Source: Parabacteroides merdae ATCC 43184
GTDB lineage: Bacteria; Bacteroidota; Bacteroidia; Bacteroidales; Tannerellaceae
Length of the DNA stretch: 64,000 bases
NCBI RefSeq assembly: GCF_025151215.1
Contig: NZ_CP102286.1
Span: forward strand, 4,278,001 to 4,342,000
Direction: 5' to 3'
Position numbers and translations under genes: made by a program. Every line of letters begins with the position of its first letter. Position 1 is the stretch's first letter. Shown here in pieces: positions 1-64,000 of the stretch. A model generated the notes under the pieces. The model was given only the letters and a program-made list of their open reading frames with translations. It made no database searches and had not been told where the DNA came from.

Positions 1-27
1 TGCTTTATGTTTGTGAATAATGCGTGG

Positions 28-57
28 CAAAGATACTAATTAATGGCAAAATAGCAA
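28..57 (-). promoter_or_regulatory. Bacteroidetes-type promoter of a gene off the left edge
   Basis: On the minus strand a perfect -7 box (TATCTTTG, 28-35) lies 19 bases from a TTG (55-57). It points out of the window to the left, so it should serve a gene whose start lies just beyond base 1. Bases 58-145 show nothing else I can support. Confidence 0.55.
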
Positions 58-145
58 TTATGTGCCTTTTTTTATTTGCAAAATGGAAGTGATTGTCGTT
101 AGGATGCTTGCAAAATATCAAAAGTAATCTTTTTTTGCCCGTTCA

Positions 146-177
146 TTTGTTTTCCTGCAAGATTATATATACTTTTG
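146..177 (+). promoter_or_regulatory. Promoter of tRNA-Arg
   Basis: TTTG (146-149), a 20-base spacer and TACTTTTG (170-177) match the Bacteroidetes primary sigma-factor consensus. The tRNA begins 10 bases after the -7 box. Confidence 0.8.
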
Positions 178-187
178 CGCTGTCTTT

Positions 188-261
188 GGCTGGGTAGCTT
201 AGCTGAATAGAGCGTCAGATTCCGGTTCTGAAGGTCGTGGGTTTGAATCCCACCCTGGTCA
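188..261 (+). tRNA. tRNA-Arg (anticodon CCG)
   Basis: A 74-base cloverleaf. The anticodon stem TCAGA/TCTGA encloses the loop TTCCGGT, giving anticodon CCG. The T arm GTGGG-TTTGAAT-CCCAC is perfect. The acceptor stem GGCTGGG/CCTGGTC closes using several G-U pairs. The 3' CCA is not encoded. With the promoter just upstream and the terminator just downstream it forms a complete single-gene transcription unit. Confidence 0.95.
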
Positions 262-265
262 CAAA

Positions 266-296
266 AGGATTTCCAAGTGTTGGAAGTCCTTTTTTT
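266..296 (+). terminator. Intrinsic terminator of tRNA-Arg
   Basis: The stem AGGA-TTCCAA / TTGGAA-TCCT with a GTG loop is followed by a run of seven T. Confidence 0.85.
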
Positions 297-372
297 ATGG
301 GGTTACGCGTAAACTTTTCTTTTTTATTTATGTTTTATAAATGAATAACTAATTTAAGAAAGAACAAAGATT

Positions 373-813
373 ATGTCAGTGGTTTATAAATTTCTTTTTC
401 CTGCCAAGCCGGTAGGAAATGCTTTTTCTCTTTTTTTGTTGGCGTTGCGTATCCTTTTCGGAGTATTGCTGCTTTCGCATGGTATCCAGAAATGGACGAA
501 TTTTAGTGTCATGTCGGAATCTTTCCCGGATCCATTGGGTGTAGGAAGTACGTTGTCGTTGGGGCTGGCTGTTTTCGGTGAGGTATTTTGTTCCGTAGGC
601 TTTATATTCGGTGCGTTTTATCGTCTGGCTATGATCCCGATGGTCTTTACAATGGGAATGGCTTTTTTTGTGATACACGGGAATGATCCGTTTGCCGTGA
701 AGGAACTGGCCTTTATTTATCTGGTGGTATTTGTGCTGATGTACATAACGGGACCGGGTAAATTTTCTATCGATCATGTCATATCTTCTGCATTATATAA
801 AAAGAAACGGTGA
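373..813 (+). CDS. DoxX family membrane protein
   Basis: A 146-residue inner-membrane protein of the DoxX/DoxD-like family. Four hydrophobic helices are visible, at about residues 22-42, 60-82, 85-105 and 112-130, the usual size and topology. The family feature 'LRILFGVLLLSHGIQKW' in helix 1 matches the RxxxGxxFlxHGxqK pattern. Family members are linked to redox or thiol homeostasis in some bacteria, but the molecular role here is unknown. It stands alone between the tRNA-Arg and tRNA-Val units and has its own terminator. The ATG at 373 is chosen because it directly precedes the first helix and follows an AT-rich leader. Family assignment is firm; function is not. Confidence 0.85.
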   Translation: MSVVYKFLFPAKPVGNAFSLFLLALRILFGVLLLSHGIQKWTNFSVMSESFPDPLGVGSTLSLGLAVFGEVFCSVGFIFGAFYRLAMIPMVFTMGMAFFVIHGNDPFAVKELAFIYLVVFVLMYITGPGKFSIDHVISSALYKKKR

Positions 814-858
814 GGTTCTATAGGGGAAGCTGTTAGGTGTATACGAAAGGAAACAAAA

Positions 859-888
859 AGGCGGGAATTATTATTCCTGCCTTTTTTG
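859..888 (+). terminator. Terminator after the DoxX gene
   Basis: The hairpin AGGCGGGAAT..ATTCCTGCCT (859-882) is followed by TTTTTTG. Confidence 0.8.
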
Positions 889-952
889 TTGTGTTAGCCT
901 TCTTTTAAAGAATAGTGGGAGAATAAGGTGTTTCTTTGTGTTGGTTGGGAAA

Positions 953-982
953 TAAAAAAAGCAATCATGTAATCATGATTGC
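953..982 (-). terminator. Terminator of the tRNA-Val unit
   Basis: Read on the minus strand, GCAATCATG-ATTA-CATGATTGC (961-982) is a perfect 9-bp stem followed by seven T. It closes the three-gene tRNA-Val transcript. Confidence 0.85.
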
Positions 983-996
983 TCTTAAAAAAAAGT

Positions 997-1070
997 GGGC
1001 GTTGACGGATTCGAACCGCCGACCCTCTGCTTGTAAGGCAGATGCTCTGAACCAGCTGAGCTAAACGCCC
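997..1070 (-). tRNA. tRNA-Val (anticodon TAC), copy 3 in transcript order
   Basis: A 74-base cloverleaf. The acceptor stem GGGCGTT/AACGCCC is perfect, the anticodon loop TTACAAG gives anticodon TAC, and the T arm contains GGTTCGAATCC. CCA is not encoded. The sequence is identical to the two neighbouring copies. Confidence 0.96.
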
Positions 1071-1097
1071 GAATATGAAATCATTTTGGTGATGAGT

Positions 1098-1171
1098 GGG
1101 CGTTGACGGATTCGAACCGCCGACCCTCTGCTTGTAAGGCAGATGCTCTGAACCAGCTGAGCTAAACGCCC
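1098..1171 (-). tRNA. tRNA-Val (anticodon TAC), copy 2
   Basis: Identical in sequence to the copies on either side, separated by spacers of 27 and 28 bases. The spacers differ in sequence, so only the mature tRNA part is kept identical. Confidence 0.96.
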
Positions 1172-1199
1172 AAAGTGAAATCAATTCGTTATGAAAGGT

Positions 1200-1273
1200 G
1201 GGCGTTGACGGATTCGAACCGCCGACCCTCTGCTTGTAAGGCAGATGCTCTGAACCAGCTGAGCTAAACGCCC
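1200..1273 (-). tRNA. tRNA-Val (anticodon TAC), copy 1
   Basis: First gene of the three-copy minus-strand unit and identical to the other two. The promoter at 1322-1352 lies about 50 bases upstream. Open reading frames across these tRNAs are translation artefacts. Confidence 0.96.
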
Positions 1274-1321
1274 TTTCATTTGTTCATTAAGTTTGATATG
1301 CTCTATCTCTCTAAAGCGCTG

Positions 1322-1352
1322 CAAAGATACGGCTTTTTTTATTACCTCCAAA
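1322..1352 (-). promoter_or_regulatory. Promoter of the tRNA-Val unit
   Basis: On the minus strand TTTG (1349-1352), a 19-base spacer and TATCTTTG (1322-1329) match the Bacteroidetes consensus. Confidence 0.75.
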
Positions 1353-1412
1353 TATTTTTGCGAAAAAGTAGAAAAAAACTTCATCTCCGCCTATATGTAT
1401 TAAGATTTATAG

Positions 1413-1420
1413 TAACTTTG
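1413..1420 (+). promoter_or_regulatory. -7 box upstream of purB
   Basis: TAACTTTG followed by C, 17 bases before the purB ATG. No good TTTG lies at the expected distance, so this is a partial match. Confidence 0.45.
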
Positions 1421-1436
1421 CAACTCCATATTAATA

Positions 1437-2786
1437 ATGTATATGATATTTTCGACACTGACAGCAATTTCGCCTGTAGACGGGCGATATAGAAATAAAG
1501 CCGAGAACCTGGCGGCTTACTTTTCAGAGTATGCGCTCATTAAATACAGAGTGCAGGTTGAGATCGAGTATTTTATTACTCTGTCTGAATTCTTACCGCA
1601 GCTTCGTGCGTTGACGACTGGGGAGAATAAAGAGGCTTTGCGGAAAATTTACCGCGAGTTTTCGGTTGAGGACGCTACCCGTATTAAAGAGATCGAGAGT
1701 GTGACAAATCATGATGTAAAGGCTGTTGAATATTTTATAAAAGAGAAATTCGATTTGTTGTCTTTGCAGGAATATAAGGAATTTATCCATTTCGGATTGA
1801 CTTCCCAGGATATTAACAATACATCCGTTCCATTGTCTATCAAGGATGCACTGAACGAAGTGTATTTTCCCGGTTTGCAAGAAGTGATCGACATGTTGAA
1901 GAAATATGCCGAAGACTGGGCGGATGTTCCCATGTTGGCCAAGACACATGGGCAGCCGGCTTCTCCTACCCGTTTAGGAAAAGAAGTGATGGTGTTTGTT
2001 TACCGTTTGGAACAACAGGTGAAGCTGTTGAAAGCGACTCCTGTTTCTGCTAAGTTCGGTGGAGCAACCGGTAATTTCAATGCGCATCATGTGGCTTTTC
2101 CGGAATATGACTGGAAAGCTTTCGGGAATAAGTTTGTGAATGAAGTGTTGGGACTGAGCCGTGAGGAATGGACGACACAGATTTCCAACTATGACAACAT
2201 GGCTGCTATTTTTGACGGGATGAAACGTATCGATACGATTTTGATCGATTTGTGCCGTGATTTCTGGCAGTATGTTTCTATGGAGTATTTTAAACAGAAG
2301 ATCAAAGCCGGTGAGGTCGGTTCTTCTGCTATGCCGCACAAGGTGAATCCGATCGATTTCGAAAATGCGGAAGGTAATTTGGGTATGGCAAATGCTATCT
2401 TGACGCACCTGGCAACCAAGTTGCCGATTTCACGTTTGCAGCGCGACCTGACAGACTCTACAGTCCTTCGTAATGTCGGTGTGCCGATGGCTCATGTCGA
2501 AATCGCATTCAAAAGTTTAACAAAAGGGCTGGGTAAGTTGTTATTAAACGAGAAAGCATTGTACCGGGATTTGGATAACTGCTGGGCTGTAGTGGCCGAA
2601 GGAATTCAGACTATCCTTCGTCGTGAAGGGTATCCGAAACCTTATGAAGCATTAAAAGCCTTGACTCGTACAAATGAAGGTATCACAGCCGAATCGATCA
2701 GTAATTTTATTGATACGTTGCAGGTTAGCGATGCTGTTAAAGCTGAATTAAAGGCGATAACGCCGCATAATTATACAGGTATTTAG
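1437..2786 (+). CDS. purB: Adenylosuccinate lyase
   Basis: Cytosolic enzyme that removes fumarate from SAICAR and from adenylosuccinate, serving two steps of purine/AMP synthesis. At 449 residues it has the usual length. The N-terminus 'LTAISPVDGRY' is the classic PurB opening. 'TSQDINNTS' carries substrate-binding residues, 'KTHGQPASPT' the central His region, and 'GSSAMPHKVNP' (about residues 294-305) the fumarate-lyase superfamily signature with the flexible catalytic loop. The ATG at 1443 two codons later is an alternative start. The next gene, rluB-like, follows after 61 bases on the same strand and may be co-transcribed. Confidence 0.96.
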   Translation: MYMIFSTLTAISPVDGRYRNKAENLAAYFSEYALIKYRVQVEIEYFITLSEFLPQLRALTTGENKEALRKIYREFSVEDATRIKEIESVTNHDVKAVEYFIKEKFDLLSLQEYKEFIHFGLTSQDINNTSVPLSIKDALNEVYFPGLQEVIDMLKKYAEDWADVPMLAKTHGQPASPTRLGKEVMVFVYRLEQQVKLLKATPVSAKFGGATGNFNAHHVAFPEYDWKAFGNKFVNEVLGLSREEWTTQISNYDNMAAIFDGMKRIDTILIDLCRDFWQYVSMEYFKQKIKAGEVGSSAMPHKVNPIDFENAEGNLGMANAILTHLATKLPISRLQRDLTDSTVLRNVGVPMAHVEIAFKSLTKGLGKLLLNEKALYRDLDNCWAVVAEGIQTILRREGYPKPYEALKALTRTNEGITAESISNFIDTLQVSDAVKAELKAITPHNYTGI

Positions 2787-2847
2787 TGAGAAACAATGGG
2801 TAGCCGTGAGGTTACCAAGTAGTTAATTATCATTTAATTTACATCAA

Positions 2848-4305
2848 ATGAGCACAGAAGAAAGAGATGAATCTCAACCGCGTCCAAGAAAGGTGATACC
2901 AAGTATCAGACGGGAAAACACAGACCAGGATTCTGAAAGAAGACCTTACAATCAAGGTTATAACAGACCTGAGGGAAACAACTATGAACGGAGACCATAT
3001 AACCGCGGAGGTTATAATTCTTATGGGGACAACCGCTCTTATGGAGACAGACCGAGTCGCCCGCGTACGTATGATAACCGTGATGGCGGTTACAACAAAC
3101 CGTATAACCGCGATAATGGTGGAAACCGTAGCTATGGCAACTCTAATCGTGAAGGCGGCTATAACAGCAGACCTTCTTATGGTAGCAATCGCCCTTACGG
3201 TAACAACGATCGCCCTTCTTACGGCAATGACCGTTCTTATGGGAACGATCGTCCGTACAATCGTCCGTCTCGCCCGAACTATGAAGACAGAGGAAAGGCT
3301 TATTCGGCTACTCCGTCCGGCGAAGGTGTTTCGGGTGATGGTGTAAAGAAAAGAAGACCGCGTGTAGGTGATACCCGTGTAAGTTCGTCTTACGATAATC
3401 GTGATAATCGTGGTGGCAGACCTTCATACGGTAATAACAACAACCGTTATGGAAATGGCGGCGGACGTGGCGGCTACAATAACAACAGACGTCCGAACAA
3501 CAATCGCCGTACCGGTGATTACAATCCGAATGCCAAGTATAACTTCCAGAAGCAGTTGAAGTATAAAGAAGTGCTGGCAGATCCTAACGAACCGATCCGC
3601 TTGAATAAGTTCTTGTCCAATGCAGGTGTTTGTTCTCGTCGCGAGGCGGATGAATTTATCCAGGAAGGAGTTGTTCAGGTAAATGGTCAGATTGTAACTG
3701 AATTGGGAACGAAGATTACGCGTCAGGATACGGTGTTGTTCAAAGACCAGCCGGTTCAGATCGAGAGTAAAGTGTATATCGTCCTGAATAAGCCGAAGAA
3801 CTGTGTGACAACTTCGGATGATCCTCAGGAACGTCTGACTGTCATGGATTTGGTAAAGAACGCTTGCCAGGAACGAATTTATCCGGTGGGACGTCTGGAC
3901 CGTAATACGACAGGTGTACTGTTGCTGACGAACGATGGCGATCTGGCTTCCAAGCTGACGCATCCTTCTTTCAAGAAGAAGAAAATCTACCATGTATGGT
4001 TGGATAAGAACGTATCTATCGAAGATATGGAAAAGATCGCTAACGGATTAGAGCTTGAAGACGGAGAAATCCATGCTGATGCCATCAGTTATGCAAGCGA
4101 AGATGATAAGAGCCAGGTCGGTATCGAAATTCACTCAGGACGTAACCGTATCGTCCGTCGTATTTTCGAATCACTGGGCTATCACGTGGTTAAACTGGAT
4201 CGTGTATATTTTGCCGGTCTTACAAAAAAGAACCTTGGACGTGGAAAGTGGCGTTATCTGAACGAACGTGAAGTGAACGCGCTCCGCATGGGGGCTTTCG
4301 AATAA
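2848..4305 (+). CDS. rluB: Ribosomal large-subunit pseudouridine synthase, RluB/RsuA family, with long disordered N-terminus
   Basis: Converts a uridine of 23S (or 16S) rRNA to pseudouridine. Residues 1 to about 230 are low complexity and rich in Asn, Tyr, Arg, Gly and Ser, with recurring 'NDRPSYGNDRSYG'-type units. An S4 RNA-binding domain follows ('IRLNKFLSNAGVCSRREAD', about 250-297), then the catalytic domain, where 'GRLDRNTTGVLLLTNDGDL' holds the catalytic Asp (about 351). The C-terminal 'SGRNRIVRRIFESLGYHV' is typical of RsuA/RluB/RluE/RluF enzymes. Typical enterobacterial RluB is much shorter and lacks this N-terminal tail. The target base cannot be read from sequence. It lies between purB and asnS on one strand. 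Confidence 0.9.
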   Translation: MSTEERDESQPRPRKVIPSIRRENTDQDSERRPYNQGYNRPEGNNYERRPYNRGGYNSYGDNRSYGDRPSRPRTYDNRDGGYNKPYNRDNGGNRSYGNSNREGGYNSRPSYGSNRPYGNNDRPSYGNDRSYGNDRPYNRPSRPNYEDRGKAYSATPSGEGVSGDGVKKRRPRVGDTRVSSSYDNRDNRGGRPSYGNNNNRYGNGGGRGGYNNNRRPNNNRRTGDYNPNAKYNFQKQLKYKEVLADPNEPIRLNKFLSNAGVCSRREADEFIQEGVVQVNGQIVTELGTKITRQDTVLFKDQPVQIESKVYIVLNKPKNCVTTSDDPQERLTVMDLVKNACQERIYPVGRLDRNTTGVLLLTNDGDLASKLTHPSFKKKKIYHVWLDKNVSIEDMEKIANGLELEDGEIHADAISYASEDDKSQVGIEIHSGRNRIVRRIFESLGYHVVKLDRVYFAGLTKKNLGRGKWRYLNEREVNALRMGAFE

Positions 4306-4313
4306 TATAGAGT

Positions 4314-4347
4314 TTAGCCGGTTGGAAAAGCCGGCTAACTTGTTTTG
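4314..4347 (+). terminator. Possible weak terminator between rluB and asnS
   Basis: TTAGCCGG / CCGGCTAA forms an 8-bp stem (4314-4338), followed by CTTGTTTTG rather than a clean T run. It may only attenuate readthrough into asnS. Confidence 0.45.
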
Positions 4348-4372
4348 ATTACCTAAGAATAAAAATATAAAC

Positions 4373-5779
4373 ATGGAAGCAATTAAAAGAACAAAAATTG
4401 TAGACGTACTGAAAAGCGAAGCTTTCGGTACGACCGTTAACGTGAAAGGATGGGTCCGTACCCGCCGTGGTAGTAAACAGGTTAGTTTCATAGCCTTGAA
4501 TGACGGTTCTACAATAAATAATGTTCAGATCGTTGTAGACGTGGACAAGCTGGGCGAAGAATTTCTGAAGCCGATAACAACAGGTGCGAGTATCAGTGTA
4601 AACGGTACGTTGGTGCAGTCGCAAGGAAAAGGCCAGAATGTGGAGATCCAGGCTACTGAAATAGAAATTTACGGTTCTGCCGATCCGAATACTTATCCTT
4701 TGCAGAAAAAAGGCCATTCGATGGAGTTCCTACGTGAGATCGCTCATCTCCGTCCACGTACGAATACATTCGGAGCGGTGTTCCGTATTCGTCATAACAT
4801 GGCTTATGCCATTCATAAATTTTTCCATGACAGAGGGTTCTTCTATTTCCATACACCGCTGATCACAGCTTCCGACTGTGAAGGTGCGGGTCAGATGTTC
4901 CAGGTGACGACCATGAACCTCTATGATCTGAAGAAGGATGAAAACGGATCTATCGTTTATGATAACGATTTCTTCGGTAAACAGGCGAGCCTGACCGTTT
5001 CTGGACAGTTGGAAGGTGAATTGGCGGCTACGGCTTTGGGACAGATTTATACATTCGGTCCGACTTTCCGTGCGGAAAACTCCAATACGCCGCGCCACTT
5101 GGCCGAGTTCTGGATGATCGAGCCGGAAGTGGCTTTCAATGATATCCTGGACAATATGCAGTTGGCGGAAGAGTTCATCAAGTATTGTGTACAATGGGCT
5201 TTGGACAACTGTATGGATGATATCAAATTCTTGAACGATATGTTCGATAAGGGTTTGATCGAACGTTTGCAGGGAGTGTTGAAAGACGATTTCGTCCGTT
5301 TGTCTTATACGGAAGGAATCAAGATTCTGGAAGAGGCCGTTGCTAAAGGCCACACGTTCGAGTTCCCGGTATATTGGGGTGTCGACCTGGCTTCTGAGCA
5401 TGAACGTTTCCTGGTTGAAGAGCATTTCAAACGTCCGGTAATCCTGACTGACTATCCGAAAGAGATCAAAGCTTTCTATATGAAGCAGAATGAGGACGGC
5501 AAGACGGTTCGTGCGATGGATGTGTTGTTCCCGAAAATCGGTGAAATTATCGGTGGTTCCGAGCGTGAAGCCGATTATGACAAACTGTTGAACCGCATCA
5601 ATGAAATGGGGATTCCTATGAAGGATATGTGGTGGTATTTGGATACCCGCCGCTTCGGTACGGTTCCTCATTCCGGTTTTGGTTTGGGCTTCGAACGTCT
5701 GCTGTTGTTTGTGACAGGTATGACAAATATTCGCGACGTGATTCCTTTCCCTCGTACACCGAAGAATGCCGATTTCTAA
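4373..5779 (+). CDS. asnS: Asparagine--tRNA ligase
   Basis: Cytosolic class II aminoacyl-tRNA synthetase that charges tRNA-Asn. It has 468 residues, normal for AsnRS. An OB-fold anticodon-binding domain lies at about 17-100 ('[19 protein letters not shown]'). Motif 2 is visible as '[19 protein letters not shown]' and motif 3 as '[10 protein letters not shown]' near the C-terminus, ending '[11 protein letters not shown]'. The stretch '[17 protein letters not shown]' separates AsnRS from AspRS. The start at 4373 follows a 67-base gap after rluB. The strong hairpin at 5802-5842 ends the transcript. Confidence 0.97.
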
Positions 5780-5801
5780 TTTCGCATAGAATTGAAAAAT
5801 C

Positions 5802-5842
5802 AAAACTCCGCATAGAACGTTCAGAGGACTATGCGGAGTTTT
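5802..5842. terminator. Bidirectional terminator between asnS and the Lrp gene
   Basis: AAAACTCCGCATAG (5802-5815) pairs perfectly with CTATGCGGAGTTTT (5829-5842) around a 13-base loop. A-rich and T-rich flanks allow use by both convergent genes. Confidence 0.85.
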
Positions 5843-5846
5843 TTAT

Positions 5847-6320
5847 TTAATCTTCATCTTCCAAGTCGATTGGGATCTGCCGTTTGAACGCTTCCTTGAA
5901 AGAGATCAGCGATTCGGTTCGGGCAAGGCCTAACGGTTGAAGCTTATTATGGATAATGCTTAGCAAATGCTGGTTATTCTTTGCATATATCTTTATGAAT
6001 AAATCATATTGTCCAGTCGTGTAGTGACATTCAACCACCTCCGGGATTTCCTTCAGAGCCTCCGTCACCGATGGAAACTGCCCGGGAGATTTGAGGTACA
6101 AACCCATGTATGCACAAGTTTCATAACCTACTTTTGTGTTGTCGACGATAAATTCAGATCCTTTGATTACACCCAGGTTGGTAAGTTTTTGTATACGTTG
6201 GTGTATTGCTGCACCCGATACATTACACTCCCGTGCAACTTCGAGGAAAGGCATACGGGCATTGCCTATGATTAGTTTTAATATCTTCTCGTCAAGTTCA
6301 TCCAGTTGATGGTGTGCCAT
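5847..6320 (-). CDS. Lrp/AsnC family transcriptional regulator
   Basis: A 157-residue DNA-binding regulator of the feast/famine family. The N-terminal winged helix-turn-helix spans about residues 4-60 ('LDEKILKLIIGNARMPFLEV', then 'GAAIHQRIQKLTNLGVIKG'). The C-terminal RAM ligand-binding domain spans about 68-150 ('PEVVECHYTTGQYDLFIKI'). Such proteins form octamers and usually respond to amino acids; the effector cannot be told from sequence. The highly acidic C-terminal end (DLEDED) is notable. A -7 box at 6372-6379 lies about 50 bases upstream. Confidence 0.92.
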   Translation of the reverse strand: MAHHQLDELDEKILKLIIGNARMPFLEVARECNVSGAAIHQRIQKLTNLGVIKGSEFIVDNTKVGYETCAYMGLYLKSPGQFPSVTEALKEIPEVVECHYTTGQYDLFIKIYAKNNQHLLSIIHNKLQPLGLARTESLISFKEAFKRQIPIDLEDED

Positions 6321-6371
6321 AATTTATCTATATTTGTATATCTGTATAAATCAGTTCTTACAATCTTAATA

Positions 6372-6379
6372 CAAATATA
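6372..6379 (-). promoter_or_regulatory. -7 box of the Lrp-family gene
   Basis: TATATTTG on the minus strand, 52 bases upstream of the start codon. No clear -33 TTTG. Confidence 0.45.
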
Positions 6380-6470
6380 AATAATCTCTAATGATTAACC
6401 TCTATTTTTTAGTGGAATATTTTAGTTTGTAAGTTTCTTTAGTAATAATAATCTTCAATTTTATAGTTTT

Positions 6471-7034
6471 ATGAGTTTACAATCAGTAGTAGCATGTAGG
6501 TCTGTAAAAGACTTTTCTGATCCGGCATTGGATCTGATAGAGAGAACGTACACAGAATCTTTTCCGGAAGTGGAACGCCGTGACTTTTCGCTTGTCCGCA
6601 ATTTGGTTAGAGACGAATCCCGGTTTATCGTGTATGCTTTATCAAAAGAAGACCGGTATGTCGGCTTCATCACCGGTTGGCTTTTTGACGGTTATACTTA
6701 TGTGGAGCATTTTGCAATTGATCCGGCGGCCCGTAATGGAGGAATAGGGGCTGAGGCAATGAAGCAATTTCTGGTCTTCTGCGGTACTCCGGTTGTTCTG
6801 GAAGTAGAAATGCCTACTGATGAGATGAGCAAGCGCAGGATTGGCTTTTATGAACGTTTGGGCTTTAAACTGGACAATCAGGTTTATCACCAGCCTCCTT
6901 ACCGGGAAGGTGGAGAATGGCTGGAGATGCGGCTTATGACATATGGCGATGTTGATCTGGAGCATTCTTTCGAGCTGGTGAAGAATTGTCTTCATAAGAA
7001 TGTGTATGGAGTGAAAGATGGGCTCACCCGGTGA
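6471..7034 (+). CDS. GNAT family N-acetyltransferase
   Basis: A 187-residue acetyl-CoA-dependent acetyltransferase. The acetyl-CoA pyrophosphate-binding signature appears as 'VEHFAIDPAARNGGIGAEAM' (about residues 81-100; core RNGGIG is the R/QxxGxG/A motif), followed by 'RRIGFYERLGFKL', the typical C-terminal GNAT strand-helix. Family membership is clear. The acceptor (small molecule or protein) is not predictable. It is divergent from the Lrp gene and monocistronic; the gene-free stretch with unusual repeats follows. Confidence 0.88.
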   Translation: MSLQSVVACRSVKDFSDPALDLIERTYTESFPEVERRDFSLVRNLVRDESRFIVYALSKEDRYVGFITGWLFDGYTYVEHFAIDPAARNGGIGAEAMKQFLVFCGTPVVLEVEMPTDEMSKRRIGFYERLGFKLDNQVYHQPPYREGGEWLEMRLMTYGDVDLEHSFELVKNCLHKNVYGVKDGLTR

Positions 7035-7130
7035 TCGTTTTGCACATTGCCTATTTGTTTTCTCGTTCTAATTCGACGATTTAAGTGGCAGTAGCCATGT
7101 TTCTGTTGTCAAACAGTCCAACTGTAGAGC

Positions 7131-7216
7131 TTTTGCCCTTAGTCGAATGTGCTTTCGCCCTTGGTCAAAAGCGCTTTCGACTAAGGGCAAAAACCTTTTC
7201 GACCAAGGGCGAAAAG
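7131..7216. repeat. Interleaved inverted repeats (A-B-A'-B')
   Basis: Four related segments sit in the roughly 340-base gene-free stretch 7035-7373. A (7131-7147) is perfectly complementary to A' (7176-7192). B (7152-7171) is complementary to B' (7195-7216) except for one inserted base. A and B share the core GCCCTT(A/G)GTC, so A-B' and B-A' can also pair with a single wobble or mismatch. The order A-B-A'-B' would allow a pseudoknot or alternative hairpins in RNA. The rest of the stretch shows only the terminator at 7328. Confidence 0.75.
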
Positions 7217-7327
7217 TAAAAAAGTGGTAGCTATTGCTGTAAATAGCTATGTGTCTATTTATTATTGGATGGGTGTCATGTCCTTTGAGGGAAAGGGCTC
7301 TGATCGGTGACTAAAAGGCAATAAAAA

Positions 7328-7355
7328 AGGCGGGGTTAGAAACCTCGCCTTTTTT
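7328..7355. terminator. Bidirectional terminator (GNAT gene / exbD)
   Basis: AGGCGGGGTT / AACCTCGCCT (one G-T pair) flanked by A6 and T6. It lies between convergent genes. Confidence 0.8.
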
Positions 7356-7373
7356 ATTTTGTGTATCCAGAGA

Positions 7374-7841
7374 TTAGTCAGCAGCCTGACGGGCAGAATA
7401 ACTAATCTTCAATGCGTATGCTTCACGAAGCGCCTGCTTCACGTCTGTGATCAGACCCATCTTGGTTTCCTTATCGGCCTTGATGGAGACTGTCATAAAC
7501 GGCTGGTCTTCTTCTTTCATACTGGATTTTTCCTGAGCGATGTAGTCCTGAATTTCCGATACTTCAGCGAACTTGTCGTTCAACTGCAAGCGGGCTTCAG
7601 AACCCATTTTAGCCTGATATTCCTGGGTCGGCTTTCCTACATAGATGAATGTAACCAACGATTTCTTTTCCAGCTTCTGAAGTTCAGTAGCCTGTGGAGC
7701 GCGGAATTGCACCATCAATGTTACTTCACGCATGGATGTTACCATCATGATGAAGAACAAGAATGCGAACACCAAGTCAGGTAATGATGACGTATTCAAT
7801 TCGGGCATTTCACGTCCGCCCGCTTTACTAAACTTTCCCAT
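7374..7841 (-). CDS. exbD: ExbD/TolR family biopolymer transport protein (second copy)
   Basis: A 155-residue inner-membrane component of the TonB energising motor. One N-terminal transmembrane helix (about residues 20-40, 'PDLVFAFLFFIMMVTSM') carries the functionally important Asp of the ExbD/TolR helix ('LPDLVFAFLF'). A periplasmic domain follows, ending 'VKQALREAYALKISYSARQ'. Its start codon overlaps the upstream exbD stop by one base (TAATG), which suggests translational coupling. It is the last gene of the exb cluster and sits before the terminator at 7328. Confidence 0.9.
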   Translation of the reverse strand: MGKFSKAGGREMPELNTSSLPDLVFAFLFFIMMVTSMREVTLMVQFRAPQATELQKLEKKSLVTFIYVGKPTQEYQAKMGSEARLQLNDKFAEVSEIQDYIAQEKSSMKEEDQPFMTVSIKADKETKMGLITDVKQALREAYALKISYSARQAAD

Positions 7842-8428
7842 TACTTCTTATCTCCATAATTTTTAGGTTCTGCCTCAGAAATCTTTTGCGGATAAATCTG
7901 CTGCACAGCCTTTTGTTGGTCTTCATCTAGATCTGCGAATAATTTTCCGAATTTCTTTCTGGAAATATCATCACGCAATTCGTTGTATGCCTTTGCCAAT
8001 TCGTTCTGAACGCTGATATAAGCCTGATATTCGGTACCACGGTCATTCTGTAAAGAAATTACGTGTTTTTTAGCGGTCATTACTTTTCCGAAGAAAGGAA
8101 CGTCCTCTTCAACCTTTTCAGGTTTATTTGCGTCATTATACGGGTTGTCAATGAACTCTTTTACCTTGTCTTTCAGTTGCTTGATGTCGGTAGGTTCACC
8201 GTTAAAGAGGATTTGGTTACTGCTGTTGATCAGCACGACAACCAAGTTTCTCTTGTTAACATCAACATCATTCTTCTTTTGGTCTTTAGGAACAGGAGGC
8301 GGCAAACGTCTTGCCAGACCTTTATCTGTATCCATGGATGTAGTAATAAGGAAGAAGATAAGCAACATGAAAGCAATATCGGCTGAAGACGATCCATTAA
8401 TACCCGGTGTCTTTCTTTTACTACCCAT
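7841..8428 (-). CDS. exbD: ExbD/TolR family biopolymer transport protein (first copy)
   Basis: A 195-residue single-pass inner-membrane protein, the first of two different ExbD-like subunits. The transmembrane helix (about residues 15-33, 'SADIAFMLLIFFLITTSM') has the conserved Asp that couples proton flow. It is followed by a Pro-rich 'LARRLPPPVP' segment typical of Bacteroidetes ExbD, then a periplasmic domain with a charged C-terminus (about 100-195) longer than in E. coli ExbD (141 residues). It is separated from the upstream membrane protein by 32 bases. Confidence 0.92.
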   Translation of the reverse strand: MGSKRKTPGINGSSSADIAFMLLIFFLITTSMDTDKGLARRLPPPVPKDQKKNDVDVNKRNLVVVLINSSNQILFNGEPTDIKQLKDKVKEFIDNPYNDANKPEKVEEDVPFFGKVMTAKKHVISLQNDRGTEYQAYISVQNELAKAYNELRDDISRKKFGKLFADLDEDQQKAVQQIYPQKISEAEPKNYGDKK

Positions 8429-8460
8429 TTCTTTCTTGTTTTATCAATTCGTTATTACTA

Positions 8461-8934
8461 TTATTTACCGAGCATTCTTTTGACAGAGCCCCAAACCACA
8501 CATGCAACGATTAAAACCAGCAGGACAACTGTAGACCAAATCCACATATCTGTGATTTGCAACCAACCGGCTGTGTTATATTTCTGAGAATCTGCATTCA
8601 GACCTTGTAACGGAGTTCCATCACCGATTGAATAAGTGATAAACAGCATTGCAACGAAAGCAACTACGACACCTAAAGCAGAAAGAGCTGATTTAGGATT
8701 AACTTTCAGCAGGGTGATAAACTGCCAAACAGCAAATAACACCATGCAAATGATTGTGACGAAGAATAATGCTGAAGTCCAATTAAGCAAAAGACCTGTA
8801 TATACATATTCTTTCATTTCTTCTCCCGGATTCGTGATGCCTCCGCCGAAGAACATACCCAGAACGACAATACTGATAAGCGATACTATCAGTAATGTCC
8901 AACTGGACATTTTTCTTATTTTAGTAACTGCCAT
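8461..8934 (-). CDS. Conserved small membrane protein of the exb cluster
   Basis: 157 residues with four hydrophobic helices, at about 12-30, 50-75, 84-104 and 130-152, and short charged ends. I recognise no catalytic motif. It lies between exbB (9 bases upstream) and exbD (32 bases downstream) in what looks like one transcript, so a role as an accessory or assembly part of the ExbB-ExbD motor is plausible but inferred only from position. Confidence 0.8.
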   Translation of the reverse strand: MAVTKIRKMSSWTLLIVSLISIVVLGMFFGGGITNPGEEMKEYVYTGLLLNWTSALFFVTIICMVLFAVWQFITLLKVNPKSALSALGVVVAFVAMLFITYSIGDGTPLQGLNADSQKYNTAGWLQITDMWIWSTVVLLVLIVACVVWGSVKRMLGK

Positions 8935-8943
8935 AGTTGTTTC

Positions 8944-9681
8944 TTATTTTTTAAATTTGAGGTTATATTTAATAACTAAGTCCAGCAAAGTGATAGAAGC
9001 ATCTTCCATCTGGTTCAGGATAGCTTCCAGTTTGCTCAACAAATAGTTATAGAATATCTGAAGGATCAAAGCAACGATCAAACCACCTACTGTTGTGATC
9101 AAGGCCACTTTCATACCACCTGCTACAACCGTCGGGCTGATATCACCAACCTGTTCGATTTTATCGAACGCCATGATCATACCTACTACAGTTCCCAAGA
9201 ATCCTAATGACGGAGCCATTGCGATAAACAATGTGATCCAAGACATGTTCTTTTCCAAAAGACCACCCTGAACACCACCATAAGAAACAATAGATTTTTC
9301 AACAACATCAATACCCTGGTCGATTCTCATCAAACCCTGGTAAGCGATAGAAGCGATAGGACCTCTTGTGTCACGAGCAATAGCTTTTGCACCTTCTACA
9401 TCACCTTTATCCAAAGCATCTTCGATACCTTTCAGCAATTTGCTGGAGTTAGTTTCAGCCAAGTTCAGGTAAATGATTCTTTCCAAGCAGAAAGCCAAAC
9501 CGAAAATCAATGCGATGGCAACCAAACTCATGAAGTCGGCACCACCTTCGATAAACTTAGTCTTCAAAGCCTGGTACATGCCACCTTCAACAGCGGTTTC
9601 GGTAGCTTCTTGCGCGAATGCTACAGAAGAGATTCCAAGAGCACATAAACTCATGAACGTTTTTGCAAAATACTTTTTCAT
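8944..9681 (-). CDS. exbB: MotA/TolQ/ExbB proton channel family protein
   Basis: A 245-residue inner-membrane channel subunit that, with ExbD, uses the proton gradient to energise TonB. A signal-like N-terminus ('MKKYFAKTFMSLCALGISSVAFAQ') is followed by a helix at about 52-72. The characteristic paired helices near the C-terminus contain 'GFLGTVVGMIMAFDKI' and 'GGMKVALITTVGGLIVALI', the MotA_ExbB signature. The N-terminal signal-like extension is common in Bacteroidetes ExbB. It starts about 80 bases after the tRNA-Ser gene on the same strand; I see no convincing promoter between them, so readthrough from the tRNA is possible. Confidence 0.93.
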   Translation of the reverse strand: MKKYFAKTFMSLCALGISSVAFAQEATETAVEGGMYQALKTKFIEGGADFMSLVAIALIFGLAFCLERIIYLNLAETNSSKLLKGIEDALDKGDVEGAKAIARDTRGPIASIAYQGLMRIDQGIDVVEKSIVSYGGVQGGLLEKNMSWITLFIAMAPSLGFLGTVVGMIMAFDKIEQVGDISPTVVAGGMKVALITTVGGLIVALILQIFYNYLLSKLEAILNQMEDASITLLDLVIKYNLKFKK

Positions 9682-9763
9682 TGTGTGTTTAATTTTTAAG
9701 ATTAATAATTCTCTTATTTGTTTTTATTTTTTGTTATTAATAATCGTCATGGTATCTTAAAGC

Positions 9764-9850
9764 GGAGAGAGCGGGATTCGAACCCGCGAAACCCTTTAGG
9801 GGTTTACACGCTTTCCAGGCGTGCCTCTTCAACCACTCGAGCATCTCTCC
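9764..9850 (-). tRNA. tRNA-Ser (anticodon GGA)
   Basis: An 87-base class II tRNA. The acceptor stem is GGAGAGA/TCTCTCC-like, the anticodon loop CTGGAAA gives GGA, the long variable arm pairs AACCCCT with AGGGTTT, and the T arm contains GGTTCGAATCC. CCA is not encoded. A possible but imperfect -7 box (TATTTTG) lies near 9890. Bases 9851-9994 hold nothing else I can support. Confidence 0.94.
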
Positions 9851-9994
9851 AAAAACGAGCTACCGCTTCTCTAAAACGGGTGCAAAATACGAAAAAAATC
9901 GCATATCCAAACGTTTCAGTGCACAAATCTATAGTTTTTGCCTGACATATACACAATATCTGGTGGATAAATTTTGAATACGCGCGAAAATATC

Positions 9995-10783
9995 TCACGA
10001 TATTGGTTTATTCTCGATTTTAAATAGTTTTAGAGCATTTATCCGTGTTGTTTCAACGGTCTCTTCGAGTGTCAGTCCATAGGTCTGGGCTACTTTTTCA
10101 GCCGTTTTCCAGATATAGGCCGGCTCGTTCCTTTTTCCTCTGTAGGGAACAGGGGCGAGATAGGGGGCGTCTGTCTCCAATACTATTTTTCGGATGTCTG
10201 TCTGCCGGATGATTTCCGACAGCCTGGAGTTTTTAAATGTAATGACTCCATTTATCCCGATTTTGAAATTATTTAATTTTTTAATCTCTTCCAATTCGGC
10301 TTCATTACCGGTAAAACTATGAAAGACTCCGGTGAGCGTGTCGGCTCCTACCTTATATAGAGAATCGAAAACTTCCGGGTATGCTTCGCGGGTATGAATG
10401 GCGACCGGCAGGTTGAGGTCGATGCTCCATCTGAGCTGTTCCTCGAATACTTCTTTCTGCTCCTTCAGGTATGTTTTGTCCCAATACAGGTCTATACCTA
10501 TTTCCCCGATTCCGCAATAAACACGTTTACCGAGCCATGACTCTGTTTCCTTCAGATTTTTTGCATAATGCTCGTCAACGCTGGTCGGATGCAGTCCCAT
10601 CATCGGATAGGCGAAATCCGGATAACGGTCGCATAAGTCATGCATCCGCCTGATGGTGCTCGTGTCGACATTCGGAAGTAGCAGGGTGTCTATGCCCGAC
10701 TCTTTTGCGATTGTGACCAGTTGATCCTGTTCCGGATCAAAATCCTCTAAGTACAGATGGTTGTGTGTGTCGATCAGTTTCAT
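9995..10783 (-). CDS. tatD: TatD family metal-dependent DNase/hydrolase
   Basis: A 262-residue amidohydrolase-fold enzyme, normal size for TatD. Metal ligands are visible in order: His residues in 'DTHNHL' (residues 5-10), Glu in 'GEIGIDLYWDKT' (about 93), His in 'HTREA' (about 130), His in 'HSFTGN' (about 155) and Asp in 'ETDAPYLAPVPYRGKRNEP' (about 204). Relatives act as 3'-5' exonucleases or D-aminoacyl-tRNA deacylase-like enzymes in the cytosol. It follows the polyprenyl synthase with a 1-base gap, so the two are almost certainly one operon. Confidence 0.92.
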   Translation of the reverse strand: MKLIDTHNHLYLEDFDPEQDQLVTIAKESGIDTLLLPNVDTSTIRRMHDLCDRYPDFAYPMMGLHPTSVDEHYAKNLKETESWLGKRVYCGIGEIGIDLYWDKTYLKEQKEVFEEQLRWSIDLNLPVAIHTREAYPEVFDSLYKVGADTLTGVFHSFTGNEAELEEIKKLNNFKIGINGVITFKNSRLSEIIRQTDIRKIVLETDAPYLAPVPYRGKRNEPAYIWKTAEKVAQTYGLTLEETVETTRINALKLFKIENKPIS

Positions 10784-10784
10784 T

Positions 10785-11759
10785 TTAAGACTGGCGGTTC
10801 ATTAAACGGGCGCTGACTTCTTTCAGTATGTTTAGCCTTTCGGGAGCTACGTTTAATGAGGTTAGACAGTTCATTGCCTGATTATAATATGCGTGTATTT
10901 TTTCTTCGGACAACTCTTTTAACCGCAATTGATCATAGATGGCTGTTACGGCGGCGATTTTCTCTGCCGGATCGAATGTCTTTTTACCTATCCAACTGTT
11001 CAGTTCCGCTTTTTGAGTATTTGAAGCAAGGCGTAAAGCGTTGATCAGCATGAATGTCTTTTTGTTGCAGAGTATGTCTCCTCCAATATTTTTGCCGAAA
11101 GTGGCCGTGTCTCCGTAGACATCCAACAGGTCATCCTGCAATTGGAAGGCCAGTCCGATGTTGATGCCGAACTGATACAGCGTTTCGGCATCGGCTTTCG
11201 GAGCGTTCCCCATGATGGCTCCCATCTTCAGGGCACAGGCTAGCAATACGGCCGTTTTCAGTCGGATCATTTCGATATATTCCTCTTCCGTTACATCGGT
11301 TCTCGATTCGAACTCCATGTCGTACTGCTGCCCGCCGCATATTTCAAGCGCCGTACGGGTAAACAGGTCTAATATTTCTTTTAATGATTCGGATTCTGTT
11401 TCGCCGATCAGTTGATAGGCTGCGATCAGCATGGCATCGCCGGATAGGATGGCTGTGTTGGCATTCCATACTTTATGGACGGTCGGTTTGTTTCTTCTTT
11501 TATCGGCATCGTCCATCAGGTCGTCGTGCAAAAGGGTGAAGTTATGGAATACTTCAAGCCCTAACGCCGGATTGACGGCTGTATCTACGTTTTCCTTATA
11601 TAAGTTACATGCCATCAGTACGAGTGCCGGACGGATTCTTTTTCCACCGAGTGAAAGTATGTACTCGATTGGGTCGTATAAGCTTTTGGGCGGATAGGTG
11701 AATTGGAGCCGGGTAATTTCCTGCTCTATTTTCTGTAGGATGTCATTGAAAGCGAACAT
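10785..11759 (-). CDS. Polyprenyl (isoprenyl) diphosphate synthase
   Basis: 324 residues. Adds isopentenyl diphosphate units to an allylic diphosphate, making precursors for quinones or other prenyl lipids. Both Asp-rich motifs are intact: 'LLHDDLMDDADKRR' (first motif, about residues 77-81) and 'QLQDDLLDVYGD' (second, about 207-211). The Lys/Arg 'GGKRIRPAL' binds IPP. An aromatic Phe lies five residues before the first motif, which tends to limit chain length, but I would not assign the product (FPP, GGPP or longer). It is downstream of tonB with a terminator between, and heads a two-gene operon with tatD. Confidence 0.92.
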   Translation of the reverse strand: MFAFNDILQKIEQEITRLQFTYPPKSLYDPIEYILSLGGKRIRPALVLMACNLYKENVDTAVNPALGLEVFHNFTLLHDDLMDDADKRRNKPTVHKVWNANTAILSGDAMLIAAYQLIGETESESLKEILDLFTRTALEICGGQQYDMEFESRTDVTEEEYIEMIRLKTAVLLACALKMGAIMGNAPKADAETLYQFGINIGLAFQLQDDLLDVYGDTATFGKNIGGDILCNKKTFMLINALRLASNTQKAELNSWIGKKTFDPAEKIAAVTAIYDQLRLKELSEEKIHAYYNQAMNCLTSLNVAPERLNILKEVSARLMNRQS

Positions 11760-11775
11760 AGATTATTTGTTTAAA

Positions 11776-11806
11776 TAAAAAAGGCTGCGATAGAAGCAGC
11801 CTTTTT
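11776..11806 (-). terminator. Terminator of tonB
   Basis: AAAAAGGCTGC / GCAGCCTTTTT with a 7-base loop, just after the tonB stop. The symmetrical A and T tails could act on either strand, but only minus-strand genes surround it. Confidence 0.85.
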
Positions 11807-11823
11807 GTACTATTTACATGTTA

Positions 11824-12513
11824 TTATTGCAGTCTGAATGTAACAGGCACTGTGTATTTAACACGTACGGGTTTACCTCTCTGTTTGCCCGGTGACCATT
11901 TCGGCATGCTGTTGATCACACGGAGAGCCTCTTTATCCAGTGACGGGTCAACACCACGGATAACTTCTGCGTCTACGATAGAACCGTCTTTGTTAACCAC
12001 AAACGAGCAGGATACACGACCCTGGATACCGTTTTCCTGAGCAATAACCGGATACTTGATTGATTTTGCCAGGTATTGTAACAAAGCTCCTTGTCCGCCG
12101 GGGAATTCAGGCATTGTTTCTACAACAGTAAAGATCTGCTGTGAAGATTCCTCTTCTTCTTCAACTACTGCGGGAGGAGTATAAGCTTCAACCTGTGCAG
12201 AAGCGGCATCGTCTTCGGATGATACGATTTCGACGTCGTCCAACTTGACGTCATCTTCTACAACGGTTAATACTTCTGCCACAGCAGGTGCGGGAGGTGG
12301 CGGTGGAGGGGGAGGAGTGTCCTCCGGTCTCGTAATTTCAACTTCTTCTTCTGCGATGATATCAGCAACGCCCTGATCTTGGACGATTGTGATTTCACGG
12401 TCGCTCCATTCGAAGCCCACGAACAGTACTGCAAGTCCGACGATCATACCCATCAGGATACCCATCGTCTTACCTTTTTCCAGGTCCGCTTTCGGTGATT
12501 TCTTAACTTCCAT
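11824..12513 (-). CDS. tonB: TonB family energy-transducing protein
   Basis: A 229-residue protein that carries energy from ExbB-ExbD to outer-membrane TonB-dependent receptors. A short cytosolic end is followed by a transmembrane helix (about 18-36, 'GILMGMIVGLAVLFVGF') and an acidic periplasmic linker ('QGVADIIAEEEVE', then a run of eight Pro near 67-74, then 'VAEVLTVVEDDVKLDDVE'). The C-terminal TonB fold lies at about 150-229 ('MPEFPGGQGALLQYL', 'YPVIAQENGIQGRV', 'PKWSPGKQRGKPV'). Parts of the linker recur in the alpha-2-macroglobulin protein about 12 kb away. The exb genes lie 2 kb downstream, separated by two metabolic genes and a tRNA. Confidence 0.95.
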   Translation of the reverse strand: MEVKKSPKADLEKGKTMGILMGMIVGLAVLFVGFEWSDREITIVQDQGVADIIAEEEVEITRPEDTPPPPPPPPAPAVAEVLTVVEDDVKLDDVEIVSSEDDAASAQVEAYTPPAVVEEEEESSQQIFTVVETMPEFPGGQGALLQYLAKSIKYPVIAQENGIQGRVSCSFVVNKDGSIVDAEVIRGVDPSLDKEALRVINSMPKWSPGKQRGKPVRVKYTVPVTFRLQ

Positions 12514-12550
12514 ATCTCTTAGTGTTTAAAGATGTGTTTTTCTTCTGCGA

Positions 12551-12558
12551 CAAATATA
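12551..12558 (-). promoter_or_regulatory. -7 box of tonB
   Basis: TATATTTG on the minus strand, 38 bases before the tonB start. A TTG lies about 23 bases further upstream, slightly beyond the normal spacing. Confidence 0.5.
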
Positions 12559-12706
12559 CGGAGTTATTTTTTAAATCCGAACAATTCGTATTAAATATAC
12601 GCTATTTTTACTTTTTTTTTGACTGAGAATAAAAATAATAGCTCCCAATATACCTTTTTCGGCTTTTTCCCGTTTCTGTAAGTGGGGTGTATGTACCCGT
12701 TTTATT

Positions 12707-12714
12707 TATCTTTG
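12707..12714 (+). promoter_or_regulatory. -7 box of porQ, deciding its start
   Basis: TATCTTTG. Transcription would begin near 12721, so the in-frame ATG at 12682 cannot be used from this promoter, whereas the ATG at 12736 can. Confidence 0.6.
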
Positions 12715-12735
12715 TATGCATTTTACCAGAGAAAT

Positions 12736-13728
12736 ATGAGAAATATTCTATTTATATTCTTCTTTTCCTTCTTGTTACGGGCTGTTGTCGCGCAAACCGG
12801 CGACACCGGATATACTTTTCTTCGCTATCCTTCTTCGGCAAGAGCCAATGCGATGGGAGGCAATACGATGTCTCTGGTCGAAAGGGATCCTTCCCTGATT
12901 TTTCATAACCCGGCTTTATTGGGAGCCGAGATGGACCAGATGGTTAATCTGAATTACCTGAACTATATATCGGATATCAATGTCGGGAGCGCTCTTTTTA
13001 CCAAGGCGTATAAAGAAAAAGGAGCTTGGGGTGTGGGAGCCTCGTTCTTCAGTCAGGGAAAGATACGGGGAATGTCGGAAGAAGGTCTTCCGACGGGAGA
13101 TTTTACGGCAAAGGACATCAGTGTGAACGGTTTCTTCTCGTATGACCTTTCCGAGCGCTGGCGTGGCGGGGCTTCGTTGAAGTTTTTATATTCGGGTATC
13201 GGCGATTATACTTCGATCGGCATGGTGGTCGATGCCGGTTTGAGTTATTATGATTCTGAAAAAGGATTTTCTTTCGGTTTTGCTTTTAAAAATATCGGAG
13301 CCCAATTGAAAGCCTATGAAGATGAGCGCCAGAAGATGCCCTGGGATATCCAGTTGGGGATCACCAAACAGATGGCCCATGCGCCGATCCGTTTGTCGCT
13401 GACTGCACAGTATCTGACGAAATGGAAGGTTGAGTATGTAGACGATTACGATAGGGAGTATACAGGAGATAATTTTTTCAAGTCTTTTGTGAAGCATCTG
13501 GTGATCGGTGTTGATTATATCCCTTCCGACAACTTCTGGCTCGGTATCGGGTATAACCCCAAGACGGCGTTGGACATGAAATTGCAGGGAAGTAACGCTC
13601 TTGCCGGTTTTTCCGGTGGTGCTGGTGTGCGGATCAAGATGTTCGACGTCGGTGTTTCCGTAGCCAAATACCATCCTTCAGCTCTTTCCATGATGCTGAG
13701 CATCTCCACTACGATCAGCGATTTCTAA
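12736..13728 (+). CDS. porQ: PorQ-like outer-membrane beta-barrel protein (type IX secretion family)
   Basis: 330 residues from the ATG at 12736. The ORF is open back to 12682, but the internal start gives a clean signal peptide ('MRNILFIFFFSFLLRAVVA') and fits the promoter. After the signal comes 'YTFLRYPSSARANAMGG', the family opening, and a barrel of alternating strands ending 'SALSMMLSISTTISDF' with a C-terminal Phe as in outer-membrane proteins. PorQ is linked to the type IX secretion system in Porphyromonas, but homologues occur in gut Bacteroidales without a full system, and no other T9SS gene is present here. A terminator candidate follows; cmk lies about 220 bases downstream. Confidence 0.8.
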   Translation: MRNILFIFFFSFLLRAVVAQTGDTGYTFLRYPSSARANAMGGNTMSLVERDPSLIFHNPALLGAEMDQMVNLNYLNYISDINVGSALFTKAYKEKGAWGVGASFFSQGKIRGMSEEGLPTGDFTAKDISVNGFFSYDLSERWRGGASLKFLYSGIGDYTSIGMVVDAGLSYYDSEKGFSFGFAFKNIGAQLKAYEDERQKMPWDIQLGITKQMAHAPIRLSLTAQYLTKWKVEYVDDYDREYTGDNFFKSFVKHLVIGVDYIPSDNFWLGIGYNPKTALDMKLQGSNALAGFSGGAGVRIKMFDVGVSVAKYHPSALSMMLSISTTISDF

Positions 13729-13769
13729 GTAAATTCGGTTTTTCGTTCTCCTTTACGATAGGACCTTTT

Positions 13770-13800
13770 GCCAATGGATTACTGGTCCGTTGGCTTCTTT
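13770..13800 (+). terminator. Likely terminator after porQ
   Basis: GCCAATGGA (13770-13778) pairs with TCCGTTGGC (13786-13794, one G-T pair), followed by TTCTTT. Confidence 0.5.
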
Positions 13801-13914
13801 GTCGTATCTCATAGATCGTCCGCTTGGTTGCGAACGGTTTCCGGATTATATGGAAAACAATAAAATATAAGGATGAATAGGATAATTTATAAGGAAGGGA
13901 GCGATAAACTGTTG

Positions 13915-13922
13915 TATATTTG
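13915..13922 (+). promoter_or_regulatory. -7 box of cmk, deciding its start
   Basis: TATATTTG followed by C, 28 bases before the ATG at 13951. It lies inside the upstream extension of the ORF, which argues against the earlier ATG at 13873. Confidence 0.55.
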
Positions 13923-13950
13923 CATTTCCTTTACATTAATATATGTAGTG

Positions 13951-14643
13951 ATGAAAAAGATAATTATAGCGATAGACGGTGTCTCTTCTACCGGGAAGAG
14001 CACGATGGCAAAAGATTTGGCAAGGGAGCTGGGATATACCTATATCGATACAGGGGCGATGTACCGGGCTGTCACTTTGTACAGTTTGCAGCACGGTTTC
14101 TTTACAAGCGGCGGTATCGATGAACAGAAGTTGCAGGATGCCATGAACGATATCGATATCTCTTTCCGCTTTAACCCGGAAACCGGACGTCCGGATACCT
14201 ATCTGAACGGCGTGAAAGTGGAGAAAGAAATACGGGGGATGGAAGTGGCCAACCGCGTGAGTCCGATTGCTGCTTTAGGTTTTGTACGCCGTGCGATGGT
14301 CGCCAAGCAACAGGAAATGGGGAAGGCGAAAGGGATCGTGATGGATGGTCGCGATATCGGTACGGTTGTCTTTCCGGATGCGGAACTGAAGATTTATGTG
14401 ACAGCCAGCCCGGAAGTGCGTGCCCAACGGCGTTTGGACGAACTGAAAGCCAAAGGCGAGGTTGCTTCTTTTGAGGAAGTCCTTGAAAATGTGAAGACGC
14501 GTGACCATATCGATATGACTCGTGTAGAGAGTCCGCTTCGTAAAGCTGATGATGCGCTGGAGCTGGATAACTCGCATTTGACGATTGCCGAGCAGAAGGC
14601 TTGGCTCTTGGAACAGTATGAAAAGGTCGTTACATCAGACTAG
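13951..14643 (+). CDS. cmk: Cytidylate kinase
   Basis: Phosphorylates CMP and dCMP with ATP in the cytosol. 230 residues from the ATG at 13951, the usual Cmk length. The ORF is open to 13873, but those 26 residues precede the P-loop start and overlap a promoter. The P-loop is '[17 protein letters not shown]' and is followed by '[13 protein letters not shown]'. '[20 protein letters not shown]' is the Cmk-specific core, and '[20 protein letters not shown]' closes the protein. Only 2 bases separate it from ispH, so the two are co-transcribed; this pairing is common in Bacteroidales. Confidence 0.96.
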
Positions 14644-14645
14644 CC

Positions 14646-15518
14646 ATGATAGAAGTCGAGATAGATAAGGGTTCCGGCTTTTGTTTTGGCGTGGTAACGG
14701 CTATCGAGAGTGCAGAACGCGAACTGAAAAATACGAATACGTTGTATTGCCTCGGAGATATCGTACACAATAGCTTGGAAGTGGAACGGTTGGAAAAGTT
14801 GGGACTGCGGACGATCGGGCACGACGAGTTTACCCGTTTGAAGGGAGAAAAGGTGTTGCTTCGGGCGCATGGGGAACCGCCTTCGACCTACGAGATCGCC
14901 CGGCGGAACAACATCACGATCGTGGATGCGACCTGTCCGGTGGTGCTCCAGTTACAACGTAAGATCCATAAATGCTACGTGGCTACGCGCGATAGTCATA
15001 CGCAGGTCGTGATCTATGGAAAGAAAGGGCATGCCGAAGTAAATGGTCTGGTCGGGCAAACGGAAGGGACGGCCATCGTTATCGAGAAGGTACAGGACCT
15101 TGGCCGGTTGGATTTTAGCCGGAATATCTGCCTCTTCTCGCAAACGACCAAGTCGCTTGACGGGTTTCGTGAAGTCGTGGCTGAGATCCGGCGGCGTATT
15201 GCAGATGGGGTACAATTCGAGTATTTCGATACGATCTGCCGCCAGGTGGCCAACCGTTTACCGAACATCAAGGCGTTTGCTTCCAAGCATGATTGGGTGT
15301 ATTTCGTTGCTGGAAAGAAGAGTTCAAATGGCAAGATGCTGCTGGAGGAATGTCGGAAGGCAAACCCGAACACGGTCTTTATCTCGGAGGTAAAGGAGAT
15401 TACCGAGCCGTTGCCTGAAGATGTGGGGAGTGTCGGGGTGTGCGGGGCCACATCCACTCCGAAGTGGCTGATGGAAGAGGTGGCTGTGCGTATTCGTGAA
15501 TTGAATGCCAGCCGTTGA
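14646..15518 (+). CDS. ispH: 4-hydroxy-3-methylbut-2-enyl diphosphate reductase
   Basis: Last enzyme of the MEP isoprenoid pathway, making IPP and DMAPP from HMBPP with an iron-sulfur cluster. 290 residues. The three cluster Cys are at residues 13 ('GSGFCFGV'), 97 ('DATCPVV') and 198 ('DTICRQVANR'), matching the E. coli spacing (12, 96, 197). 'FSQTTKS' and 'GVCGATSTPKWLMEEV' complete the active site. Its product is the substrate of the polyprenyl synthase encoded at 10.8-11.8 kb. Translation is probably coupled to cmk. Confidence 0.97.
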   Translation: MIEVEIDKGSGFCFGVVTAIESAERELKNTNTLYCLGDIVHNSLEVERLEKLGLRTIGHDEFTRLKGEKVLLRAHGEPPSTYEIARRNNITIVDATCPVVLQLQRKIHKCYVATRDSHTQVVIYGKKGHAEVNGLVGQTEGTAIVIEKVQDLGRLDFSRNICLFSQTTKSLDGFREVVAEIRRRIADGVQFEYFDTICRQVANRLPNIKAFASKHDWVYFVAGKKSSNGKMLLEECRKANPNTVFISEVKEITEPLPEDVGSVGVCGATSTPKWLMEEVAVRIRELNASR

Positions 15519-15579
15519 CTTTTAGGGGTAAGATTTGATGAAGTTTTGGAAAATAGACAGGTTTTTGGCAAATAATTAT

Positions 15580-15587
15580 TACTTTTG
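15580..15587 (+). promoter_or_regulatory. -7 box of pfkA
   Basis: TACTTTTG followed by C, 27 bases before the pfkA ATG. No TTTG at the standard distance. Confidence 0.55.
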
Positions 15588-15614
15588 CCGCGAACATATA
15601 AAATATAAGACGCT

Positions 15615-16595
15615 ATGTCTACAGTTAAGTGTATTGGCATTTTAACGTCCGGAGGTGATGCTCCCGGAATGAACGCTGCCATTCGCGCAGTGACACGTTC
15701 CGCTATTTATAACGGAATGTCCGTTAAGGGTATCTATCGTGGATACAAGGGTTTGATAACCGACGAAATTGAAGATTTCAAGACTCAGAATGTAAGTAAT
15801 ATTATTCAGCGTGGCGGTACTATCCTGAAGACGGCCCGTTGTGCGGAATTCAAGACGCCGGAAGGCCGTAAGCAGGCTTACGACAAACTGATGGAGCATG
15901 GTATCGATGCTTTGGTCGCCATCGGTGGTGACGGAACGCTGACGGGGGCTCGCATCTTTGCACAGGAGTTCAATTATCCGATTGTCGGCCTGCCTGGTAC
16001 GATTGATAATGACCTGTATGGCACGGATATCACGATCGGCTACGACACGGCTTTGAATACGATCATGGAATGTGTCGATAAAATCCGTGACACGGCAACC
16101 TCCCATGACCGTCTGTTCTTTATCGAAGTGATGGGGCGTGATGCCGGATTTCTGGCTCTTAACGGAGCGATTGCATCGGGAGCTGAAGCGGCTATCATTC
16201 CGGAGATATCGATGGAGAAAGACCAACTGGCCGAGATGATCGAAACTGGTTTCCGTAAGTCCAAGAACAGCAGTATCGTCCTTGTTGCGGAAAGTGAGGT
16301 GACCGGTGGTGCGATGGGCGTGGCTGAACGTGTAAAGAAGGAATATCCGCAGTTTGACGTACGTGTTTCAATTTTGGGACACTTGCAGCGCGGTGGTTCA
16401 CCGACTGCACAAGATCGTATCTTGGCAACCCGGATGGGAGTGGCTGCCGTCGACGCGTTGTTGGATGACCAGCGTAACGTGATGATGGGTATCCAGAATG
16501 ATGAGATTGTTTACGTTCCTTTCTCCAAAGCGATCAAGAACGACAAACCGATCAATCGTGATTTGTTGAATACGCTTCGTATTTCTTCTATTTGA
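15615..16595 (+). CDS. pfkA: ATP-dependent 6-phosphofructokinase
   Basis: Phosphorylates fructose 6-phosphate to fructose 1,6-bisphosphate, the committed step of glycolysis. 326 residues, typical of the short allosteric bacterial enzyme. '[15 protein letters not shown]' and '[12 protein letters not shown]' bind ATP. The Gly of GGDGT, rather than the Asp of GGDDS, marks the ATP-using rather than PPi-using class. 'PGTIDND' carries the catalytic Asp and '[10 protein letters not shown]' and '[14 protein letters not shown]' bind sugar phosphate. It has its own promoter and terminator. Confidence 0.97.
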
Positions 16596-16616
16596 TCTGT
16601 TATTGGCAAGTATATG

Positions 16617-16655
16617 AAAAGCCCCGCGGATATTTTTCATTCGCGGGGCTTTTTG
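16617..16655. terminator. Bidirectional terminator between pfkA and the phosphoesterase gene
   Basis: AAAAGCCCCGCG pairs with CGCGGGGCTTTT around a 13-base loop, between convergent genes. Confidence 0.88.
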
Positions 16656-16675
16656 CATATAGAGTTCAGCTCTGT

Positions 16676-19081
16676 TTACTCGTTGCATTTGAAAGCATAG
16701 ACATTGCCTCCGAAATCGGTTGCGAAGATCATGTTGCCGTTTGTTGACAGAGTGGAGAATAGCGGAGCTCCCGTTTTATGTTTCCATGTCGTTTGCCCGC
16801 TTTCCTTATCTATGCCATAGATGATGCCGTCGGATGCTCCGAAGTAAATCGTATCTCCGATGAGTAGGGGGCTCGTTTCGACCGTGGCAGCCGGATGGCG
16901 GGAATAGGGAGCCGTATAAACCAGAGCTGGAGATGTCCGGGCTTTCCATCTGACCTCGAATGTCTCACGGTCGAGTGCGACCAGGCCATCAGTCTGCGTC
17001 CCGAAAACAATCAGTTTATCCGTGACCAACGGGGTCGAATTGACTTGGACATTGAATGGTAACTCTTTACGGACAATGACTTCCCCCGAATGGCAGTCGA
17101 TGATAAATAAAGACTGGCGCGAAGTAACATAAAGCAGATTACCGTCATATGCCGGTGTTGCGCCTCTATCCGTAATTCCGTCTTTATCGAGTTTCCAAAG
17201 CAACTCTCCCGTTTGTGCGTCGTTGCCGTAGAAGCCTCGCCAGTTGGCGCCTGAAATAACTACTCCGTTTGCCAGCAGAGGAGTCGATGTCGTGGCTTCT
17301 CCTTGCGGCCAGCCTTTGTTCAGCCAGACTGCGTCACCCGTTTTACCGTTGTATGCTCCGAATGCCTTTCCACTTCCGGCATAGACAATGCCATTGGCGG
17401 CTGTCAGCCCGTCCACAAGGACAGGAAGGCCGGCGACATCCATCTTTTTGTCCCATTTTAGTTTGCCAGTCTGTGAGTCGATGGCGTATAAATAACCTTC
17501 CGCATCTTGTGCGAAGACGGTTCCTTCGTCTACGGCAATCGTGTTTTTGATGGAGTTGCGAACCGGATATCTCCATTGTAATTCACCAGTCTTTGCATCC
17601 AGAGCGAAGATTGCACCTTCTCCCTTCAAATCTTCATCGAGAGAAGCGACGTACACTTTACCGCCGGCAACGACCGGAGAAGAGAAATACAGGTTGGCAT
17701 TTACGTTACGGGTCCATGCCAGTCGGGGTGTTTTGCCGATCTCTTCCGGCTGGTATACGAATGAGGAACGGCTGATTGCTGTTTCCCCATTGTTGAACAA
17801 TGCTTTGGCTGTAATGAAAATCCGTTTGCCTTTACAGTCTGCCGGGAGTTTGGCCATTCCGGACCAATTCCAGTCTGTATTTTGAGTAAGCTGTGTTTCC
17901 GGTAGGACAGTATTGCCGTCTACGACGCAACTGTAAGTGACACGTATGGCAGGAGCAACTGCATTGTAGGTGTTGACCGATACCGGAATCTTTTCGTCTG
18001 ACGTCATTGTACATGCATCATTCGCGATAGAGGCGGTTTCGATGGACTTGTTTATATAGGTATAGCGGAGCATAGTCTGGACATCTCCTTTTTGATCCAC
18101 GTCTACCACACGGAAGGCGGAAGTCGAGTGGTCGATTCCCCCTTTGTCGAGTGTTGCGGTCGAGATTGTCAGGACATCTCCTTGTTTCCGCACGAAATGA
18201 TTATGCCAATGGCCGTACAGCCACGCTTTCAGGTTATGTTCGTTCAGGTTAATCTTCTCGTTATCGTCAATACCGAAAACAAACTCGTTCCCGGAAGTCA
18301 GCAGGTCATGGTTAAAGACGATGATCGGTTTTCCTGTCGGTACTTGCGCCAGGTCATTCTTTAACCAGCGGTATACATCTTCTTTTGTATAGCCGGGCTG
18401 ATGATCTCCTCCTGCCATTGGTGTAACGACGTAGTGGACATTTCCGAAGTCGAAGGAATAATAAACCGGACCGTAAACATTTTCAAAAACCTCTTCTCCA
18501 TATTTCCCTTTTACAAGGTCATGGTTACCGATACAGTAGAACATCGGGCAGTCCATGTTTGACGTGTTCATCAGATGGATATGGTTCTTCAATCCATTTT
18601 CATAGCAGATATCACCGGTATGGATGATAAATGAGATATTCTCGTTAGCCGCATAATCCCGGATGTTATTCGCCCAGTCTTCTTGGTTTTCCGTATTGAA
18701 TATCTCGGTATCGGAAATATGGATGAACCTGTGACTGCCATTCGGCTTGATGCGTCCTTTCCAGGGTTGCAGGCCGAAATCGTATGTTTGCCCTGTGCCG
18801 TTGATCCGCCGGTAATATTGATTGTCTGTCCTATAGCCGGAAGGAGTGGTGATGAAGATAAATCGTTCTCGTTTGTGTCCGGGAAGTGTATATACTCCTT
18901 CGGCATTCGTTTTGACAACGTTCAACCCGTCGGAAACCCGGATGCCTTTTAAGACTTTCTCTCCTTTGTCGTAGATTCCGTTCCGGTTGGAGTCTACATA
19001 TACGTGGCCTTGATAGGCAGCATGAGCCTCCGTGATTACCGCGCAACTTAGTAATAGCAGTATAAGTTTTTTCTTTTCCAT
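16676..19081 (-). CDS. Exported calcineurin-like phosphoesterase fused to a PQQ-like beta-propeller
   Basis: 801 residues with a signal peptide ('MEKKKLILLLLSCAVITEAHA'). A small beta-sandwich follows at about 23-85 ('VDSNRNGIYDKGEKVLKGIR', SdrD-B-like). The metallophosphoesterase domain spans about 110-320 with all metal-binding blocks present: 'FIHISDTE', 'HTGDICYENG', 'GNHDLV', 'VFNHDLL' and 'YGHWHNHF'. From about 450 to the end are repeated propeller blades ('GAIFALDAKTGELQWRY', 'LYAIDSQTGKLKWDK', 'IYGIDKESGQTTWKHKTG') of the PQQ_2 type. It probably acts on a phosphate ester or nucleotide in the periplasm or at the cell surface; the substrate is unknown. Four bases separate it from meaB. 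Confidence 0.87.
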   Translation of the reverse strand: MEKKKLILLLLSCAVITEAHAAYQGHVYVDSNRNGIYDKGEKVLKGIRVSDGLNVVKTNAEGVYTLPGHKRERFIFITTPSGYRTDNQYYRRINGTGQTYDFGLQPWKGRIKPNGSHRFIHISDTEIFNTENQEDWANNIRDYAANENISFIIHTGDICYENGLKNHIHLMNTSNMDCPMFYCIGNHDLVKGKYGEEVFENVYGPVYYSFDFGNVHYVVTPMAGGDHQPGYTKEDVYRWLKNDLAQVPTGKPIIVFNHDLLTSGNEFVFGIDDNEKINLNEHNLKAWLYGHWHNHFVRKQGDVLTISTATLDKGGIDHSTSAFRVVDVDQKGDVQTMLRYTYINKSIETASIANDACTMTSDEKIPVSVNTYNAVAPAIRVTYSCVVDGNTVLPETQLTQNTDWNWSGMAKLPADCKGKRIFITAKALFNNGETAISRSSFVYQPEEIGKTPRLAWTRNVNANLYFSSPVVAGGKVYVASLDEDLKGEGAIFALDAKTGELQWRYPVRNSIKNTIAVDEGTVFAQDAEGYLYAIDSQTGKLKWDKKMDVAGLPVLVDGLTAANGIVYAGSGKAFGAYNGKTGDAVWLNKGWPQGEATTSTPLLANGVVISGANWRGFYGNDAQTGELLWKLDKDGITDRGATPAYDGNLLYVTSRQSLFIIDCHSGEVIVRKELPFNVQVNSTPLVTDKLIVFGTQTDGLVALDRETFEVRWKARTSPALVYTAPYSRHPAATVETSPLLIGDTIYFGASDGIIYGIDKESGQTTWKHKTGAPLFSTLSTNGNMIFATDFGGNVYAFKCNE

Positions 19082-19085
19082 TTAT

Positions 19086-20186
19086 TTATTTCTTTGCAGA
19101 CAGATTTTCCAAGAACAGGTCCATCATCCGTTTGGCTGCAACGAACGAACTGATCTCGTTATTCAATACCTGCTGCTCCGTGAAGTTCAACATTTTTTCT
19201 ACCGCCGGATTGTGGTAGAACGTTTCGCGGAGTGTGTCGTTGATACTTTCGTACATCCAATATTTGGCTTGTTCGTTGCGCTTGTAGTTGAAGTAGCCGT
19301 TCTTTTGAGTGAATTCCATATATTCTCCGACCATATCCCAGATTTCTTTAATCCCCAGATTGTAATAACCGGAATAAGTCAATACTTTCGGGCTCCAACC
19401 GGATTCGGGGGCCGGAAACAGGTGCAAGGCGTTGCGGAATTGTGCCGCTGCCAGTTTTGCTTTTTCGAGGTTGTCACCATCCGCCTTATTGATGATGATC
19501 CCGTCCGCCATCTCCATGATCCCGCGCTTGATGCCTTGCAATTCGTCTCCAGTACCGGCAAGTTGGATCAACAGGAAGAAATCGACCATCGAGTGGACAG
19601 CCGTCTCGCTTTGTCCGACACCGACCGTTTCGACAAATATCGTATCGAATCCGGCAGCTTCGCAAAGAACGATCGTTTCACGTGTTTTACGGGCAACGCC
19701 ACCTAAGGAACCTGCTGATGGCGAAGGACGGATGAAAGCGTTCTTTTCACGGGACAAGGCCTCCATACGAGTTTTGTCGCCGAGGATGCTGCCTTTCGAG
19801 CGTTCGCTGCTGGGGTCGATTGCCAGCACAGCCAGTTTACGTCCTTGCCTTATCAAGTGCATGCCGAACGCATCGATCGAGGTGCTCTTACCTGCTCCCG
19901 GTACTCCGGTGATGCCGATACGGACAGACTTTCCTGCATGCGGCAGGCATTTTTCGATAATTTCCTGTGCTACTTGCTGGTGTTCGTATTTGGAGCTTTC
20001 CACCAGTGTTACCGCCTGGCTGAGGATCGTAATGTTTCCTTTCAGGATACCTTCTACAAATTCGGCAGGCGTATATTCTTTGCGTTGAATCCTTTTTTTT
20101 AGATAAGGATTTACGGTCGGTACATCGGCTACTCCCTTGTTCACCTTTAATCCTTTGTACAGATCGTCGTTTTCGGGATGTTCCAT
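19086..20186 (-). CDS. meaB: Methylmalonyl-CoA mutase-associated GTPase MeaB (ArgK family)
   Basis: 366 residues. A P-loop GTPase chaperone that protects or loads B12-dependent methylmalonyl-CoA mutase. Key blocks: Walker A 'GITGVPGAGKSTSIDAFG' (about 94), 'AIDPSSERSKGSILGDKTRM', 'FIRPSPSAGSLGGVARKTRE' (typical of MeaB), 'VETVGVGQSE', and 'NKADGDN' for guanine binding. Propionate/succinate metabolism is normal in Bacteroidales, and the mutase genes are not in this window. Transcription seems to run on into the phosphoesterase gene. Confidence in the family is high. Confidence 0.94.
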   Translation of the reverse strand: MEHPENDDLYKGLKVNKGVADVPTVNPYLKKRIQRKEYTPAEFVEGILKGNITILSQAVTLVESSKYEHQQVAQEIIEKCLPHAGKSVRIGITGVPGAGKSTSIDAFGMHLIRQGRKLAVLAIDPSSERSKGSILGDKTRMEALSREKNAFIRPSPSAGSLGGVARKTRETIVLCEAAGFDTIFVETVGVGQSETAVHSMVDFFLLIQLAGTGDELQGIKRGIMEMADGIIINKADGDNLEKAKLAAAQFRNALHLFPAPESGWSPKVLTYSGYYNLGIKEIWDMVGEYMEFTQKNGYFNYKRNEQAKYWMYESINDTLRETFYHNPAVEKMLNFTEQQVLNNEISSFVAAKRMMDLFLENLSAKK

Positions 20187-20190
20187 AATT

Positions 20191-20266
20191 TAGTTGAAAG
20201 TTGAAAGGTGAAGGTTGAAAGGTGGAAGAGGAAGCTGTTTTAACTTTCACCTTTCGACTTTCACCT
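20191..20266. repeat. GAAAG(T/G)TG-rich imperfect palindrome between DUF1573 gene and meaB
   Basis: The left arm holds three tandem units of the GTTGAAAGGTG type (20193-20224). The right arm (20241-20265) is its approximate reverse complement (TTTCACCTTTC). It can form a long imperfect hairpin in the 82-base gap and might act as a transcript-end or mRNA-stability element. Confidence 0.6.
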
Positions 20267-20268
20267 GG

Positions 20269-21384
20269 TTATTTATTGGCTGTCACCTTCACAAGCCGTA
20301 CCGGACCGTTCGGGTCGTTGCATACGAAATTGATGAGGGCTTCCAGTTTTGTTTTTATCTCTTTCGGGCGTACTGTCACTTTGAAAGTGGCTGTCGTGCC
20401 CGGCTTTATTTCTCTTTTGCCACCGGAAACAGCTACGCGTTCGTCTTCGCAGGTCACACTATAGATGACAAGTGGTGATTTTCCTGAGTTGGTAATTTCG
20501 ATCGTGCCGCTCACCCGACCGCCGACCAGTGGGATGAAACTGCTTTTGTCAGGTAGTTTGCCGAAGTCGAGCAAGGTACCCGATAGCTGGGCTACCGGAG
20601 CTTTCGCCTTCTCCGAGGCAGTCAGTTTGCTGAAGTCGTCTATGATATTGGCTGCAACATGTAGTTTGCCTTCTGTTCCTTTCTTCTGACCGATACTTTC
20701 GACCGTTACCGGAATTTCGGCTGTCATGCGGCCTTTCCGTTTTGCCTCTTTCGCATTCATGAGGATGGATATTTCGCCTGTTTCACCCGGAGCCAGTTTT
20801 GTAGGATTGGCTACGACGTTCAGATAATGAGGCGTCTTTCCTAAATGAATGTTCAGAGATGTCTTTCCTTCATTGATTATGTTGATCTTCTCTCCCAATG
20901 TTTCTTCCGGACGGACTGTGCTATAGAGGACATTCTTGGTTTGCAACTTCAAGTCGCCGATGCTATACGGATAAATCAGTATGGGTTGAGCTTCTTTAGG
21001 GGTTACGTTTCCTTTGATACCTAAGGAGAAACTGCCTTTTTTCCCGTTACTGTAGATCGCTATAGTTTTGTAAAAAGGGCCGGGACGTCCTTTCGGGTTG
21101 TAGGTTACTTTTACTTCTCCGGTCTTTCCCGGAGCGATGGGCTCTTTGGTCCATTCGGGCTGCGTACAGCCGCAGGATGCTGTGATCCTCGTGATGACAA
21201 GCGGACCGTTACCTGTGTTTTTGATCGTAAATATGTGACTTGCCAATCCATCGGATTCTCCAATCGTACCGAAGTTATAGATCAGCTCATCTGCACTGAT
21301 TCGGGCGTTATTTTGTGCCGATATACTGCTTATTGCAAACAGTATACCGGCAAGAATAAAGACTAGTTTGTTTCTGTTCAACAT
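20269..21384 (-). CDS. DUF1573 domain protein, long form
   Basis: 371 residues with a signal peptide ('MLNRNKLVFILAGILFAISSISAQ'). Domain 1 (about 28-140) is a DUF1573 immunoglobulin-like fold with the hallmark 'ITASCGCTQPEWTKEPIAPG'. A middle beta region follows (about 140-250) and then a second Ig-like domain near the C-terminus (about 265-371, 'LLDFGKLPDKSSF', 'TIEITNSGKSPLVIYSV'). It is predicted to be periplasmic or surface-exposed; no enzymatic motif. Its first domain closely resembles the next protein upstream, pointing to a local duplication. Function unknown. Confidence 0.85.
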   Translation of the reverse strand: MLNRNKLVFILAGILFAISSISAQNNARISADELIYNFGTIGESDGLASHIFTIKNTGNGPLVITRITASCGCTQPEWTKEPIAPGKTGEVKVTYNPKGRPGPFYKTIAIYSNGKKGSFSLGIKGNVTPKEAQPILIYPYSIGDLKLQTKNVLYSTVRPEETLGEKINIINEGKTSLNIHLGKTPHYLNVVANPTKLAPGETGEISILMNAKEAKRKGRMTAEIPVTVESIGQKKGTEGKLHVAANIIDDFSKLTASEKAKAPVAQLSGTLLDFGKLPDKSSFIPLVGGRVSGTIEITNSGKSPLVIYSVTCEDERVAVSGGKREIKPGTTATFKVTVRPKEIKTKLEALINFVCNDPNGPVRLVKVTANK

Positions 21385-21409
21385 TCTTTATCGTTCAGTT
21401 TTCCTGTTA

Positions 21410-21787
21410 TTATTCTACTTCTCCCCGGATCGTCAGGATAAAACTACCGGTTTTACCATTACTGTATACGGAAATAGTCTTGACAAAAGGACCGGGGCGG
21501 TCTTTCGGATTATAAGTGATTTTGATATCACCTGTTTTACCCGGAGCTATCGGTTCCTTTGTCCATTCCGGCGTCGTACAACCGCAAGAGGCGATGACAC
21601 GAGTCAAGACCAACGGTGCTTCGCCTGAGTTCTTTATTTTAAAAGTGTGCGACACATTGCCGTTCGCTTCCTTGATCGTTCCGAAATCGAAAGAGGTTTC
21701 ATCTGCCGAGATTACAGCTTTGTTTTGAGCTGAAGCTATTCCTGTTGCCAGCAGGATTGCCATAAAAATAAAAATAATCTGTTTCAT
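21410..21787 (-). CDS. DUF1573 domain protein, short form
   Basis: 125 residues: a signal peptide ('MKQIIFIFMAILLATGIASAQ') plus one DUF1573 domain. 'SADETSFDFGTIKEANG', 'VIASCGCTTPEWTKEPIAPG' and 'YNPKDRPGPFVKTISVYSNG' align almost position by position with the first domain of the neighbouring 371-residue protein. The two genes are 25 bases apart on one strand. It is probably exported; no function can be assigned. Confidence 0.85.
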   Translation of the reverse strand: MKQIIFIFMAILLATGIASAQNKAVISADETSFDFGTIKEANGNVSHTFKIKNSGEAPLVLTRVIASCGCTTPEWTKEPIAPGKTGDIKITYNPKDRPGPFVKTISVYSNGKTGSFILTIRGEVE

Positions 21788-21929
21788 CTTCTCTTTTTAT
21801 TTAGCTATTGTTTAAAATGCAAAGATAATGTTTACTACTGAATTAGTTTCTTTAAAAAATAAAATTCTGCTTCCATCGCGAGTCGGGGATACCGGATTTG
21901 TGTGCACTTGCCATCGCTGGGAGTCTCAC

Positions 21930-24900
21930 TCAATCTACCTTGATGATGTTTCCTTCCGTATGCGATACGAATTCGGGTGCGTACAGGCATTGGATCGTAC
22001 TGATTCCTCCTGCATATTCACCGGTACGTGACACGTATACGGCATATTCCAGTACAAAAGTCCCCTGGGGCAGGCGTTCGAAGAAGAAATTCTCCGAAAC
22101 ATCCGTCGGCGACTGGTAATACCAGACCCCGTCCCTATAGATAGAACCGGAAAGTTGGTCTGCCGGTTCAAAACATCCGGCTCGGAGGTCTTTCAGGAAG
22201 ACGTAATCCATTTCGCGATCGGTACGGACCACAAGGCGGACGACCACTTTGTCGCCGACACTGAGCGGTTCATCCGGGGTGACCGGACGAAGTTGCCGCT
22301 CAGTCCCGTTATTGGTTTCTACGAATAGCAGCTTTTCTACGTTCAGGACGCCTTTCTGTTTTTTTACCTCGTTGATGTTCTGGAAGTATTGCTCGTAGAC
22401 AGCTCCCCATGCAGGCGCCGAGCCTTCTTTCCGGATAGAGATGGAGGTTCCTTCGGATGAGGTCGCTTTTTCATCCGATATGGTTACTTTCAGATAGCCG
22501 GTGGCCAATTCGCCGCTTGTCGTGCTATAGGTTTGCTTGCCCCATTGGGCGGTGCAAGTGTTGGCAGTGTCCAACCAGTTGCTGCCTGTCAGAAGCAAAG
22601 TATAAATAGCGTTGACCGTTGCCGGTACGGATTTCCAGTTCTGCGTCTGTTTCTGGTTGAGTAACCATTGTTTCATACGGTCTGTTTCTTGTTTGTCGGG
22701 CGAAACTTCATTGAAGAAAGCCATCAGCAGGCAATGGGTGTCGATCGGAGAGGCAAAGGCGTTTGCTCTGCTCCGGTTGTTCGCCCAATACATACCTTTG
22801 TCCGGAGAGGTCGAAGCTGTTTTACGCAGCCAAGTGATAATCTTTCCGGCAATCTCTTTATTTCCATTCCTCCACATGAGCCACCCTATTTCTCCTTTGC
22901 CGTGGATGGATTGTTTGTCCCACTGCTTTTCCGCCAGGTTCGTATAGTAGCGGATTGCTTCACGGGCCGAACCCAACTCCGGAATGTCTCGGTAATTGCT
23001 GCGGACAAACAGATATTCGATTTCCAATGGAGAAATTTCGTTTTTCTGCCAGTTCTTGATCTTTTGTAATGCCTCATAATCGGACTGGATTTGTTTGTCA
23101 ACGAATTTGAGTGCTTTCATCTGCATCTCTTTTTCCTGCTGGTTATATTCGACTGCATTCAACTCCGTCAGTTGGCTCATCCCTTTCAGAATATAGAGTG
23201 TGATCTCCTGGCTCGGATACATGCCTTTGAACCAACCCCAACCTCCATCCGGCGTTTGCAGGTCGAGAAGATGTCGGAGGGCGGTTTCCCGCTGTCCTGC
23301 TGCCCGGTTCATATCGAAAAGGAGGGACAAACGCTGTTTTTGTTCCGTTTCATTGTCTGCTTCCAATACCCAGGGTGTTTCCTGTAGAAGGATGTTTTTC
23401 AGTTCTGCATTTTTTTCCAGGTTAGAATAGAGCGTGGAGGCGTTTCCGCCCTGTGCTTTCCACTGGCTGATGACCTGCTGGATACGCGGGTGGGCGGTGG
23501 CGATGTAGCTCGCCAAAGTGTTACTGTAATAAGAGGCGAACCAGGAAATGACGTTGTCGTTTTCCGGTTGGGATAGGGTCGGCAATGCCTGTACGGCATA
23601 CCAGATAGGGTTGGCAGTCAGCTCCAGTGTCGTGCGGAACGGACGGATATTTTTGTTGTCTTTCGGGCGGATCACTTCTTCGTTCTTGTCGAACAGGTAG
23701 AACGGAGTGCTTTCCGTTATCAATATCTCGTTCGATAGAACCGGGATCAGATGCTGTTCGCCGTCGCTTCCCTTGTCTGAGTCGGCAATGATACGGCAAC
23801 CGATAACACCGTCCGAAGAGGCCGGAACCTTGAATGACCAGTTGACAGTCGTGGTGCTGTCAACCCCCAAGGTGAAAGGCTTCTGCGATTTGGTGAGGCA
23901 GATCACCGGCTGGCCGTTGCCCGGATCGAACAGTTCCAGGCTGGCGCGTCCGTCCATAGTGGCAGACGACTGGTTGCTGATTTGCGCCGTGATGGTCACT
24001 TCATCGCCCTGGCGCAGGAAGCGCGGAAGGTTAGGGGTTACCATCAACGGTTTGCTGGTGATGATTTCGCGGGACAGGTAGCCGTATTTCAGGTCTTCCG
24101 TCTGGGCCAGCAGTTGCAGTTTCCAAGTCGTGTTGCTTTCGGGCATCGTGAAGCTGAACGCTACATCGCCTGCTTCGTCGGTCACTAAGGCCGGATAGAA
24201 GAATGCGGTTTCGGCAAAGTTTTCACGAAGTTCGACCGGTTTGTTCGGGAAGAACGGTGTTCCATTTTCTTCCACTTCTTCTTCTGCTATGATATTAGCG
24301 ACACCCTGGTACGCTTTTACTGCCGGTTCTTCTAGTGGCATACTGTCTTCGGTGATGTTGAGAACTTCGGTTATTGCCGGTGCTGTCCCTGATTTCATGA
24401 CGGCTCCGGTTGCATAGCGTCGTTCGCTTTGTTCATATTGCCAACCGATTCTCAGTACGTCCTGCCAGTCGAGTCGGTCGTATTGGAACTGTGGGACGTT
24501 CAATCTTTTCCGATCTCCTGTTTCGTACCTGCTGCTGTTAGTGAATGCTGTCCCTTCAGAAAAACGAGGAGCATACAGATAAACATATCTTTTAGGAGAG
24601 AAAGACCAGCTGAAAGGCAATAACTTGTCCAATGAAGCATCGTACATGCCAGCCAAAACTTCAGCGGAGACGGTCAAGGAATCAGCATCCGTAATACGGA
24701 ATTTCCAATTTTCCTTGCTTCCCGGCAGCAGGTGGTCACGGAATGTCTTTGCCTGGATATTCAATCTCCGATCCGGTTGCCGGCGTTGAACCGGAACTTG
24801 TTTCACATACATCTTGCCGTCTTTGACAAATGTGAAAGACACGGTGAAACCTTCCCCATCCGTTTCTTTGAACGGGATGCGGAATGTCCGGTTTTCATCG

Positions 24901-27614
24901 CTCAACTGGATCAGTTTGCGTTCCGTGCATTTATTGTCTGCTGTATAAATTTCATATAATATATGTGTGTCTTTGTCGGATGTTCCGAAAATAAATGCGG
25001 CCTCTTCTCCCGGCGCACAGGTCGTGTGCTCATTAACCAGCCAGGTATGCATAAATACGGGCGGCCGTTTATCCCGGCGGTTGTACAAGATGAAATCTTG
25101 ATTGGCGGAAACTTCTTTTCCGTTGGAGTCGGTCGATTTCACTTCCAGGCGATAGCGTCCGGCGGGAAGTTCGCGGAATACGGCAGGTGATATTTCGTAT
25201 CCCGTTATGAAAGTTCCAACAGTCACCAGTTTATTGATTTTGTACCGGTCTGCACCGAACATATCCTTTTCTGGCTTTTCGTCCGACAGTGAATAAATCG
25301 TGTAACTTCCTTCCGCAGATGTTTTTTGCCTATTCACGGTATAGGCCGTTACCACAGCCTTGGCGGAATCATTTTCCATTTCCTCTCCGGGCATTTGGAT
25401 ATCCAACAGGATACCTGTATCGCCGACGGAGAAGGTATAGCTTGCCTCTTGTGTCTCTCCTTTGCTGTCGGTCAGGGTTGCCGTTACTTCGTAGCTCTGG
25501 AAGGCAGGGCGCATATCTGATGTTTCCGGCCGTTCGGGTATGAAGGAGATCGTGAAGTTTCCTTTATTGTCAATTTTTGCCGTTCCGTTAGCCACCTGCT
25601 TGTATGTAAAATCGAACGGGTCCGGCATATAAAAACGTGCCCAGAACGGGCGGCGGGTGATCGTCCAGTTTATCTCACCTTCCTGCAAGTTTATACCGGA
25701 GAAAGTTTGTGCTTCGCCTGTCAACTTCACCGGATGGCCGAAAGACACCTCTTCCTTGAGCGGCAGGAAACTGACTTTGAAAGTCGGGCGTTTGTATTCT
25801 TCTACCCGGATATTCGTACGAGACCTTTCTGTGACAAGCGTGAAGTTCCCGCTCAAAGTCTGTGCCGGGATGGTGAACTCTCCGTTGAAGGAACCGAACC
25901 GGTCGGTCTTGAATTCTTTGCTGGCTACATCCTTGTAGTTGGCATCCCGCAGGGTGACGGTATAGGTGCGTCCGGCCACGACATGCGGGTTGTCCGTATC
26001 TTTCACATAAGCGATCCCTTTGAAGAATACGTTTTGCCCCGGCCGGTAGATGCCCCGGTCCGTAAAGAGTGACAAACCGACTGTCTCCTTTTCCTGTCCG
26101 GAGCGGGAAGTGCCGTAAGGATATATATTTGTGATGATGGAAGAGGAGTCTTCGCGAAGTACCGGACGTATGTGCTCGATTTTCTTTTTGGCCGGGAGGA
26201 TGGCGATTCCCAACCGGTCTGTTTTGACTTCTCCCTGGCGTTGGATGGTTCCGTTCATCATATTGGTTTTGTAATAGATGACGGTTGCCCCTTCGATCGG
26301 TTTGCCGCTTTCGAGGTCGGTGACAAGTACTTCCGGGTTGTTTGTCTGGCTACGGGTGAGGGCTGCCAGACGGCTGACGCTAAAACGGTTGGAGACTGTC
26401 AGCTGCTTGCCGGGAACCGTGATCACATATTCGTATAATCCCAACCTGTCCATCGGAATGGCCAGCGTGGAATCGGCTTCGGTGTATGAGTTGGCGAGAT
26501 TCATCTTGAATGTGACCTCTTTTACCAGTTCTCCCCGCATGCTTTTACTGTTCTTGCCGTAATTCCGCCAGGCATCTTCCGGCTGGCGAAGGCTTTTGTA
26601 GATGCGCACAACTAACCGGGGTGTGTTGACATACTTGATTTGCAATGTAAGGTCCTTGCCCGGATACACATTGTTGTCGGATTGGATATTCAGGACCGGC
26701 GTTTCCATTTCGTTTAACTGGTTCTTGAAAACGTTTATGCGGTCGTATTTGGGATATTGCGCGATACTTTCTTTGCAGAGCGAATAAATGAGCGCCTGGA
26801 CGGAGTCTTGGTGAGCCTTGTTGCCTTGATAACGTTCCCGTTGGAGAAGATTCATCTCGGCAATGCGTATTTCGGCGGCAAACGGCTCTTTGCCGTATAC
26901 ATTATACAAACTGTCCAACGTGTTTCTGTAGTCGTTGGTGTTTGTAGACTGGCTGTCGTATTTATATTGCCAGTAGTCCAGTTCGTCCAGTAATAAGGCT
27001 TTTTTCTCCGGTTGTGTACGGCGGAAGTCGATCACATCTTCATACCATTTATCCGACGGCTGTATGTCGATCGCCCGGAAAGCCAGGAAATCATATAGAG
27101 TAGGGCGAAGTTGAGGCGTGTCTTTCCCTTTTTTCAGGATCAGGTTATACTGGCTGACCGGTGTTTGTTGCAGCAACCGAGCCGGTTGGAGAGATAGCGT
27201 CAGTTCCTGTTTGATCTTTTCTCTGAACAGATTGGAGGTCCATTCCCGGATATCATCGGGAACATAGCCTGCCAGTTCGGTCCGCTGGTTGACGTTCCAA
27301 CGGTTTTGCATATAATAGTTGTTATACATCTCCGCGATCATGGAGTGGAGTATGGCTACAGATGCGGAGTCGGGACATGTACCGGCATAAGTTTCCACCT
27401 CTTTGATCAGTTCGGGGAATGTATTGACGTCTTTTTCCAGCTGATTTTTCATCCGGGTGATAAGCGCCTGGATCAATGCCGGAGTGTTTTTCGTTTGGAT
27501 GGCTTCTATGATAGCCTTTTCGTTGGTGGATACCTGATTTGCTTTCACGTAGAAGATCGTGGATACTATTCCGCATACGATCAGGGCTAAAACAATAATT
27601 GCTCTTATCTTCAT
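21930..27614 (-). CDS. Alpha-2-macroglobulin family protein (thioester-less)
   Basis: 1,894 residues, a giant periplasmic protein with one N-terminal membrane anchor or signal ('AIIVLALIVCGIVSTIFYV') and no good lipobox. A helical N-terminal region (about 30-310) precedes macroglobulin domains from about 320 ('VYPGKDLTLQIKYVNTPRLV'), the A2M/MG signature 'LFTDRGIYRPGQNVFFKG' (about 515), and the A2M domain near 1140 ('FYPALVTDEAGDVAFSFTMP'). A helical toroid follows ('TPDGGWGWFKGMYPSQEIT'). The CxEQ thioester expected near 1345 is replaced by 'LSQPENDNV', so it cannot trap proteases covalently. No penicillin-binding protein 1C gene is adjacent, unlike many bacterial relatives. A segment near 1085-1120 repeats TonB linker motifs. 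A role in envelope defence is inferred from the family. Confidence 0.88.
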   Translation of the reverse strand: MKIRAIIVLALIVCGIVSTIFYVKANQVSTNEKAIIEAIQTKNTPALIQALITRMKNQLEKDVNTFPELIKEVETYAGTCPDSASVAILHSMIAEMYNNYYMQNRWNVNQRTELAGYVPDDIREWTSNLFREKIKQELTLSLQPARLLQQTPVSQYNLILKKGKDTPQLRPTLYDFLAFRAIDIQPSDKWYEDVIDFRRTQPEKKALLLDELDYWQYKYDSQSTNTNDYRNTLDSLYNVYGKEPFAAEIRIAEMNLLQRERYQGNKAHQDSVQALIYSLCKESIAQYPKYDRINVFKNQLNEMETPVLNIQSDNNVYPGKDLTLQIKYVNTPRLVVRIYKSLRQPEDAWRNYGKNSKSMRGELVKEVTFKMNLANSYTEADSTLAIPMDRLGLYEYVITVPGKQLTVSNRFSVSRLAALTRSQTNNPEVLVTDLESGKPIEGATVIYYKTNMMNGTIQRQGEVKTDRLGIAILPAKKKIEHIRPVLREDSSSIITNIYPYGTSRSGQEKETVGLSLFTDRGIYRPGQNVFFKGIAYVKDTDNPHVVAGRTYTVTLRDANYKDVASKEFKTDRFGSFNGEFTIPAQTLSGNFTLVTERSRTNIRVEEYKRPTFKVSFLPLKEEVSFGHPVKLTGEAQTFSGINLQEGEINWTITRRPFWARFYMPDPFDFTYKQVANGTAKIDNKGNFTISFIPERPETSDMRPAFQSYEVTATLTDSKGETQEASYTFSVGDTGILLDIQMPGEEMENDSAKAVVTAYTVNRQKTSAEGSYTIYSLSDEKPEKDMFGADRYKINKLVTVGTFITGYEISPAVFRELPAGRYRLEVKSTDSNGKEVSANQDFILYNRRDKRPPVFMHTWLVNEHTTCAPGEEAAFIFGTSDKDTHILYEIYTADNKCTERKLIQLSDENRTFRIPFKETDGEGFTVSFTFVKDGKMYVKQVPVQRRQPDRRLNIQAKTFRDHLLPGSKENWKFRITDADSLTVSAEVLAGMYDASLDKLLPFSWSFSPKRYVYLYAPRFSEGTAFTNSSRYETGDRKRLNVPQFQYDRLDWQDVLRIGWQYEQSERRYATGAVMKSGTAPAITEVLNITEDSMPLEEPAVKAYQGVANIIAEEEVEENGTPFFPNKPVELRENFAETAFFYPALVTDEAGDVAFSFTMPESNTTWKLQLLAQTEDLKYGYLSREIITSKPLMVTPNLPRFLRQGDEVTITAQISNQSSATMDGRASLELFDPGNGQPVICLTKSQKPFTLGVDSTTTVNWSFKVPASSDGVIGCRIIADSDKGSDGEQHLIPVLSNEILITESTPFYLFDKNEEVIRPKDNKNIRPFRTTLELTANPIWYAVQALPTLSQPENDNVISWFASYYSNTLASYIATAHPRIQQVISQWKAQGGNASTLYSNLEKNAELKNILLQETPWVLEADNETEQKQRLSLLFDMNRAAGQRETALRHLLDLQTPDGGWGWFKGMYPSQEITLYILKGMSQLTELNAVEYNQQEKEMQMKALKFVDKQIQSDYEALQKIKNWQKNEISPLEIEYLFVRSNYRDIPELGSAREAIRYYTNLAEKQWDKQSIHGKGEIGWLMWRNGNKEIAGKIITWLRKTASTSPDKGMYWANNRSRANAFASPIDTHCLLMAFFNEVSPDKQETDRMKQWLLNQKQTQNWKSVPATVNAIYTLLLTGSNWLDTANTCTAQWGKQTYSTTSGELATGYLKVTISDEKATSSEGTSISIRKEGSAPAWGAVYEQYFQNINEVKKQKGVLNVEKLLFVETNNGTERQLRPVTPDEPLSVGDKVVVRLVVRTDREMDYVFLKDLRAGCFEPADQLSGSIYRDGVWYYQSPTDVSENFFFERLPQGTFVLEYAVYVSRTGEYAGGISTIQCLYAPEFVSHTEGNIIKVD

Positions 27615-27621
27615 ATCTTTC

Positions 27622-27671
27622 AGATTTATGATTTCGGATTTATGAAGTATGACTGATAAATCATAAATCCG
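27622..27671. repeat. AT-rich palindrome, family member 1
   Basis: CGGATTTATGA (27635-27645) pairs perfectly with TCATAAATCCG (27661-27671). An overlapping alternative pairs GATTTATGATTT with AAATCATAAATC. It shares the core TTTCAGATTTATGATTT with the palindromes near 28.3 and 53.3 kb. Confidence 0.7.
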
Positions 27672-27742
27672 AACCCGTTTCTTAGATATAGATACAAAGA
27701 AAGAGCAAAAAGTTGTAAAATTACCGTTAATTAGGAGTAATT

Positions 27743-28246
27743 TTATTTTTTACGGACGTAGGTCAGGAATGTGTAAGGATACGGATTTTTCTCGTCAGCG
27801 GGAAATTCCTGTCGTTCCACCTCTTCCCACAGATCCCAGTTGACAACCGGGAAAAATGCGTCTGCATCCGGAAACTCCCCGTGAATACGGGTCAGATACA
27901 TCTTGTCGGCAATCCCTAATCCTTGTCTGTAAACCAGAGAACCTCCGATGATGAAGATGTTTTCTTCCTTTTCGCAGATATCCAGTGCGTCATGCATGGA
28001 TTCGCAGGCAAAGCAATTGATGAAACCTGCTTCAGGCATCGTCGTCAGCACGACATTTTTACGGTTGGGCAATCCGCCTTTTGGCAAAGATTCGAAAGTT
28101 TTACGCCCCATTATTACGGCGTGTCCTGTTGTCAGGTCTTTAAAACGCTTCATGTCTGCCGGCATGTGCCAGAGCAGACCCAGATTCTTCCCGATCGCAT
28201 TGTTGTCGGAAATCGCTGCTACAATTGAAATAGTACTCATTGCCAT
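27743..28246 (-). CDS. folA: Dihydrofolate reductase
   Basis: 167 residues. Reduces dihydrofolate to tetrahydrofolate with NADPH, needed to recycle the folate oxidised by ThyA, which is encoded just upstream. 'IVAAISDNNAIGKNLGLLWH' is the N-terminal strand and loop, 'MPADMKRFKDLTTGHAVIMG' the substrate/cofactor region with 'GRKTFESLP', and 'IFIIGGSLVYRQGL' the NADPH site. The start may be the ATG at 28246 or the one two codons later (MSTISIV). A palindrome lies between it and thyA. Confidence 0.95.
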   Translation of the reverse strand: MAMSTISIVAAISDNNAIGKNLGLLWHMPADMKRFKDLTTGHAVIMGRKTFESLPKGGLPNRKNVVLTTMPEAGFINCFACESMHDALDICEKEENIFIIGGSLVYRQGLGIADKMYLTRIHGEFPDADAFFPVVNWDLWEEVERQEFPADEKNPYPYTFLTYVRKK

Positions 28247-28266
28247 TTATGATTTATTATTTATAA

Positions 28267-28350
28267 TTTATGATTTATGATTTCAAGTTTATGGTTTATG
28301 AGGTCTGACTATATGCAGTTCATGAATCATAAATCTGAAATCATAAATCT
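28267..28350. repeat. AT-rich palindrome, family member 2
   Basis: GATTTATGATTTCA (28272-28285) pairs perfectly over 14 bp with TGAAATCATAAATC (28336-28349) in the thyA-folA gap, with further half-copies of ATTTATGATTT around it. Probably a transcript-end or mRNA-processing element. Confidence 0.7.
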
Positions 28351-28351
28351 C

Positions 28352-29146
28352 TTATACGGCCACTTCTCCCTTGATATGAGGATGAGGGTCGTATCCCGTT
28401 AGGTTGAAATCCTCGTACTGGAAACCGAATATATCTTTTACATCCGGGTTGATTTCCATCCGGGGAAGAGGCCGTGGATCGCGTGTCAGTTGCAACTTTA
28501 CCTGTTCAAGATGGTTCGTGTAAATATGTGCGTCACCAAGCGTATGGACAAAATCTCCAGCTTTCAGTCCGGTTACCTGTGCCATCATCTGTAATAACAG
28601 GGCATACGAGGCAATATTAAAAGGTACGCCTAAGAAAATATCGGCACTGCGCTGGTACATTTGCAGGCTCAGGCGGCCGTTTGCCACATAAAACTGGAAA
28701 AAAGCGTGGCAGGGAGGCAGATTCATATTGTCCAGGTCTGCTACATTCCAGGCGCTGACGATGATACGGCGTGAATCCGGATTATGCTTGATTGTCTCTA
28801 CCGCTTCACTGATCTGATCGATATTGCCGCCTTTATAGTCCGGCCATGAGCGCCATTGGAAGCCGTAGATATGTCCTAAGTTTCCATCCGGATCTGCCCA
28901 CTCGTTCCAAATCCTCACTCCATGTTCCTGCAGGTATTTTGCATTTGTATCGCCCTGAAGAAACCAAAGTAATTCGTATATAATGGATTTCAAATGCAGT
29001 TTCTTTGTTGTGAGCAGAGGAAAACCGTCTTCAAGGTTGAAGCGCATCTGATGTCCGAATACACTGTATGTACCGGTTCCTGTCCGATCTTCTTTCTTGA
29101 CTCCTTCGCGGAGGACACGATCGAGTAATTCTAAATACTGTTTCAT
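28352..29146 (-). CDS. thyA: Thymidylate synthase
   Basis: 264 residues, the standard length. Methylates dUMP to dTMP with methylenetetrahydrofolate. '[17 protein letters not shown]' binds phosphate, '[12 protein letters not shown]' holds the catalytic Cys, '[20 protein letters not shown]' and '[15 protein letters not shown]' complete the site, and the C-terminus 'IKGEVAV' is the mobile closing tail. A good promoter lies upstream (29166-29196). FolA follows on the same strand. Confidence 0.97.
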
Positions 29147-29165
29147 TTTTCTCTATTATGACAGA

Positions 29166-29196
29166 CAAATGTACGAAAGTGATTTGTATTAAGCAA
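29166..29196 (-). promoter_or_regulatory. Promoter of thyA
   Basis: On the minus strand TTG (29194-29196), a 20-base spacer and TACATTTG (29166-29173), 20 bases before the thyA ATG. Confidence 0.6.
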
Positions 29197-29214
29197 CATT
29201 ATTCTACAGCATCG

Positions 29215-29244
29215 TTTGTTTTTGATAATAATAGCGTATATTTG
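29215..29244 (+). promoter_or_regulatory. Promoter of galM
   Basis: TTTG (29215-29218), an 18-base spacer and TATATTTG (29237-29244), about 39 bases before the galM ATG. Confidence 0.6.
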
Positions 29245-29282
29245 TTGCCTATCTAACAAACATTAATTTATTAGTATCGAAA

Positions 29283-30419
29283 ATGAAGAGACTATGTATG
29301 GCTGTCATGGCAATGTGTGTTTTGTTGTCATGCACTGAGAAAAAAGAGGAAGCCACTCTTTCTGGACTGATGAAATCTAATTTCGTATCAGAAGTACAGG
29401 GAAAACCGACTGCATTATATGTGTTGAAGAACCAGAATGGTGCAGAGGCCTGTGTGACAAACTGGGGCGGGCGCCTGGTATCGGTTATGGTTCCTGACAA
29501 GAATGGCAAAATGACGGATGTCGTCCTGGGATACGATAATATCCAACAGTATGTGGACAATCCAAACAATAACTACGGCGGGTTGATCGGTCGTTATGGA
29601 AACCGTATTGCAAATGGCAAGTTTACGCTGGATGGTGTTGAGTACCAGCTTCCGCAGAATAACAACGGACATTGCCTGCATGGTGGTCCGGAAGGTTACC
29701 ATACGGTTGTTTGGGATGCCAAACAGGTAAATGACCAAAGTGTGGAATTGACGTATCTCTCCAAAGATGGTGAAGCCGGTTTCCCCGGAAATCTGAACCT
29801 GAAAGTCACATACACATTGACGAATGACAATGCCGTCGATATCAAATACGAAGCTACAACGGACAAACCGACTGTCGTGAACTTGACGAACCATAGCTAT
29901 TTCAACCTTTCCGGTGTTCCGGGTTCTCAGATCTTGGATCATTCTATTATGATTGCTGCAGATACTTATGTTCCGGTTGATGAAACATTGATCCCGACCG
30001 GCACGCTTGATCCGGTAGAAGGAACTCCGATGGATTTGCGTACGGCTGTTGCCGTAGGCGCACATATCGATGATCCGTTCGATCAGTTGGTAAGAGGCAA
30101 AGGCTATGATCATAACTGGGTGTTGAATAATAATTGCGACATCAATGTGTTGGCTGCAAAGGCTGTTTCTGCAAAGAGCGGTATCGGCCTTGAAGTGTAC
30201 ACAAACGAGCCGGGTATCCAGTTCTATGCCGGAAACGCAATGACGAAGGATGGAGATAAAGGAAAGTTAGGTGTGATTTATCCGCATCGCGGTGCTTTGT
30301 GTCTCGAAACACAACATTATCCCGATTCTCCCAACCAGCCGAGCTTCCCAAGTGTGGTGCTGCGTCCGGGCGAAAAGTATTTCAGCGAGTGTATATATAA
30401 ATTCACGGTTGAAAAGTAG
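29283..30419 (+). CDS. galM: Aldose 1-epimerase, lipoprotein form
   Basis: 378 residues. Interconverts alpha and beta anomers of galactose, glucose and related sugars. The N-terminus 'MKRLCMAVMAMCVLLSCTEK' is a lipoprotein signal with lipobox LLSC, so it is anchored in the envelope rather than cytosolic. The core shows 'YGGLIGRYGNRIANGKF', catalytic His in 'HCLHGGPEGYH' and 'NLTNHSYFNLSG', and the catalytic Glu region near 'GALCLETQHYPDSPNQP'. It has its own promoter and a strong terminator. No sugar-transport gene is next to it. Confidence 0.94.
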   Translation: MKRLCMAVMAMCVLLSCTEKKEEATLSGLMKSNFVSEVQGKPTALYVLKNQNGAEACVTNWGGRLVSVMVPDKNGKMTDVVLGYDNIQQYVDNPNNNYGGLIGRYGNRIANGKFTLDGVEYQLPQNNNGHCLHGGPEGYHTVVWDAKQVNDQSVELTYLSKDGEAGFPGNLNLKVTYTLTNDNAVDIKYEATTDKPTVVNLTNHSYFNLSGVPGSQILDHSIMIAADTYVPVDETLIPTGTLDPVEGTPMDLRTAVAVGAHIDDPFDQLVRGKGYDHNWVLNNNCDINVLAAKAVSAKSGIGLEVYTNEPGIQFYAGNAMTKDGDKGKLGVIYPHRGALCLETQHYPDSPNQPSFPSVVLRPGEKYFSECIYKFTVEK

Positions 30420-30468
30420 GATACGTATTATTTTTAGGGAAACTTTCCGGTAATCGGAATGCTTGGAG

Positions 30469-30497
30469 GGGCGGCAGTAAAAGGCCGCCCTTTTTTT
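30469..30497 (+). terminator. Terminator of galM
   Basis: GGGCGGC / GCCGCCC with an 8-base loop, followed by seven T. Confidence 0.88.
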
Positions 30498-30566
30498 GTT
30501 TCCAAAAATCTTTGATTTATATCTGTTAATGTTTCTTCGTAAACAATATGGTTTGCCGTTTTTCAC

Positions 30567-30574
30567 TATCTTTG
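30567..30574 (+). promoter_or_regulatory. -7 box upstream of the structured RNA (distal)
   Basis: A perfect TATCTTTG followed by C. Transcription would start near 30581. No clear -33 element. It may give a longer form of the RNA. Confidence 0.45.
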
Positions 30575-30649
30575 CGATTGACATAGGATTGTCGAAGCTT
30601 TGACTTTTCGGCTGTTCTGTCGATGGATAACGTTAAGCGTTTAAGATAT

Positions 30650-30657
30650 TATCTTTG
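30650..30657 (+). promoter_or_regulatory. -7 box directly before the structured RNA (proximal)
   Basis: A perfect TATCTTTG. The predicted start (about 30664) coincides with the first base of the long rod-like fold. Confidence 0.5.
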
Positions 30658-30663
30658 GAACTG

Positions 30664-30836
30664 AAAATCGCCAACTTTCCAGTCGGACAAAGATAATAGA
30701 CAACTGGACGCTCACGCTTGTTATATATACTTGTGTATATAGAATAAAGCGTGGGCTGTTGTTTATTATTTGTCCGATGGGTGTTTGGCGATACCTCAGT
30801 TTCAAAATAGTAGATTAACAGTTCCCACGCTTTTTA
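30664..30836 (+). ncRNA. Structured RNA, possible 6S-like rod with competing terminator
   Basis: No ORF spans this stretch, but its two halves pair along almost their whole length. ATCGCCAA (30667-30674) pairs with TTGGCGAT (30785-30792); GTCGGACAAA (30682-30691) with TTTGTCCGAT (30769-30778); GACAAC with GTTGTT; CTCACGCTT (30711-30719) with AAGCGTGGG (30747-30755), capped by TATATA..TATATA. This gives a rod of about 130 nt with internal bulges, the general form of 6S RNA. A third element, AACAG-TT-CCCACGCTT plus five T (30817-30835), can instead pair with AAGCGTGGG-CTGTT (30747-30760) and terminate transcription. It may be a free small RNA or a leader of the gene at 30888. Structure is seen in sequence; the 6S identity is a guess. 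Confidence 0.6.
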
Positions 30837-30887
30837 ATTAATATAGATGCCAAACATAGGGGAGCAGGGCGGCACCATAATTTGAGT

Positions 30888-31247
30888 ATGAGCTCAGAAG
30901 AATCGGAAAGAATTGCAATCTGTTGCGTATTATTGGATATTGTGGAAGCTATGGGCACAAGTGCCGACATAAAGGGCTGCCGACATTATCAATCGTTGAG
31001 AGATAAAACGGATATTACCGATTCTGACTTTGAAGGGGCACGCTCCGTTTCGGTATTGTCCAGTTTGGTTACTTTGAAGGGGATGCATTATAATAAAAAG
31101 ATGTTGCTTGCATTGACTGTATGTGATCTTTATTCCGGACACACCCCTGTGTCTCTTAATTTAAGGATTGCATTCGAAACATTGATGAATGCAATCGAAT
31201 GGCCGATATCGTTTTCCGAGATATTGACGATCAGCCGGACGGAATAA
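30888..31247 (+). CDS. Hypothetical protein (possibly TerB-like helical)
   Basis: 119 residues from the ATG at 30888; the frame also opens at a TTG six bases earlier. It starts 52 bases after the structured RNA's terminator. The sequence is predicted helical: 'SERIAICCVLLDIVEAMG', then 'SVSVLSSLVTLKGMHYNKKM', then 'LLALTVCDLYSGHTPVSLN' and 'RIAFETLMNAIEWPIS'. This roughly matches the repeat plan of tellurite-resistance TerB proteins, but the acidic signatures of that family are absent, so the link is weak. Codon use looks like that of neighbouring genes. It is either a small unknown gene or the product controlled by the upstream RNA. Confidence 0.55.
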   Translation: MSSEESERIAICCVLLDIVEAMGTSADIKGCRHYQSLRDKTDITDSDFEGARSVSVLSSLVTLKGMHYNKKMLLALTVCDLYSGHTPVSLNLRIAFETLMNAIEWPISFSEILTISRTE

Positions 31248-31334
31248 CTCTATTCATGTTTGGATGATACATATAGTCTTTTCTTGTCGGATAAGTATCT
31301 TAATTACAATTAGTCAGTATGAAAAGACTCTGTG

Positions 31335-31393
31335 CATCCGGGTGTAGCCGTCCCGAACATCCGGATGTAGAGAGTGGCTACATCCGGGTGTAG
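31335..31393. repeat. Three CATCCGG(A/G)TGTAG sites at 23-base period
   Basis: The 13-base core occurs at 31335-31347, 31358-31370 and 31381-31393, exactly 23 bases apart. The middle site contains the perfect palindrome ACATCCGGATGT; the outer two differ by one base (CATCCGGGTG). Even spacing of about two helical turns would suit cooperative protein binding. Confidence 0.75.
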
Positions 31394-31567
31394 AAAGCCG
31401 GAAGATGGGGGTGTTTCTGAACATTTCTGCTTGCTTTCCGCTCTTTTCCTGCTTGTTTTCAATTAAAAAGTATCTTATGTTGACGAAATAACCTTCTTGC
31501 AAATGTATATTGACATGTTTCCTTCCGTGTTTGAAACAATACCGGCTATCTGTTTCAATGTCAGGGA

Positions 31568-31672
31568 GAGTGATACAAGTGTGACATAGGAGTGATACAT
31601 GGATCAGGCATGTATCACTCTTGCTCTTATTGTTTATCAATGCTTACGAAGCAAAATGTGATAGAGTGATAG
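31568..31672. repeat. AGTGATA repeats with a 12-bp perfect hairpin
   Basis: GAGTGATACATG (31590-31601) and CATGTATCACTC (31609-31620) form a perfect 12-bp inverted repeat with a 7-base loop. Further AGTGATA or GTGATAGAG copies lie just before (31569) and after (about 31658-31672). It could be an operator or an RNA hairpin. No T run follows, so a terminator is unlikely. Confidence 0.65.
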
Positions 31673-31783
31673 AGAATCTTGGAAAAACGATAAAAAGGAA
31701 TCGGCCGTTTTTAGTCGTATTCAACATATTGCGGTCGGAATCAACAGCAATCATATAATGGGGATGGGGAAATGTCCGGATAC

Positions 31784-31819
31784 AAAAAAGGCTGATGAAT
31801 CTGATTCACCAGCCTTTTT
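31784..31819. terminator. Terminator after the zeta-toxin-like module
   Basis: AAAAAGGCTG-TGAATC pairs with GATTCA-CAGCCTTTTT (31784-31819). It closes the minus-strand module and could also stop plus-strand transcripts. Confidence 0.82.
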
Positions 31820-31837
31820 GTATATCCAATATAATAG

Positions 31838-32008
31838 TTAAAACATCCCTTTTTCCAAATCAGCAGCTTTTACGCGGAAGATGTATCCGTTGCGCGAGAA
31901 GACTAATTCACCGTCTTCTTTCTTTTTCTGGTTTACTAATCGCTGGAATGCGATATTGGCACCTTTAACTATATTCTCTTCAAATTCTCTAACTTCTTGT
32001 TCACTCAT
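31838..32008 (-). CDS. Small conserved partner of the zeta-toxin-like kinase
   Basis: 56 residues from the ATG at 32008 (MSEQEVREFEENIVKG). The frame is open to 32059, but that extension lies within the coding end of the upstream gene. It contains an acidic helix ('EQEVREFEENIVKGANIAF'), a basic 'NQKKKEDG' turn and 'LVFSRNGYIFRVKAADL'. Its start overlaps the last 8 bases of the kinase gene, so the two are translationally coupled. Its position suggests an antitoxin or modulator, but classical epsilon antitoxins precede zeta and look different. Function unknown. Confidence 0.72.
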   Translation of the reverse strand: MSEQEVREFEENIVKGANIAFQRLVNQKKKEDGELVFSRNGYIFRVKAADLEKGMF

Positions 32009-32576
32009 GATGCTCAAGTTTTGTATAAATATCCGAATTATATATCTCTTTTTTATCACTCCTGAAACCTTTGGCGATTACTTCCATCGGTGACATGGAG
32101 TTGTCTGCAATCATCCAATAATCACAAATGGGGATATATAGTTCAAAGAGATTGTGAATACCTGCCTCGTAACGACGGCGGATAGTACTCTCCGGAATGT
32201 TATGTCCTCCGGCGGCCACTCTCATTTTTACTCGCTCCACTGCCAGATCCGGTGTGTTCAGCCAGAAATATAACAATGTCACATAATACCCTTCCCTTTG
32301 TGCTTCCCGAATCAGGTTTGCGCCTGAACGGGTGGCCAGTGTAGTTTCCATAGCAAACGTTTCGCCTGAAGCGATTAGTTCTTTAATGCGTTTATACATA
32401 ATACGACTGGCTTCAACGGCTACCGCGATACTATCAGAATTAAAAGGGGAAAGCCCCTTGGCAATCTCGTCGGAATTTACGAACTCTTTACACTTCAACA
32501 TCTCTGGAAGAATTGTGAAGGAAGCTGTCGTTTTTCCTGCTCCGTTGCATCCCGATATTATGTATAGATATGGCAC
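32001..32576 (-). CDS. Zeta-toxin family P-loop kinase
   Basis: 191 residues. Walker A is 'ISGCNGAGKTTASFTILPE' (about residues 7-25), followed by 'FVNSDEIAKGLSPFN' with the Asp/Glu that positions substrate in zeta toxins, 'GETFAMETTLATRSG', and the lid Arg in 'ESTIRRRYEAGIHNLFELY'. Zeta toxins phosphorylate UDP-N-acetylglucosamine and block cell-wall synthesis; many chromosomal relatives have other or unknown substrates. The gene has a -7 box at 32599-32606 and is followed by the 56-codon partner, forming a two-gene unit closed by a terminator. Confidence 0.85.
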   Translation of the reverse strand: MPYLYIISGCNGAGKTTASFTILPEMLKCKEFVNSDEIAKGLSPFNSDSIAVAVEASRIMYKRIKELIASGETFAMETTLATRSGANLIREAQREGYYVTLLYFWLNTPDLAVERVKMRVAAGGHNIPESTIRRRYEAGIHNLFELYIPICDYWMIADNSMSPMEVIAKGFRSDKKEIYNSDIYTKLEHHE

Positions 32577-32598
32577 TACTTACTGTCTTTTGTTGGGG

Positions 32599-32606
32599 CA
32601 AATATA
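32599..32606 (-). promoter_or_regulatory. -7 box of the zeta-toxin-like unit
   Basis: TATATTTG followed by C on the minus strand, 23 bases before the kinase ATG. No clear -33 element. Confidence 0.5.
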
Positions 32607-32749
32607 GATAATAGTTTAATATGTTGGTTAATTTTATTCTCAAAAATAGTAAAAATGTGCAGAAAATGTACGGATAACCCCTCAGTTCGTTGTAAAAACA
32701 GGCGGTTTGGTGTAATTTAATGGCTTTGTCAAATGTCTGCAGCATACCT

Positions 32750-33877
32750 TTATACCCATAAAAGGTCGCTCATTATGCCGTCTGAGATGAAAATGCCTTT
32801 TTTCGAGAGGGTTAAAGTGTCGTTTTCACGGATAAGCAACCCTTGACGCAAATAGGTAGCTGCCTGCTGTTCGAGATAGGTTTGCTTTTCTTCTCCGAAC
32901 CGCTCCCGGATATCAGCTGTCCGGATTCCCCACATTGTGCGTAGTCCGGTGATGATGAAGTCGTTGTATTTTGTGTTGATGTCCAATTCTTCTATCTCTA
33001 TATCGGGAATGCCTGCCTTGATCCCTTGTAAGTAGCGGGGAAGGGAAGATATGTTCCATTGCCGGCTTTCTCCATCATAGGAATGGGCGGAAGGTCCGAT
33101 GCCTATATATTTCGTGCCGGTCCAATAGGAACTGTTGTGCCGGGAAAAATAACCGGGACGGCCAAAATTGGAAATCTCGTAATGGAGATATCCGGCTTCG
33201 GTCAGCCGATTGATTAAAGTGGAGAAAAGGGTGACGCTCAAGTCTTCTTCTATAGGAGTCACTTTCCCGGCTTCCATCAATTTATATAGGGCTGTCCCTT
33301 CTTCATATATTAAGTGGTAGGCTGATATATGGGGAATTTCCAGACGGATCGCGTCATCCAGATTCTCTTGCCACTCTTCCAAGGTCTGTCCGGGCAACCC
33401 GTATATCAAGTCGATGCTTATGTTTTGGATGCCGTTTTCTTTGCAAAGCCCGACTGCGCGCAAAGCCTGTTCGCGGTTATGGCGCCGGTTCAGGAAACGG
33501 AGGTCTTTTTCTTTGAAACTTTGTACTCCCATACTGATCCGGTTGAAGGGCAGGTTGCGGAGGGAGGCGACGTATTCCGGTGTCATATCGTCAGGATTGG
33601 CTTCCAGCGTAATTTCTGTGCATGAGCTTGTGCCGAACAAGCGGTCCGCAGCCTCGAATATCCGTTCGAAGTCGGCCTGTTGAAGTTGGGAGGGCGTACC
33701 GCCTCCGAAATAAATGGTGTCAAGAGGTTCCCCTCCTATATATTCCTGACGTAATTCCATCTCCCGGATAGCTGCATCGATATACGGCTCTTTGAACTTC
33801 ATATCCGTATTGGAAAAGAAGTCGCAATACAGGCACCGTTTGGCGCAAAAAGGAATATGGATATATAAACCTGCCAC
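32750..33877 (-). CDS. hemW: HemW-like radical SAM protein
   Basis: 375 residues. Often labelled oxygen-independent coproporphyrinogen III oxidase; HemW proper is a heme chaperone. 'YIHIPFCAKRCLYCDFFS' carries the CxxxCxxC cluster motif (Cys near residues 11, 15 and 18) in the HemW form, where the Cys after the motif found in true HemN is replaced (CDF). 'YFGGGTPSQL', 'EANPDD' and 'RISMGVQSF' bind SAM. The C-terminal HemN domain ends 'GIFISDGIMSDLLWV'. A -7 box lies upstream at 33900. Heme delivery matters here because Bacteroidales generally depend on imported heme. Confidence 0.92.
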   Translation of the reverse strand: MAGLYIHIPFCAKRCLYCDFFSNTDMKFKEPYIDAAIREMELRQEYIGGEPLDTIYFGGGTPSQLQQADFERIFEAADRLFGTSSCTEITLEANPDDMTPEYVASLRNLPFNRISMGVQSFKEKDLRFLNRRHNREQALRAVGLCKENGIQNISIDLIYGLPGQTLEEWQENLDDAIRLEIPHISAYHLIYEEGTALYKLMEAGKVTPIEEDLSVTLFSTLINRLTEAGYLHYEISNFGRPGYFSRHNSSYWTGTKYIGIGPSAHSYDGESRQWNISSLPRYLQGIKAGIPDIEIEELDINTKYNDFIITGLRTMWGIRTADIRERFGEEKQTYLEQQAATYLRQGLLIRENDTLTLSKKGIFISDGIMSDLLWV

Positions 33878-33899
33878 TTAGTTCTGCTTTTTAACGATA

Positions 33900-33907
33900 C
33901 AAAGATA
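33900..33907 (-). promoter_or_regulatory. -7 box of hemW
   Basis: TATCTTTG on the minus strand, 23 bases before the hemW ATG. The -33 element is not evident. Confidence 0.5.
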
Positions 33908-33945
33908 GCAACATTTTATCTCTATCTGTCTTTCTTTCCGCTCTT

Positions 33946-33953
33946 TATCTTTG
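33946..33953 (+). promoter_or_regulatory. -7 box of the EF-G2 gene with a long leader
   Basis: TATCTTTG. The resulting leader to the ATG at 34093 is about 130 bases, long for this window, and contains the small inverted repeat TCAAAC-ACCGG-GTTTGA near 33980, a possible control site. Confidence 0.45.
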
Positions 33954-34092
33954 AACTGTTAAACAACATAGTTCTCAAACACCGGGTTTGAAATTGTTTT
34001 TCTCCTTTACAATCTCTAATTTGCGGTCCCGTGAATGAAAAGGGTTTTCGGGGCAATCTTTATTGTTAAACACAAATTAATACCTTGATATC

Positions 34093-36249
34093 ATGAAAGT
34101 ATACCAAACAAACGAAATTAAGAACATCTCTATCTTGGGAAGTTCGGGCTCTGGGAAAACCACTCTCGCTGAAGCAATGCTTTACGAGGGTGGAGTTATA
34201 AAACGTCGCGGAAGTGTGGAGTCTGGAAACACTGTGAGCGATTATTTCCCGGTTGAGAAGGAGTATGGTTACTCGGTATTCTCGACCGTTTTCAGTGTAG
34301 AATGGCAGGACAGAAAGTTGAATTTCATTGATTGTCCGGGTTCAGACGATTTTATCGGCGGTGCAGTTTCCGCTCTGAACGTGACAGACACGGCACTGAT
34401 GGTACTGAATGCCCAGTACGGCGTGGAAGTCGGTACAATCAACCAGTTCCGGTATACAGAACAATTTCATAAGCCGGTTATCTTTGTTGTGAACCAACTG
34501 GATAACGATAAAGCTGATTATGATGGGACAATCGCCCAGCTGCGTGAACAATGGGGAGGTAAGGTTGTTCCTATCCAGTATCCGGTTTCTACGGGTTCGT
34601 CTTTCAATGCGGTTGTCGATGTGTTGAAAATGAAGATGTATCGTTGGAAACCTGAAGGTGGTGTTCCCGAAGTGTTGGAAATTCCGGCAGAAGAAATGGA
34701 TAAGGCGATGGAACTTCACAAGGCATTGGTCGAATCGGCTGCCGAACATGACGATATGTTGATGGAAAAATTCTTTGAAGAAGGTACATTGAGTGAAGAC
34801 GATATGCGTGCCGGTATTCGCGCCGGTCTCGTTATCCGGGGGATGTTCCCCGTATTCTGCGTATGCGCGGGCCGTGACATGTGCGTTCGTCGTACACTTG
34901 AATTCTTAGGTAATGTCGTTCCTTGTACGGATAAGATGCCTCGCCCGGTTACGACAGAGGGTGTGGAAGTGACTCCCGACTCCAACGGACCGACCAGTTT
35001 GTTCTTCTTCAAGACGACTGTAGAGCCGCATATCGGTCAGGTTTCTTATTTTAAGGTGATATCAGGTAAGGTAAAAGAAGGTGACGATTTGTTGAATGCC
35101 GATCGTGGTTCGAAGGAGCGTATCGCGCAGTTGTTCTCTGTTGCCGGACAAACCCGTAACGCCGTGACCGAAATGGTTGCCGGAGATATCGGTGCTACCG
35201 TTAAGCTGAAGGATGTTCGTCGTGGTAACACATTGAATGGTAAGGGATGCGATTATCGTTTCGACTTTATCAAATATCCGGACCCGAAATATCGTCGTGC
35301 CGTGAAGCCGGTTAATGAAGCAGATGCTGAAAAAATGATGGAAATCTTGATGCGTATGCGTGAAGAGGATCCGACGTGGATGATCGAACAGTCCAAGGAA
35401 TTGAAGCAGACGATCGTTTCCGGCCAGGGAGAATTCCATCTTCGTACGTTGAAATGGAGAATCGAGAACAATGATAAATTGCCGATCGAATTCTACGAAC
35501 CGAAAATCCCGTATCGTGAAACCATCACGAAAGCAGCCCGTGCGGACTACCGCCATAAAAAACAGTCAGGTGGTGCGGGGCAGTTCGGTGAAGTTCATCT
35601 GATCGTCGAACCGTACTACGAAGGTATGCCGGCACCGGATACATATCGTTTTGGCGGACAAGAGTATAAAATCAGCGTACGTGATACGCAGACTATAGAT
35701 TTGGACTGGGGTGGAAAGCTGGTGTTTGTTAACAGTATCGTTGGTGGAGCCATCGATGCCCGTTTCCTGCCGGCTATCTTGAAAGGTATTATGGCTCGTA
35801 TGGAGCAGGGACCGTTGACCGGGTCGTATGCCCGTGACGTGCGCATCATCGTCTATGACGGAAAGATGCACCCGGTAGACAGTAATGAAATTTCTTTCAT
35901 GCTGGCAGGCCGTAATGCTTTCAGTACCGCATTTAAAGAAGCCGGTCCTAAGATCCTGGAACCTGTTTATGATGTAGAAGTATCGGTTCCGGCTGATTAT
36001 CTGGGCGACGTGATGAGTGACCTGCAGGGACGTCGCGCCATCATTATGGGTATGAATAGTGAAAAAGGCTACGAAAAGCTATTGGCAAAAGTGCCTTTGA
36101 AAGAGATGTCTTCGTACTCGACATCTTTGAGTTCCATCACAGGTGGACGTGCTTCATTTACCATGAAGTTCTCCAGCTATGAACTGGTTCCGTCGGATGT
36201 CCAGGACAAGCTGTTAAAAGCTTACGAGGCAACTCAGGCAGAAGATTGA
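34093..36249 (+). CDS. fusA2: Elongation factor G paralogue (EF-G2 type)
   Basis: 718 residues with the full EF-G layout: G domain, domain II (from about 300), then domains III-V with 'SGQGEFHLRTLKWRIE' and 'KQSGGAGQFGEVHLIVEP' (IV), ending 'YSTSLSSITGGRASFTMKFSSYE'. G1 is intact ('GSSGSGKTT', about 16-24), but G3 reads 'DCPGSDD' (about 80-86) where EF-G has DTPGH, so the catalytic His is missing. G4 is 'NQLD' instead of NKxD. It is therefore a divergent second EF-G, not the housekeeping fusA. A GTPase-inactive EF-G2 described in Bacteroides thetaiotaomicron supports translation during starvation and gut colonisation; this looks like its counterpart. Monocistronic. Confidence 0.92.
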   Translation: MKVYQTNEIKNISILGSSGSGKTTLAEAMLYEGGVIKRRGSVESGNTVSDYFPVEKEYGYSVFSTVFSVEWQDRKLNFIDCPGSDDFIGGAVSALNVTDTALMVLNAQYGVEVGTINQFRYTEQFHKPVIFVVNQLDNDKADYDGTIAQLREQWGGKVVPIQYPVSTGSSFNAVVDVLKMKMYRWKPEGGVPEVLEIPAEEMDKAMELHKALVESAAEHDDMLMEKFFEEGTLSEDDMRAGIRAGLVIRGMFPVFCVCAGRDMCVRRTLEFLGNVVPCTDKMPRPVTTEGVEVTPDSNGPTSLFFFKTTVEPHIGQVSYFKVISGKVKEGDDLLNADRGSKERIAQLFSVAGQTRNAVTEMVAGDIGATVKLKDVRRGNTLNGKGCDYRFDFIKYPDPKYRRAVKPVNEADAEKMMEILMRMREEDPTWMIEQSKELKQTIVSGQGEFHLRTLKWRIENNDKLPIEFYEPKIPYRETITKAARADYRHKKQSGGAGQFGEVHLIVEPYYEGMPAPDTYRFGGQEYKISVRDTQTIDLDWGGKLVFVNSIVGGAIDARFLPAILKGIMARMEQGPLTGSYARDVRIIVYDGKMHPVDSNEISFMLAGRNAFSTAFKEAGPKILEPVYDVEVSVPADYLGDVMSDLQGRRAIIMGMNSEKGYEKLLAKVPLKEMSSYSTSLSSITGGRASFTMKFSSYELVPSDVQDKLLKAYEATQAED

Positions 36250-36270
36250 TTTGGATTTTCTATAAATTGT

Positions 36271-36312
36271 ATGAAGGCTGCCCCTGTGAAGGAGTGGCCT
36301 TCATTGTTTTTT
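36271..36312 (+). terminator. Terminator of the EF-G2 gene
   Basis: ATGAAGGC (36271-36278) pairs with GCCTTCAT (36297-36304), followed by TGTTTTTT. Confidence 0.75.
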
Positions 36313-36376
36313 CATATGGCTGTTGCAATGCCGTAATATGAAGTACGTTTTTTTGTATCGTGTTAATAGAAACAAC

Positions 36377-36594
36377 ATGAAACTAAGAAAGTATTATCCA
36401 ACCATTGTCCTGTCGGACATTCACCTGTTTGGTATGGGGATATCCATTATCTGAATTCCGGTGATTGGGTGGAAAGCCTTACGGCTTTTGTCGAAAATGA
36501 ACAAGGTGAATAGAATATTGTTTTTTATAATAAGGAGGGATACACAGCGGATGAAATGCAACCTTCCTGTTTACACTATGCCGAAGTGATATGA
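36377..36594 (+). pseudogene. Remnant of a metallophosphoesterase (LpxH-like) gene
   Basis: The ATG at 36377 opens 'MKLRKYYPTIVLSDIHL', the start of a calcineurin-like UDP-2,3-diacylglucosamine diphosphatase-type protein including its first metal motif (SDIH). After about 17 codons the homology jumps, in another frame, to the C-terminal end of the same family: 'YGDIHYLNSGDWVESL' and so on to the TGA at 36592. An in-frame TAG at 36511 interrupts this tail where Trp is expected (GE*NIVFYN). The central 200 or so codons, with all other metal ligands, are gone. The stop overlaps the ATG of the glycosyltransferase (ATATGA), so this was the first gene of that operon. Confidence 0.8.
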
Positions 36595-37745
36595 AAATAT
36601 TGTTTATCATACAGGGTGAAGGCCGGGGACATCTGACTCAGGCACTTTCTCTCCGTCAGAAGCTGACGGACGAAGGCCATCAGGTGGTTGGTGTCCTGGT
36701 TGGCAAAAGTCCTGCCCGCCGTCTTCCAGATTTCTTTAGCAAGAAGATCGAAGCGCCTGTCTATCCGTTTGAAAGTCCCAACTTCCTGCCTTCCGCCCAA
36801 AATAAACAGGTCAACCTGGTCAAAAGCGTAGCTTATAATGTTTTCCGGTTGCACAAATATATGTCGAGTATCCGGTATATCAACCGGATGATAAAGGAGA
36901 CAGGAGCAGATGTGGTCATAAACTTTTATGAGCTGTTGACCGGACTTACTTACCTGTTTTGCCGGCCGAAAGCTGTCATGGTCTGCATTGCGCACCAGTA
37001 CTTATTCCTGCATCCGGACTTTACTTTTCCGAAAGAAAATCGTCTGTCGCTTGCTTCCTTGAAGTTCTTTACCCGCATTACGGCTATCGGAGCTGCTAAG
37101 AAGTTGGCGTTATCTTTCCGTAAGATGCGGGAGGTTCCGGCCGACGGGATCGTGGTGGTTCCTCCTCTTTTGCGTAAGGAGGTTTTAGAAATGACACCGA
37201 CAAAAGGGGATTATCTGCATGGCTATTTATTGAATAGTGGATTTGGTGAAGAGATATGTTCCTGGCATAAGGTACATCCGAGTGTCGAACTGCATATCTT
37301 TTGGGATAAAAAAGAGGTGCTTCCTGAAGTGAAAGTTGATTCCCGTCTTTCTTTCCATCAATTGAATGATACACTGTTTGTCCGTTATATGGCAGGAGCG
37401 AGGGCGTATGCCACGACTGCTGGGTTCGAGTCTGTTTGTGAAGCGATGTATTTGGGTAAGCCTGTTTTGATGGTTCCGACGCATATCGAACAAGCTTGTA
37501 ATGCTTTTGATGCCGTTCATGCCGGGGCCGGCGTTATTGCGGATCGGTTCGATCTGGATGCTTTGTTGCAACTGTCGCAAACGCATCAGCCGGATCTTGC
37601 TTTTTCTCATTGGGTGAAGCAGGCGGATTGGTTAATCCTGCGTGAGTTCCGCCCGGACTTATTGATGGAGGAAACACCTGCTTCCCTATGGCATCGCTTG
37701 TCTACCCGTTGGATATACCGGTTTGGAAAATCGTTATCGATTTGA
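36591..37745 (+). CDS. Glycosyltransferase, GT-B fold (MurG/UGT-like)
   Basis: 384 residues. The N-terminus 'MKILFIIQGEGRGHLTQALSL' is the Gly-rich acceptor-side loop of GT-B enzymes. The C-terminal donor-binding part shows 'ARAYATTAGFESVCEAMYLG' followed by 'KPVLMVPTHIEQACNA', equivalent to the UDP-sugar site of MurG and UGT proteins. No transmembrane helix is evident. Donor and acceptor are unknown. It overlaps the 3' end of a decayed LpxH-like phosphoesterase gene, so the ancestral operon may have acted on a lipid-linked sugar or envelope lipid. A very long hairpin ends the transcript. Confidence 0.85.
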   Translation: MKILFIIQGEGRGHLTQALSLRQKLTDEGHQVVGVLVGKSPARRLPDFFSKKIEAPVYPFESPNFLPSAQNKQVNLVKSVAYNVFRLHKYMSSIRYINRMIKETGADVVINFYELLTGLTYLFCRPKAVMVCIAHQYLFLHPDFTFPKENRLSLASLKFFTRITAIGAAKKLALSFRKMREVPADGIVVVPPLLRKEVLEMTPTKGDYLHGYLLNSGFGEEICSWHKVHPSVELHIFWDKKEVLPEVKVDSRLSFHQLNDTLFVRYMAGARAYATTAGFESVCEAMYLGKPVLMVPTHIEQACNAFDAVHAGAGVIADRFDLDALLQLSQTHQPDLAFSHWVKQADWLILREFRPDLLMEETPASLWHRLSTRWIYRFGKSLSI

Positions 37746-37789
37746 TGGCGGTTTTTTGATTCATGATTTGACAGATTTGAAACATGAAA

Positions 37790-37854
37790 AAAGATCTATC
37801 GGTGAATTAACAGACAAGGCGCAGCCTTGTCTGTTAATTCACCGATAGATCTTT
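37790..37854. terminator. 31-bp perfect hairpin between convergent genes
   Basis: The left arm 37790-37820 and right arm 37824-37854 are exact reverse complements over 31 bases with a 3-base loop (GCA). Flanking A and T runs let it terminate both the glycosyltransferase and metY. The length and perfection are well beyond ordinary terminators in this window. Confidence 0.85.
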
Positions 37855-37881
37855 ATTTTAAGGTTCAAATATTCTTATATA

Positions 37882-39159
37882 CTATTTCAACGCCTGCTCG
37901 ATATCCGCAATGATGTCGTTTGCATTTTCGATGCCGACAGACAGGCGGATCAGGTCGGGAGCTACGCCTGCTTCGATCAGCTGTTCGTCCGTCAACTGGC
38001 GGTGTGTATGGCTGGCGGGGTGGAGGACACAGGTACGGGCGTCCGCTACGTGGGTCACGATGCAGATCATCTTCAGGTTATCCATAAAGCGGATCGCATC
38101 TTCGCGGGAACCTTTCAGGCCGAAAGCGATCACGCCACAAGTCCCGTTCGGCATGTATTTTTGTGCCAGCTCGTAATATTTGTTGCTCTTTAATCCGGGG
38201 AAGTTCACCCAAGCGACCTGCTCGTTTGCTTCGAGCCATTCGGCAACCTGTTGGGCGTTCTTGCAATGTTGAGGCATACGCAGGTGCAAGGTTTCGAGTC
38301 CTAAATTCAAGAGGAAGGCGTTCATCGGAGCCTGGATGGAACCTAAGTCACGCATCAACTGTGCCGTTGCCTTTGTCATATAAGCCATCTTGCCGAAAGC
38401 TTTTGTGTAGGTCAGGCCGTGATAGGATTCGTCCGGGGTTGTCAGGCCGGGGAATTTGTCGGCATGTGCATCCCAGTCGAAATTGCCGCTGTCCACAACC
38501 GCACCGCCTACGCTTGTCGCATGGCCGTCCATATACTTGGTTGTAGAATGCGTCACGATATCGGCTCCCCATTCGAACGGGCGGCAGTTGATCGGCGTAG
38601 CGAATGTGTTATCCACGATCAGAGGCACACCATGACTGTGGGCGATACGGGCAAACTTTTCGATATCGAGCACACTCATGCCCGGATTGGACAAGGTTTC
38701 GCCAAACAAAGCCTTTGTGTTCGGACGGAAAGCAGCCGATATTTCTTCTTCCGAAGCATCAGGGTCGACGAATGTCACTTCGATGCCTAACTTCTTCATT
38801 GTCACGCCGAACAGGTTGAACGTTCCACCGTAGATCGTGGACGAGCAAACCATATGGTCTCCGGCCTGGCAGATGTTGAATACGGCATAGAAATTGGCTG
38901 CCTGTCCGGAAGATGTCAGCATGGCGCCTACGCCACCTTCCAAAGCGGCGATCTTGGCTGCGACAGCATCGTTTGTCGGGTTTTGCAGGCGGGTATAGAA
39001 ATATCCGCTCTCTTCCAAGTCGAACAGTTTGGCCATCTGTTCACTGGTGTCATACTTGAATGTCGTGCTCTGATAGATGGGCAGGACGCGCGGTTCTCCC
39101 TTTTTCGGTTGCCAGCCTCCCTGCACGCAGAGGGTTTCCGGCTTTAATGAATTGTTCAT
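37882..39159 (-). CDS. metY: O-acetylhomoserine (thiol)-lyase / Cys-Met metabolism PLP enzyme
   Basis: 425 residues, the length of MetY/Cys/Met-family enzymes that use O-acetylhomoserine with sulfide or methanethiol (shorter family members are about 380). 'LPIYQSTTFKY', 'YTRLQNPTNDAVAAKIAALE', 'ALFGETLSNPGMSVLDI', and 'VDNTFATPINCRPFEWGADI', then the PLP lysine in 'HSTTKYMDGHATSVGG'. The N-terminus 'LKPETLCVQGGWQP' is typical of the MetY branch. It probably makes homocysteine directly from sulfide. It has its own promoter within the 3' end of the MATE gene. Confidence 0.93.
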   Translation of the reverse strand: MNNSLKPETLCVQGGWQPKKGEPRVLPIYQSTTFKYDTSEQMAKLFDLEESGYFYTRLQNPTNDAVAAKIAALEGGVGAMLTSSGQAANFYAVFNICQAGDHMVCSSTIYGGTFNLFGVTMKKLGIEVTFVDPDASEEEISAAFRPNTKALFGETLSNPGMSVLDIEKFARIAHSHGVPLIVDNTFATPINCRPFEWGADIVTHSTTKYMDGHATSVGGAVVDSGNFDWDAHADKFPGLTTPDESYHGLTYTKAFGKMAYMTKATAQLMRDLGSIQAPMNAFLLNLGLETLHLRMPQHCKNAQQVAEWLEANEQVAWVNFPGLKSNKYYELAQKYMPNGTCGVIAFGLKGSREDAIRFMDNLKMICIVTHVADARTCVLHPASHTHRQLTDEQLIEAGVAPDLIRLSVGIENANDIIADIEQALK

Positions 39160-39196
39160 TATGATAATGTTTTACTATGTATTTGTTATTATCCGG

Positions 39197-39228
39197 CAAA
39201 AATAAGGAATAGTTTGTTTGTATCACAA
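39197..39228 (-). promoter_or_regulatory. Promoter of metY
   Basis: On the minus strand TTG (39226-39228), a 21-base spacer and TATTTTTG (39197-39204), 38 bases before the metY ATG. It overlaps the last codons of the MATE gene. Confidence 0.55.
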
Positions 39229-40551
39229 TATCTTCTTCTGTAAAATACGGAACCAAATGAATGCGACGATCCCTTTCAGCATACTGGAAATGCTGATTGC
39301 CCACCAGACACCGGTAATGCCCAGCCCCATTGCTGTCAACCCGATCGCCATTGGGATACGAAGGCTGTTGAACGTGATGCTGATGATGGCGGGTGGGAGC
39401 GTGCGGCCCGTACCGTAGAATAATCCCTGCATTGTTATTTCCAGCATCATGAACAACATAGAGTAGCCGTCGATGCGAAGGAAAACGCCTCCTGCCTCAT
39501 AAGCGGCCTTTTCGGGTATGATCAGTGAGAATACTTCGCTGCCGAAGAACACGAAAAGCAACGTACAGAAGATTCCGAACAGGGCAGTCATTTTCAGTGT
39601 CGTATGGTAAGCACCCAGGACACGTTCTTTTTTCCGGGCGGCAAAGTTTTGCGCCACGAACGTGCTTAGAGCCGTGCTGAATCCTTGCGAGGTATTCCAG
39701 GCGATCGCTTCGATCTGTCCGCCGGCTGTCATCGTCATCAGTCCGATATGTCCGCCATAGGTGGAGGCCGTGCGTGCCATCATCAGGTTGATAACGGCAA
39801 ACAGACTGTTTAGCAGTGCTACGGGAAGCCCCAACTGAAAGATTCGTCTGCTGTAGCGGCTTTTCAACCGGATGAGGAAAGGGAATCCTCCGAACAGCCG
39901 TTTTTTCTTTTTCAGGTAATAGATAAAGATGGCCAGTACGGTCGCTTCCGACAACCAAGTCGCACAAGCCGCTCCGTTTGTTCCCATTCCAAACCCGAAT
40001 ATAAACAACGGATCGAGTACCATATTCATGATCAATCCGCTACCGCTGACATAGAACGGGATTTTACTTAGTCCAGCCGCATTATAAATTCCGGTACAGG
40101 CGGCTGCCAAGAAAATGAACGGAAACCCGGTTGCCACGATCTTGAGATAAGATACTGCTGTGCCGGAAATTTCTGTGTCGAGCTTGAAGAAACTGATGAT
40201 CGGATTTGCCAGGACGAACAGCAGAAATCCCCAACAGACGGAAATCATAAGGGCGATCGTCAGGTTGTGGGAGGCAAAGGCGCGGGCATCATCTTCCTCA
40301 CGGGCTCCGATGCTTTGTGCCACGCTGACTTCCGAACCCACTTTATTCAGATAGGAGATCGAAGTCGTCATCCACGTCAGGATACCGACAGCTCCGATAG
40401 CGGCTACCGCTTCGCTACCCAGACGCCCTACCCAGGCCATATCGGTGATACTGTAGGCCATTTGTATAAACGAGGTTCCCATGATGGGAAGCGCCAGGTT
40501 GAACAGTTGCTTTTTAATAGGCCCTTCTGTCAGATTTTTTGTTCCTTGCAT
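39223..40551 (-). CDS. MATE family efflux transporter
   Basis: 442 residues with about twelve membrane helices in two related bundles, the MATE layout. The N-terminus 'LFNLALPIMGTSFIQMAYSI', then 'DMAWVGRLGSEAVAAIGAVG', is the family opening (PxxxxxxxxxxxxxxDxxxVGxLG). The second half opens with 'IFQLGLPVALLNSLFAVINL'. Family members export drugs, dyes or metabolites in exchange for Na+ or H+; the substrate is not predictable. A -7 box lies at 40574-40581. It may read into the metY promoter region. Confidence 0.93.
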   Translation of the reverse strand: MQGTKNLTEGPIKKQLFNLALPIMGTSFIQMAYSITDMAWVGRLGSEAVAAIGAVGILTWMTTSISYLNKVGSEVSVAQSIGAREEDDARAFASHNLTIALMISVCWGFLLFVLANPIISFFKLDTEISGTAVSYLKIVATGFPFIFLAAACTGIYNAAGLSKIPFYVSGSGLIMNMVLDPLFIFGFGMGTNGAACATWLSEATVLAIFIYYLKKKKRLFGGFPFLIRLKSRYSRRIFQLGLPVALLNSLFAVINLMMARTASTYGGHIGLMTMTAGGQIEAIAWNTSQGFSTALSTFVAQNFAARKKERVLGAYHTTLKMTALFGIFCTLLFVFFGSEVFSLIIPEKAAYEAGGVFLRIDGYSMLFMMLEITMQGLFYGTGRTLPPAIISITFNSLRIPMAIGLTAMGLGITGVWWAISISSMLKGIVAFIWFRILQKKIL

Positions 40552-40573
40552 GTTTGTTTATTTAATTCGGGGA

Positions 40574-40581
40574 CAAAGATA
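40574..40581 (-). promoter_or_regulatory. -7 box of the MATE gene
   Basis: TATCTTTG on the minus strand, 23 bases before the ATG. Confidence 0.5.
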
Positions 40582-40604
40582 CGATGTTTTCCGCTGAAAA
40601 GATG

Positions 40605-40729
40605 TCGGCATGCAGCATGCCGGGGAGCTTTTGCCTGAAAACAGCCTCTACATGCCTCATGCCGGGATGTTTTTGTTGGAAAACAGCCTCGCATGTTTCA
40701 TGCCAGCTTCTCTATAAACAAAAACAGCC
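40605..40729. repeat. Three tandem units of about 42 bases with embedded palindromes
   Basis: Units lie at 40605-40646, 40647-40688 and 40689-40729. Each begins with a CATG..CATGCC block and ends with AAAACAGCC. The first contains the perfect palindrome GGCATGC-A-GCATGCC. A partial unit (GTTTTCCGCTGAAAAGA) precedes them. Units differ at many positions, so this is an old or diverging array. It is not CRISPR: there are no constant repeats with unique spacers. Confidence 0.75.
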
Positions 40730-40752
40730 TGTCGCGAGTGGCGGCAGGCTGT
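40724..40752 (-). terminator. Terminator of the TPR/barrel operon
   Basis: On the minus strand ACAGCCTG-CCGC / GCGA-CAGGCTGT followed by TTTTTGTTT. The downstream arm overlaps the last tandem repeat unit. Confidence 0.8.
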
Positions 40753-40769
40753 ACGGATAAAAATTAGTA

Positions 40770-42524
40770 TCAGAAATTGATGTTTACCCCGATCATCGCG
40801 CTGAAACTCTGCATCGGATAGCCGTAATAGAGTTCGTATTTCTGGAACAGGACGTTGTTCAGTTTCAGATACAGCCCGAAGGTGTCATTTAGGGTGTAAG
40901 TTCCGGTCAGGTTGAGTTCGTTGATGTTTTTCATCTTTTCACCTTCCGATCTTCCTAAGAACGTCTTGCGGCCGGTTGCTAAATAATAATCCAAAGAAGC
41001 AGTTACTTGGCTGATCGGACGGACGGTGATGCCGGCTGTCAATTCCATTTCGGGTTTGCCGTAAGCATCTTCGATATCGTCGACGTTCCAACTATTGTAG
41101 ACACCTTTCAGGTTGATGTCGAATAATTGCTGATAGCTATATTTCAGATTGACACCGCCGAACGCATGTTTTGCATTTGCTTGCAAAGCTCTACTGGTAT
41201 TGGCAAAAATATCGCCTTGCACACTTGGAGCAAGGAGCGTCGGAGCAAAGAAAACTTCATCACTCGTGATCTTATATCCCCCGAATACATCGAACCAGAA
41301 ACCGGGAGCGATACCGCTTCTGATACCGACCGTCCCATCCAGATAGTTACGGGAAGGAAGCAGCTCCATCGTCGGGTTGATATAGCGGTTGACCTGCGAA
41401 ATTTCGTACATGCTGTTTGAGTAGAGTTTGCCACCGGCAACCAGGTAAAGCTCGGTTTTATCGGCAACTTCCACGTCAGCCGTAATATTCGGGGAGGCCA
41501 TGAATTTGCTGTTGTCACCGGTCACGAACATGATGTTCGCACCTAACTTCAAATTCCAATTGTCTCCCGACACTTTGTAATAAGGCGAAAGAGTTGCTTC
41601 GGCATGGTTTTCAAATTCCAGATATTCCTGTCCGCCCATTGTCGGCAGGCTGTAATTGAAGTATTCTACGTTTCCTCCTAATCCGATGCGCTGTTCACCG
41701 CCGAAACGGGCGTTCAAATCAAACTTTACGTCGAACGTATGTTCCGTAGGTCCGTCCTGCTCCTTGCTTAACGCATATTTATGGGAGAAGTTGGTATATC
41801 CGAGATCTAACAGATAGCCGACAGGAGCGTCTTCTTTCGATTCGACTCCGATCTTTGCCTGGATAGTCTGGTTTACCTGATTGGTCTCACGGTCGAAATT
41901 TTCCGGAACTAATGTTACTGATGATTCGGGACTGTAAACCGGTAGCCCGTAGTAATTGAATGCGGAGTATCCGTATTTGATCCCCATGTCCAACGATAGT
42001 TTTTCAAATGCGTGTTTGAAGTTGAGTCCACCTAAGTTATCATTCAATTTGGCCTTAACCTTGTCGAAGTCCGTATCGATATATTTCACCTTCCCGTTCG
42101 TCGAACGATGGGAGAACCAGATATTCAGCTTATCCTTGTCCGTGCTCAGGATGTGGTAGCCTAAGTCGCCGTTCAGGTTCAGATACGTACCGCCGCCGAA
42201 GTTGAAATAACCGCGGCGTTTGTTGTACTGGATATCCGTCATGATATTGCCTGAAGGCAGGAGGCTGATCTCCTTCTCCGGATCGGCGGGGACGGTGAAA
42301 GTCGCGTAGTCGATCGCCATCTTCTTGACAACCGGTTCTTTGATGACCGGCAATGTGTTCACTTTGCTGGCATCCTGTACGGTCGGGTCATATTCGCGTT
42401 CAAGCGTCATTTCCCGGTTCAGGTTTTTTTCCTTCGTTTTGTCTTCCTGTGCGCTGACGGTTGCGACACTCCCTAACAGGGCCATCACACACAGTGCTTT
42501 GATGTTGTATATTGTCTTCATCAC
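40770..42524 (-). CDS. Outer-membrane beta-barrel protein (TonB-receptor-like barrel, no plug)
   Basis: 584 residues with a signal peptide ('MMKTIYNIKALCVMALLGSVATVSAQ'). After a charged linker ('LNREMTLEREYDPTVQDASK') the remainder is a run of alternating beta strands ending 'YPMQSFSAMIGVNINF', a C-terminal Phe typical of outer-membrane proteins. Databases often label such proteins TonB-dependent receptor, but I see no plug domain or TonB box, so active transport is doubtful. It lies 6 bases downstream of the 1,000-residue TPR protein; the two probably form one envelope complex. Function unknown. Confidence 0.78.
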   Translation of the reverse strand: MMKTIYNIKALCVMALLGSVATVSAQEDKTKEKNLNREMTLEREYDPTVQDASKVNTLPVIKEPVVKKMAIDYATFTVPADPEKEISLLPSGNIMTDIQYNKRRGYFNFGGGTYLNLNGDLGYHILSTDKDKLNIWFSHRSTNGKVKYIDTDFDKVKAKLNDNLGGLNFKHAFEKLSLDMGIKYGYSAFNYYGLPVYSPESSVTLVPENFDRETNQVNQTIQAKIGVESKEDAPVGYLLDLGYTNFSHKYALSKEQDGPTEHTFDVKFDLNARFGGEQRIGLGGNVEYFNYSLPTMGGQEYLEFENHAEATLSPYYKVSGDNWNLKLGANIMFVTGDNSKFMASPNITADVEVADKTELYLVAGGKLYSNSMYEISQVNRYINPTMELLPSRNYLDGTVGIRSGIAPGFWFDVFGGYKITSDEVFFAPTLLAPSVQGDIFANTSRALQANAKHAFGGVNLKYSYQQLFDINLKGVYNSWNVDDIEDAYGKPEMELTAGITVRPISQVTASLDYYLATGRKTFLGRSEGEKMKNINELNLTGTYTLNDTFGLYLKLNNVLFQKYELYYGYPMQSFSAMIGVNINF

Positions 42525-42530
42525 TTTTTC

Positions 42531-45500
42531 TTAGTTCTTAAGTTTACCCAATCTATTTTCTATCATACCGGCGATATCGTCGTCACCTTTATAATTGTTC
42601 TGCAGGCTGGTGAGGTATTGACGAGCCTGGAAGTCATCACCCTGGCGGATATAGATGTCGGCCAGCAGGATAAATCCGCGAGCCAGCCAGTATTGGTGAG
42701 GCGTACCGTTCTCAATGAAGTTCATGAGCACCTTTTCGGCATTCTTGTCATCGTTGGTATCGTAATATAGTTGGGCCAACAGATATTTGGCCTCCGCACC
42801 GTGTACCGTACGGGTATCTTTGCTCAATTCTTTCAGGTCGGCAAGCGCCTTGTTCGCCTGTTTTTGGGCGATATAGGCTTTAGCACGTACGTAACGGGCT
42901 TCGGCTTCCAGTTCGGGAGAGAGCTTCGGTTCTTTCAGCAATTCGTCTGCCGCCAGAAGGGCATCCTTTTGCTGTCCCGTCTGCAAGGCGCAGCGCATGA
43001 TGCCTAAACGGGCGGCCTGTCTGTTCTCCGGATTCTCGGCTACGATCTGCAAGCGTTTGAAGCTTTCCAATGCGGCCGGATAATCTTTGCTCAGGTATTC
43101 GATTTCGGCCGTGCGGGCAACCGATTCTTCGAGGAACTTGGTGTCGCCGCTGGCAATGACCGATTTGAACCGTTGGATGGCTTCGTCGAACTCTTTCTTG
43201 GCAAAAGCGATGCTACCTAAGTAGAAGTTGGCATTCGAACTGAACGCCCCTTCGGGGAATGTTTGCAGGTAGTTGATCAGGCTACGGCGAGCACCGTCGT
43301 TGTCACCGCGCATGAAGAGTTTTTCGGCGGCGATATAGGTCAGCGAATCCTGTTCGCCTACTTCCAAGCGGATGTTGCCGCCTATGGAGTTCACATAGCT
43401 GGCATAAGCATTGATATCGTTGAGGTCGATATAAACAGACTTCAAATCCTGCAATGCGATTTTAGCTTCTTCGCTACCCGGATAATTGCTGATCACCTGC
43501 TTGTAGGCGGCGAGCGCCTTTTCCGGCTGGTTGTCGTTGTAGTATAGTAAACCGAGCTGGATGCCTGCTTTACGTGCCAGGCTGCTCAGAGGAAATTCGC
43601 GGATCAGCTTTTCGAACGCCTGTGCGGCGGAAGAGCTGTTTTCGAGCAAGACATAAGAGCGTCCTTTCTCGAACAACGCATCGTCTACATATTGCGATTC
43701 CGGATATTCGCTGATCAGGCGGTCCATTGCGCTGATCTTGCCTTTATAGTCTTTCTGCAACCCTAACAGGAATCCTTTCTGGTAGATCGAGTAATCGCCA
43801 GCGGAAGGAGACAACTGGGCTGCACGTGAATAGTTTTCTTCTGCCAGACTGAACTGGCGGTTCTGATACAGGCAATCGCCGATACGGTTGTAAGCGTCAG
43901 CCAAAGAAGCGGCCTGCCGATTACTTTCCAGGTCGACATATTGGCGGAAACGGTTCAGGGCCGCACTGTAATCCCTCAGTTTGAAATAGCTGTAACCTAA
44001 GTTATAATAAGCCAGAGCATACATGTCCGTATTGCGCTGGCGCGTATTGTTCAGATACGTGCGATAGTCCGATATCGCGTTTTCATATTCTCCCATGCGG
44101 TAGTAGGATTCGCCACGCCAGAAATAGGCGTCGTTGCGGGCTTCCATATTATAAGAACCGAGCTGGATTGCCTGGCTGAACAAACTAACGGCGTCATCCA
44201 GCTTGACATTGGCAAAAGCCTGTGTTCCGAGTTGGAAAAGGATGTCCTGTTTGGCTTCCAGTATCTTGGTGCTCGGATGTTTGATCTTGTTGATTGATTT
44301 CAAAGCGGCTTCGTAGTTTTTGGTAGTCAGGTAGACTTCGACCAGATAGTCGTTCACCTTGTCTGCGTATTGCGAGTTAGGAAAATCGTTCAGGAAGTCT
44401 TCGAAGATCGTCACCGACTCGCCGAACCCTGTAAATGCCGTTTCGTGGATGAGCAATGCGTAGTTGTACATGGCGACTTCCTTTATCTGTTTGTCGAATG
44501 AAGAGGTGGCAGCAGCCTCGAATGCCATGCGGGCATTGTTTTTGTCGCCTAACTTCAGGTAAGACTGTCCGAGATAGAGATAGGCGTTCTGTGTCAGCTC
44601 GTCGTTCTGGCGTACGGTCCGGCTCAGGGCGTTGACCGTATTGCTGTAATTCCCTTTATTGAAGTAGCATACACCTAAAATGTACAGATCGCTGCGGAGC
44701 GGGTTTTCCGTAGATGAAACATATTTGCTCAACATCCGGATCGCTTTTTCCTGGTCGCCTAAATGATAATATGAATCACCGACGATCCGGTACATCTCGC
44801 TGTTGTTCTTGCTATCGGGATATAGAGAGAGAAGCTCTTCACCTTCTTTCACTACCTTTTCGTATTTGCTCTGGATAAAATAAATCTGTGCGATGTAGTA
44901 TTGTGACTGCTCGCGGTATTTCGGGCTCTCTTTCAGACGGGAAAACTCGATCAGAGCATTGTTGTAATTCCCCATCGCGTAGTCGATGTAGGCGACATAA
45001 TAGGTCGAGGCTTCCTTATATTTGTCTCCGACCTGCTCGATCCGTGCGAAGTAGCCGCGGGCTTTTTCCATCTCACCAGTCTGCAACAGCGAATAAGCCA
45101 GACGGAAAGAATAAGCCTCCTGCTGTTCGGGACTTAACATGTCGATATCGGCTTCGTTGAACCAGAAAATAGCTTTTTCATATTCACCGCGTTTGAAATG
45201 TACGGAACCGATCATGTAACCGATCTCGTCGCTATGGCGGGAAGCTGGATATTCTTCCAGATAGTCTTTTAGCAACTCGTCTGCATTAGGGCGTCCCTGT
45301 TCATAAGCGGCATAGACCAGCATATAGTCTGCCTCTTGGATCAGGTCGGCATTCGTGGAATGCTGTTTGTAAGCCTCCAACTTGTCAATGCAACCGGCAT
45401 AATTTTTTAAACTAAACAACTCTTTCCCTTCTACAAATAGGCGATCCGGTGCATCAAACTGGTACGACCGCTGCCCGTATGCGACATGACTCCCCACCAC

Positions 45501-45533
45501 TATGCACAGTGGAATAAGTATTCTTTTCATCAC
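42531..45533 (-). CDS. Exported tetratricopeptide-repeat protein
   Basis: 1,000 residues with a signal peptide ('MMKRILIPLCIVVGSHVAYG'). Almost the whole chain is TPR helices (for example 'YYNLGYSYFKLRDYSAALNR', 'ADAYNRIGDCLYQNRQFSLA', 'IQLGLLYYNDNQPEKALAAY'), about 20 repeats, a mode of protein binding rather than catalysis. It is predicted to be periplasmic. It is the first gene of a two-gene operon with the beta-barrel protein, which suggests it helps assemble, support or feed that barrel. A -7 box lies about 63 bases upstream of the start (45596-45603). Confidence 0.86.
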   Translation of the reverse strand: MMKRILIPLCIVVGSHVAYGQRSYQFDAPDRLFVEGKELFSLKNYAGCIDKLEAYKQHSTNADLIQEADYMLVYAAYEQGRPNADELLKDYLEEYPASRHSDEIGYMIGSVHFKRGEYEKAIFWFNEADIDMLSPEQQEAYSFRLAYSLLQTGEMEKARGYFARIEQVGDKYKEASTYYVAYIDYAMGNYNNALIEFSRLKESPKYREQSQYYIAQIYFIQSKYEKVVKEGEELLSLYPDSKNNSEMYRIVGDSYYHLGDQEKAIRMLSKYVSSTENPLRSDLYILGVCYFNKGNYSNTVNALSRTVRQNDELTQNAYLYLGQSYLKLGDKNNARMAFEAAATSSFDKQIKEVAMYNYALLIHETAFTGFGESVTIFEDFLNDFPNSQYADKVNDYLVEVYLTTKNYEAALKSINKIKHPSTKILEAKQDILFQLGTQAFANVKLDDAVSLFSQAIQLGSYNMEARNDAYFWRGESYYRMGEYENAISDYRTYLNNTRQRNTDMYALAYYNLGYSYFKLRDYSAALNRFRQYVDLESNRQAASLADAYNRIGDCLYQNRQFSLAEENYSRAAQLSPSAGDYSIYQKGFLLGLQKDYKGKISAMDRLISEYPESQYVDDALFEKGRSYVLLENSSSAAQAFEKLIREFPLSSLARKAGIQLGLLYYNDNQPEKALAAYKQVISNYPGSEEAKIALQDLKSVYIDLNDINAYASYVNSIGGNIRLEVGEQDSLTYIAAEKLFMRGDNDGARRSLINYLQTFPEGAFSSNANFYLGSIAFAKKEFDEAIQRFKSVIASGDTKFLEESVARTAEIEYLSKDYPAALESFKRLQIVAENPENRQAARLGIMRCALQTGQQKDALLAADELLKEPKLSPELEAEARYVRAKAYIAQKQANKALADLKELSKDTRTVHGAEAKYLLAQLYYDTNDDKNAEKVLMNFIENGTPHQYWLARGFILLADIYIRQGDDFQARQYLTSLQNNYKGDDDIAGMIENRLGKLKN

Positions 45534-45595
45534 TCCTTAGCTTTTATAATACAGATATATATATAAATATAACGGTATATGTTGGTTCTAAGTTG

Positions 45596-45603
45596 CAAAT
45601 ATA
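45596..45603 (-). promoter_or_regulatory. -7 box of the TPR/barrel operon
   Basis: TATATTTG followed by C on the minus strand, just after the Nudix gene's stop. Confidence 0.45.
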
Positions 45604-45612
45604 AGAAATATA

Positions 45613-46128
45613 TTACTTTATATAGCGGTCTACTGCTTTTTTGATAGATTGCAATCCGAAATCGTCCGAATTCAACTGGTTGGCTGGCAGAATAATGATC
45701 TCGGCTGCATCGTCTTCAGCTTTTGCTCCGTCGAAGGATTCGGTCAGACATTCGAAGAACATATCGACCGTATGTACCTCGAAGCCGGAATAGGGATAAA
45801 GATTGGGAATGGAAAAGAGATAACGGCAGCCGGCGATGTCAAGTCCCGTTTCCTCTTTCACTTCCCGGTGGGCTGCATCTTCGGCTGATTCATACATATC
45901 GACAAAGCCTCCCGGCAAGTCGAGTGTCCCTTTAGCGGGTTCTTTGGCACGACGTACCAACAGCAGTTCTCCTTTTGAATTGCGGATGAAGCAGGCGACA
46001 GCCGAGGAAGGATTGAAATAATAGACGAACCCACAAGTTGTGCATTGTTTGGCTTTCTCGTTGCGTTCCACAAATGTCCTGGCTCCGCATTTCGGACAAT
46101 ACGTAAATTGATGTAAAGGATGGGACAT
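45613..46128 (-). CDS. Nudix hydrolase with zinc ribbon
   Basis: 171 residues. An N-terminal zinc ribbon (Cys pairs in 'YCPKCGARTF' and 'QCTTCGFVYY', about residues 11-36) precedes the Nudix fold. The Nudix box begins 'GGFVDMYESAEDAAHREV' and ends 'KEETGL', which fits GX5EX7REUXEEXGU. The zinc ribbon resembles that of NudC-type NADH pyrophosphatases, but the protein is shorter than NudC (about 260), so NAD-related or other nucleoside-diphosphate substrates are possible. A strong palindrome lies between it and the glucokinase gene. Confidence 0.9.
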   Translation of the reverse strand: MSHPLHQFTYCPKCGARTFVERNEKAKQCTTCGFVYYFNPSSAVACFIRNSKGELLLVRRAKEPAKGTLDLPGGFVDMYESAEDAAHREVKEETGLDIAGCRYLFSIPNLYPYSGFEVHTVDMFFECLTESFDGAKAEDDAAEIIILPANQLNSDDFGLQSIKKAVDRYIK

Positions 46129-46148
46129 GATATTTTATATTTAATAGT

Positions 46149-46212
46149 CAGGCACGGATTACACGGATTTCACTGTTCTAACAAACTGTGCAATCCGCGA
46201 AATCCGTGCCTG
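46149..46212. repeat. Palindrome built from CACGGATT units
   Basis: CAGGCACGGATT (46149-46160) pairs perfectly with AATCCGTGCCTG (46201-46212). Inside it CGGATTTCAC (46164-46173) pairs with GTGCAATCCG (46189-46198) with one mismatch. The result is a hairpin of about 22 bp in the gap between the glucokinase and Nudix genes, possibly a REP-like or transcript-end element. Confidence 0.7.
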
Positions 46213-46231
46213 AAATAGCTTTGTGTTTTTA

Positions 46232-47194
46232 TTACTTCACTTCCCAACCCAGTGCGCTTGCGCCCAATACGGCTGCATCGCTTTCTTTCAATTGGGAGAA
46301 TAATAATTTTGTCTTGCCTTCGAACACTTTCAACATGTTCTTTTCCATTGAACGTTTGATCGGATTCATAATCAGATCTCCGGCTTTAGTTAGGCCTCCG
46401 AACAGGATGATCGCTTCTGGGCTGGAGAATGCAACGAAATCAGCGAATGCTTCACCCAGGATGTTACCTGTGAATTCGAAGATTTCCAAAGCCAGCTTGT
46501 CATTCTTCATTGCTGCGTCATACACGTCTTTGGATGTGATTTCGTCCGGATCCAATTCGCGAAGCAAGCTGTCATCCTTACGGATTTCCAGAAATTCGCG
46601 TGCCGTACGGGCAACTCCTGTAGCAGAAGCATATGCTTCCAAACAACCTTGACGACCACAACCACAAGGACGTCCGTTATTACGACGCATGATCACGTGA
46701 CCTAGCTCGCCTGCAAATCCATCATGCCCGTAAACCAGGTTACCGCCGATTACGATGCCGCTCCCGACACCTGTACCTAATGTGATCACGATAAAGTCTT
46801 TCATACCGCGGGCAGCACCATACGTCATTTCACCGATAGCAGCTGCATTCGCATCATTTGTCAATGCCACGGGCACACCACCCACCTTTTCGCTGATTAA
46901 CTGAGCCAAAGGAATTTTACCTTTCCAAGGAAGGTTTGGTGCAAATTCGATACAACCGTTAAAGAAGTTACCGTTCGGAGCTCCTACACCTATACCTTTT
47001 ATTTTATCTACACCGCCTGCCTGGTCGATCACTAATTTCAGGCCATTTGCAAGTTCGCTGACATAATCGTCGACATCAGTATACTTTCCGGTTTTAATTG
47101 AACTACTGTACAAGATCGTTCCTCTTGCATCTACTACGCCAAAAACAGTATTGGTACCACCTATATCGATACCTACTACATAAGGCTTCTCCAT
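46232..47194 (-). CDS. glk: ROK family glucokinase
   Basis: 320 residues from the ATG at 47194 (MEKPYVVGIDIGGTN). The frame is open to 47263, but those codons overlap the promoter at 47234-47263. Phosphorylates glucose to glucose 6-phosphate. 'GIDIGGTNTVFGVV' binds ATP phosphate, 'GVGAPNG' and 'LTNDANAAAIGE' hold the catalytic Asp, 'ITLGTGVGSGIVIGG' follows, and the ROK zinc motif 'CGCGRQGCLEAYASATG' is complete. Cytosolic. It feeds pfkA-dependent glycolysis. An N-acetylglucosamine/mannosamine kinase activity cannot be excluded. Confidence 0.92.
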   Translation of the reverse strand: MEKPYVVGIDIGGTNTVFGVVDARGTILYSSSIKTGKYTDVDDYVSELANGLKLVIDQAGGVDKIKGIGVGAPNGNFFNGCIEFAPNLPWKGKIPLAQLISEKVGGVPVALTNDANAAAIGEMTYGAARGMKDFIVITLGTGVGSGIVIGGNLVYGHDGFAGELGHVIMRRNNGRPCGCGRQGCLEAYASATGVARTAREFLEIRKDDSLLRELDPDEITSKDVYDAAMKNDKLALEIFEFTGNILGEAFADFVAFSSPEAIILFGGLTKAGDLIMNPIKRSMEKNMLKVFEGKTKLLFSQLKESDAAVLGASALGWEVK

Positions 47195-47233
47195 GATTTT
47201 ATATTTTAGATTAATAATGCTTTTTCTGGAAAG

Positions 47234-47263
47234 CAAATATAAGAGGAATCTGGTAAGGTACAA
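47234..47263 (-). promoter_or_regulatory. Promoter of the glucokinase gene, deciding its start
   Basis: On the minus strand TTG (47261-47263), a 19-base spacer and TATATTTG (47234-47241). Transcripts would begin near 47227, after the upstream ATG at 47263. Confidence 0.6.
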
Positions 47264-47314
47264 TGATTTTATTCAAAAAAAACCGAAATGGACGTGAATA
47301 TGTTACCCGATATG

Positions 47315-47692
47315 TTATTTAGCAGGTAAAATTTCAATCCAATAATCGTCTGGATCATTGATGAAATACAAGCCCATCTCGTTATTTTCGAAACAGATGT
47401 ATCCGAGTTCTCGGTGATATTCGCGTACCTTGTCATAATCGCCGGCTACACGGAAACAGAGATGGCTTTCATTGTCTCCCAATTCGTATGCTTCTTTCCG
47501 GTCGCGAAGCCAGGTCAGTTCCAACAGAAATCCTGTCTCGTTGTCTGTCAGATAAACCAAGGTGAACGAACCGTCTGTCGCTTCCTTGCGGTGATGTTCT
47601 TTCAAACCAAGCGCTTTTCCATAAAACGCAATACTTCTGTCCAGATCCAAGACATTGATATTAAAATGATCAAATCTGCTCTTTATTTCCAT
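47315..47692 (-). CDS. VOC-family (glyoxalase/dioxygenase fold) protein, glyoxalase I-like
   Basis: 125 residues of the vicinal-oxygen-chelate fold. Two beta-alpha-beta-beta-beta modules are visible. Metal-ligand candidates are His in 'RFDHFNINVLDLDRSIAFY', Glu in 'LLELTWLRD', His in 'DNESHLCFRV' and Glu in 'DDYWIEILPAK', the full set expected of lactoylglutathione lyase. Whether glutathione is the natural thiol is doubtful in Bacteroidales, so another substrate is possible. It follows the MBL-fold gene by 28 bases, probably as one operon. Confidence 0.88.
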   Translation of the reverse strand: MEIKSRFDHFNINVLDLDRSIAFYGKALGLKEHHRKEATDGSFTLVYLTDNETGFLLELTWLRDRKEAYELGDNESHLCFRVAGDYDKVREYHRELGYICFENNEMGLYFINDPDDYWIEILPAK

Positions 47693-47720
47693 TTTCTCTC
47701 TATTTTTTTATTTTCTATTT

Positions 47721-48443
47721 TCAAATGTCTGTCCCTTCTCCCGGAACGGATATCAACGCATACCGGCAACCACGCAATTCCGCGTAAGGTCTGAAAGCAA
47801 CCACCTCCGCCGGACGATCCCAAAAATGCATCGGTACAAAGATATTGGTTTTGATATGATCTACAAACTGTTGTGCACCGCGCATGAAGTCGGTCCCGAT
47901 ACGCGGATCGACCGGAAACATGGTAGCATCTAGCTTGTCGGTCGCCTTTGCCAAATCACCTAATTCTTTCAGATAATTTTGTTCTGCTTCTGCGACTTCT
48001 TCGGGAGTCGATTCGTCTTTCCAGTGCCAGTTATTTAGGTCGCCGGCATGGAAAAGGCGTTTCCCTTCGGCTTCGATCAGGAAGGATATGCCGGAGTCTG
48101 TTGATCCGAATGCCTTGATCCACAGGTTATGATCTTCATAAGAATCTTCTTTTTTGAGATAGATCGCATCTTCTTTCCCTGCCCGGTTCCTTTTCAAAAT
48201 ATCTTTGCCGAAAAGATAGACGATATCTTTTTTGTATGTTTTCCATCTCAAAACCTCCGGATTGAAATGATCCGGATGGAAATGGGATGACAATACATAT
48301 AATGTACCCGCACGATTCAATAGTTTCTCATGCACGAAACCTTTTTCCGGTGACCTCCCTGTGTCTTTATAATAATCGATCAAAATGGCAAATTCGTCTG
48401 CCTCGATAGCAAAACCACTATGGTAGATATAAGTAAGTCTCAT
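47721..48443 (-). CDS. MBL-fold metallo-hydrolase
   Basis: 240 residues. The metallo-beta-lactamase motif appears as 'SSHFHPDHFNPEVLRW' (HxHxDH, about residues 53-58). Further ligands are likely in 'FHAGDLNNWHW' and 'FVPMHFWDRPAE'. The layout resembles the UlaG-like/YtnP-type branch rather than lactamases. With the VOC protein directly downstream, one could imagine a two-step aldehyde or lactoyl-thiol detoxification like glyoxalase I and II, but the MBL protein lacks clear glyoxalase II features; that is inference. Confidence 0.85.
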   Translation of the reverse strand: MRLTYIYHSGFAIEADEFAILIDYYKDTGRSPEKGFVHEKLLNRAGTLYVLSSHFHPDHFNPEVLRWKTYKKDIVYLFGKDILKRNRAGKEDAIYLKKEDSYEDHNLWIKAFGSTDSGISFLIEAEGKRLFHAGDLNNWHWKDESTPEEVAEAEQNYLKELGDLAKATDKLDATMFPVDPRIGTDFMRGAQQFVDHIKTNIFVPMHFWDRPAEVVAFRPYAELRGCRYALISVPGEGTDI

Positions 48444-48541
48444 GTATATTTTCCTTTCTTTTTATAAACAAAACACGGAAGGTCGCATTCTTGTTGTGCA
48501 AATCAGCGTTCGTTTGCGTCCGGTCAATGCTGATTACGATA

Positions 48542-49723
48542 TTACAACTTTATTTCCAGTTGCTCCATCATCACCCCTGTCTTTCGGCGTGCATCGGCCA
48601 CATCCAATCCGCGTGCCAGCAGCACTGCCATACGGCGATGTCCGTGGACTTCCGGTTTACCGAAGAAGCGCATTTGGGTGTCCGGCTGTTCCAAGACCTT
48701 ATCCAGGTTGCCTAATGAAAGTTGGTTGCTGTCCCCTTCGACCACAACAGCACGCGAAGCGCCTGCACCGTGAAAAGCTATGTTCGGGATCGGTAGGCCT
48801 AATATAGCACGGGCATGCAAAGCGAACTGCGAAAGATCCTGCGTGATCATTGTGACCATTCCTGTGTCATGCGGACGGGGAGAGACTTCGCTGAAAATGA
48901 CATCTTCGCCCTTAACAAACAATTCGACCCCGAAAATACCGCGGCCGCCGAGCGCCTCCGTGATTTTGCCTGCAATTTCGCGTGCCTTTTCTTTGGCAAC
49001 CGGGTTCATTGCCTGTGGTTGCCAGGATTCACGATAGTCGCCGTCAACCTGTACGTGTCCGACCGGTTCTAGGAATGATGTGCCTCCAATATGACGGACG
49101 GTCAACTGGGTGATTTCGTAATCGAAATCGACAAACCCTTCCACGATCACTTTTCCGGCGCCGGCACGTCCGCCTTCCTGTGCATAGTGCCAGGAGCGGT
49201 CGATATCTTCTTCTTTACGGATAATGCTTTGTCCGTGTCCGCTCGAGCTCATGATCGGCTTGACGACACATGGCATTCCGATAACTTTGACAGCCTCGAT
49301 AAATTCTTCTTCTGTCTCGGCAAAACGATAAGGAGAGGTCGGCAAACCCAATTCCTCGGCAGCCAGACGGCGGATGCCTTCGCGATTCATAGTCAACCAG
49401 GTGGCACGGGCTGTCGGGATGACATGGAATCCTTCTTTTTCCAGTTCCATCAACGTCTGTGTTGCGATGGCCTCCACTTCGGGAACGATATAATCTGGTT
49501 TTTCTTTTTCTACAATCTCGCGCAAAGCGTCTCCGTCCAACATCGATACGACATACGAACGGTGGGCGACTTGCATGGCCGGAGCATCTGCATATTTGTC
49601 CAAAGCGATTACTTCCACTCCATAACGCTGTAATTCAATTACAAATTCTTTGCCTAATTCGCCAGAACCGCAGAGCAAAACTTTCGTTGCGGTAGCCGAC
49701 TTCGGTGTTCCTATTGTTACCAT
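48542..49723 (-). CDS. purT: Formate-dependent phosphoribosylglycinamide formyltransferase
   Basis: 393 residues from the ATG at 49723. The frame opens at 49756, but that ATG would sit almost at the transcription start of the promoter at 49762-49791. Makes formyl-GAR from GAR, formate and ATP in purine synthesis. The ATP-grasp fold is clear: '[20 protein letters not shown]', '[17 protein letters not shown]', '[16 protein letters not shown]', '[20 protein letters not shown]' and '[19 protein letters not shown]'. Together with purB it supports de novo purine synthesis. A preceding gene on the strand is not evident, so it is monocistronic. Confidence 0.96.
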
Positions 49724-49761
49724 ATTTATTGAATGTATTATATTTCTTTTGTTCATAGGTG

Positions 49762-49791
49762 CAAAGGTACAGTAATATTGGCAATTGACAA
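49762..49791 (-). promoter_or_regulatory. Promoter of purT
   Basis: On the minus strand TTG (49789-49791), a 19-base spacer and TACCTTTG (49762-49769). Confidence 0.6.
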
Positions 49792-49843
49792 GTGGTTCTC
49801 AATAGGGGATTTCCGAATGGATACAAGTGTAATCTGTTTTCGA

Positions 49844-49916
49844 CATTGTAGAAAATAAAATAGATGCAAATCTGATTAGGTTTCCATGCAGATGTAAATG
49901 TCGTTTTCTACAAAGA
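49844..49916. repeat. Spaced inverted repeat upstream of the exporter operon
   Basis: TTGTAGAAAA (near 49844) and TTTTCTACAA (near 49905) are exact reverse complements about 50 bases apart, within the 320-base divergent gap 49757-50078. The gap also holds the purT promoter, the palindrome at 49957 and the -7 box at 49989; I see no gene in it. Confidence 0.55.
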
Positions 49917-49956
49917 AATATATACCTATGTGAGGTTAATTTGGGTTAAATATAAG

Positions 49957-49975
49957 TACCTTGTGATACAAGGTA
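49957..49975. promoter_or_regulatory. Candidate operator palindrome before the exporter operon
   Basis: TACCTTGT-GAT-ACAAGGTA is a perfect 8+3+8 palindrome ending 13 bases before the -7 box at 49989, so it covers the -33 region. A dimeric repressor or activator bound there would control the macAB-tolC-like genes. No regulator gene is adjacent. Confidence 0.6.
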
Positions 49976-49988
49976 TCTTGGTAAAGCA

Positions 49989-49996
49989 TATATTTG
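49989..49996 (+). promoter_or_regulatory. -7 box of the exporter operon
   Basis: TATATTTG, about 82 bases before the first ATG at 50079. Confidence 0.5.
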
Positions 49997-50078
49997 TGGC
50001 AGTTAATGACAAAATATTTTTCTATTTATGTAACGATTTCGCAAAATGTTCGTCTAATAGATAAAAGTAACAACAAAT

Positions 50079-50765
50079 ATGATGATTCATCTGGAAGGAA
50101 TTAACAAAACGTATTTCAACGGTGCGCCGCTGCACGTTTTGAAAGGCATAGACCTGGATATAGAGAAGGGAGAGATGGTGTCTATTATGGGCGCGTCCGG
50201 ATCGGGAAAATCCACACTGCTGAATATCTTGGGAATACTGGATACATACGATACGGGCACTTACACCCTGAACGGGCAGTTGATCCGCAATCTGAGCGAA
50301 ACCCGCGCGGCGGAACTGCGTAACCGGATGATCGGTTTCATCTTCCAGTCCTTTAATCTGATTTCATTCAAAAATGCGATGGAAAATGTTGCCTTGCCCC
50401 TGTATTACCAGGGTATAAGCCGGAAGAAACGGAATGCTATGGCGTTGGAATATTTAGATATGGTCGGGCTGAAAGACTGGGCGGAACATATGCCGAACGA
50501 AATGTCCGGCGGGCAGAAACAGCGTGTTGCCATTGCCCGCGCCCTGATTGCCAAGCCGCAGGTGATCCTGGCGGATGAGCCGACCGGAGCGTTGGACAGC
50601 AAGACGACGGTCGAGGTGATGGAGCTGCTCCGGAAAGTAAACCTCGAAGGGCTGACGATGGTGATCGTGACGCACGAACCTTCCGTGGCCGAGGCAACCG
50701 ACCGCATTATCCGCGTGAAAGACGGTCTGATAGAAACAATAGAAAAAGGATTGGGACATGTTTGA
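50079..50765 (+). CDS. ABC transporter ATP-binding protein (MacB/LolD type)
   Basis: 228 residues, the ATPase of a type VII (mechanotransmission) ABC exporter. Walker A 'MGASGSGKSTLLNILG', Q-loop 'FIFQSFNLI', signature 'EMSGGQKQRVAIARALIA', Walker B 'VILADEPTGALD', and H-loop 'IVTHEPSVAE'. The 'PTGALDS' form is typical of the MacB/LolD/FtsE group. Its last 8 bases overlap the first permease gene, so the two are translationally coupled. It is the first gene of a five-gene operon with two permeases, an adaptor and an outer-membrane channel. Confidence 0.94.
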   Translation: MMIHLEGINKTYFNGAPLHVLKGIDLDIEKGEMVSIMGASGSGKSTLLNILGILDTYDTGTYTLNGQLIRNLSETRAAELRNRMIGFIFQSFNLISFKNAMENVALPLYYQGISRKKRNAMALEYLDMVGLKDWAEHMPNEMSGGQKQRVAIARALIAKPQVILADEPTGALDSKTTVEVMELLRKVNLEGLTMVIVTHEPSVAEATDRIIRVKDGLIETIEKGLGHV

Positions 50766-52023
50766 CTTTGATAATTTCCGAGAAATATGGAGTACGATCC
50801 AAAAGAATAAACTCCGTACCTTCCTGACCGGCTTTTCCGTAGCATGGGGGATTTTCATGTTGATTGTCCTCTTGGGGGCAGGAAACGGGATGAAGAACGG
50901 GATCATGTCGAACTTTCGCAACTTTAGCCTGAATCGGGTGGAGACATGGCCGCGCTACACGAGCAAGCCGTACAAGGGAATGCAGATGAACCGGAGGATC
51001 GAATACAAAGATGAAGATCTGATTGCCATCCCTCGCGAAAATCCCGAAGTGGATTTGATCACGGCGAGTATCAGCCGGAGCGATACGCTTTCCTACGGAG
51101 ACGAATATAATGCCTATTCCCTGAACGGAGTGCACCCTTCGAAGGCGGTGATTGACAATATCGAAATGACGGTAGGAAACGGCCGTTTTATCAATGATAT
51201 AGATGTAAAGGAAAAAAGGAAGGTGATTGTCTTGAGTCCCCGCATGAAAGAAGTACTTTTCAAAGGCGAGGACCCGTTGGGCAAATATGTGAATGCCGGA
51301 AGTGTCGCATACCAGGTTATCGGTGTCTATAAGGCGGAGGACAACGACAACAACGCGCCGGCCTATATCCCTTTCAGTACGGCGCAGACCTTGTATAACG
51401 CCGGCTACGGACTGGATGAGATCATCTTTACGGTGAAAGGTATTTCCACGCAGGAAGAATTTGACGCTTTCGAGAAACGTTTCCGCCAGCAGATGGGAGC
51501 GCGGCATAAGTTCGACCCCGAAGACCGGCGGGCGATCGGTATGTGGAGCACGCTCGAAAACTTCATGATGCTGAATGGGATGATGAACGGTATCGCCCTC
51601 TTTATCTGGGTGATCGGCATCGGGACACTGACTGCCGGGATCGTAGGCGTGAGCAACATCATGCTGATAACGGTACGTGAGCGGACGAGGGAGTTCGGCA
51701 TCCGGAAGGCGATAGGGGCGACTCCGTTCTCCATCCTGAAACTGATCATTGTCGAATCGATCCTGATCACGGCGGTGTTCGGTTATTTGGGGATGATCTT
51801 AGGAATCGGGTTGACGGAAGGAATCAATTCGGTCATGGAGATGATGAATGCCGGAAAGAATGTTTCACAGGATGACATGAGTATCTTCCTGAACCCGACG
51901 GTGAACCTCAGTGTGGCGTTGTCTGCTACGGCCTTGATCATCGGAGCAGGTGTGTTGGCAGGCTATTTCCCTGCCCGCAAGGCGGTCAAGATCACGGCGA
52001 TCGAGGCCATGCGCAATGAATAA
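50758..52023 (+). CDS. ABC transporter permease, MacB/FtsX type (first)
   Basis: 421 residues. It has the MacB layout: one N-terminal helix ('TFLTGFSVAWGIFMLIVLLG', about 20-40), a large periplasmic domain (about 60-285, MacB_PCD), and three C-terminal FtsX-domain helices ('GIALFIWVIGIGTLTAGIVG', then 'ITAVFGYLGMILGIGLTEGI' and 'SVALSATALIIGAGVLAGYF'). The MacB-type signature 'VREFGIRKAIGATP'-like block ('RERTREFGIRKAIGATPFSI') is present. Unlike MacB of E. coli the ATPase is a separate gene. Its closest neighbour, the next permease, is a paralogue; the pair may form a heterodimer. Confidence 0.93.
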   Translation: MFDFDNFREIWSTIQKNKLRTFLTGFSVAWGIFMLIVLLGAGNGMKNGIMSNFRNFSLNRVETWPRYTSKPYKGMQMNRRIEYKDEDLIAIPRENPEVDLITASISRSDTLSYGDEYNAYSLNGVHPSKAVIDNIEMTVGNGRFINDIDVKEKRKVIVLSPRMKEVLFKGEDPLGKYVNAGSVAYQVIGVYKAEDNDNNAPAYIPFSTAQTLYNAGYGLDEIIFTVKGISTQEEFDAFEKRFRQQMGARHKFDPEDRRAIGMWSTLENFMMLNGMMNGIALFIWVIGIGTLTAGIVGVSNIMLITVRERTREFGIRKAIGATPFSILKLIIVESILITAVFGYLGMILGIGLTEGINSVMEMMNAGKNVSQDDMSIFLNPTVNLSVALSATALIIGAGVLAGYFPARKAVKITAIEAMRNE

Positions 52024-52047
52024 TTGGTAATTGAAAATAGAAAGATT

Positions 52048-53316
52048 ATGTTCATATTTGATATAGATCGCTGGGTGGAAATATGGGTGACGATCACCCG
52101 TAATAAAACCCGTAGCCTGCTGACCGGCTTCGGTGTGTTCTGGGGCATCCTGATGCTGGTGATCCTGTTGGGTTCCGGCAACGGTTTTAAGAATGGCGTG
52201 TTGAAGAACGTCGACGGTTTTTCGACGAACTCCGCATTCTTCTTTTCCGAACGGACCGGCGAACCCTACAAAGGGTATAAGAAAGGGCGTTACTGGCAGA
52301 TGCGCAACCGCGACTTGGAGACGATCCGCCAGCGTGTGAAAGGAGTGCGCTATCTTTCGCCGATGATTATGCAATGGGGCGGACAGAATAATGTAGTGAG
52401 AGGACAGAAAGCTGGTACATATAACGTGCGTGGCGTCTATTCTGAATATTTCAATATCGAAACGCAGCATATCTTGGCGGGACGCTTGTTAAATGAAATC
52501 GACATGATCGAAAAGCGTAAGGTGTGCCTGATCGGTAATATCGTGCGCGAAGTCCTTTTTGCCCCGGATGAAGATCCGATCGGACAGTACATACGGGTGA
52601 ATGGCATCTATTACCAGGTAGTCGGTGTGATCAAGCCGAAGCCCCGTGCCCAGATTGGCGGGCGTACGGAGGAAAGCGTAATGATCCCGTTTAAGACGCT
52701 CCAGCAGGCTTCCAACCAGGGAGACAAGTTCTGGTTCCTCTGTGCGACGGCCGACGACGGTTATTCCTGTGATAAGATGGTGGAAGACATAAAGACGGTC
52801 CTGCGTTCGCAGAACGAAATTTCCCCGACGGACGAACATGCTATCAGCAGCTTTACGATAGCCAAACAGTTCGAAACATTCGATATGTTGTTCACCGGTA
52901 TTAATATTCTGGTTTGGCTTGTCGGTATCGGAACTCTGCTGGCTGGTATTATTGGGGTTAGTAATATTATGATGGTGACAGTTCGGGAGCGGACACGCGA
53001 GATCGGAGTGCGCCGTGCGATCGGTGCGAAGCCTTTCGATATTATATCGCAGATCATGAGTGAGAGCCTGCTGTTGACATCCCTTGCCGGGTTGATCGGG
53101 CTTAGCGTGGGGGTATTCCTGCTCGATGTGGTGAACAATGCGATGGCAAGCGACGGAGATGTGTCTAACGACACGTTTTTTTCCAATCCCGAAATCCATA
53201 TCGGGACAGCGGTGGCAGCTACCGTAATTCTGTTGTTCAGCGGTCTCCTTGCCGGATTGATCCCGGCCTGGCGTGCCATGCAGATCAAGGCGATAGATGC
53301 TATCAGGGAAGAGTGA
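52048..53316 (+). CDS. ABC transporter permease, MacB/FtsX type (second)
   Basis: 422 residues from the ATG at 52048. The frame continues back to a TTG at 52024, but the start at 52048 (MFIFDIDRWVEIW) aligns with the start of the first permease (MFDFDNFREIW). Same architecture: N-terminal helix 'LLTGFGVFWGILMLVILLG', periplasmic domain, then 'ILVWLVGIGTLLAGIIGVSN', 'RERTREIGVRRAIGAKPFDI' and two further helices. It probably pairs with the first permease around the single ATPase. A 24-base gap separates the two genes. Confidence 0.93.
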   Translation: MFIFDIDRWVEIWVTITRNKTRSLLTGFGVFWGILMLVILLGSGNGFKNGVLKNVDGFSTNSAFFFSERTGEPYKGYKKGRYWQMRNRDLETIRQRVKGVRYLSPMIMQWGGQNNVVRGQKAGTYNVRGVYSEYFNIETQHILAGRLLNEIDMIEKRKVCLIGNIVREVLFAPDEDPIGQYIRVNGIYYQVVGVIKPKPRAQIGGRTEESVMIPFKTLQQASNQGDKFWFLCATADDGYSCDKMVEDIKTVLRSQNEISPTDEHAISSFTIAKQFETFDMLFTGINILVWLVGIGTLLAGIIGVSNIMMVTVRERTREIGVRRAIGAKPFDIISQIMSESLLLTSLAGLIGLSVGVFLLDVVNNAMASDGDVSNDTFFSNPEIHIGTAVAATVILLFSGLLAGLIPAWRAMQIKAIDAIREE

Positions 53317-53328
53317 ATTGGATTTCAG

Positions 53329-53369
53329 ATTTATGATTTATAATTTGTGTCTACGTATAAATCATAAAT
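53329..53369. repeat. AT-rich palindrome, family member 3
   Basis: ATTTATGATTTATA (53329-53342) pairs perfectly over 14 bp with TATAAATCATAAAT (53356-53369). It lies inside the exporter operon between the second permease and the adaptor. Its left arm shares TTTCAGATTTATGATTT with the members near 27.6 and 28.3 kb. It might tune relative expression of upstream and downstream genes. Confidence 0.7.
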
Positions 53370-53402
53370 ATTTCCATTGTCAATTAATAAAAAAGTATAG
53401 TT

Positions 53403-54524
53403 ATGAAGAATCGTATCGTAAAAAAAGTCCTGCGGATCATCTTTTTGGTATTTGTGGGAGTTGCTGTTGTCGGCACTTTCTATTTCTTGTGGAAGAAAGC
53501 GCAACCTGTCATTACCCTCTATGAGTTGGTTACCCCTGCACGTGACACGATTGAGACGAAGACCGTGGCGACCGGAAAGGTCGAACCTCGTGATGAAGTC
53601 CTTATCAAACCGCAAATGTCGGGTATCATCTCCGAATTGCTGAAAGAAGCTGGACAGATGGTGAAAGAAGGGGAGATCATTGCTCGTATCAAGGTTATTC
53701 CTGAAATGGTTCAGTTGAATAGTGCCGAATCGCGTGTACGGGTGGCGAAGATCAACCTCGAACAGATCAGTGCTACCTTCAAGCGGGATAAAGAGTTGCA
53801 TAAACAGGGGGTTATCTCCAAAGAAGATTACGAAACATCTCTTGCCAACTATAAAAAGGCGCAGGAAGAGGCAGAGAACGCTCAGGATGCTCTTGAGATT
53901 ATCCGTGAAGGTATCTCTAAACGGTCTGCCGCTTCCAGTACGACACAGGTTCGTTCTACTATCACCGGTATGATCTTGGATGTGCCTATCAAGGTCGGTA
54001 ACTCGGTGATCCAATCGAATACTTTCAACGACGGTACGACGATCGCTACTGTTGCCGATATGAGCAATATGATCTTTAGGGGGAAAGTAGACGAGACGGA
54101 AGTCGGCCGTATCCATGAAGGAATGCCGATCAAATTGACGGTTGGCGCTATGGAAAGCCGCACGTTCGATGCTGAACTGGAGTATGTGGCTCCTAAAGGT
54201 GTGGAAGAGAACGGGGCTGTGCTGTTTGAGGTGAAGGCAGCCGTGCATATGCCAGGCGATGCCTTTATCCGTGCCGGCTACAGTGCCAACGCCGAGATTG
54301 TGTTGAAGCGTGCGGAGAATGTATTGTCCGTACCCGAAAGCTGTGTCGAGTTTAGCGGTGATTCTACTTTCGTACAGGTAGTAAAAGCGGAAAAGCCGGA
54401 ACAGAAGTTTGAAAAGCGTGCCGTTAAGGTAGGTTTGTCCGATGGTATCAAGATCGAGATTAAGGAAGGTCTTGCCGAAAACGAAAAGGTACGCGGGGCG
54501 ATTGTCGATCCGAATAAGAAATAA
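53403..54524 (+). CDS. Periplasmic adaptor (MacA/HlyD family) of the exporter
   Basis: 373 residues. An N-terminal membrane anchor (about 7-27, 'VLRIIFLVFVGVAVVGTFYF') is followed by the membrane-fusion layout: lipoyl half ('KVEPRDEVLIKPQMSGIISEL'-type), a coiled-coil hairpin (about 95-170, 'AKINLEQISATFKRDKELHK', 'KKAQEEAENAQDALEIIREG'), the second lipoyl half and a beta barrel ('FRGKVDETEVGRIHEGMPIK'). It links the inner-membrane ABC unit to the TolC channel encoded 14 bases downstream. Substrate unknown: MacA relatives export macrolides, peptides or lipoproteins. Confidence 0.93.
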   Translation: MKNRIVKKVLRIIFLVFVGVAVVGTFYFLWKKAQPVITLYELVTPARDTIETKTVATGKVEPRDEVLIKPQMSGIISELLKEAGQMVKEGEIIARIKVIPEMVQLNSAESRVRVAKINLEQISATFKRDKELHKQGVISKEDYETSLANYKKAQEEAENAQDALEIIREGISKRSAASSTTQVRSTITGMILDVPIKVGNSVIQSNTFNDGTTIATVADMSNMIFRGKVDETEVGRIHEGMPIKLTVGAMESRTFDAELEYVAPKGVEENGAVLFEVKAAVHMPGDAFIRAGYSANAEIVLKRAENVLSVPESCVEFSGDSTFVQVVKAEKPEQKFEKRAVKVGLSDGIKIEIKEGLAENEKVRGAIVDPNKK

Positions 54525-54538
54525 TTGTAAACGATAAA

Positions 54539-55891
54539 ATGATGAGAAGCCAATTAATAATAGCTACGACTTTGTTTCTTTCCGGTACTTTTGCTTGGGG
54601 GCAGGAACTCTCCAAACGATGGTCTTTGGAAGAATGCATCCGTTATGCAATTGAGCATAACATCGATCTGAAGCAAAAAGAGCAGGATCAGGAAAGCCGG
54701 AGAGTAGAATTGCATACCAGCAAGTTCAGTTGGTTGCCCGATCTGAATGCCAATGTCGGACAGAACTTCGACTTTGGACGTTCTCCTTCCAAATCAGGTG
54801 TGATTGTGGATCAGAACTCGGCTAATACTTCGGCATCTGTCTCTTTGAGCATGCCGATATTCGACGGCTTGCGTATTCCCAACGATATCGCTGCCCGCAA
54901 GCTGGACTTGAAAGCGGCTGTCGAGACTTTGAATAAGGCGAAGGAAGACTTGTCGATTAATGTTGCTTCCTACTATTTGCAGGTTTTGTATAATAAGGAA
55001 GTCCAAAAGATTGCCGAGTTGCAGGTTGCGCTGAGCAATGAGCAGGTCGTGAAAACCGAAGCATTGGTAAAGAACGGGAAGGTTCCCCTTTCCCAGTTAT
55101 ACGATATGAAAGCGCAGCTAGCGAAGGACGAAGTCTCGCTGACCGAAGCGCGTAACAATGTGAAACTGGCATTGCTCGACTTGACGCAAAGCCTCGAACT
55201 GGAACGCGACGGTGAAAATTTCGATATCGTAGTCCCTGAAATAGAAGATGCGGTTGAACAGTATATGGGCAGCATCCTTCCTCCGGACAATGTCTATGAT
55301 CATGCTGTCGCTTTCAAGCCGCAGATCAAGGAGCAGGAATTTCTCTTGGAAAGCCAGAAGAAAATGCTGAAAGTGGCTCGGGCAGGTTATTATCCGAAAC
55401 TGAATTTCGGCGCCAGCTACAGCAACGGCTATTACCATTATTCCGGTGATGGCGAATATACGAATCTTCCTTTCAGCGACCAGTTGAAGAATAACGGGCG
55501 TAAGACGATCGGGTTCAGCTTGAGTATCCCGCTGTTCAACCGCTTTCAGGTTCGTAACAGTGTCCGCTCCGCCCGTATCAATATCCGGAACCGGGAGTTG
55601 ATGATGGAGAATACGAAGAAGGTGTTGTATAAAGAAATCCAGCAAGCCTACTACAATGCGACTGCTGCCCAGGAGAAATATACCGCATCCGACAAATCTG
55701 TCCTCGCTAGCAAGGAGGCTTTCTCTTATGCCGAAGATCGTTATGCCGCCGGTAAGAGTACGGTTTTTGAATACAGCGAAGCCAAAACGAAGTATGCCCA
55801 GAGCTTGTCCGAACAGGCTCAGGCCAAGTATGACTTCATTTTCCGCACCAAAATCTTGGACTTCTATAACGGCACACCAATAACACTATAA
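54539..55891 (+). CDS. TolC family outer-membrane channel
   Basis: 450 residues with a signal peptide ('MMRSQLIIATTLFLSGTFAWG'). Two OEP repeats, typical of TolC proteins: 'WSLEECIRYAIEHNIDLKQK' opens the first (about 28) and 'DHAVAFKPQIKEQEFLLESQ' the second (about 250), each with long coiled-coil helices and strands such as 'PDLNANVGQNFDFGRSPS' and 'YPKLNFGASYSNGYYHYSG'. As the last gene of the operon, it provides the exit duct for the MacAB-like pump. The start could be either of two adjacent ATGs. A strong terminator follows. Confidence 0.94.
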   Translation: MMRSQLIIATTLFLSGTFAWGQELSKRWSLEECIRYAIEHNIDLKQKEQDQESRRVELHTSKFSWLPDLNANVGQNFDFGRSPSKSGVIVDQNSANTSASVSLSMPIFDGLRIPNDIAARKLDLKAAVETLNKAKEDLSINVASYYLQVLYNKEVQKIAELQVALSNEQVVKTEALVKNGKVPLSQLYDMKAQLAKDEVSLTEARNNVKLALLDLTQSLELERDGENFDIVVPEIEDAVEQYMGSILPPDNVYDHAVAFKPQIKEQEFLLESQKKMLKVARAGYYPKLNFGASYSNGYYHYSGDGEYTNLPFSDQLKNNGRKTIGFSLSIPLFNRFQVRNSVRSARINIRNRELMMENTKKVLYKEIQQAYYNATAAQEKYTASDKSVLASKEAFSYAEDRYAAGKSTVFEYSEAKTKYAQSLSEQAQAKYDFIFRTKILDFYNGTPITL

Positions 55892-55920
55892 CATATTTAG
55901 GTTAGACACATTTGTTTAAG

Positions 55921-55955
55921 AAAAAGAAGGTCTCTGCGATGGAAACCTTCTTTTT
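55921..55955 (+). terminator. Terminator of the exporter operon
   Basis: AAAAAGAAGGT (55921-55931) pairs with ACCTTCTTTTT (55945-55955). Confidence 0.85.
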
Positions 55956-56058
55956 GTTCTTATATTTGTCCGAGAGATTATGATTTACAATTCAAGGACC
56001 ATGAAAGTATAATCGTTTAATGGAGTGGATCTAATATTAATACCTAGAAAAACATATT

Positions 56059-58059
56059 ATGAATGCAAGATTTGTGACATTAGTTTTGCTGCTATTCGTT
56101 TGGCTGGAGGGGGACAGCGTTTGGGCCCAATATCTTCCCAAACTTTATCAGGTTTTCTCTCCCGACAAAAAGTTGAAGATGGCTATTCAGCGACATAACG
56201 ACGGTTTGCTGACCTACACTTTTGCAGCTAATAGAGAAATATTGATCAAAGAATCTCCGCTGGGTTTCAAATTGGAATCACAGGAGACGGTTCCTTCTTC
56301 CGGTTGGAAAATAGAGAAAGTATCCGACCGGAAAGTACGGGATGAATGGAAACCGCTTTGGGGTAAACGGGCTGTGGTTGAAGATCATTTTAATGAATTG
56401 GTGATCGATTTGGTGAATCCGGCCGGACAACCGGAGCGGATGCAGTTGGTTGTCCGTGGATATAATGACGGCTTTGCATTCTGTTATAAAATACCGGATG
56501 GAAAAGGACCGTGTGTAAATGTGCAGTCCGAATTGACGGCCTATAACTTTGCAGGAGATTATACGGCATGGTTCTATAATGGCGAAAATCATAATATAGG
56601 ACCCGAAAAGTTGACGGAAACAGATGGAACCCGTTTGCCGGTGATGACCGTGAAGGCGGGTGATAAACATTATATGGCAATCCATGAAGCCTGCCTGGAA
56701 ACAGGAGCACCTCTTGTTTTACAATCTAAGGGGGGGGAATCGCTCTTTTCGGTCGCTTCCAAGCCGACCAGTCTGTCGCCGGGATATACATCAGCCTGGC
56801 GTGTCGTTTTGTATGGGACGACACCTGGCGTGTTGACCGATTCCCATTTGTTGGAGTTGCTGAATCCGGATCCCGACTCTCGTTATGATTTTTCGTGGGT
56901 GAAACCGGGGTTGGCTGTCTGGGACTGGCGTATCAACGGAGCTGTGTGGGATGGATTTACATACGGGATGTCTTATCCTTCCTGGGTACGAATGGTCGAT
57001 TTCGCTGCCGAGCAGGGTTTCAAATACCTGGTGTTGGATGCCAATTGGTATGGACCGGAATTCGAATCGGATTCCGATCCGGTTAAAGGAGAAAAAGCGC
57101 AGGATGTGCAACGGCTGTTGAAATATGGAAAAGAGAAAGGTGTCGGAATCTGGCTTTATCTGAATGATGTCGGAGGTCGGAAATATCCGATAGAAAAGAC
57201 CTTGAAACAGTATGGGGATTGGGGAGCAGCCGGGGTTAAATACGGTTTTATGAGCGGAACACAAGAAGAAAAGAACCGGTGGACGAAAAAGATCACGGAG
57301 CTTTGTGCTCAAAATCACTTGTTGGTCGATTTCCATGACGGTCCGGTTCATCCATACGGACAAATGCGTACTTGGCCGAACGCTGTGACACGCGAATATT
57401 GCCATGCCCAGTTGGACGGACATCATGTGTTCGAGCCTAAAACATTTGTGACGACCGTTTTCGTCAATATGGTTGCCGGTCCGATCGATATGAACAACGG
57501 AATGTTTGACCTTCGCCAAGGGCATACGACACGTGTGGACGAGAGTCAGCCGGTTCCTTCCACACTGGTTTCGGAAGCTGCCCGTACGTTGATTGCTTTT
57601 TCTGGCGTGACTATTTTGCCGGATATTCCAGAATACTACCGGAAGTACCCGGCTTTGTTGAACTTCCTGTCTGCCCAAAAGATGCCGTGGAAAGAGAGCC
57701 GTACCCTGGCCGGTGAAATCGGGGAGTATATCGTGATGATGCGTGAAACGGAGGATGCCTACTTAGTCGGTGCGGCCACGAATGAGTCCGGAAGGACGAT
57801 AGATCTGCCTCTTTCTTTCTTGGAAAAAGGAAAATATACTGTTGAAGTCATCGAAGACGGCGACGATGCCCACTATCTGACAAACCGGGAAAGCTTGAAA
57901 GTTACGACTTGGCAACTGACAAACAATGATAAACTGGCATTGAAGTTGGCACCGGGCGGTGGTGCGTGTCTTGTTATTAAGAAAACTCCGTCCATGCGTG
58001 TTGGTGAGCAAGCGGCTTTTCCGCTTGTCAGCCCTTCCTGGAAAATTGGTCGAGAATAA
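56059..58059 (+). CDS. Glycoside hydrolase family 97 protein
   Basis: 666 residues with a signal peptide ('MNARFVTLVLLLFVWLEGDSVWA'). The N-terminal GH97 beta-sandwich starts 'YQVFSPDKKLKMAIQRHNDG'. The TIM barrel (about 290-560) holds 'YLVLDANWYGPEFESDSD', 'KYGFMSGTQEEKNRWTKK', 'VDFHDGPVHPYGQMRTWPN' and 'FVNMVAGPIDMNNGMFDL'. A C-terminal beta domain follows. The Asp in the 'DFHD' position (about 426) resembles the retaining alpha-galactosidase-type clade rather than SusB-type inverting enzymes; that is a family-based inference. The usual end would be near 'GGGACLVIKK' (about 642). The last 24 residues seem to come from a fused second GH97 gene. Likely periplasmic. Confidence 0.9.
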   Translation: MNARFVTLVLLLFVWLEGDSVWAQYLPKLYQVFSPDKKLKMAIQRHNDGLLTYTFAANREILIKESPLGFKLESQETVPSSGWKIEKVSDRKVRDEWKPLWGKRAVVEDHFNELVIDLVNPAGQPERMQLVVRGYNDGFAFCYKIPDGKGPCVNVQSELTAYNFAGDYTAWFYNGENHNIGPEKLTETDGTRLPVMTVKAGDKHYMAIHEACLETGAPLVLQSKGGESLFSVASKPTSLSPGYTSAWRVVLYGTTPGVLTDSHLLELLNPDPDSRYDFSWVKPGLAVWDWRINGAVWDGFTYGMSYPSWVRMVDFAAEQGFKYLVLDANWYGPEFESDSDPVKGEKAQDVQRLLKYGKEKGVGIWLYLNDVGGRKYPIEKTLKQYGDWGAAGVKYGFMSGTQEEKNRWTKKITELCAQNHLLVDFHDGPVHPYGQMRTWPNAVTREYCHAQLDGHHVFEPKTFVTTVFVNMVAGPIDMNNGMFDLRQGHTTRVDESQPVPSTLVSEAARTLIAFSGVTILPDIPEYYRKYPALLNFLSAQKMPWKESRTLAGEIGEYIVMMRETEDAYLVGAATNESGRTIDLPLSFLEKGKYTVEVIEDGDDAHYLTNRESLKVTTWQLTNNDKLALKLAPGGGACLVIKKTPSMRVGEQAAFPLVSPSWKIGRE

Positions 58060-59191
58060 TTACTTCATACTTAATCTGAACGAACCTAATCAGATTGCGA
58101 ACACTAGCTGGATCAAGCCCGGACAGGTAATTCGTGAAGTTACATTGACAACGGCTGGCAGTATGGCTTGTATTGATTTTGCCGCAGAAAACAATATAGC
58201 CTATGTGCTGTTTGATGCCGGTTGGTATGGGGCGGAAGAAGATGTGAAATCGGATGCGACCACCGTTACGGTTGATCCGGCCCGTTCGAAAGGACCGCTT
58301 GATTTGCCTAAAGTAATAGAATATGCCAATTCAAAAGGAGTTGGAATACTGGTTTATGTGAATAAAAAGGCACTGCATCAGCAACTGGATGAAATTCTGC
58401 CTTTATATAAGAAATGGGGGATCAAAGGTGTAAAATATGGTTTTGTGAATGTGGGCGACCAATACGCTACGGCATGGTTGCATCAGGCAGTACGCAAAGC
58501 AGCCAAATATGAATTGATAGTTGATATCCACGACGAATATCGTCCGACGGGTTATTCACGCACGTATCCGAATTTATTGACTCAGGAAGGTATCCGCGGT
58601 GACGAAGAAAGCCCGTCGCTAGACCAAGCCATCTATACATTATATAATCGCATGATTTGTGGAGCTGGTGATTATACCAATTGTTATTTTGCGGAAAGAG
58701 TCACGGAAAAGATGGGAGGACGTGCTGCCCAGTTGGCTAAATTGGTCGCTATTTATAGTCCTTGGCAGTTTGTCTATTGGTATGACCGCCCCGAAAAATC
58801 ACCGAGGCGAGCCGGTGGCGCAGGCTCTGCCGAATCTGTGATCAAAACAGATGCCGCAACTCGTTTTTATAATTCTATTCCGACCGTATGGGGCGAAACC
58901 CGCTTCTTGGATGGAGAAATGGGCAAATATGTTGTGGTCGCCCGCCGTTCGGGGTCCGATTGGTATGTAAGCATGTTGAATGCCGGAGACAAGAAACAAA
59001 TCTCCTTACCCCTTGATTTTCTGAAAAACAGAAAGGGCTATACCGCCACACTCTATTATCAGGCTTCCGAGGAGAAAAAGGATGTCGTCGATACCAAGAA
59101 AATCAGGTTGGAGAACCGCAATGAGGTTATCATTGATTTGGTCGGTAATAGCGGCTGTGTGCTGCATTTTTCGATTCTTAATTTCCAATAG
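57985..59191 (+). pseudogene. 5'-truncated, frameshifted second GH97 gene
   Basis: Homology to GH97 restarts in mid-protein. In the first gene's frame 'TPSMRVGEQAAFPLVS' (57985-58032) matches the end of a GH97 N-terminal domain. After a frame change near 58033 it continues as 'LPGKLVENNYFILNLNEPNQ', then 'SWIKPGQVIREVTLTTAG', 'YVLFDAGWYGAEED', 'VDIHDEYRPTGYSRTYPN' and a full C-terminal domain to the TAG at 59191. The first 250 or so residues and the signal peptide are missing, and no start codon fits. It looks like a deletion that fused the end of the upstream GH97 to the middle of this one. Confidence 0.78.
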
Positions 59192-59212
59192 ATTTATTTC
59201 AAATTACGTGGT

Positions 59213-59242
59213 AAGCCGGAGGAAATGTTCCTTCTCCGGCTT
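59213..59242. terminator. Bidirectional terminator (GH97 remnant / AraC remnant)
   Basis: AAGCCGGAG pairs with CTCCGGCTT, followed by TCTTTTTATTT, between convergent genes. Confidence 0.75.
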
Positions 59243-59251
59243 TCTTTTTAT

Positions 59252-59912
59252 TTATCTGTTATCGGCTTCTTTTTTCCGATAAGAGGAAGGAGATATTCCC
59301 ATGACTTTGGTGAAGACACGGGAAAAATAGGCCTGCTCCTCGAATCCGAGCCGCATCGCAATTTCGTTCAGTTTCATATCCGTAAGTTCGATATACTGAC
59401 AGGCTTTCTGTATTTTTAGGCGTGTAAAGTAATTGATGGGGGAAGTACCCGTTTCTTTCTGGAATAAGGTGGAAAAGTGAGATTCCGAATATTTGAAATA
59501 TTCCGCTAAATCTTTTAAGGTCAGATTGGTTTCCACGTGTTCTTGTAAGTAATAGATAACTCGCATCGAGAATGAATTTTCTTTGTGGGTCGGAAGATCG
59601 ATATGGCGGAACTGTTCCTGAAAAATGAAAGTTGAGAGAAACGTATATAAGCACATGGATGAATAAGCCAGATATTCTTTTATGTAACCTCTGGCAAAAC
59701 TACTGTATATCTCTTCGAATAGACGGATGCGGACGAGTTGCCGTACATGTTCGTCTGCTAATATTTCTTGAGGAGCGGGGTTGGGAGAAAGGAATGATTC
59801 GGTTAGCTTACCACAGAAATGAATCCAATAGATTGTCCAAGGATCATGGCTATCCGCCTCAAATGAATAAGGGACATGGGGGAGGTACGATGATATACTG
59901 ATTTTTCTGTAC
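59252..59912 (-). pseudogene. AraC family regulator, 5'-truncated and frameshifted
   Basis: The C-terminal double helix-turn-helix of AraC regulators is intact ('LTLKDLAEYFKYSESHFSTL', 'KLNEIAMRLGFEEQAYFSRV', then 'MGISPSSYRK'). The longest ATG frame gives only 134 residues (start 59656), but the frame stays open upstream through clear AraC sensor-domain sequence ('ADSHDPWTIYWIHFCGKL', 'FARGYIKEYLAYSS'). Near 59878-59882 a run of five G/C shifts the frame; beyond it 'PVQKNQYIIVPP' continues in another frame to about 59912, where homology ends at a deletion junction. The first 60 or so residues and the start are lost. It probably once controlled the neighbouring glycosidases. Confidence 0.75.
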
Positions 59913-60914
59913 GGGACTTCTCCCGCCGGGCCTTTTACCTATATGGAGAACAGTCCGGTTTCTTATAAACCGACCGGTTTTATCGGAGGGGCGGGACATG
60001 GTTGTATCTTTACGGCCGGTAGTGAGAACTATTGGAAAGCCGCGACCAATTCAATTTCCGTCCGGCATATGTTTGAACGCAGGGTCTCTTTCTATCCGTC
60101 CGGCTTTGATAAAGACGGCTATTTGTTTACGAACACCTATTTAGGAGATTACCCGATGTTCCTGCCCGGAGGAAAGGAACAGATCGCCGGTGAATATCAA
60201 CCCGGGTGGATGTTGCTTTCGTATGGAAAAAAAGTGAGCGTATCTTCTTCGCTGGAAGGTTATCCGGCAGAAAATATAGTGGATGAGGACGCCCGTACGG
60301 CTTGGGTCGCCCAATCGAACCGTGACATGGAGTGGGCACAAGTAGATTTGCAACGGCTTTCGTCTATCCATGCTATTCAGGTGAATTTCGATGAATACGG
60401 GGCTAATCAAAAAGGTGCTGTCTCCGGAGTTTACCAGAGCTATCTGATTTACGCTTCGGTAAATGGCGAAGATTGGTCTTTGGTGGTGGACTATGGTACA
60501 AAGAAAACAGACACTCCTCATGATTATATCGAGTTTGAAGAACCGTTCAAAGCCCGGTATATCAAGTTGCAAAACAAGGAGTATATGGTGTCGGAAAATT
60601 TTTCCGTACGCGATTTGAGAATTTTTGGAAAAGGTCAGGGGAGTACTCCGCGTGCCGTAAATGATTTCACGGTGGAAAGGGATGAGGCCGATCCGTGCAA
60701 GGCGCGTCTTTGTTGGGAGGCTGTTCCGGATGCTCAGGGGTATATTGTTCGCTACGGAATAGCCGGAGACAAATTGTATAATAATTTCCAGGTGATGGGA
60801 GAAAATACATTGGAAATCGGAAGTCTGAATAAAGGGGTTGCTTATTATTTTACGATAGATGCCTATAATGAGAACGGTATTACCCGGACTTCCCGGATAA
60901 AAGTTTGCCGTTAA
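59905..60914 (+). pseudogene. 5'-truncated family 43 glycosidase with F5/8 (discoidin) and FN3 domains
   Basis: The frame is open from before 59943 without a proper start ('LYGTSPAGPFTYMENSPV'). It matches the second half of a GH43-type five-bladed propeller ('GFIGGAGHGCIFTAGSENYW', 'RRVSFYPSGFDKDGYLF'), followed by a carbohydrate-binding discoidin domain (about 60270-60640, 'KVSVSSSLEGYPAENIVDED', 'YIKLQNKEYMVSENFSVRDL') and a fibronectin III domain ('ARLCWEAVPDAQGYIVRYG'). The signal peptide and the N-terminal catalytic part are missing, so it cannot be an active exported enzyme. The ATG at 59943 could at most give a 323-residue fragment. Confidence 0.78.
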
Positions 60915-60929
60915 TCAACAGACTTCTTT

Positions 60930-62096
60930 TTACCTCTTCAGCTTTCCCACAAACATCAGGTTATTGTCGTTCTCATGGAGCGTAGCAGCCAATTCTTTCA
61001 GTTGGGCTTTCGCTTCGGGAGGACATTTGCCGGAGGCGAGATGGGCTTCGATCATATCCTGAAGTGCAGCCGGTTCGACATTGAAAATGAATCTGCCCTT
61101 GTTGAAGTGGTTGTTCGGATTGGGAATCGGGAGATTCCCGTAGAAGTCGTTGACCAGGTGATATTGGGAAGATGACATTTTCATCTTATCTACCAGTATG
61201 TCTCCTCCGGGTGTGAACCGGCCTTTATCCCAAGTGTAGTAGTGGATGAGGATATGATTAGGCAGTTCCGTGTAGATATGGATAGGTTTTTGAGCAAAAC
61301 CGGTGAAGTTCATCGTGAAACGGGGGATCAGCTTGTTTGCTTCCGTATCGTATGTGAAAGTCGTGTCGATGCCGGTATAAAAGAAGTCGAATGTCCCGGT
61401 ATTCCGGTAGGAAAATATCTCATTGTCGAAATTTCCTGCCAACATATAGTCGAGTGCCGGTATTTGTGATAGGATGTTCCCGTTCGTGTCCATCCGGAAA
61501 GCGATCGGCGTCCCTTCTTCAAAAGGCATGTGTACGACCGAGAGCGTACCGTCGGCATTGACCTCGATTTTCGGTTTGTTGATTTGTCTGGGAAGATTGA
61601 TATCTTTTATCCATTTCCCGTCAAGGCCGTACATCATGATTTTCTTCCCATAAAAGAGAGAGAGGAATATATGGCCGCCTCGTTCGTCGATACTCCCGTC
61701 GTAGATAGTCACCGGATACTCGCCCGGTCCGTTTCCCATTGCACCTATGTTGCAGAGGAATTTTCCGTCCTTGTCGTATAGCTTGACCACGTTGGATTGC
61801 TGTCGTACGCAAATGTAGTTATCGCTCACCTCGATCCACCAGGCCTTGAACAGGGCCTCGTCGGAGGTTTCAAAACGCACGATCCGGCAATCTTCGACCA
61901 GTTCGCTAAGTGGGATATCAATCGTATCGCCTGCCGCTTTCAGGTCGCAGATGTAAAGCGGGCCGTCCGGGTTTTCGATTATCCTGACACTGCCGTCGTC
62001 AGTTACCAACGATTTCGGAACGGAGGAATTACAACTTGCAAGGCTTGCCAGAAGGAAAACGATAGCGGGAAGGAATGCTTTTGTTTTCATATTCAC
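60930..62096 (-). CDS. Six-bladed beta-propeller lipoprotein
   Basis: 388 residues. The N-terminus 'MKTKAFLPAIVFLLASLASC' (after an optional MN) is a lipoprotein signal with lipobox LASC. The body has the pattern of Bacteroidales 6-bladed propeller proteins (NHL-like, often DUF4934): 'IDIPLSELVEDCRIVRFET', 'VKLYDKDGKFLCNIGAMGNG' (then 'PGEY'), 'RPKIEVNADG'-like blades. It is predicted to be anchored in the outer membrane or periplasm. Such proteins are numerous and of unknown function. It is monocistronic, convergent with the GH43 remnant and downstream of glnN with a terminator between. Confidence 0.85.
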   Translation of the reverse strand: MNMKTKAFLPAIVFLLASLASCNSSVPKSLVTDDGSVRIIENPDGPLYICDLKAAGDTIDIPLSELVEDCRIVRFETSDEALFKAWWIEVSDNYICVRQQSNVVKLYDKDGKFLCNIGAMGNGPGEYPVTIYDGSIDERGGHIFLSLFYGKKIMMYGLDGKWIKDINLPRQINKPKIEVNADGTLSVVHMPFEEGTPIAFRMDTNGNILSQIPALDYMLAGNFDNEIFSYRNTGTFDFFYTGIDTTFTYDTEANKLIPRFTMNFTGFAQKPIHIYTELPNHILIHYYTWDKGRFTPGGDILVDKMKMSSSQYHLVNDFYGNLPIPNPNNHFNKGRFIFNVEPAALQDMIEAHLASGKCPPEAKAQLKELAATLHENDNNLMFVGKLKR

Positions 62097-62122
62097 GTAG
62101 ATTTAAGTGATTATAAAAACAA

Positions 62123-62160
62123 AAGTATGAATAATTCGTAGATACGAACTATTCATACTT
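62123..62160 (-). terminator. Terminator of glnN
   Basis: AAGTATGAATA-A-TTCGTA pairs with TACGAA-C-TATTCATACTT (17 bp, one mismatch) with a 2-base loop. On the minus strand it is followed by TTTTGTTTTT. Confidence 0.8.
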
Positions 62161-62187
62161 ATATAATAATTAAATGATTAATGTAAA

Positions 62188-64000
62188 TTAACGGATGAAC
62201 AACAGTTCCCTATATTTCGGCAGCGGCCACATCTGGTTATCGACCATCAGCTCCAGGTCGTCGATGTGGCTACGGATTTCGTCCAGATAGGGAGCGACGG
62301 TATCATGGTAAGCGATCGCTTTGGTACGCAAATCCGTGATACGGTTTGCTTTTTTGCGGGCTTCCACCATTTCGTCCACCATGCGAGTGACGGAACAGAT
62401 ATGTCCGGCAATCTTGCGAACCAGGCGTCGGGGCTCTTCCGACATATCGTCATATTCCGGATATCCGCCGAAAGTCTCTTTCAGTTTGGCGATGTTGTCC
62501 AATAGCAATGACTGGTAGCGGACGGCAACCGGGATGATATGGTTGAGCGATAGGTCGCCAAGGACACGAGCTTCGATCTGTACCTTTTTGATATAGATTT
62601 CCCATTTCACTTCGTTGCGGGCTTCCAATTCCTTTTCGCTCAGTACACCCGTTTCTTTGAACATCCGGATAACTTCCGGTTTCAGGTAAGCATCGTATTG
62701 TAATGGAACGCTGTTTTCGCAATCCAGGCCGCGGCGGGCAGCTTCTTCCTTCCATTCGTCGCCGTAGCCGTTCCCGTCGAAACGGATCGGTTTGGATTCC
62801 TTGATATAGGCTTTCAGCACTTCGAAGATGGCGGCCTCCTTGCTCTTGCCTTCGGCACGCAAGGCTTCGACATCCTGTTTGAACTGGCGGAGCTGGTAGG
62901 CTACGGCAGAGTTCAGTGCCAACATCGCCGAACCGCAGTTGGCCGACGATCCCAATGCACGGAATTCGAAACGGTTTCCGGTGAAAGCAAAAGGAGAGGT
63001 GCGGTTACGGTCCGTATTGTCTAACAGCAGTTCGGGGATCTGTCCGAAGCCGAGATGCAGGCGTTTCTTGTCGTCCACCTCGATAGCGTCTTCGATGGAA
63101 CAGTTCTCGAACTTATCCAGAATTTCGGTGATCTGTGTTCCTAAGAAGGATGAGATGATGGCGGGAGGCGCTTCGTTGGCGCCCAGGCGGTGCGCGTTGG
63201 TAGCCGAAGCGATACTGGCTTTCAGCAAGGCGTTGTATTTATAAACGGCCATCAGCGAGTTGACCACGAATGTGATGAAACGCAGGTTGTCTTCCCGGTC
63301 CTTTCCCGGAGAGAAGAGGTTGATGCCCGTATCGGTTCCCATCGACCAGTTGCAGTGCTTACCCGAACCGTTCACACCCATAAAAGGCTTTTCGTGGAGC
63401 AGCACGCGGAAGTTGTGGCGGCGGGAAACACGTTTCATCACCGACATCAACAACTGGTTATGGTCGTTGGCGAGGTTGCATTCCTCGTAAATAGGCGCTA
63501 GCTCGAACTGGTTCGGGGCAACCTCGTTATGGCGTGTCTTGACCGGGATGCCCAACTTGTAGCATTCAGTTTCCAGGTCTTTCATAAACTCCTGTACACG
63601 GGAGGGAATGGCTCCGAAATAGTGGTCGTCCAATTGCTGGTTCTTTGCGCTTTCGTGTCCCAACAGGGTACGTTCCGTCAGCGACAGGTCGGGACGGGCG
63701 GAATAGAGGTCTTCGTCTACCAGGAAATACTCCTGTTCCCAGCCTAAATAGGTGATGACTTTATTGACGTCTTCGTTGAAATAATGGCAAACATCTTTGG
63801 CTGCCTTGTTCAAGGCTTCGATGGAGCGGATCAGCGGGGTCTTGTAGTCCAGCGCTTCACCGGTATAGGCGATGAATACGGTCGGGATACACAAGGTGTC
63901 GTCTACGATAAACGCAGGTGAGGAGGGGTCCCAGGCCGAATAGCCGCGGGCTTCGAACGTGTTGCGCAATCCGCCGTTGGGGAAGCTGGATGCGTCCGGC
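62188..64000 (-). CDS. glnN: Glutamine synthetase type III (partial, 5' end off window)
   Basis: Makes glutamine from glutamate, ammonia and ATP. About 604 of an expected 730 or so residues lie here. The frame runs off the right edge, reading 'DASSFPNGGLRNTFEARGYS' at the border; the apparent start at 63969 is an internal TTG. GSIII blocks are clear: 'YLGWEQEYFLVDEDLY', 'KTRHNEVAPNQFELAPIYEE', 'LLHEKPFMGVNGSGKHCNWS', and 'RTSPFAFTGNRFEFRALGSS'. The C-terminal helical region ends 'NQMWPLPKYRELLFIR'. Type III is the common form in Bacteroidales. Confidence 0.96.
   Translation of the reverse strand, partial: PDASSFPNGGLRNTFEARGYSAWDPSSPAFIVDDTLCIPTVFIAYTGEALDYKTPLIRSIEALNKAAKDVCHYFNEDVNKVITYLGWEQEYFLVDEDLYSARPDLSLTERTLLGHESAKNQQLDDHYFGAIPSRVQEFMKDLETECYKLGIPVKTRHNEVAPNQFELAPIYEECNLANDHNQLLMSVMKRVSRRHNFRVLLHEKPFMGVNGSGKHCNWSMGTDTGINLFSPGKDREDNLRFITFVVNSLMAVYKYNALLKASIASATNAHRLGANEAPPAIISSFLGTQITEILDKFENCSIEDAIEVDDKKRLHLGFGQIPELLLDNTDRNRTSPFAFTGNRFEFRALGSSANCGSAMLALNSAVAYQLRQFKQDVEALRAEGKSKEAAIFEVLKAYIKESKPIRFDGNGYGDEWKEEAARRGLDCENSVPLQYDAYLKPEVIRMFKETGVLSEKELEARNEVKWEIYIKKVQIEARVLGDLSLNHIIPVAVRYQSLLLDNIAKLKETFGGYPEYDDMSEEPRRLVRKIAGHICSVTRMVDEMVEARKKANRITDLRTKAIAYHDTVAPYLDEIRSHIDDLELMVDNQMWPLPKYRELLFIR

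Follow-up and report, generated by a model that had tools for sequence, protein, structure and literature searches.

A candidate RNA switch in the 5' leader of a Parabacteroides merdae orphan gene and its copies in Bacteroidota

The window, i.e., the whole stretch of 64,000 nucleotides analysed here, holds a non-coding region with a long predicted rod in front of an orphan gene at 30888. The question raised by this locus is whether the region is a free RNA or a part of the message of that gene. The preliminary description left three identities for it, i.e., 6S RNA, another conserved small RNA, or a leader controlling the orphan gene. From the analyses below, the region is one copy of a large and apparently undescribed family of candidate RNA switches, which precede many unrelated genes in Bacteroidota of the gut and elsewhere. 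The leaders of this family probably fold in one of two ways, which would decide if the gene behind is read.

Architecture and covariation of the two folds

Two perfect TATCTTTG boxes had been reported at this locus, and both were confirmed, at 30567-30574 and 30650-30657. The element extends from the promoter at 30567 to the gene start at 30888, longer than first stated. The rod is real with the arms originally given: segment 30640-30840 folded at -80.6 kcal/mol, versus -39.2 ± 4.2 in shuffled sequences (z = -9.9), and 0 of 200 shuffles folded as well. In the inverted-repeat search, AAAGCGTGGG (30746-30755) was 100% complementary to CCCACGCTTT (30824-30833) on the terminator side, and AAGCGTGGGC was 90% complementary to GCTCACGCTT (30710-30719) on the rod side. 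Because the shared strand is complementary to both partners, the two pairings are mutually exclusive, and this part of the preliminary description stands. A third inverted pair, TATTATCTTTG and CAAAGATAATA (30647-30657 with 30688-30698, 100% complementary), had been missed. Through this pairing, the second TATCTTTG box at 30650 becomes a strand of an alternative 5' hairpin, not a second promoter. The parts of the leader are as follows.

30567..30574, + strand: predicted promoter -7 box TATCTTTG; TAnnTTTG in register among copies
30635..30641, + strand: segment a (AAGCGTT), pairs with e in the two-hairpin fold
30648..30657, + strand: segment b1 (ATTATCTTTG), contains the second box and pairs with d1 in the two-hairpin fold
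30657..30664, + strand: segment b2 (GGAACTGA), rod partner of b2'
30667..30674, + strand: segment c (ATCGCCAA), rod partner of c', loop of a small hairpin in the other fold
30682..30697, + strand: segments d0, rod partner of d0', and d1 (30688-30697), partner of b1 in the two-hairpin fold
30706..30719, + strand: segment e (GGACGCTCACGCTT), partner of e' in the rod or of a in the two-hairpin fold
30720..30746, + strand: apical hairpin of the rod, variable, very short or missing in distant copies
30747..30760, + strand: segment e' (AAGCGTGGGCTGTT), the switch strand, partner of e or f, with triple covariation
30763..30804, + strand: 3' arm of the rod with d1', d0' (30769-30778), c' (30785-30792) and b2' (30797-30804)
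30817..30835, + strand: segment f (AACAGTTCCCACGCTT) and T-run (30831-30835), 3' half of the terminator-like hairpin
30848..30874, + strand: small hairpin P4 (TGCC...GGCA), whose loop GGGAGC can pair with GTTCCC of f (30821-30826)
30888..31247, + strand: downstream gene, an orphan of 119 aa

The TATCTTTG box was taken to be a promoter by the Bacteroidetes consensus, and transcription would start near 30580. The terminator hairpin of the window would enclose 56 nt (30761-30816), unlike ordinary intrinsic terminators, and some of this stretch can pair. A possible ORF of 13 codons with its ATG at 30623 was seen by eye across a and b1. A leader peptide was rejected by the same inspection, because the close relatives L008, L011, and L012 do not share this start.

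The compensatory base changes which the preliminary description proposed to look for in related genomes were found for both folds in an alignment of 55 copies. In the rod, 90.3% of cells were paired, versus 34.8-49.1% in slid controls, the covariation score was 0.474 versus 0.211 ± 0.008 in shuffles, and 355 cells were changed on both sides versus 118 ± 11. The number of rod pairs with both-side changes showed no excess, i.e., 23 of 40 versus 21.5 ± 1.7, with 144 of 500 shuffles as high. In the two-hairpin fold, 92.2% of cells were paired (39.4-51.8% when slid). Both-side changes occurred there in 15 of 31 pairs versus 8.8 ± 1.3, and the covariation score was 0.281 versus 0.195 ± 0.006; since the copies are related by descent, none of these comparisons with shuffles is a probability. 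By helix, both-side changes were present in 7 of 8 pairs of b2-b2', 8 of 10 of d0-d0', and 6 of 10 of b1-d1. The pair of a and e at alignment columns 12-94 was G-C in 22 copies, G-U in 15, and A-U in 14 (n = 55), and e' was paired with f in 92.0% of cells.

The stronger point is the triple of e, e', and f. At its first position, 19 of 55 copies read A-U-A and 20 read G-C-G; at the second, G-C-G was found in 32 and A-U-A in nine. The remaining rows are mixed; seven with A-G-A (first position) and seven with G-G-G (second) look by eye like rows displaced by one base. Some bases of the 5' arm, the 3' arm, and the terminator arm thus change in threes, so one strand must pair both ways. Judged from the aligned sequences, both folds are under selection, and the triple covariation carries this conclusion more than the shuffle statistics do.

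Segments c and c', which are complementary (helix 2 of the rod), each sit in the loop of their own small stem. Both stems changed in a compensatory manner, i.e., T-A in 33 and C-G in 15 copies for c', and G-C in 21 and A-T in 14 for c (n = 55). It is therefore plausible that a loop-loop contact of c and c' starts the strand exchange. When the alignment was examined for a conserved ligand-binding core like that of a riboswitch, 27 scattered columns were at least 85% conserved and unpaired in both drawn folds, e.g., A20, G23-T25, T195-A197, G210-G211, and C226-C227; G210-G211 and C226-C227 are paired within the small hairpin of c'.

Promoter, T-run and genes behind the leader

TAnnTTTG occupied identical aligned columns in 68 of 71 copies. 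It was present 35-110 nt upstream of the element in 101 of 122 distinct copies, versus 6.6% of shuffled upstream stretches. The 3' end was T-rich in 120 of the 122, versus 96 of 366 control windows inside the element. Of 184 copies with enough sequence, 159 were followed within 160 nt by the start of a same-strand ORF of at least 60 codons, counted from the 3' end, and 25 were without a detected downstream ORF; the divergent control gave 31 of 187, and some of these loci are one genome counted twice. Between terminator and start codon, 64 of 65 copies had no TAnnTTTG, the exception being a tandem unit. Within 100 nt past the element the box occurred in 11 of 122 copies, four of them gene-distal tandem units. 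The element is thus likely a 5' leader, with a likely promoter at 30567, and not a free RNA. The gene found behind the element in relatives supports the third identity proposed for the locus, i.e., a leader of the orphan gene at 30888.

The downstream proteins (161, with 132 distinct sequences) fell into 68 unrelated clusters. The 68 cluster representatives hit 36 Pfam families. A shared function was rejected, because among the matches listed each of the 25 families was found in one member only and none recurred across representatives. The gene content, being without common function, gives no hint of the signal. By a crude test, an export-like N-terminal signal was seen in 34 of 68 representatives versus 79 of 317 control ORFs from the same loci. 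Single-protein checks recognized polysaccharide export, ECF-type sigma (two copies of the own genome), HU-type DNA-binding, and TonB plug proteins, and further dynamin, exonuclease, MBOAT, and UbiA. Behind the own-genome copies lie the window orphan and genes for, among others, two sigma factors and a SusC-type protein; an HU-type protein follows a tandem pair. Behind six named Bacteroides loci, two of which are B. fragilis strains, the proteins form a single polysaccharide-export cluster. The window's orphan had no Pfam match; its cluster comprises 16 of the 161 proteins, and the leader is kept in front at these 16 loci.

Some leaders stand in tandem, each with its own promoter box (L024, L027, L021, L032, and L099, the last at G003:C158 2092-3318). 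Tandem pairs of four genomes carry a distinct type, with e' like GCGTGAGCTGTTGCTC, in the gene-distal place. In L099, which has four units, d0-d0' looks broken by eye in two of the distal units and kept in the gene-proximal one. Other copies are interrupted. At G015:C1 about 4572790-4578044 (L014 and L041), an element of approximately 5 kb splits a copy inside c', with a 383-aa phage-integrase-family protein beside one junction and TTGGCGAT at both. A similar break at the same place was found in L031 (G030).

Distribution of the family and comparison with known RNAs

The 201-base query (30640-30840) was found at three places in the own genome by sequence comparison, and in 30 of 59 genomes of relatives, all but three within the genus. 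Exact-pattern search gave 83 named stretches, mostly of Parabacteroides, but also of Bacteroides, Dysgonomonas, Barnesiella, Odoribacter, and more. From the 55-copy alignment, which had been made from sequence only, a covariance model of the rod was then built. It matched 35 of the 38 Parabacteroides genomes at E up to 0.001, with 417 matches over the 38, some of them on the complement of a rod. One relative (G019) had 47 matches, one being the complement of another, i.e., 46 places. In the own genome, E up to 0.01 gave 13 matches; three were complements of rods already counted, so that 10 copies stand there. Among genomes of the order, 109 of 295 matched, from 76 of 183 genera, and among those of a phylum sample 17 of 395 did so at E up to 1e-6. 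The order and phylum searches had stricter filters, few candidates scored, and rough E-values, and their totals include the own genome and its genus-mates.

A copy was also present in two plasmid records, i.e., NZ_OY725790.1 154307-154520 (Parabacteroides distasonis) and OY726002.1 40543-40780 (Phocaeicola massiliensis). Another (L093) lies in the metagenome-assembled genome of Candidatus Merdenecus merdavium, presumably one of the Firmicutes by its name. It stands before an exonuclease-like gene which clusters with those of Dysgonomonas, and a binning error or a transfer is possible.

The Rfam search proposed in the preliminary description named no family: at the gathering threshold none covered the element in the window or in 20 other loci, and at E up to 5 the matches in 30500-30900 were only far below gathering. 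No title or abstract beginning in the literature searched describes the leader family, and an unnamed entry in a catalogue is possible. The main texts of PMC11109978 and PMC8632094 contain zero mentions of Bacteroid-, Parabacteroides, Flavobacteri-, Porphyromonas, or Prevotella. Structured 5' regions without family names, 64 in number, are reported for a flavobacterium (PMC9723704), and long 5' UTRs for B. thetaiotaomicron (PMC7366714).

Attenuating leaders and riboswitches have a mutually exclusive antiterminator and terminator. With these the leader has in common a promoter, a structured leader, an alternative terminator with a T-run, a gene behind, and some tandem copies. It differs in that nearly all strands are swapped between one rod and two hairpins, in that neither a conserved leader peptide (by eye) nor an Rfam aptamer class was found, and in that the genes behind are unrelated. 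The leader has the sequence features of a transcription attenuator, and its regulated termination is putative.

The Flavo-1 RNA (RF01705, 76 positions) is also a multicopy structured element of the phylum. It was rejected as the identity of the leader, because none was found in the own genome, and its places in G341 and G331, among the matches listed, did not overlap with leader copies. In single genomes of the class (G350, G354, G341, G386), Flavo-1 had from 25 to at least 64 matches, on both strands. DUF805 RNA (RF03081) is a 5' leader element as well, but a separate motif of 68 nt. It was found in one of the 20 loci, downstream of the copy, and was rejected as a separate element. At this locus (L185:1391-1459, - strand) it lies 41 nt downstream of the copy and before the gene, so that two leader motifs stand in series. 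The candidates of Fremin and Bhatt 2021 (PMC8040213), e.g., HMP2_4205, are palindromic, belong to Bacteroidetes, and have predicted terminators; the likeness is one of description.

Proposed switch and its alternatives

The reading preferred here is a bistable transcription attenuator, in which the rod would permit read-through and the two-hairpin fold would terminate. We consider it probable from the sequence evidence. The three-element attenuator logic of the preliminary description was borne out in so far as both folds covary, the promoter is in register, and the T-run is present. Transcription would start from TATCTTTG at 30567, and as the 5' part emerges, the hairpin of a-e and b1-d1 would form first. 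Then e' and the later segments would displace this hairpin stepwise, and the pairings e-e', d0-d0', c-c', and b2-b2' would in turn build up one long rod. When e' is held in the rod, the terminator cannot form, and the polymerase would continue into the gene. If a ligand, a protein, another RNA, or a favourable transcription speed kept the 5' hairpin in place, e' would be free to pair with f before the T-run, and transcription would stop. Once read-through is done, the P4 loop may take f. What the sequence shows is the two folds, with their exclusivity and covariation, the promoter box, the T-run, and the gene order. Termination at the T-run, the fold that is ON, the displacement pathway in vivo, and the effector are what we infer.

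In minimum-energy folds of the growing chain, a-e was kept to 30755 and b1-d1 to 30765, and then the rod zipped; at 30835, f was held by a. The unconstrained fold was better than the terminator-forced fold by a mean of 13.0 kcal/mol (0.0-30.5, 55 copies), a difference which is non-negative by construction. By this advantage read-through is likely the default in the modelled folds, termination would need kinetic or external help, and holding the 5' hairpin would likely cause it.

Many copies have a small hairpin between the T-run and the start codon, with a loop like GGGAAC, whose partner is GTTCCC of f. Where f reads GTTTCC, the loop is often GGAAAC (partly by eye), and in a copy of the own genome GTCCTC meets GAGGAC. 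Pairing of f with the spacer of its own copy scored 14.05 on average, versus 12.90 ± 0.20 with the spacers redealt (maximum of 300, 13.47; 122 copies), in a test where at least 13 of the 122 f segments were visibly misplaced. Because this contact lies past the T-run, it cannot decide termination. We read it as a means of keeping f occupied once the polymerase has passed, or as a second layer of control that acts post-transcriptionally.

The latter leads to the alternative which survives best, i.e., that the same leader acts after transcription, with translation or mRNA stability governed by its folds and by the contact of f with P4. The contact coevolves although it lies beyond the T-run, and the loop in the window is 22 nt upstream of the start codon. 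On the other hand, P4 is not evident in some copies (L051, L061, and L064 have no GGGAAC-like loop), and the pairing of e' with f and the T-rich end are kept nearly throughout. Post-transcriptional control is possible, though on the unlikely side; it overlaps with attenuation, and both could act side by side.

Next, the element could be a trans-acting small RNA family of approximately 250 nt, with the T-run as an ordinary 3' end and the gene as a mere neighbour. Each unit does have its own promoter box and T-run, and tandem units approximately 330 nt apart keep the boxes (four TAACTTTG in L099). Paralogous small RNAs are known in Bacteroides: FopS of Bacteroides thetaiotaomicron, as described in PMC11697453, is trans-acting and consists of a single-stranded 5' stretch and a terminator hairpin. 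FopS resembles the leader as a multicopy Bacteroidales RNA family with a terminator, but by that description it is set apart, being without a rod and without a fixed downstream gene. It was rejected as an identity, since the leader's rod does not agree with a 5' single-stranded seed and terminator only. The same-strand start codons close behind the element and the missing promoter box after the T-run argue against a free RNA, as does the coevolving contact of f with a hairpin beyond the T-run, which needs a read-through transcript. This alternative is rather improbable. Of the earlier suggestion of another conserved small RNA, the conservation held, whereas the evidence points to action in cis.

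A DNA element, i.e., an integration site or mobile palindrome, would explain the inverted repeats, the many copies, and the tyrosine-recombinase element of approximately 5 kb found inserted into c' of one copy, where both junctions carry TTGGCGAT. It would leave unexplained the promoter box and T-run in fixed order, and the leader staying before the same orphan gene across the 16-locus cluster. The pairs include many G-U, and the sense strand outfolds its complement in 121 of 122 copies, which indicates RNA pairing and not DNA pairing. Against mobility, there were 0 matches in viral contigs (exact pattern) and 0 in phages (blastn, E up to 1e-5), besides the two plasmid records. This explanation is very improbable.

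The 6S RNA of the group, the first identity proposed, was abandoned as scarcely credible: the leader shares with 6S RNA and 6S-Flavo (RF01685) the long bulged rod and about the right length, but it has no central bubble (internal loops of at most 5 nt per side), stands in 10 copies in the own genome and at 46 places in one relative before unrelated genes, and gave no 6S match at gathering in the window and the 20 other loci, nor at E up to 5 in 30500-30900. For 6S-Flavo, zero matches were obtained in the own genome, with the positive control silent too.

Beyond the attenuator itself, a wider reading is offered tentatively, with somewhat less than an even chance. The leaders may be a phylum-wide switch class which reads one shared signal by the exchange of rod and two hairpins, nucleated by the c and c' loops. 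They would jointly tune numerous gene products, unrelated to each other and often exported or accessory, and would likely be among the most numerous regulatory RNAs of Bacteroidota. The shared signal may be a second messenger, a global RNA-binding protein, or the transcription speed itself.

If this reading holds, Bacteroidota, a dominant phylum in the human gut, has an abundant cis-acting RNA switch family outside Rfam 15. SusC-type transporters and ECF sigma factors would then share one regulatory layer with exported proteins, capsule-export genes, dynamin-like GTPases, and an HU-type protein. By its triple covariation, the leader would also lend itself readily to tests of how RNA strands exchange while they are transcribed.
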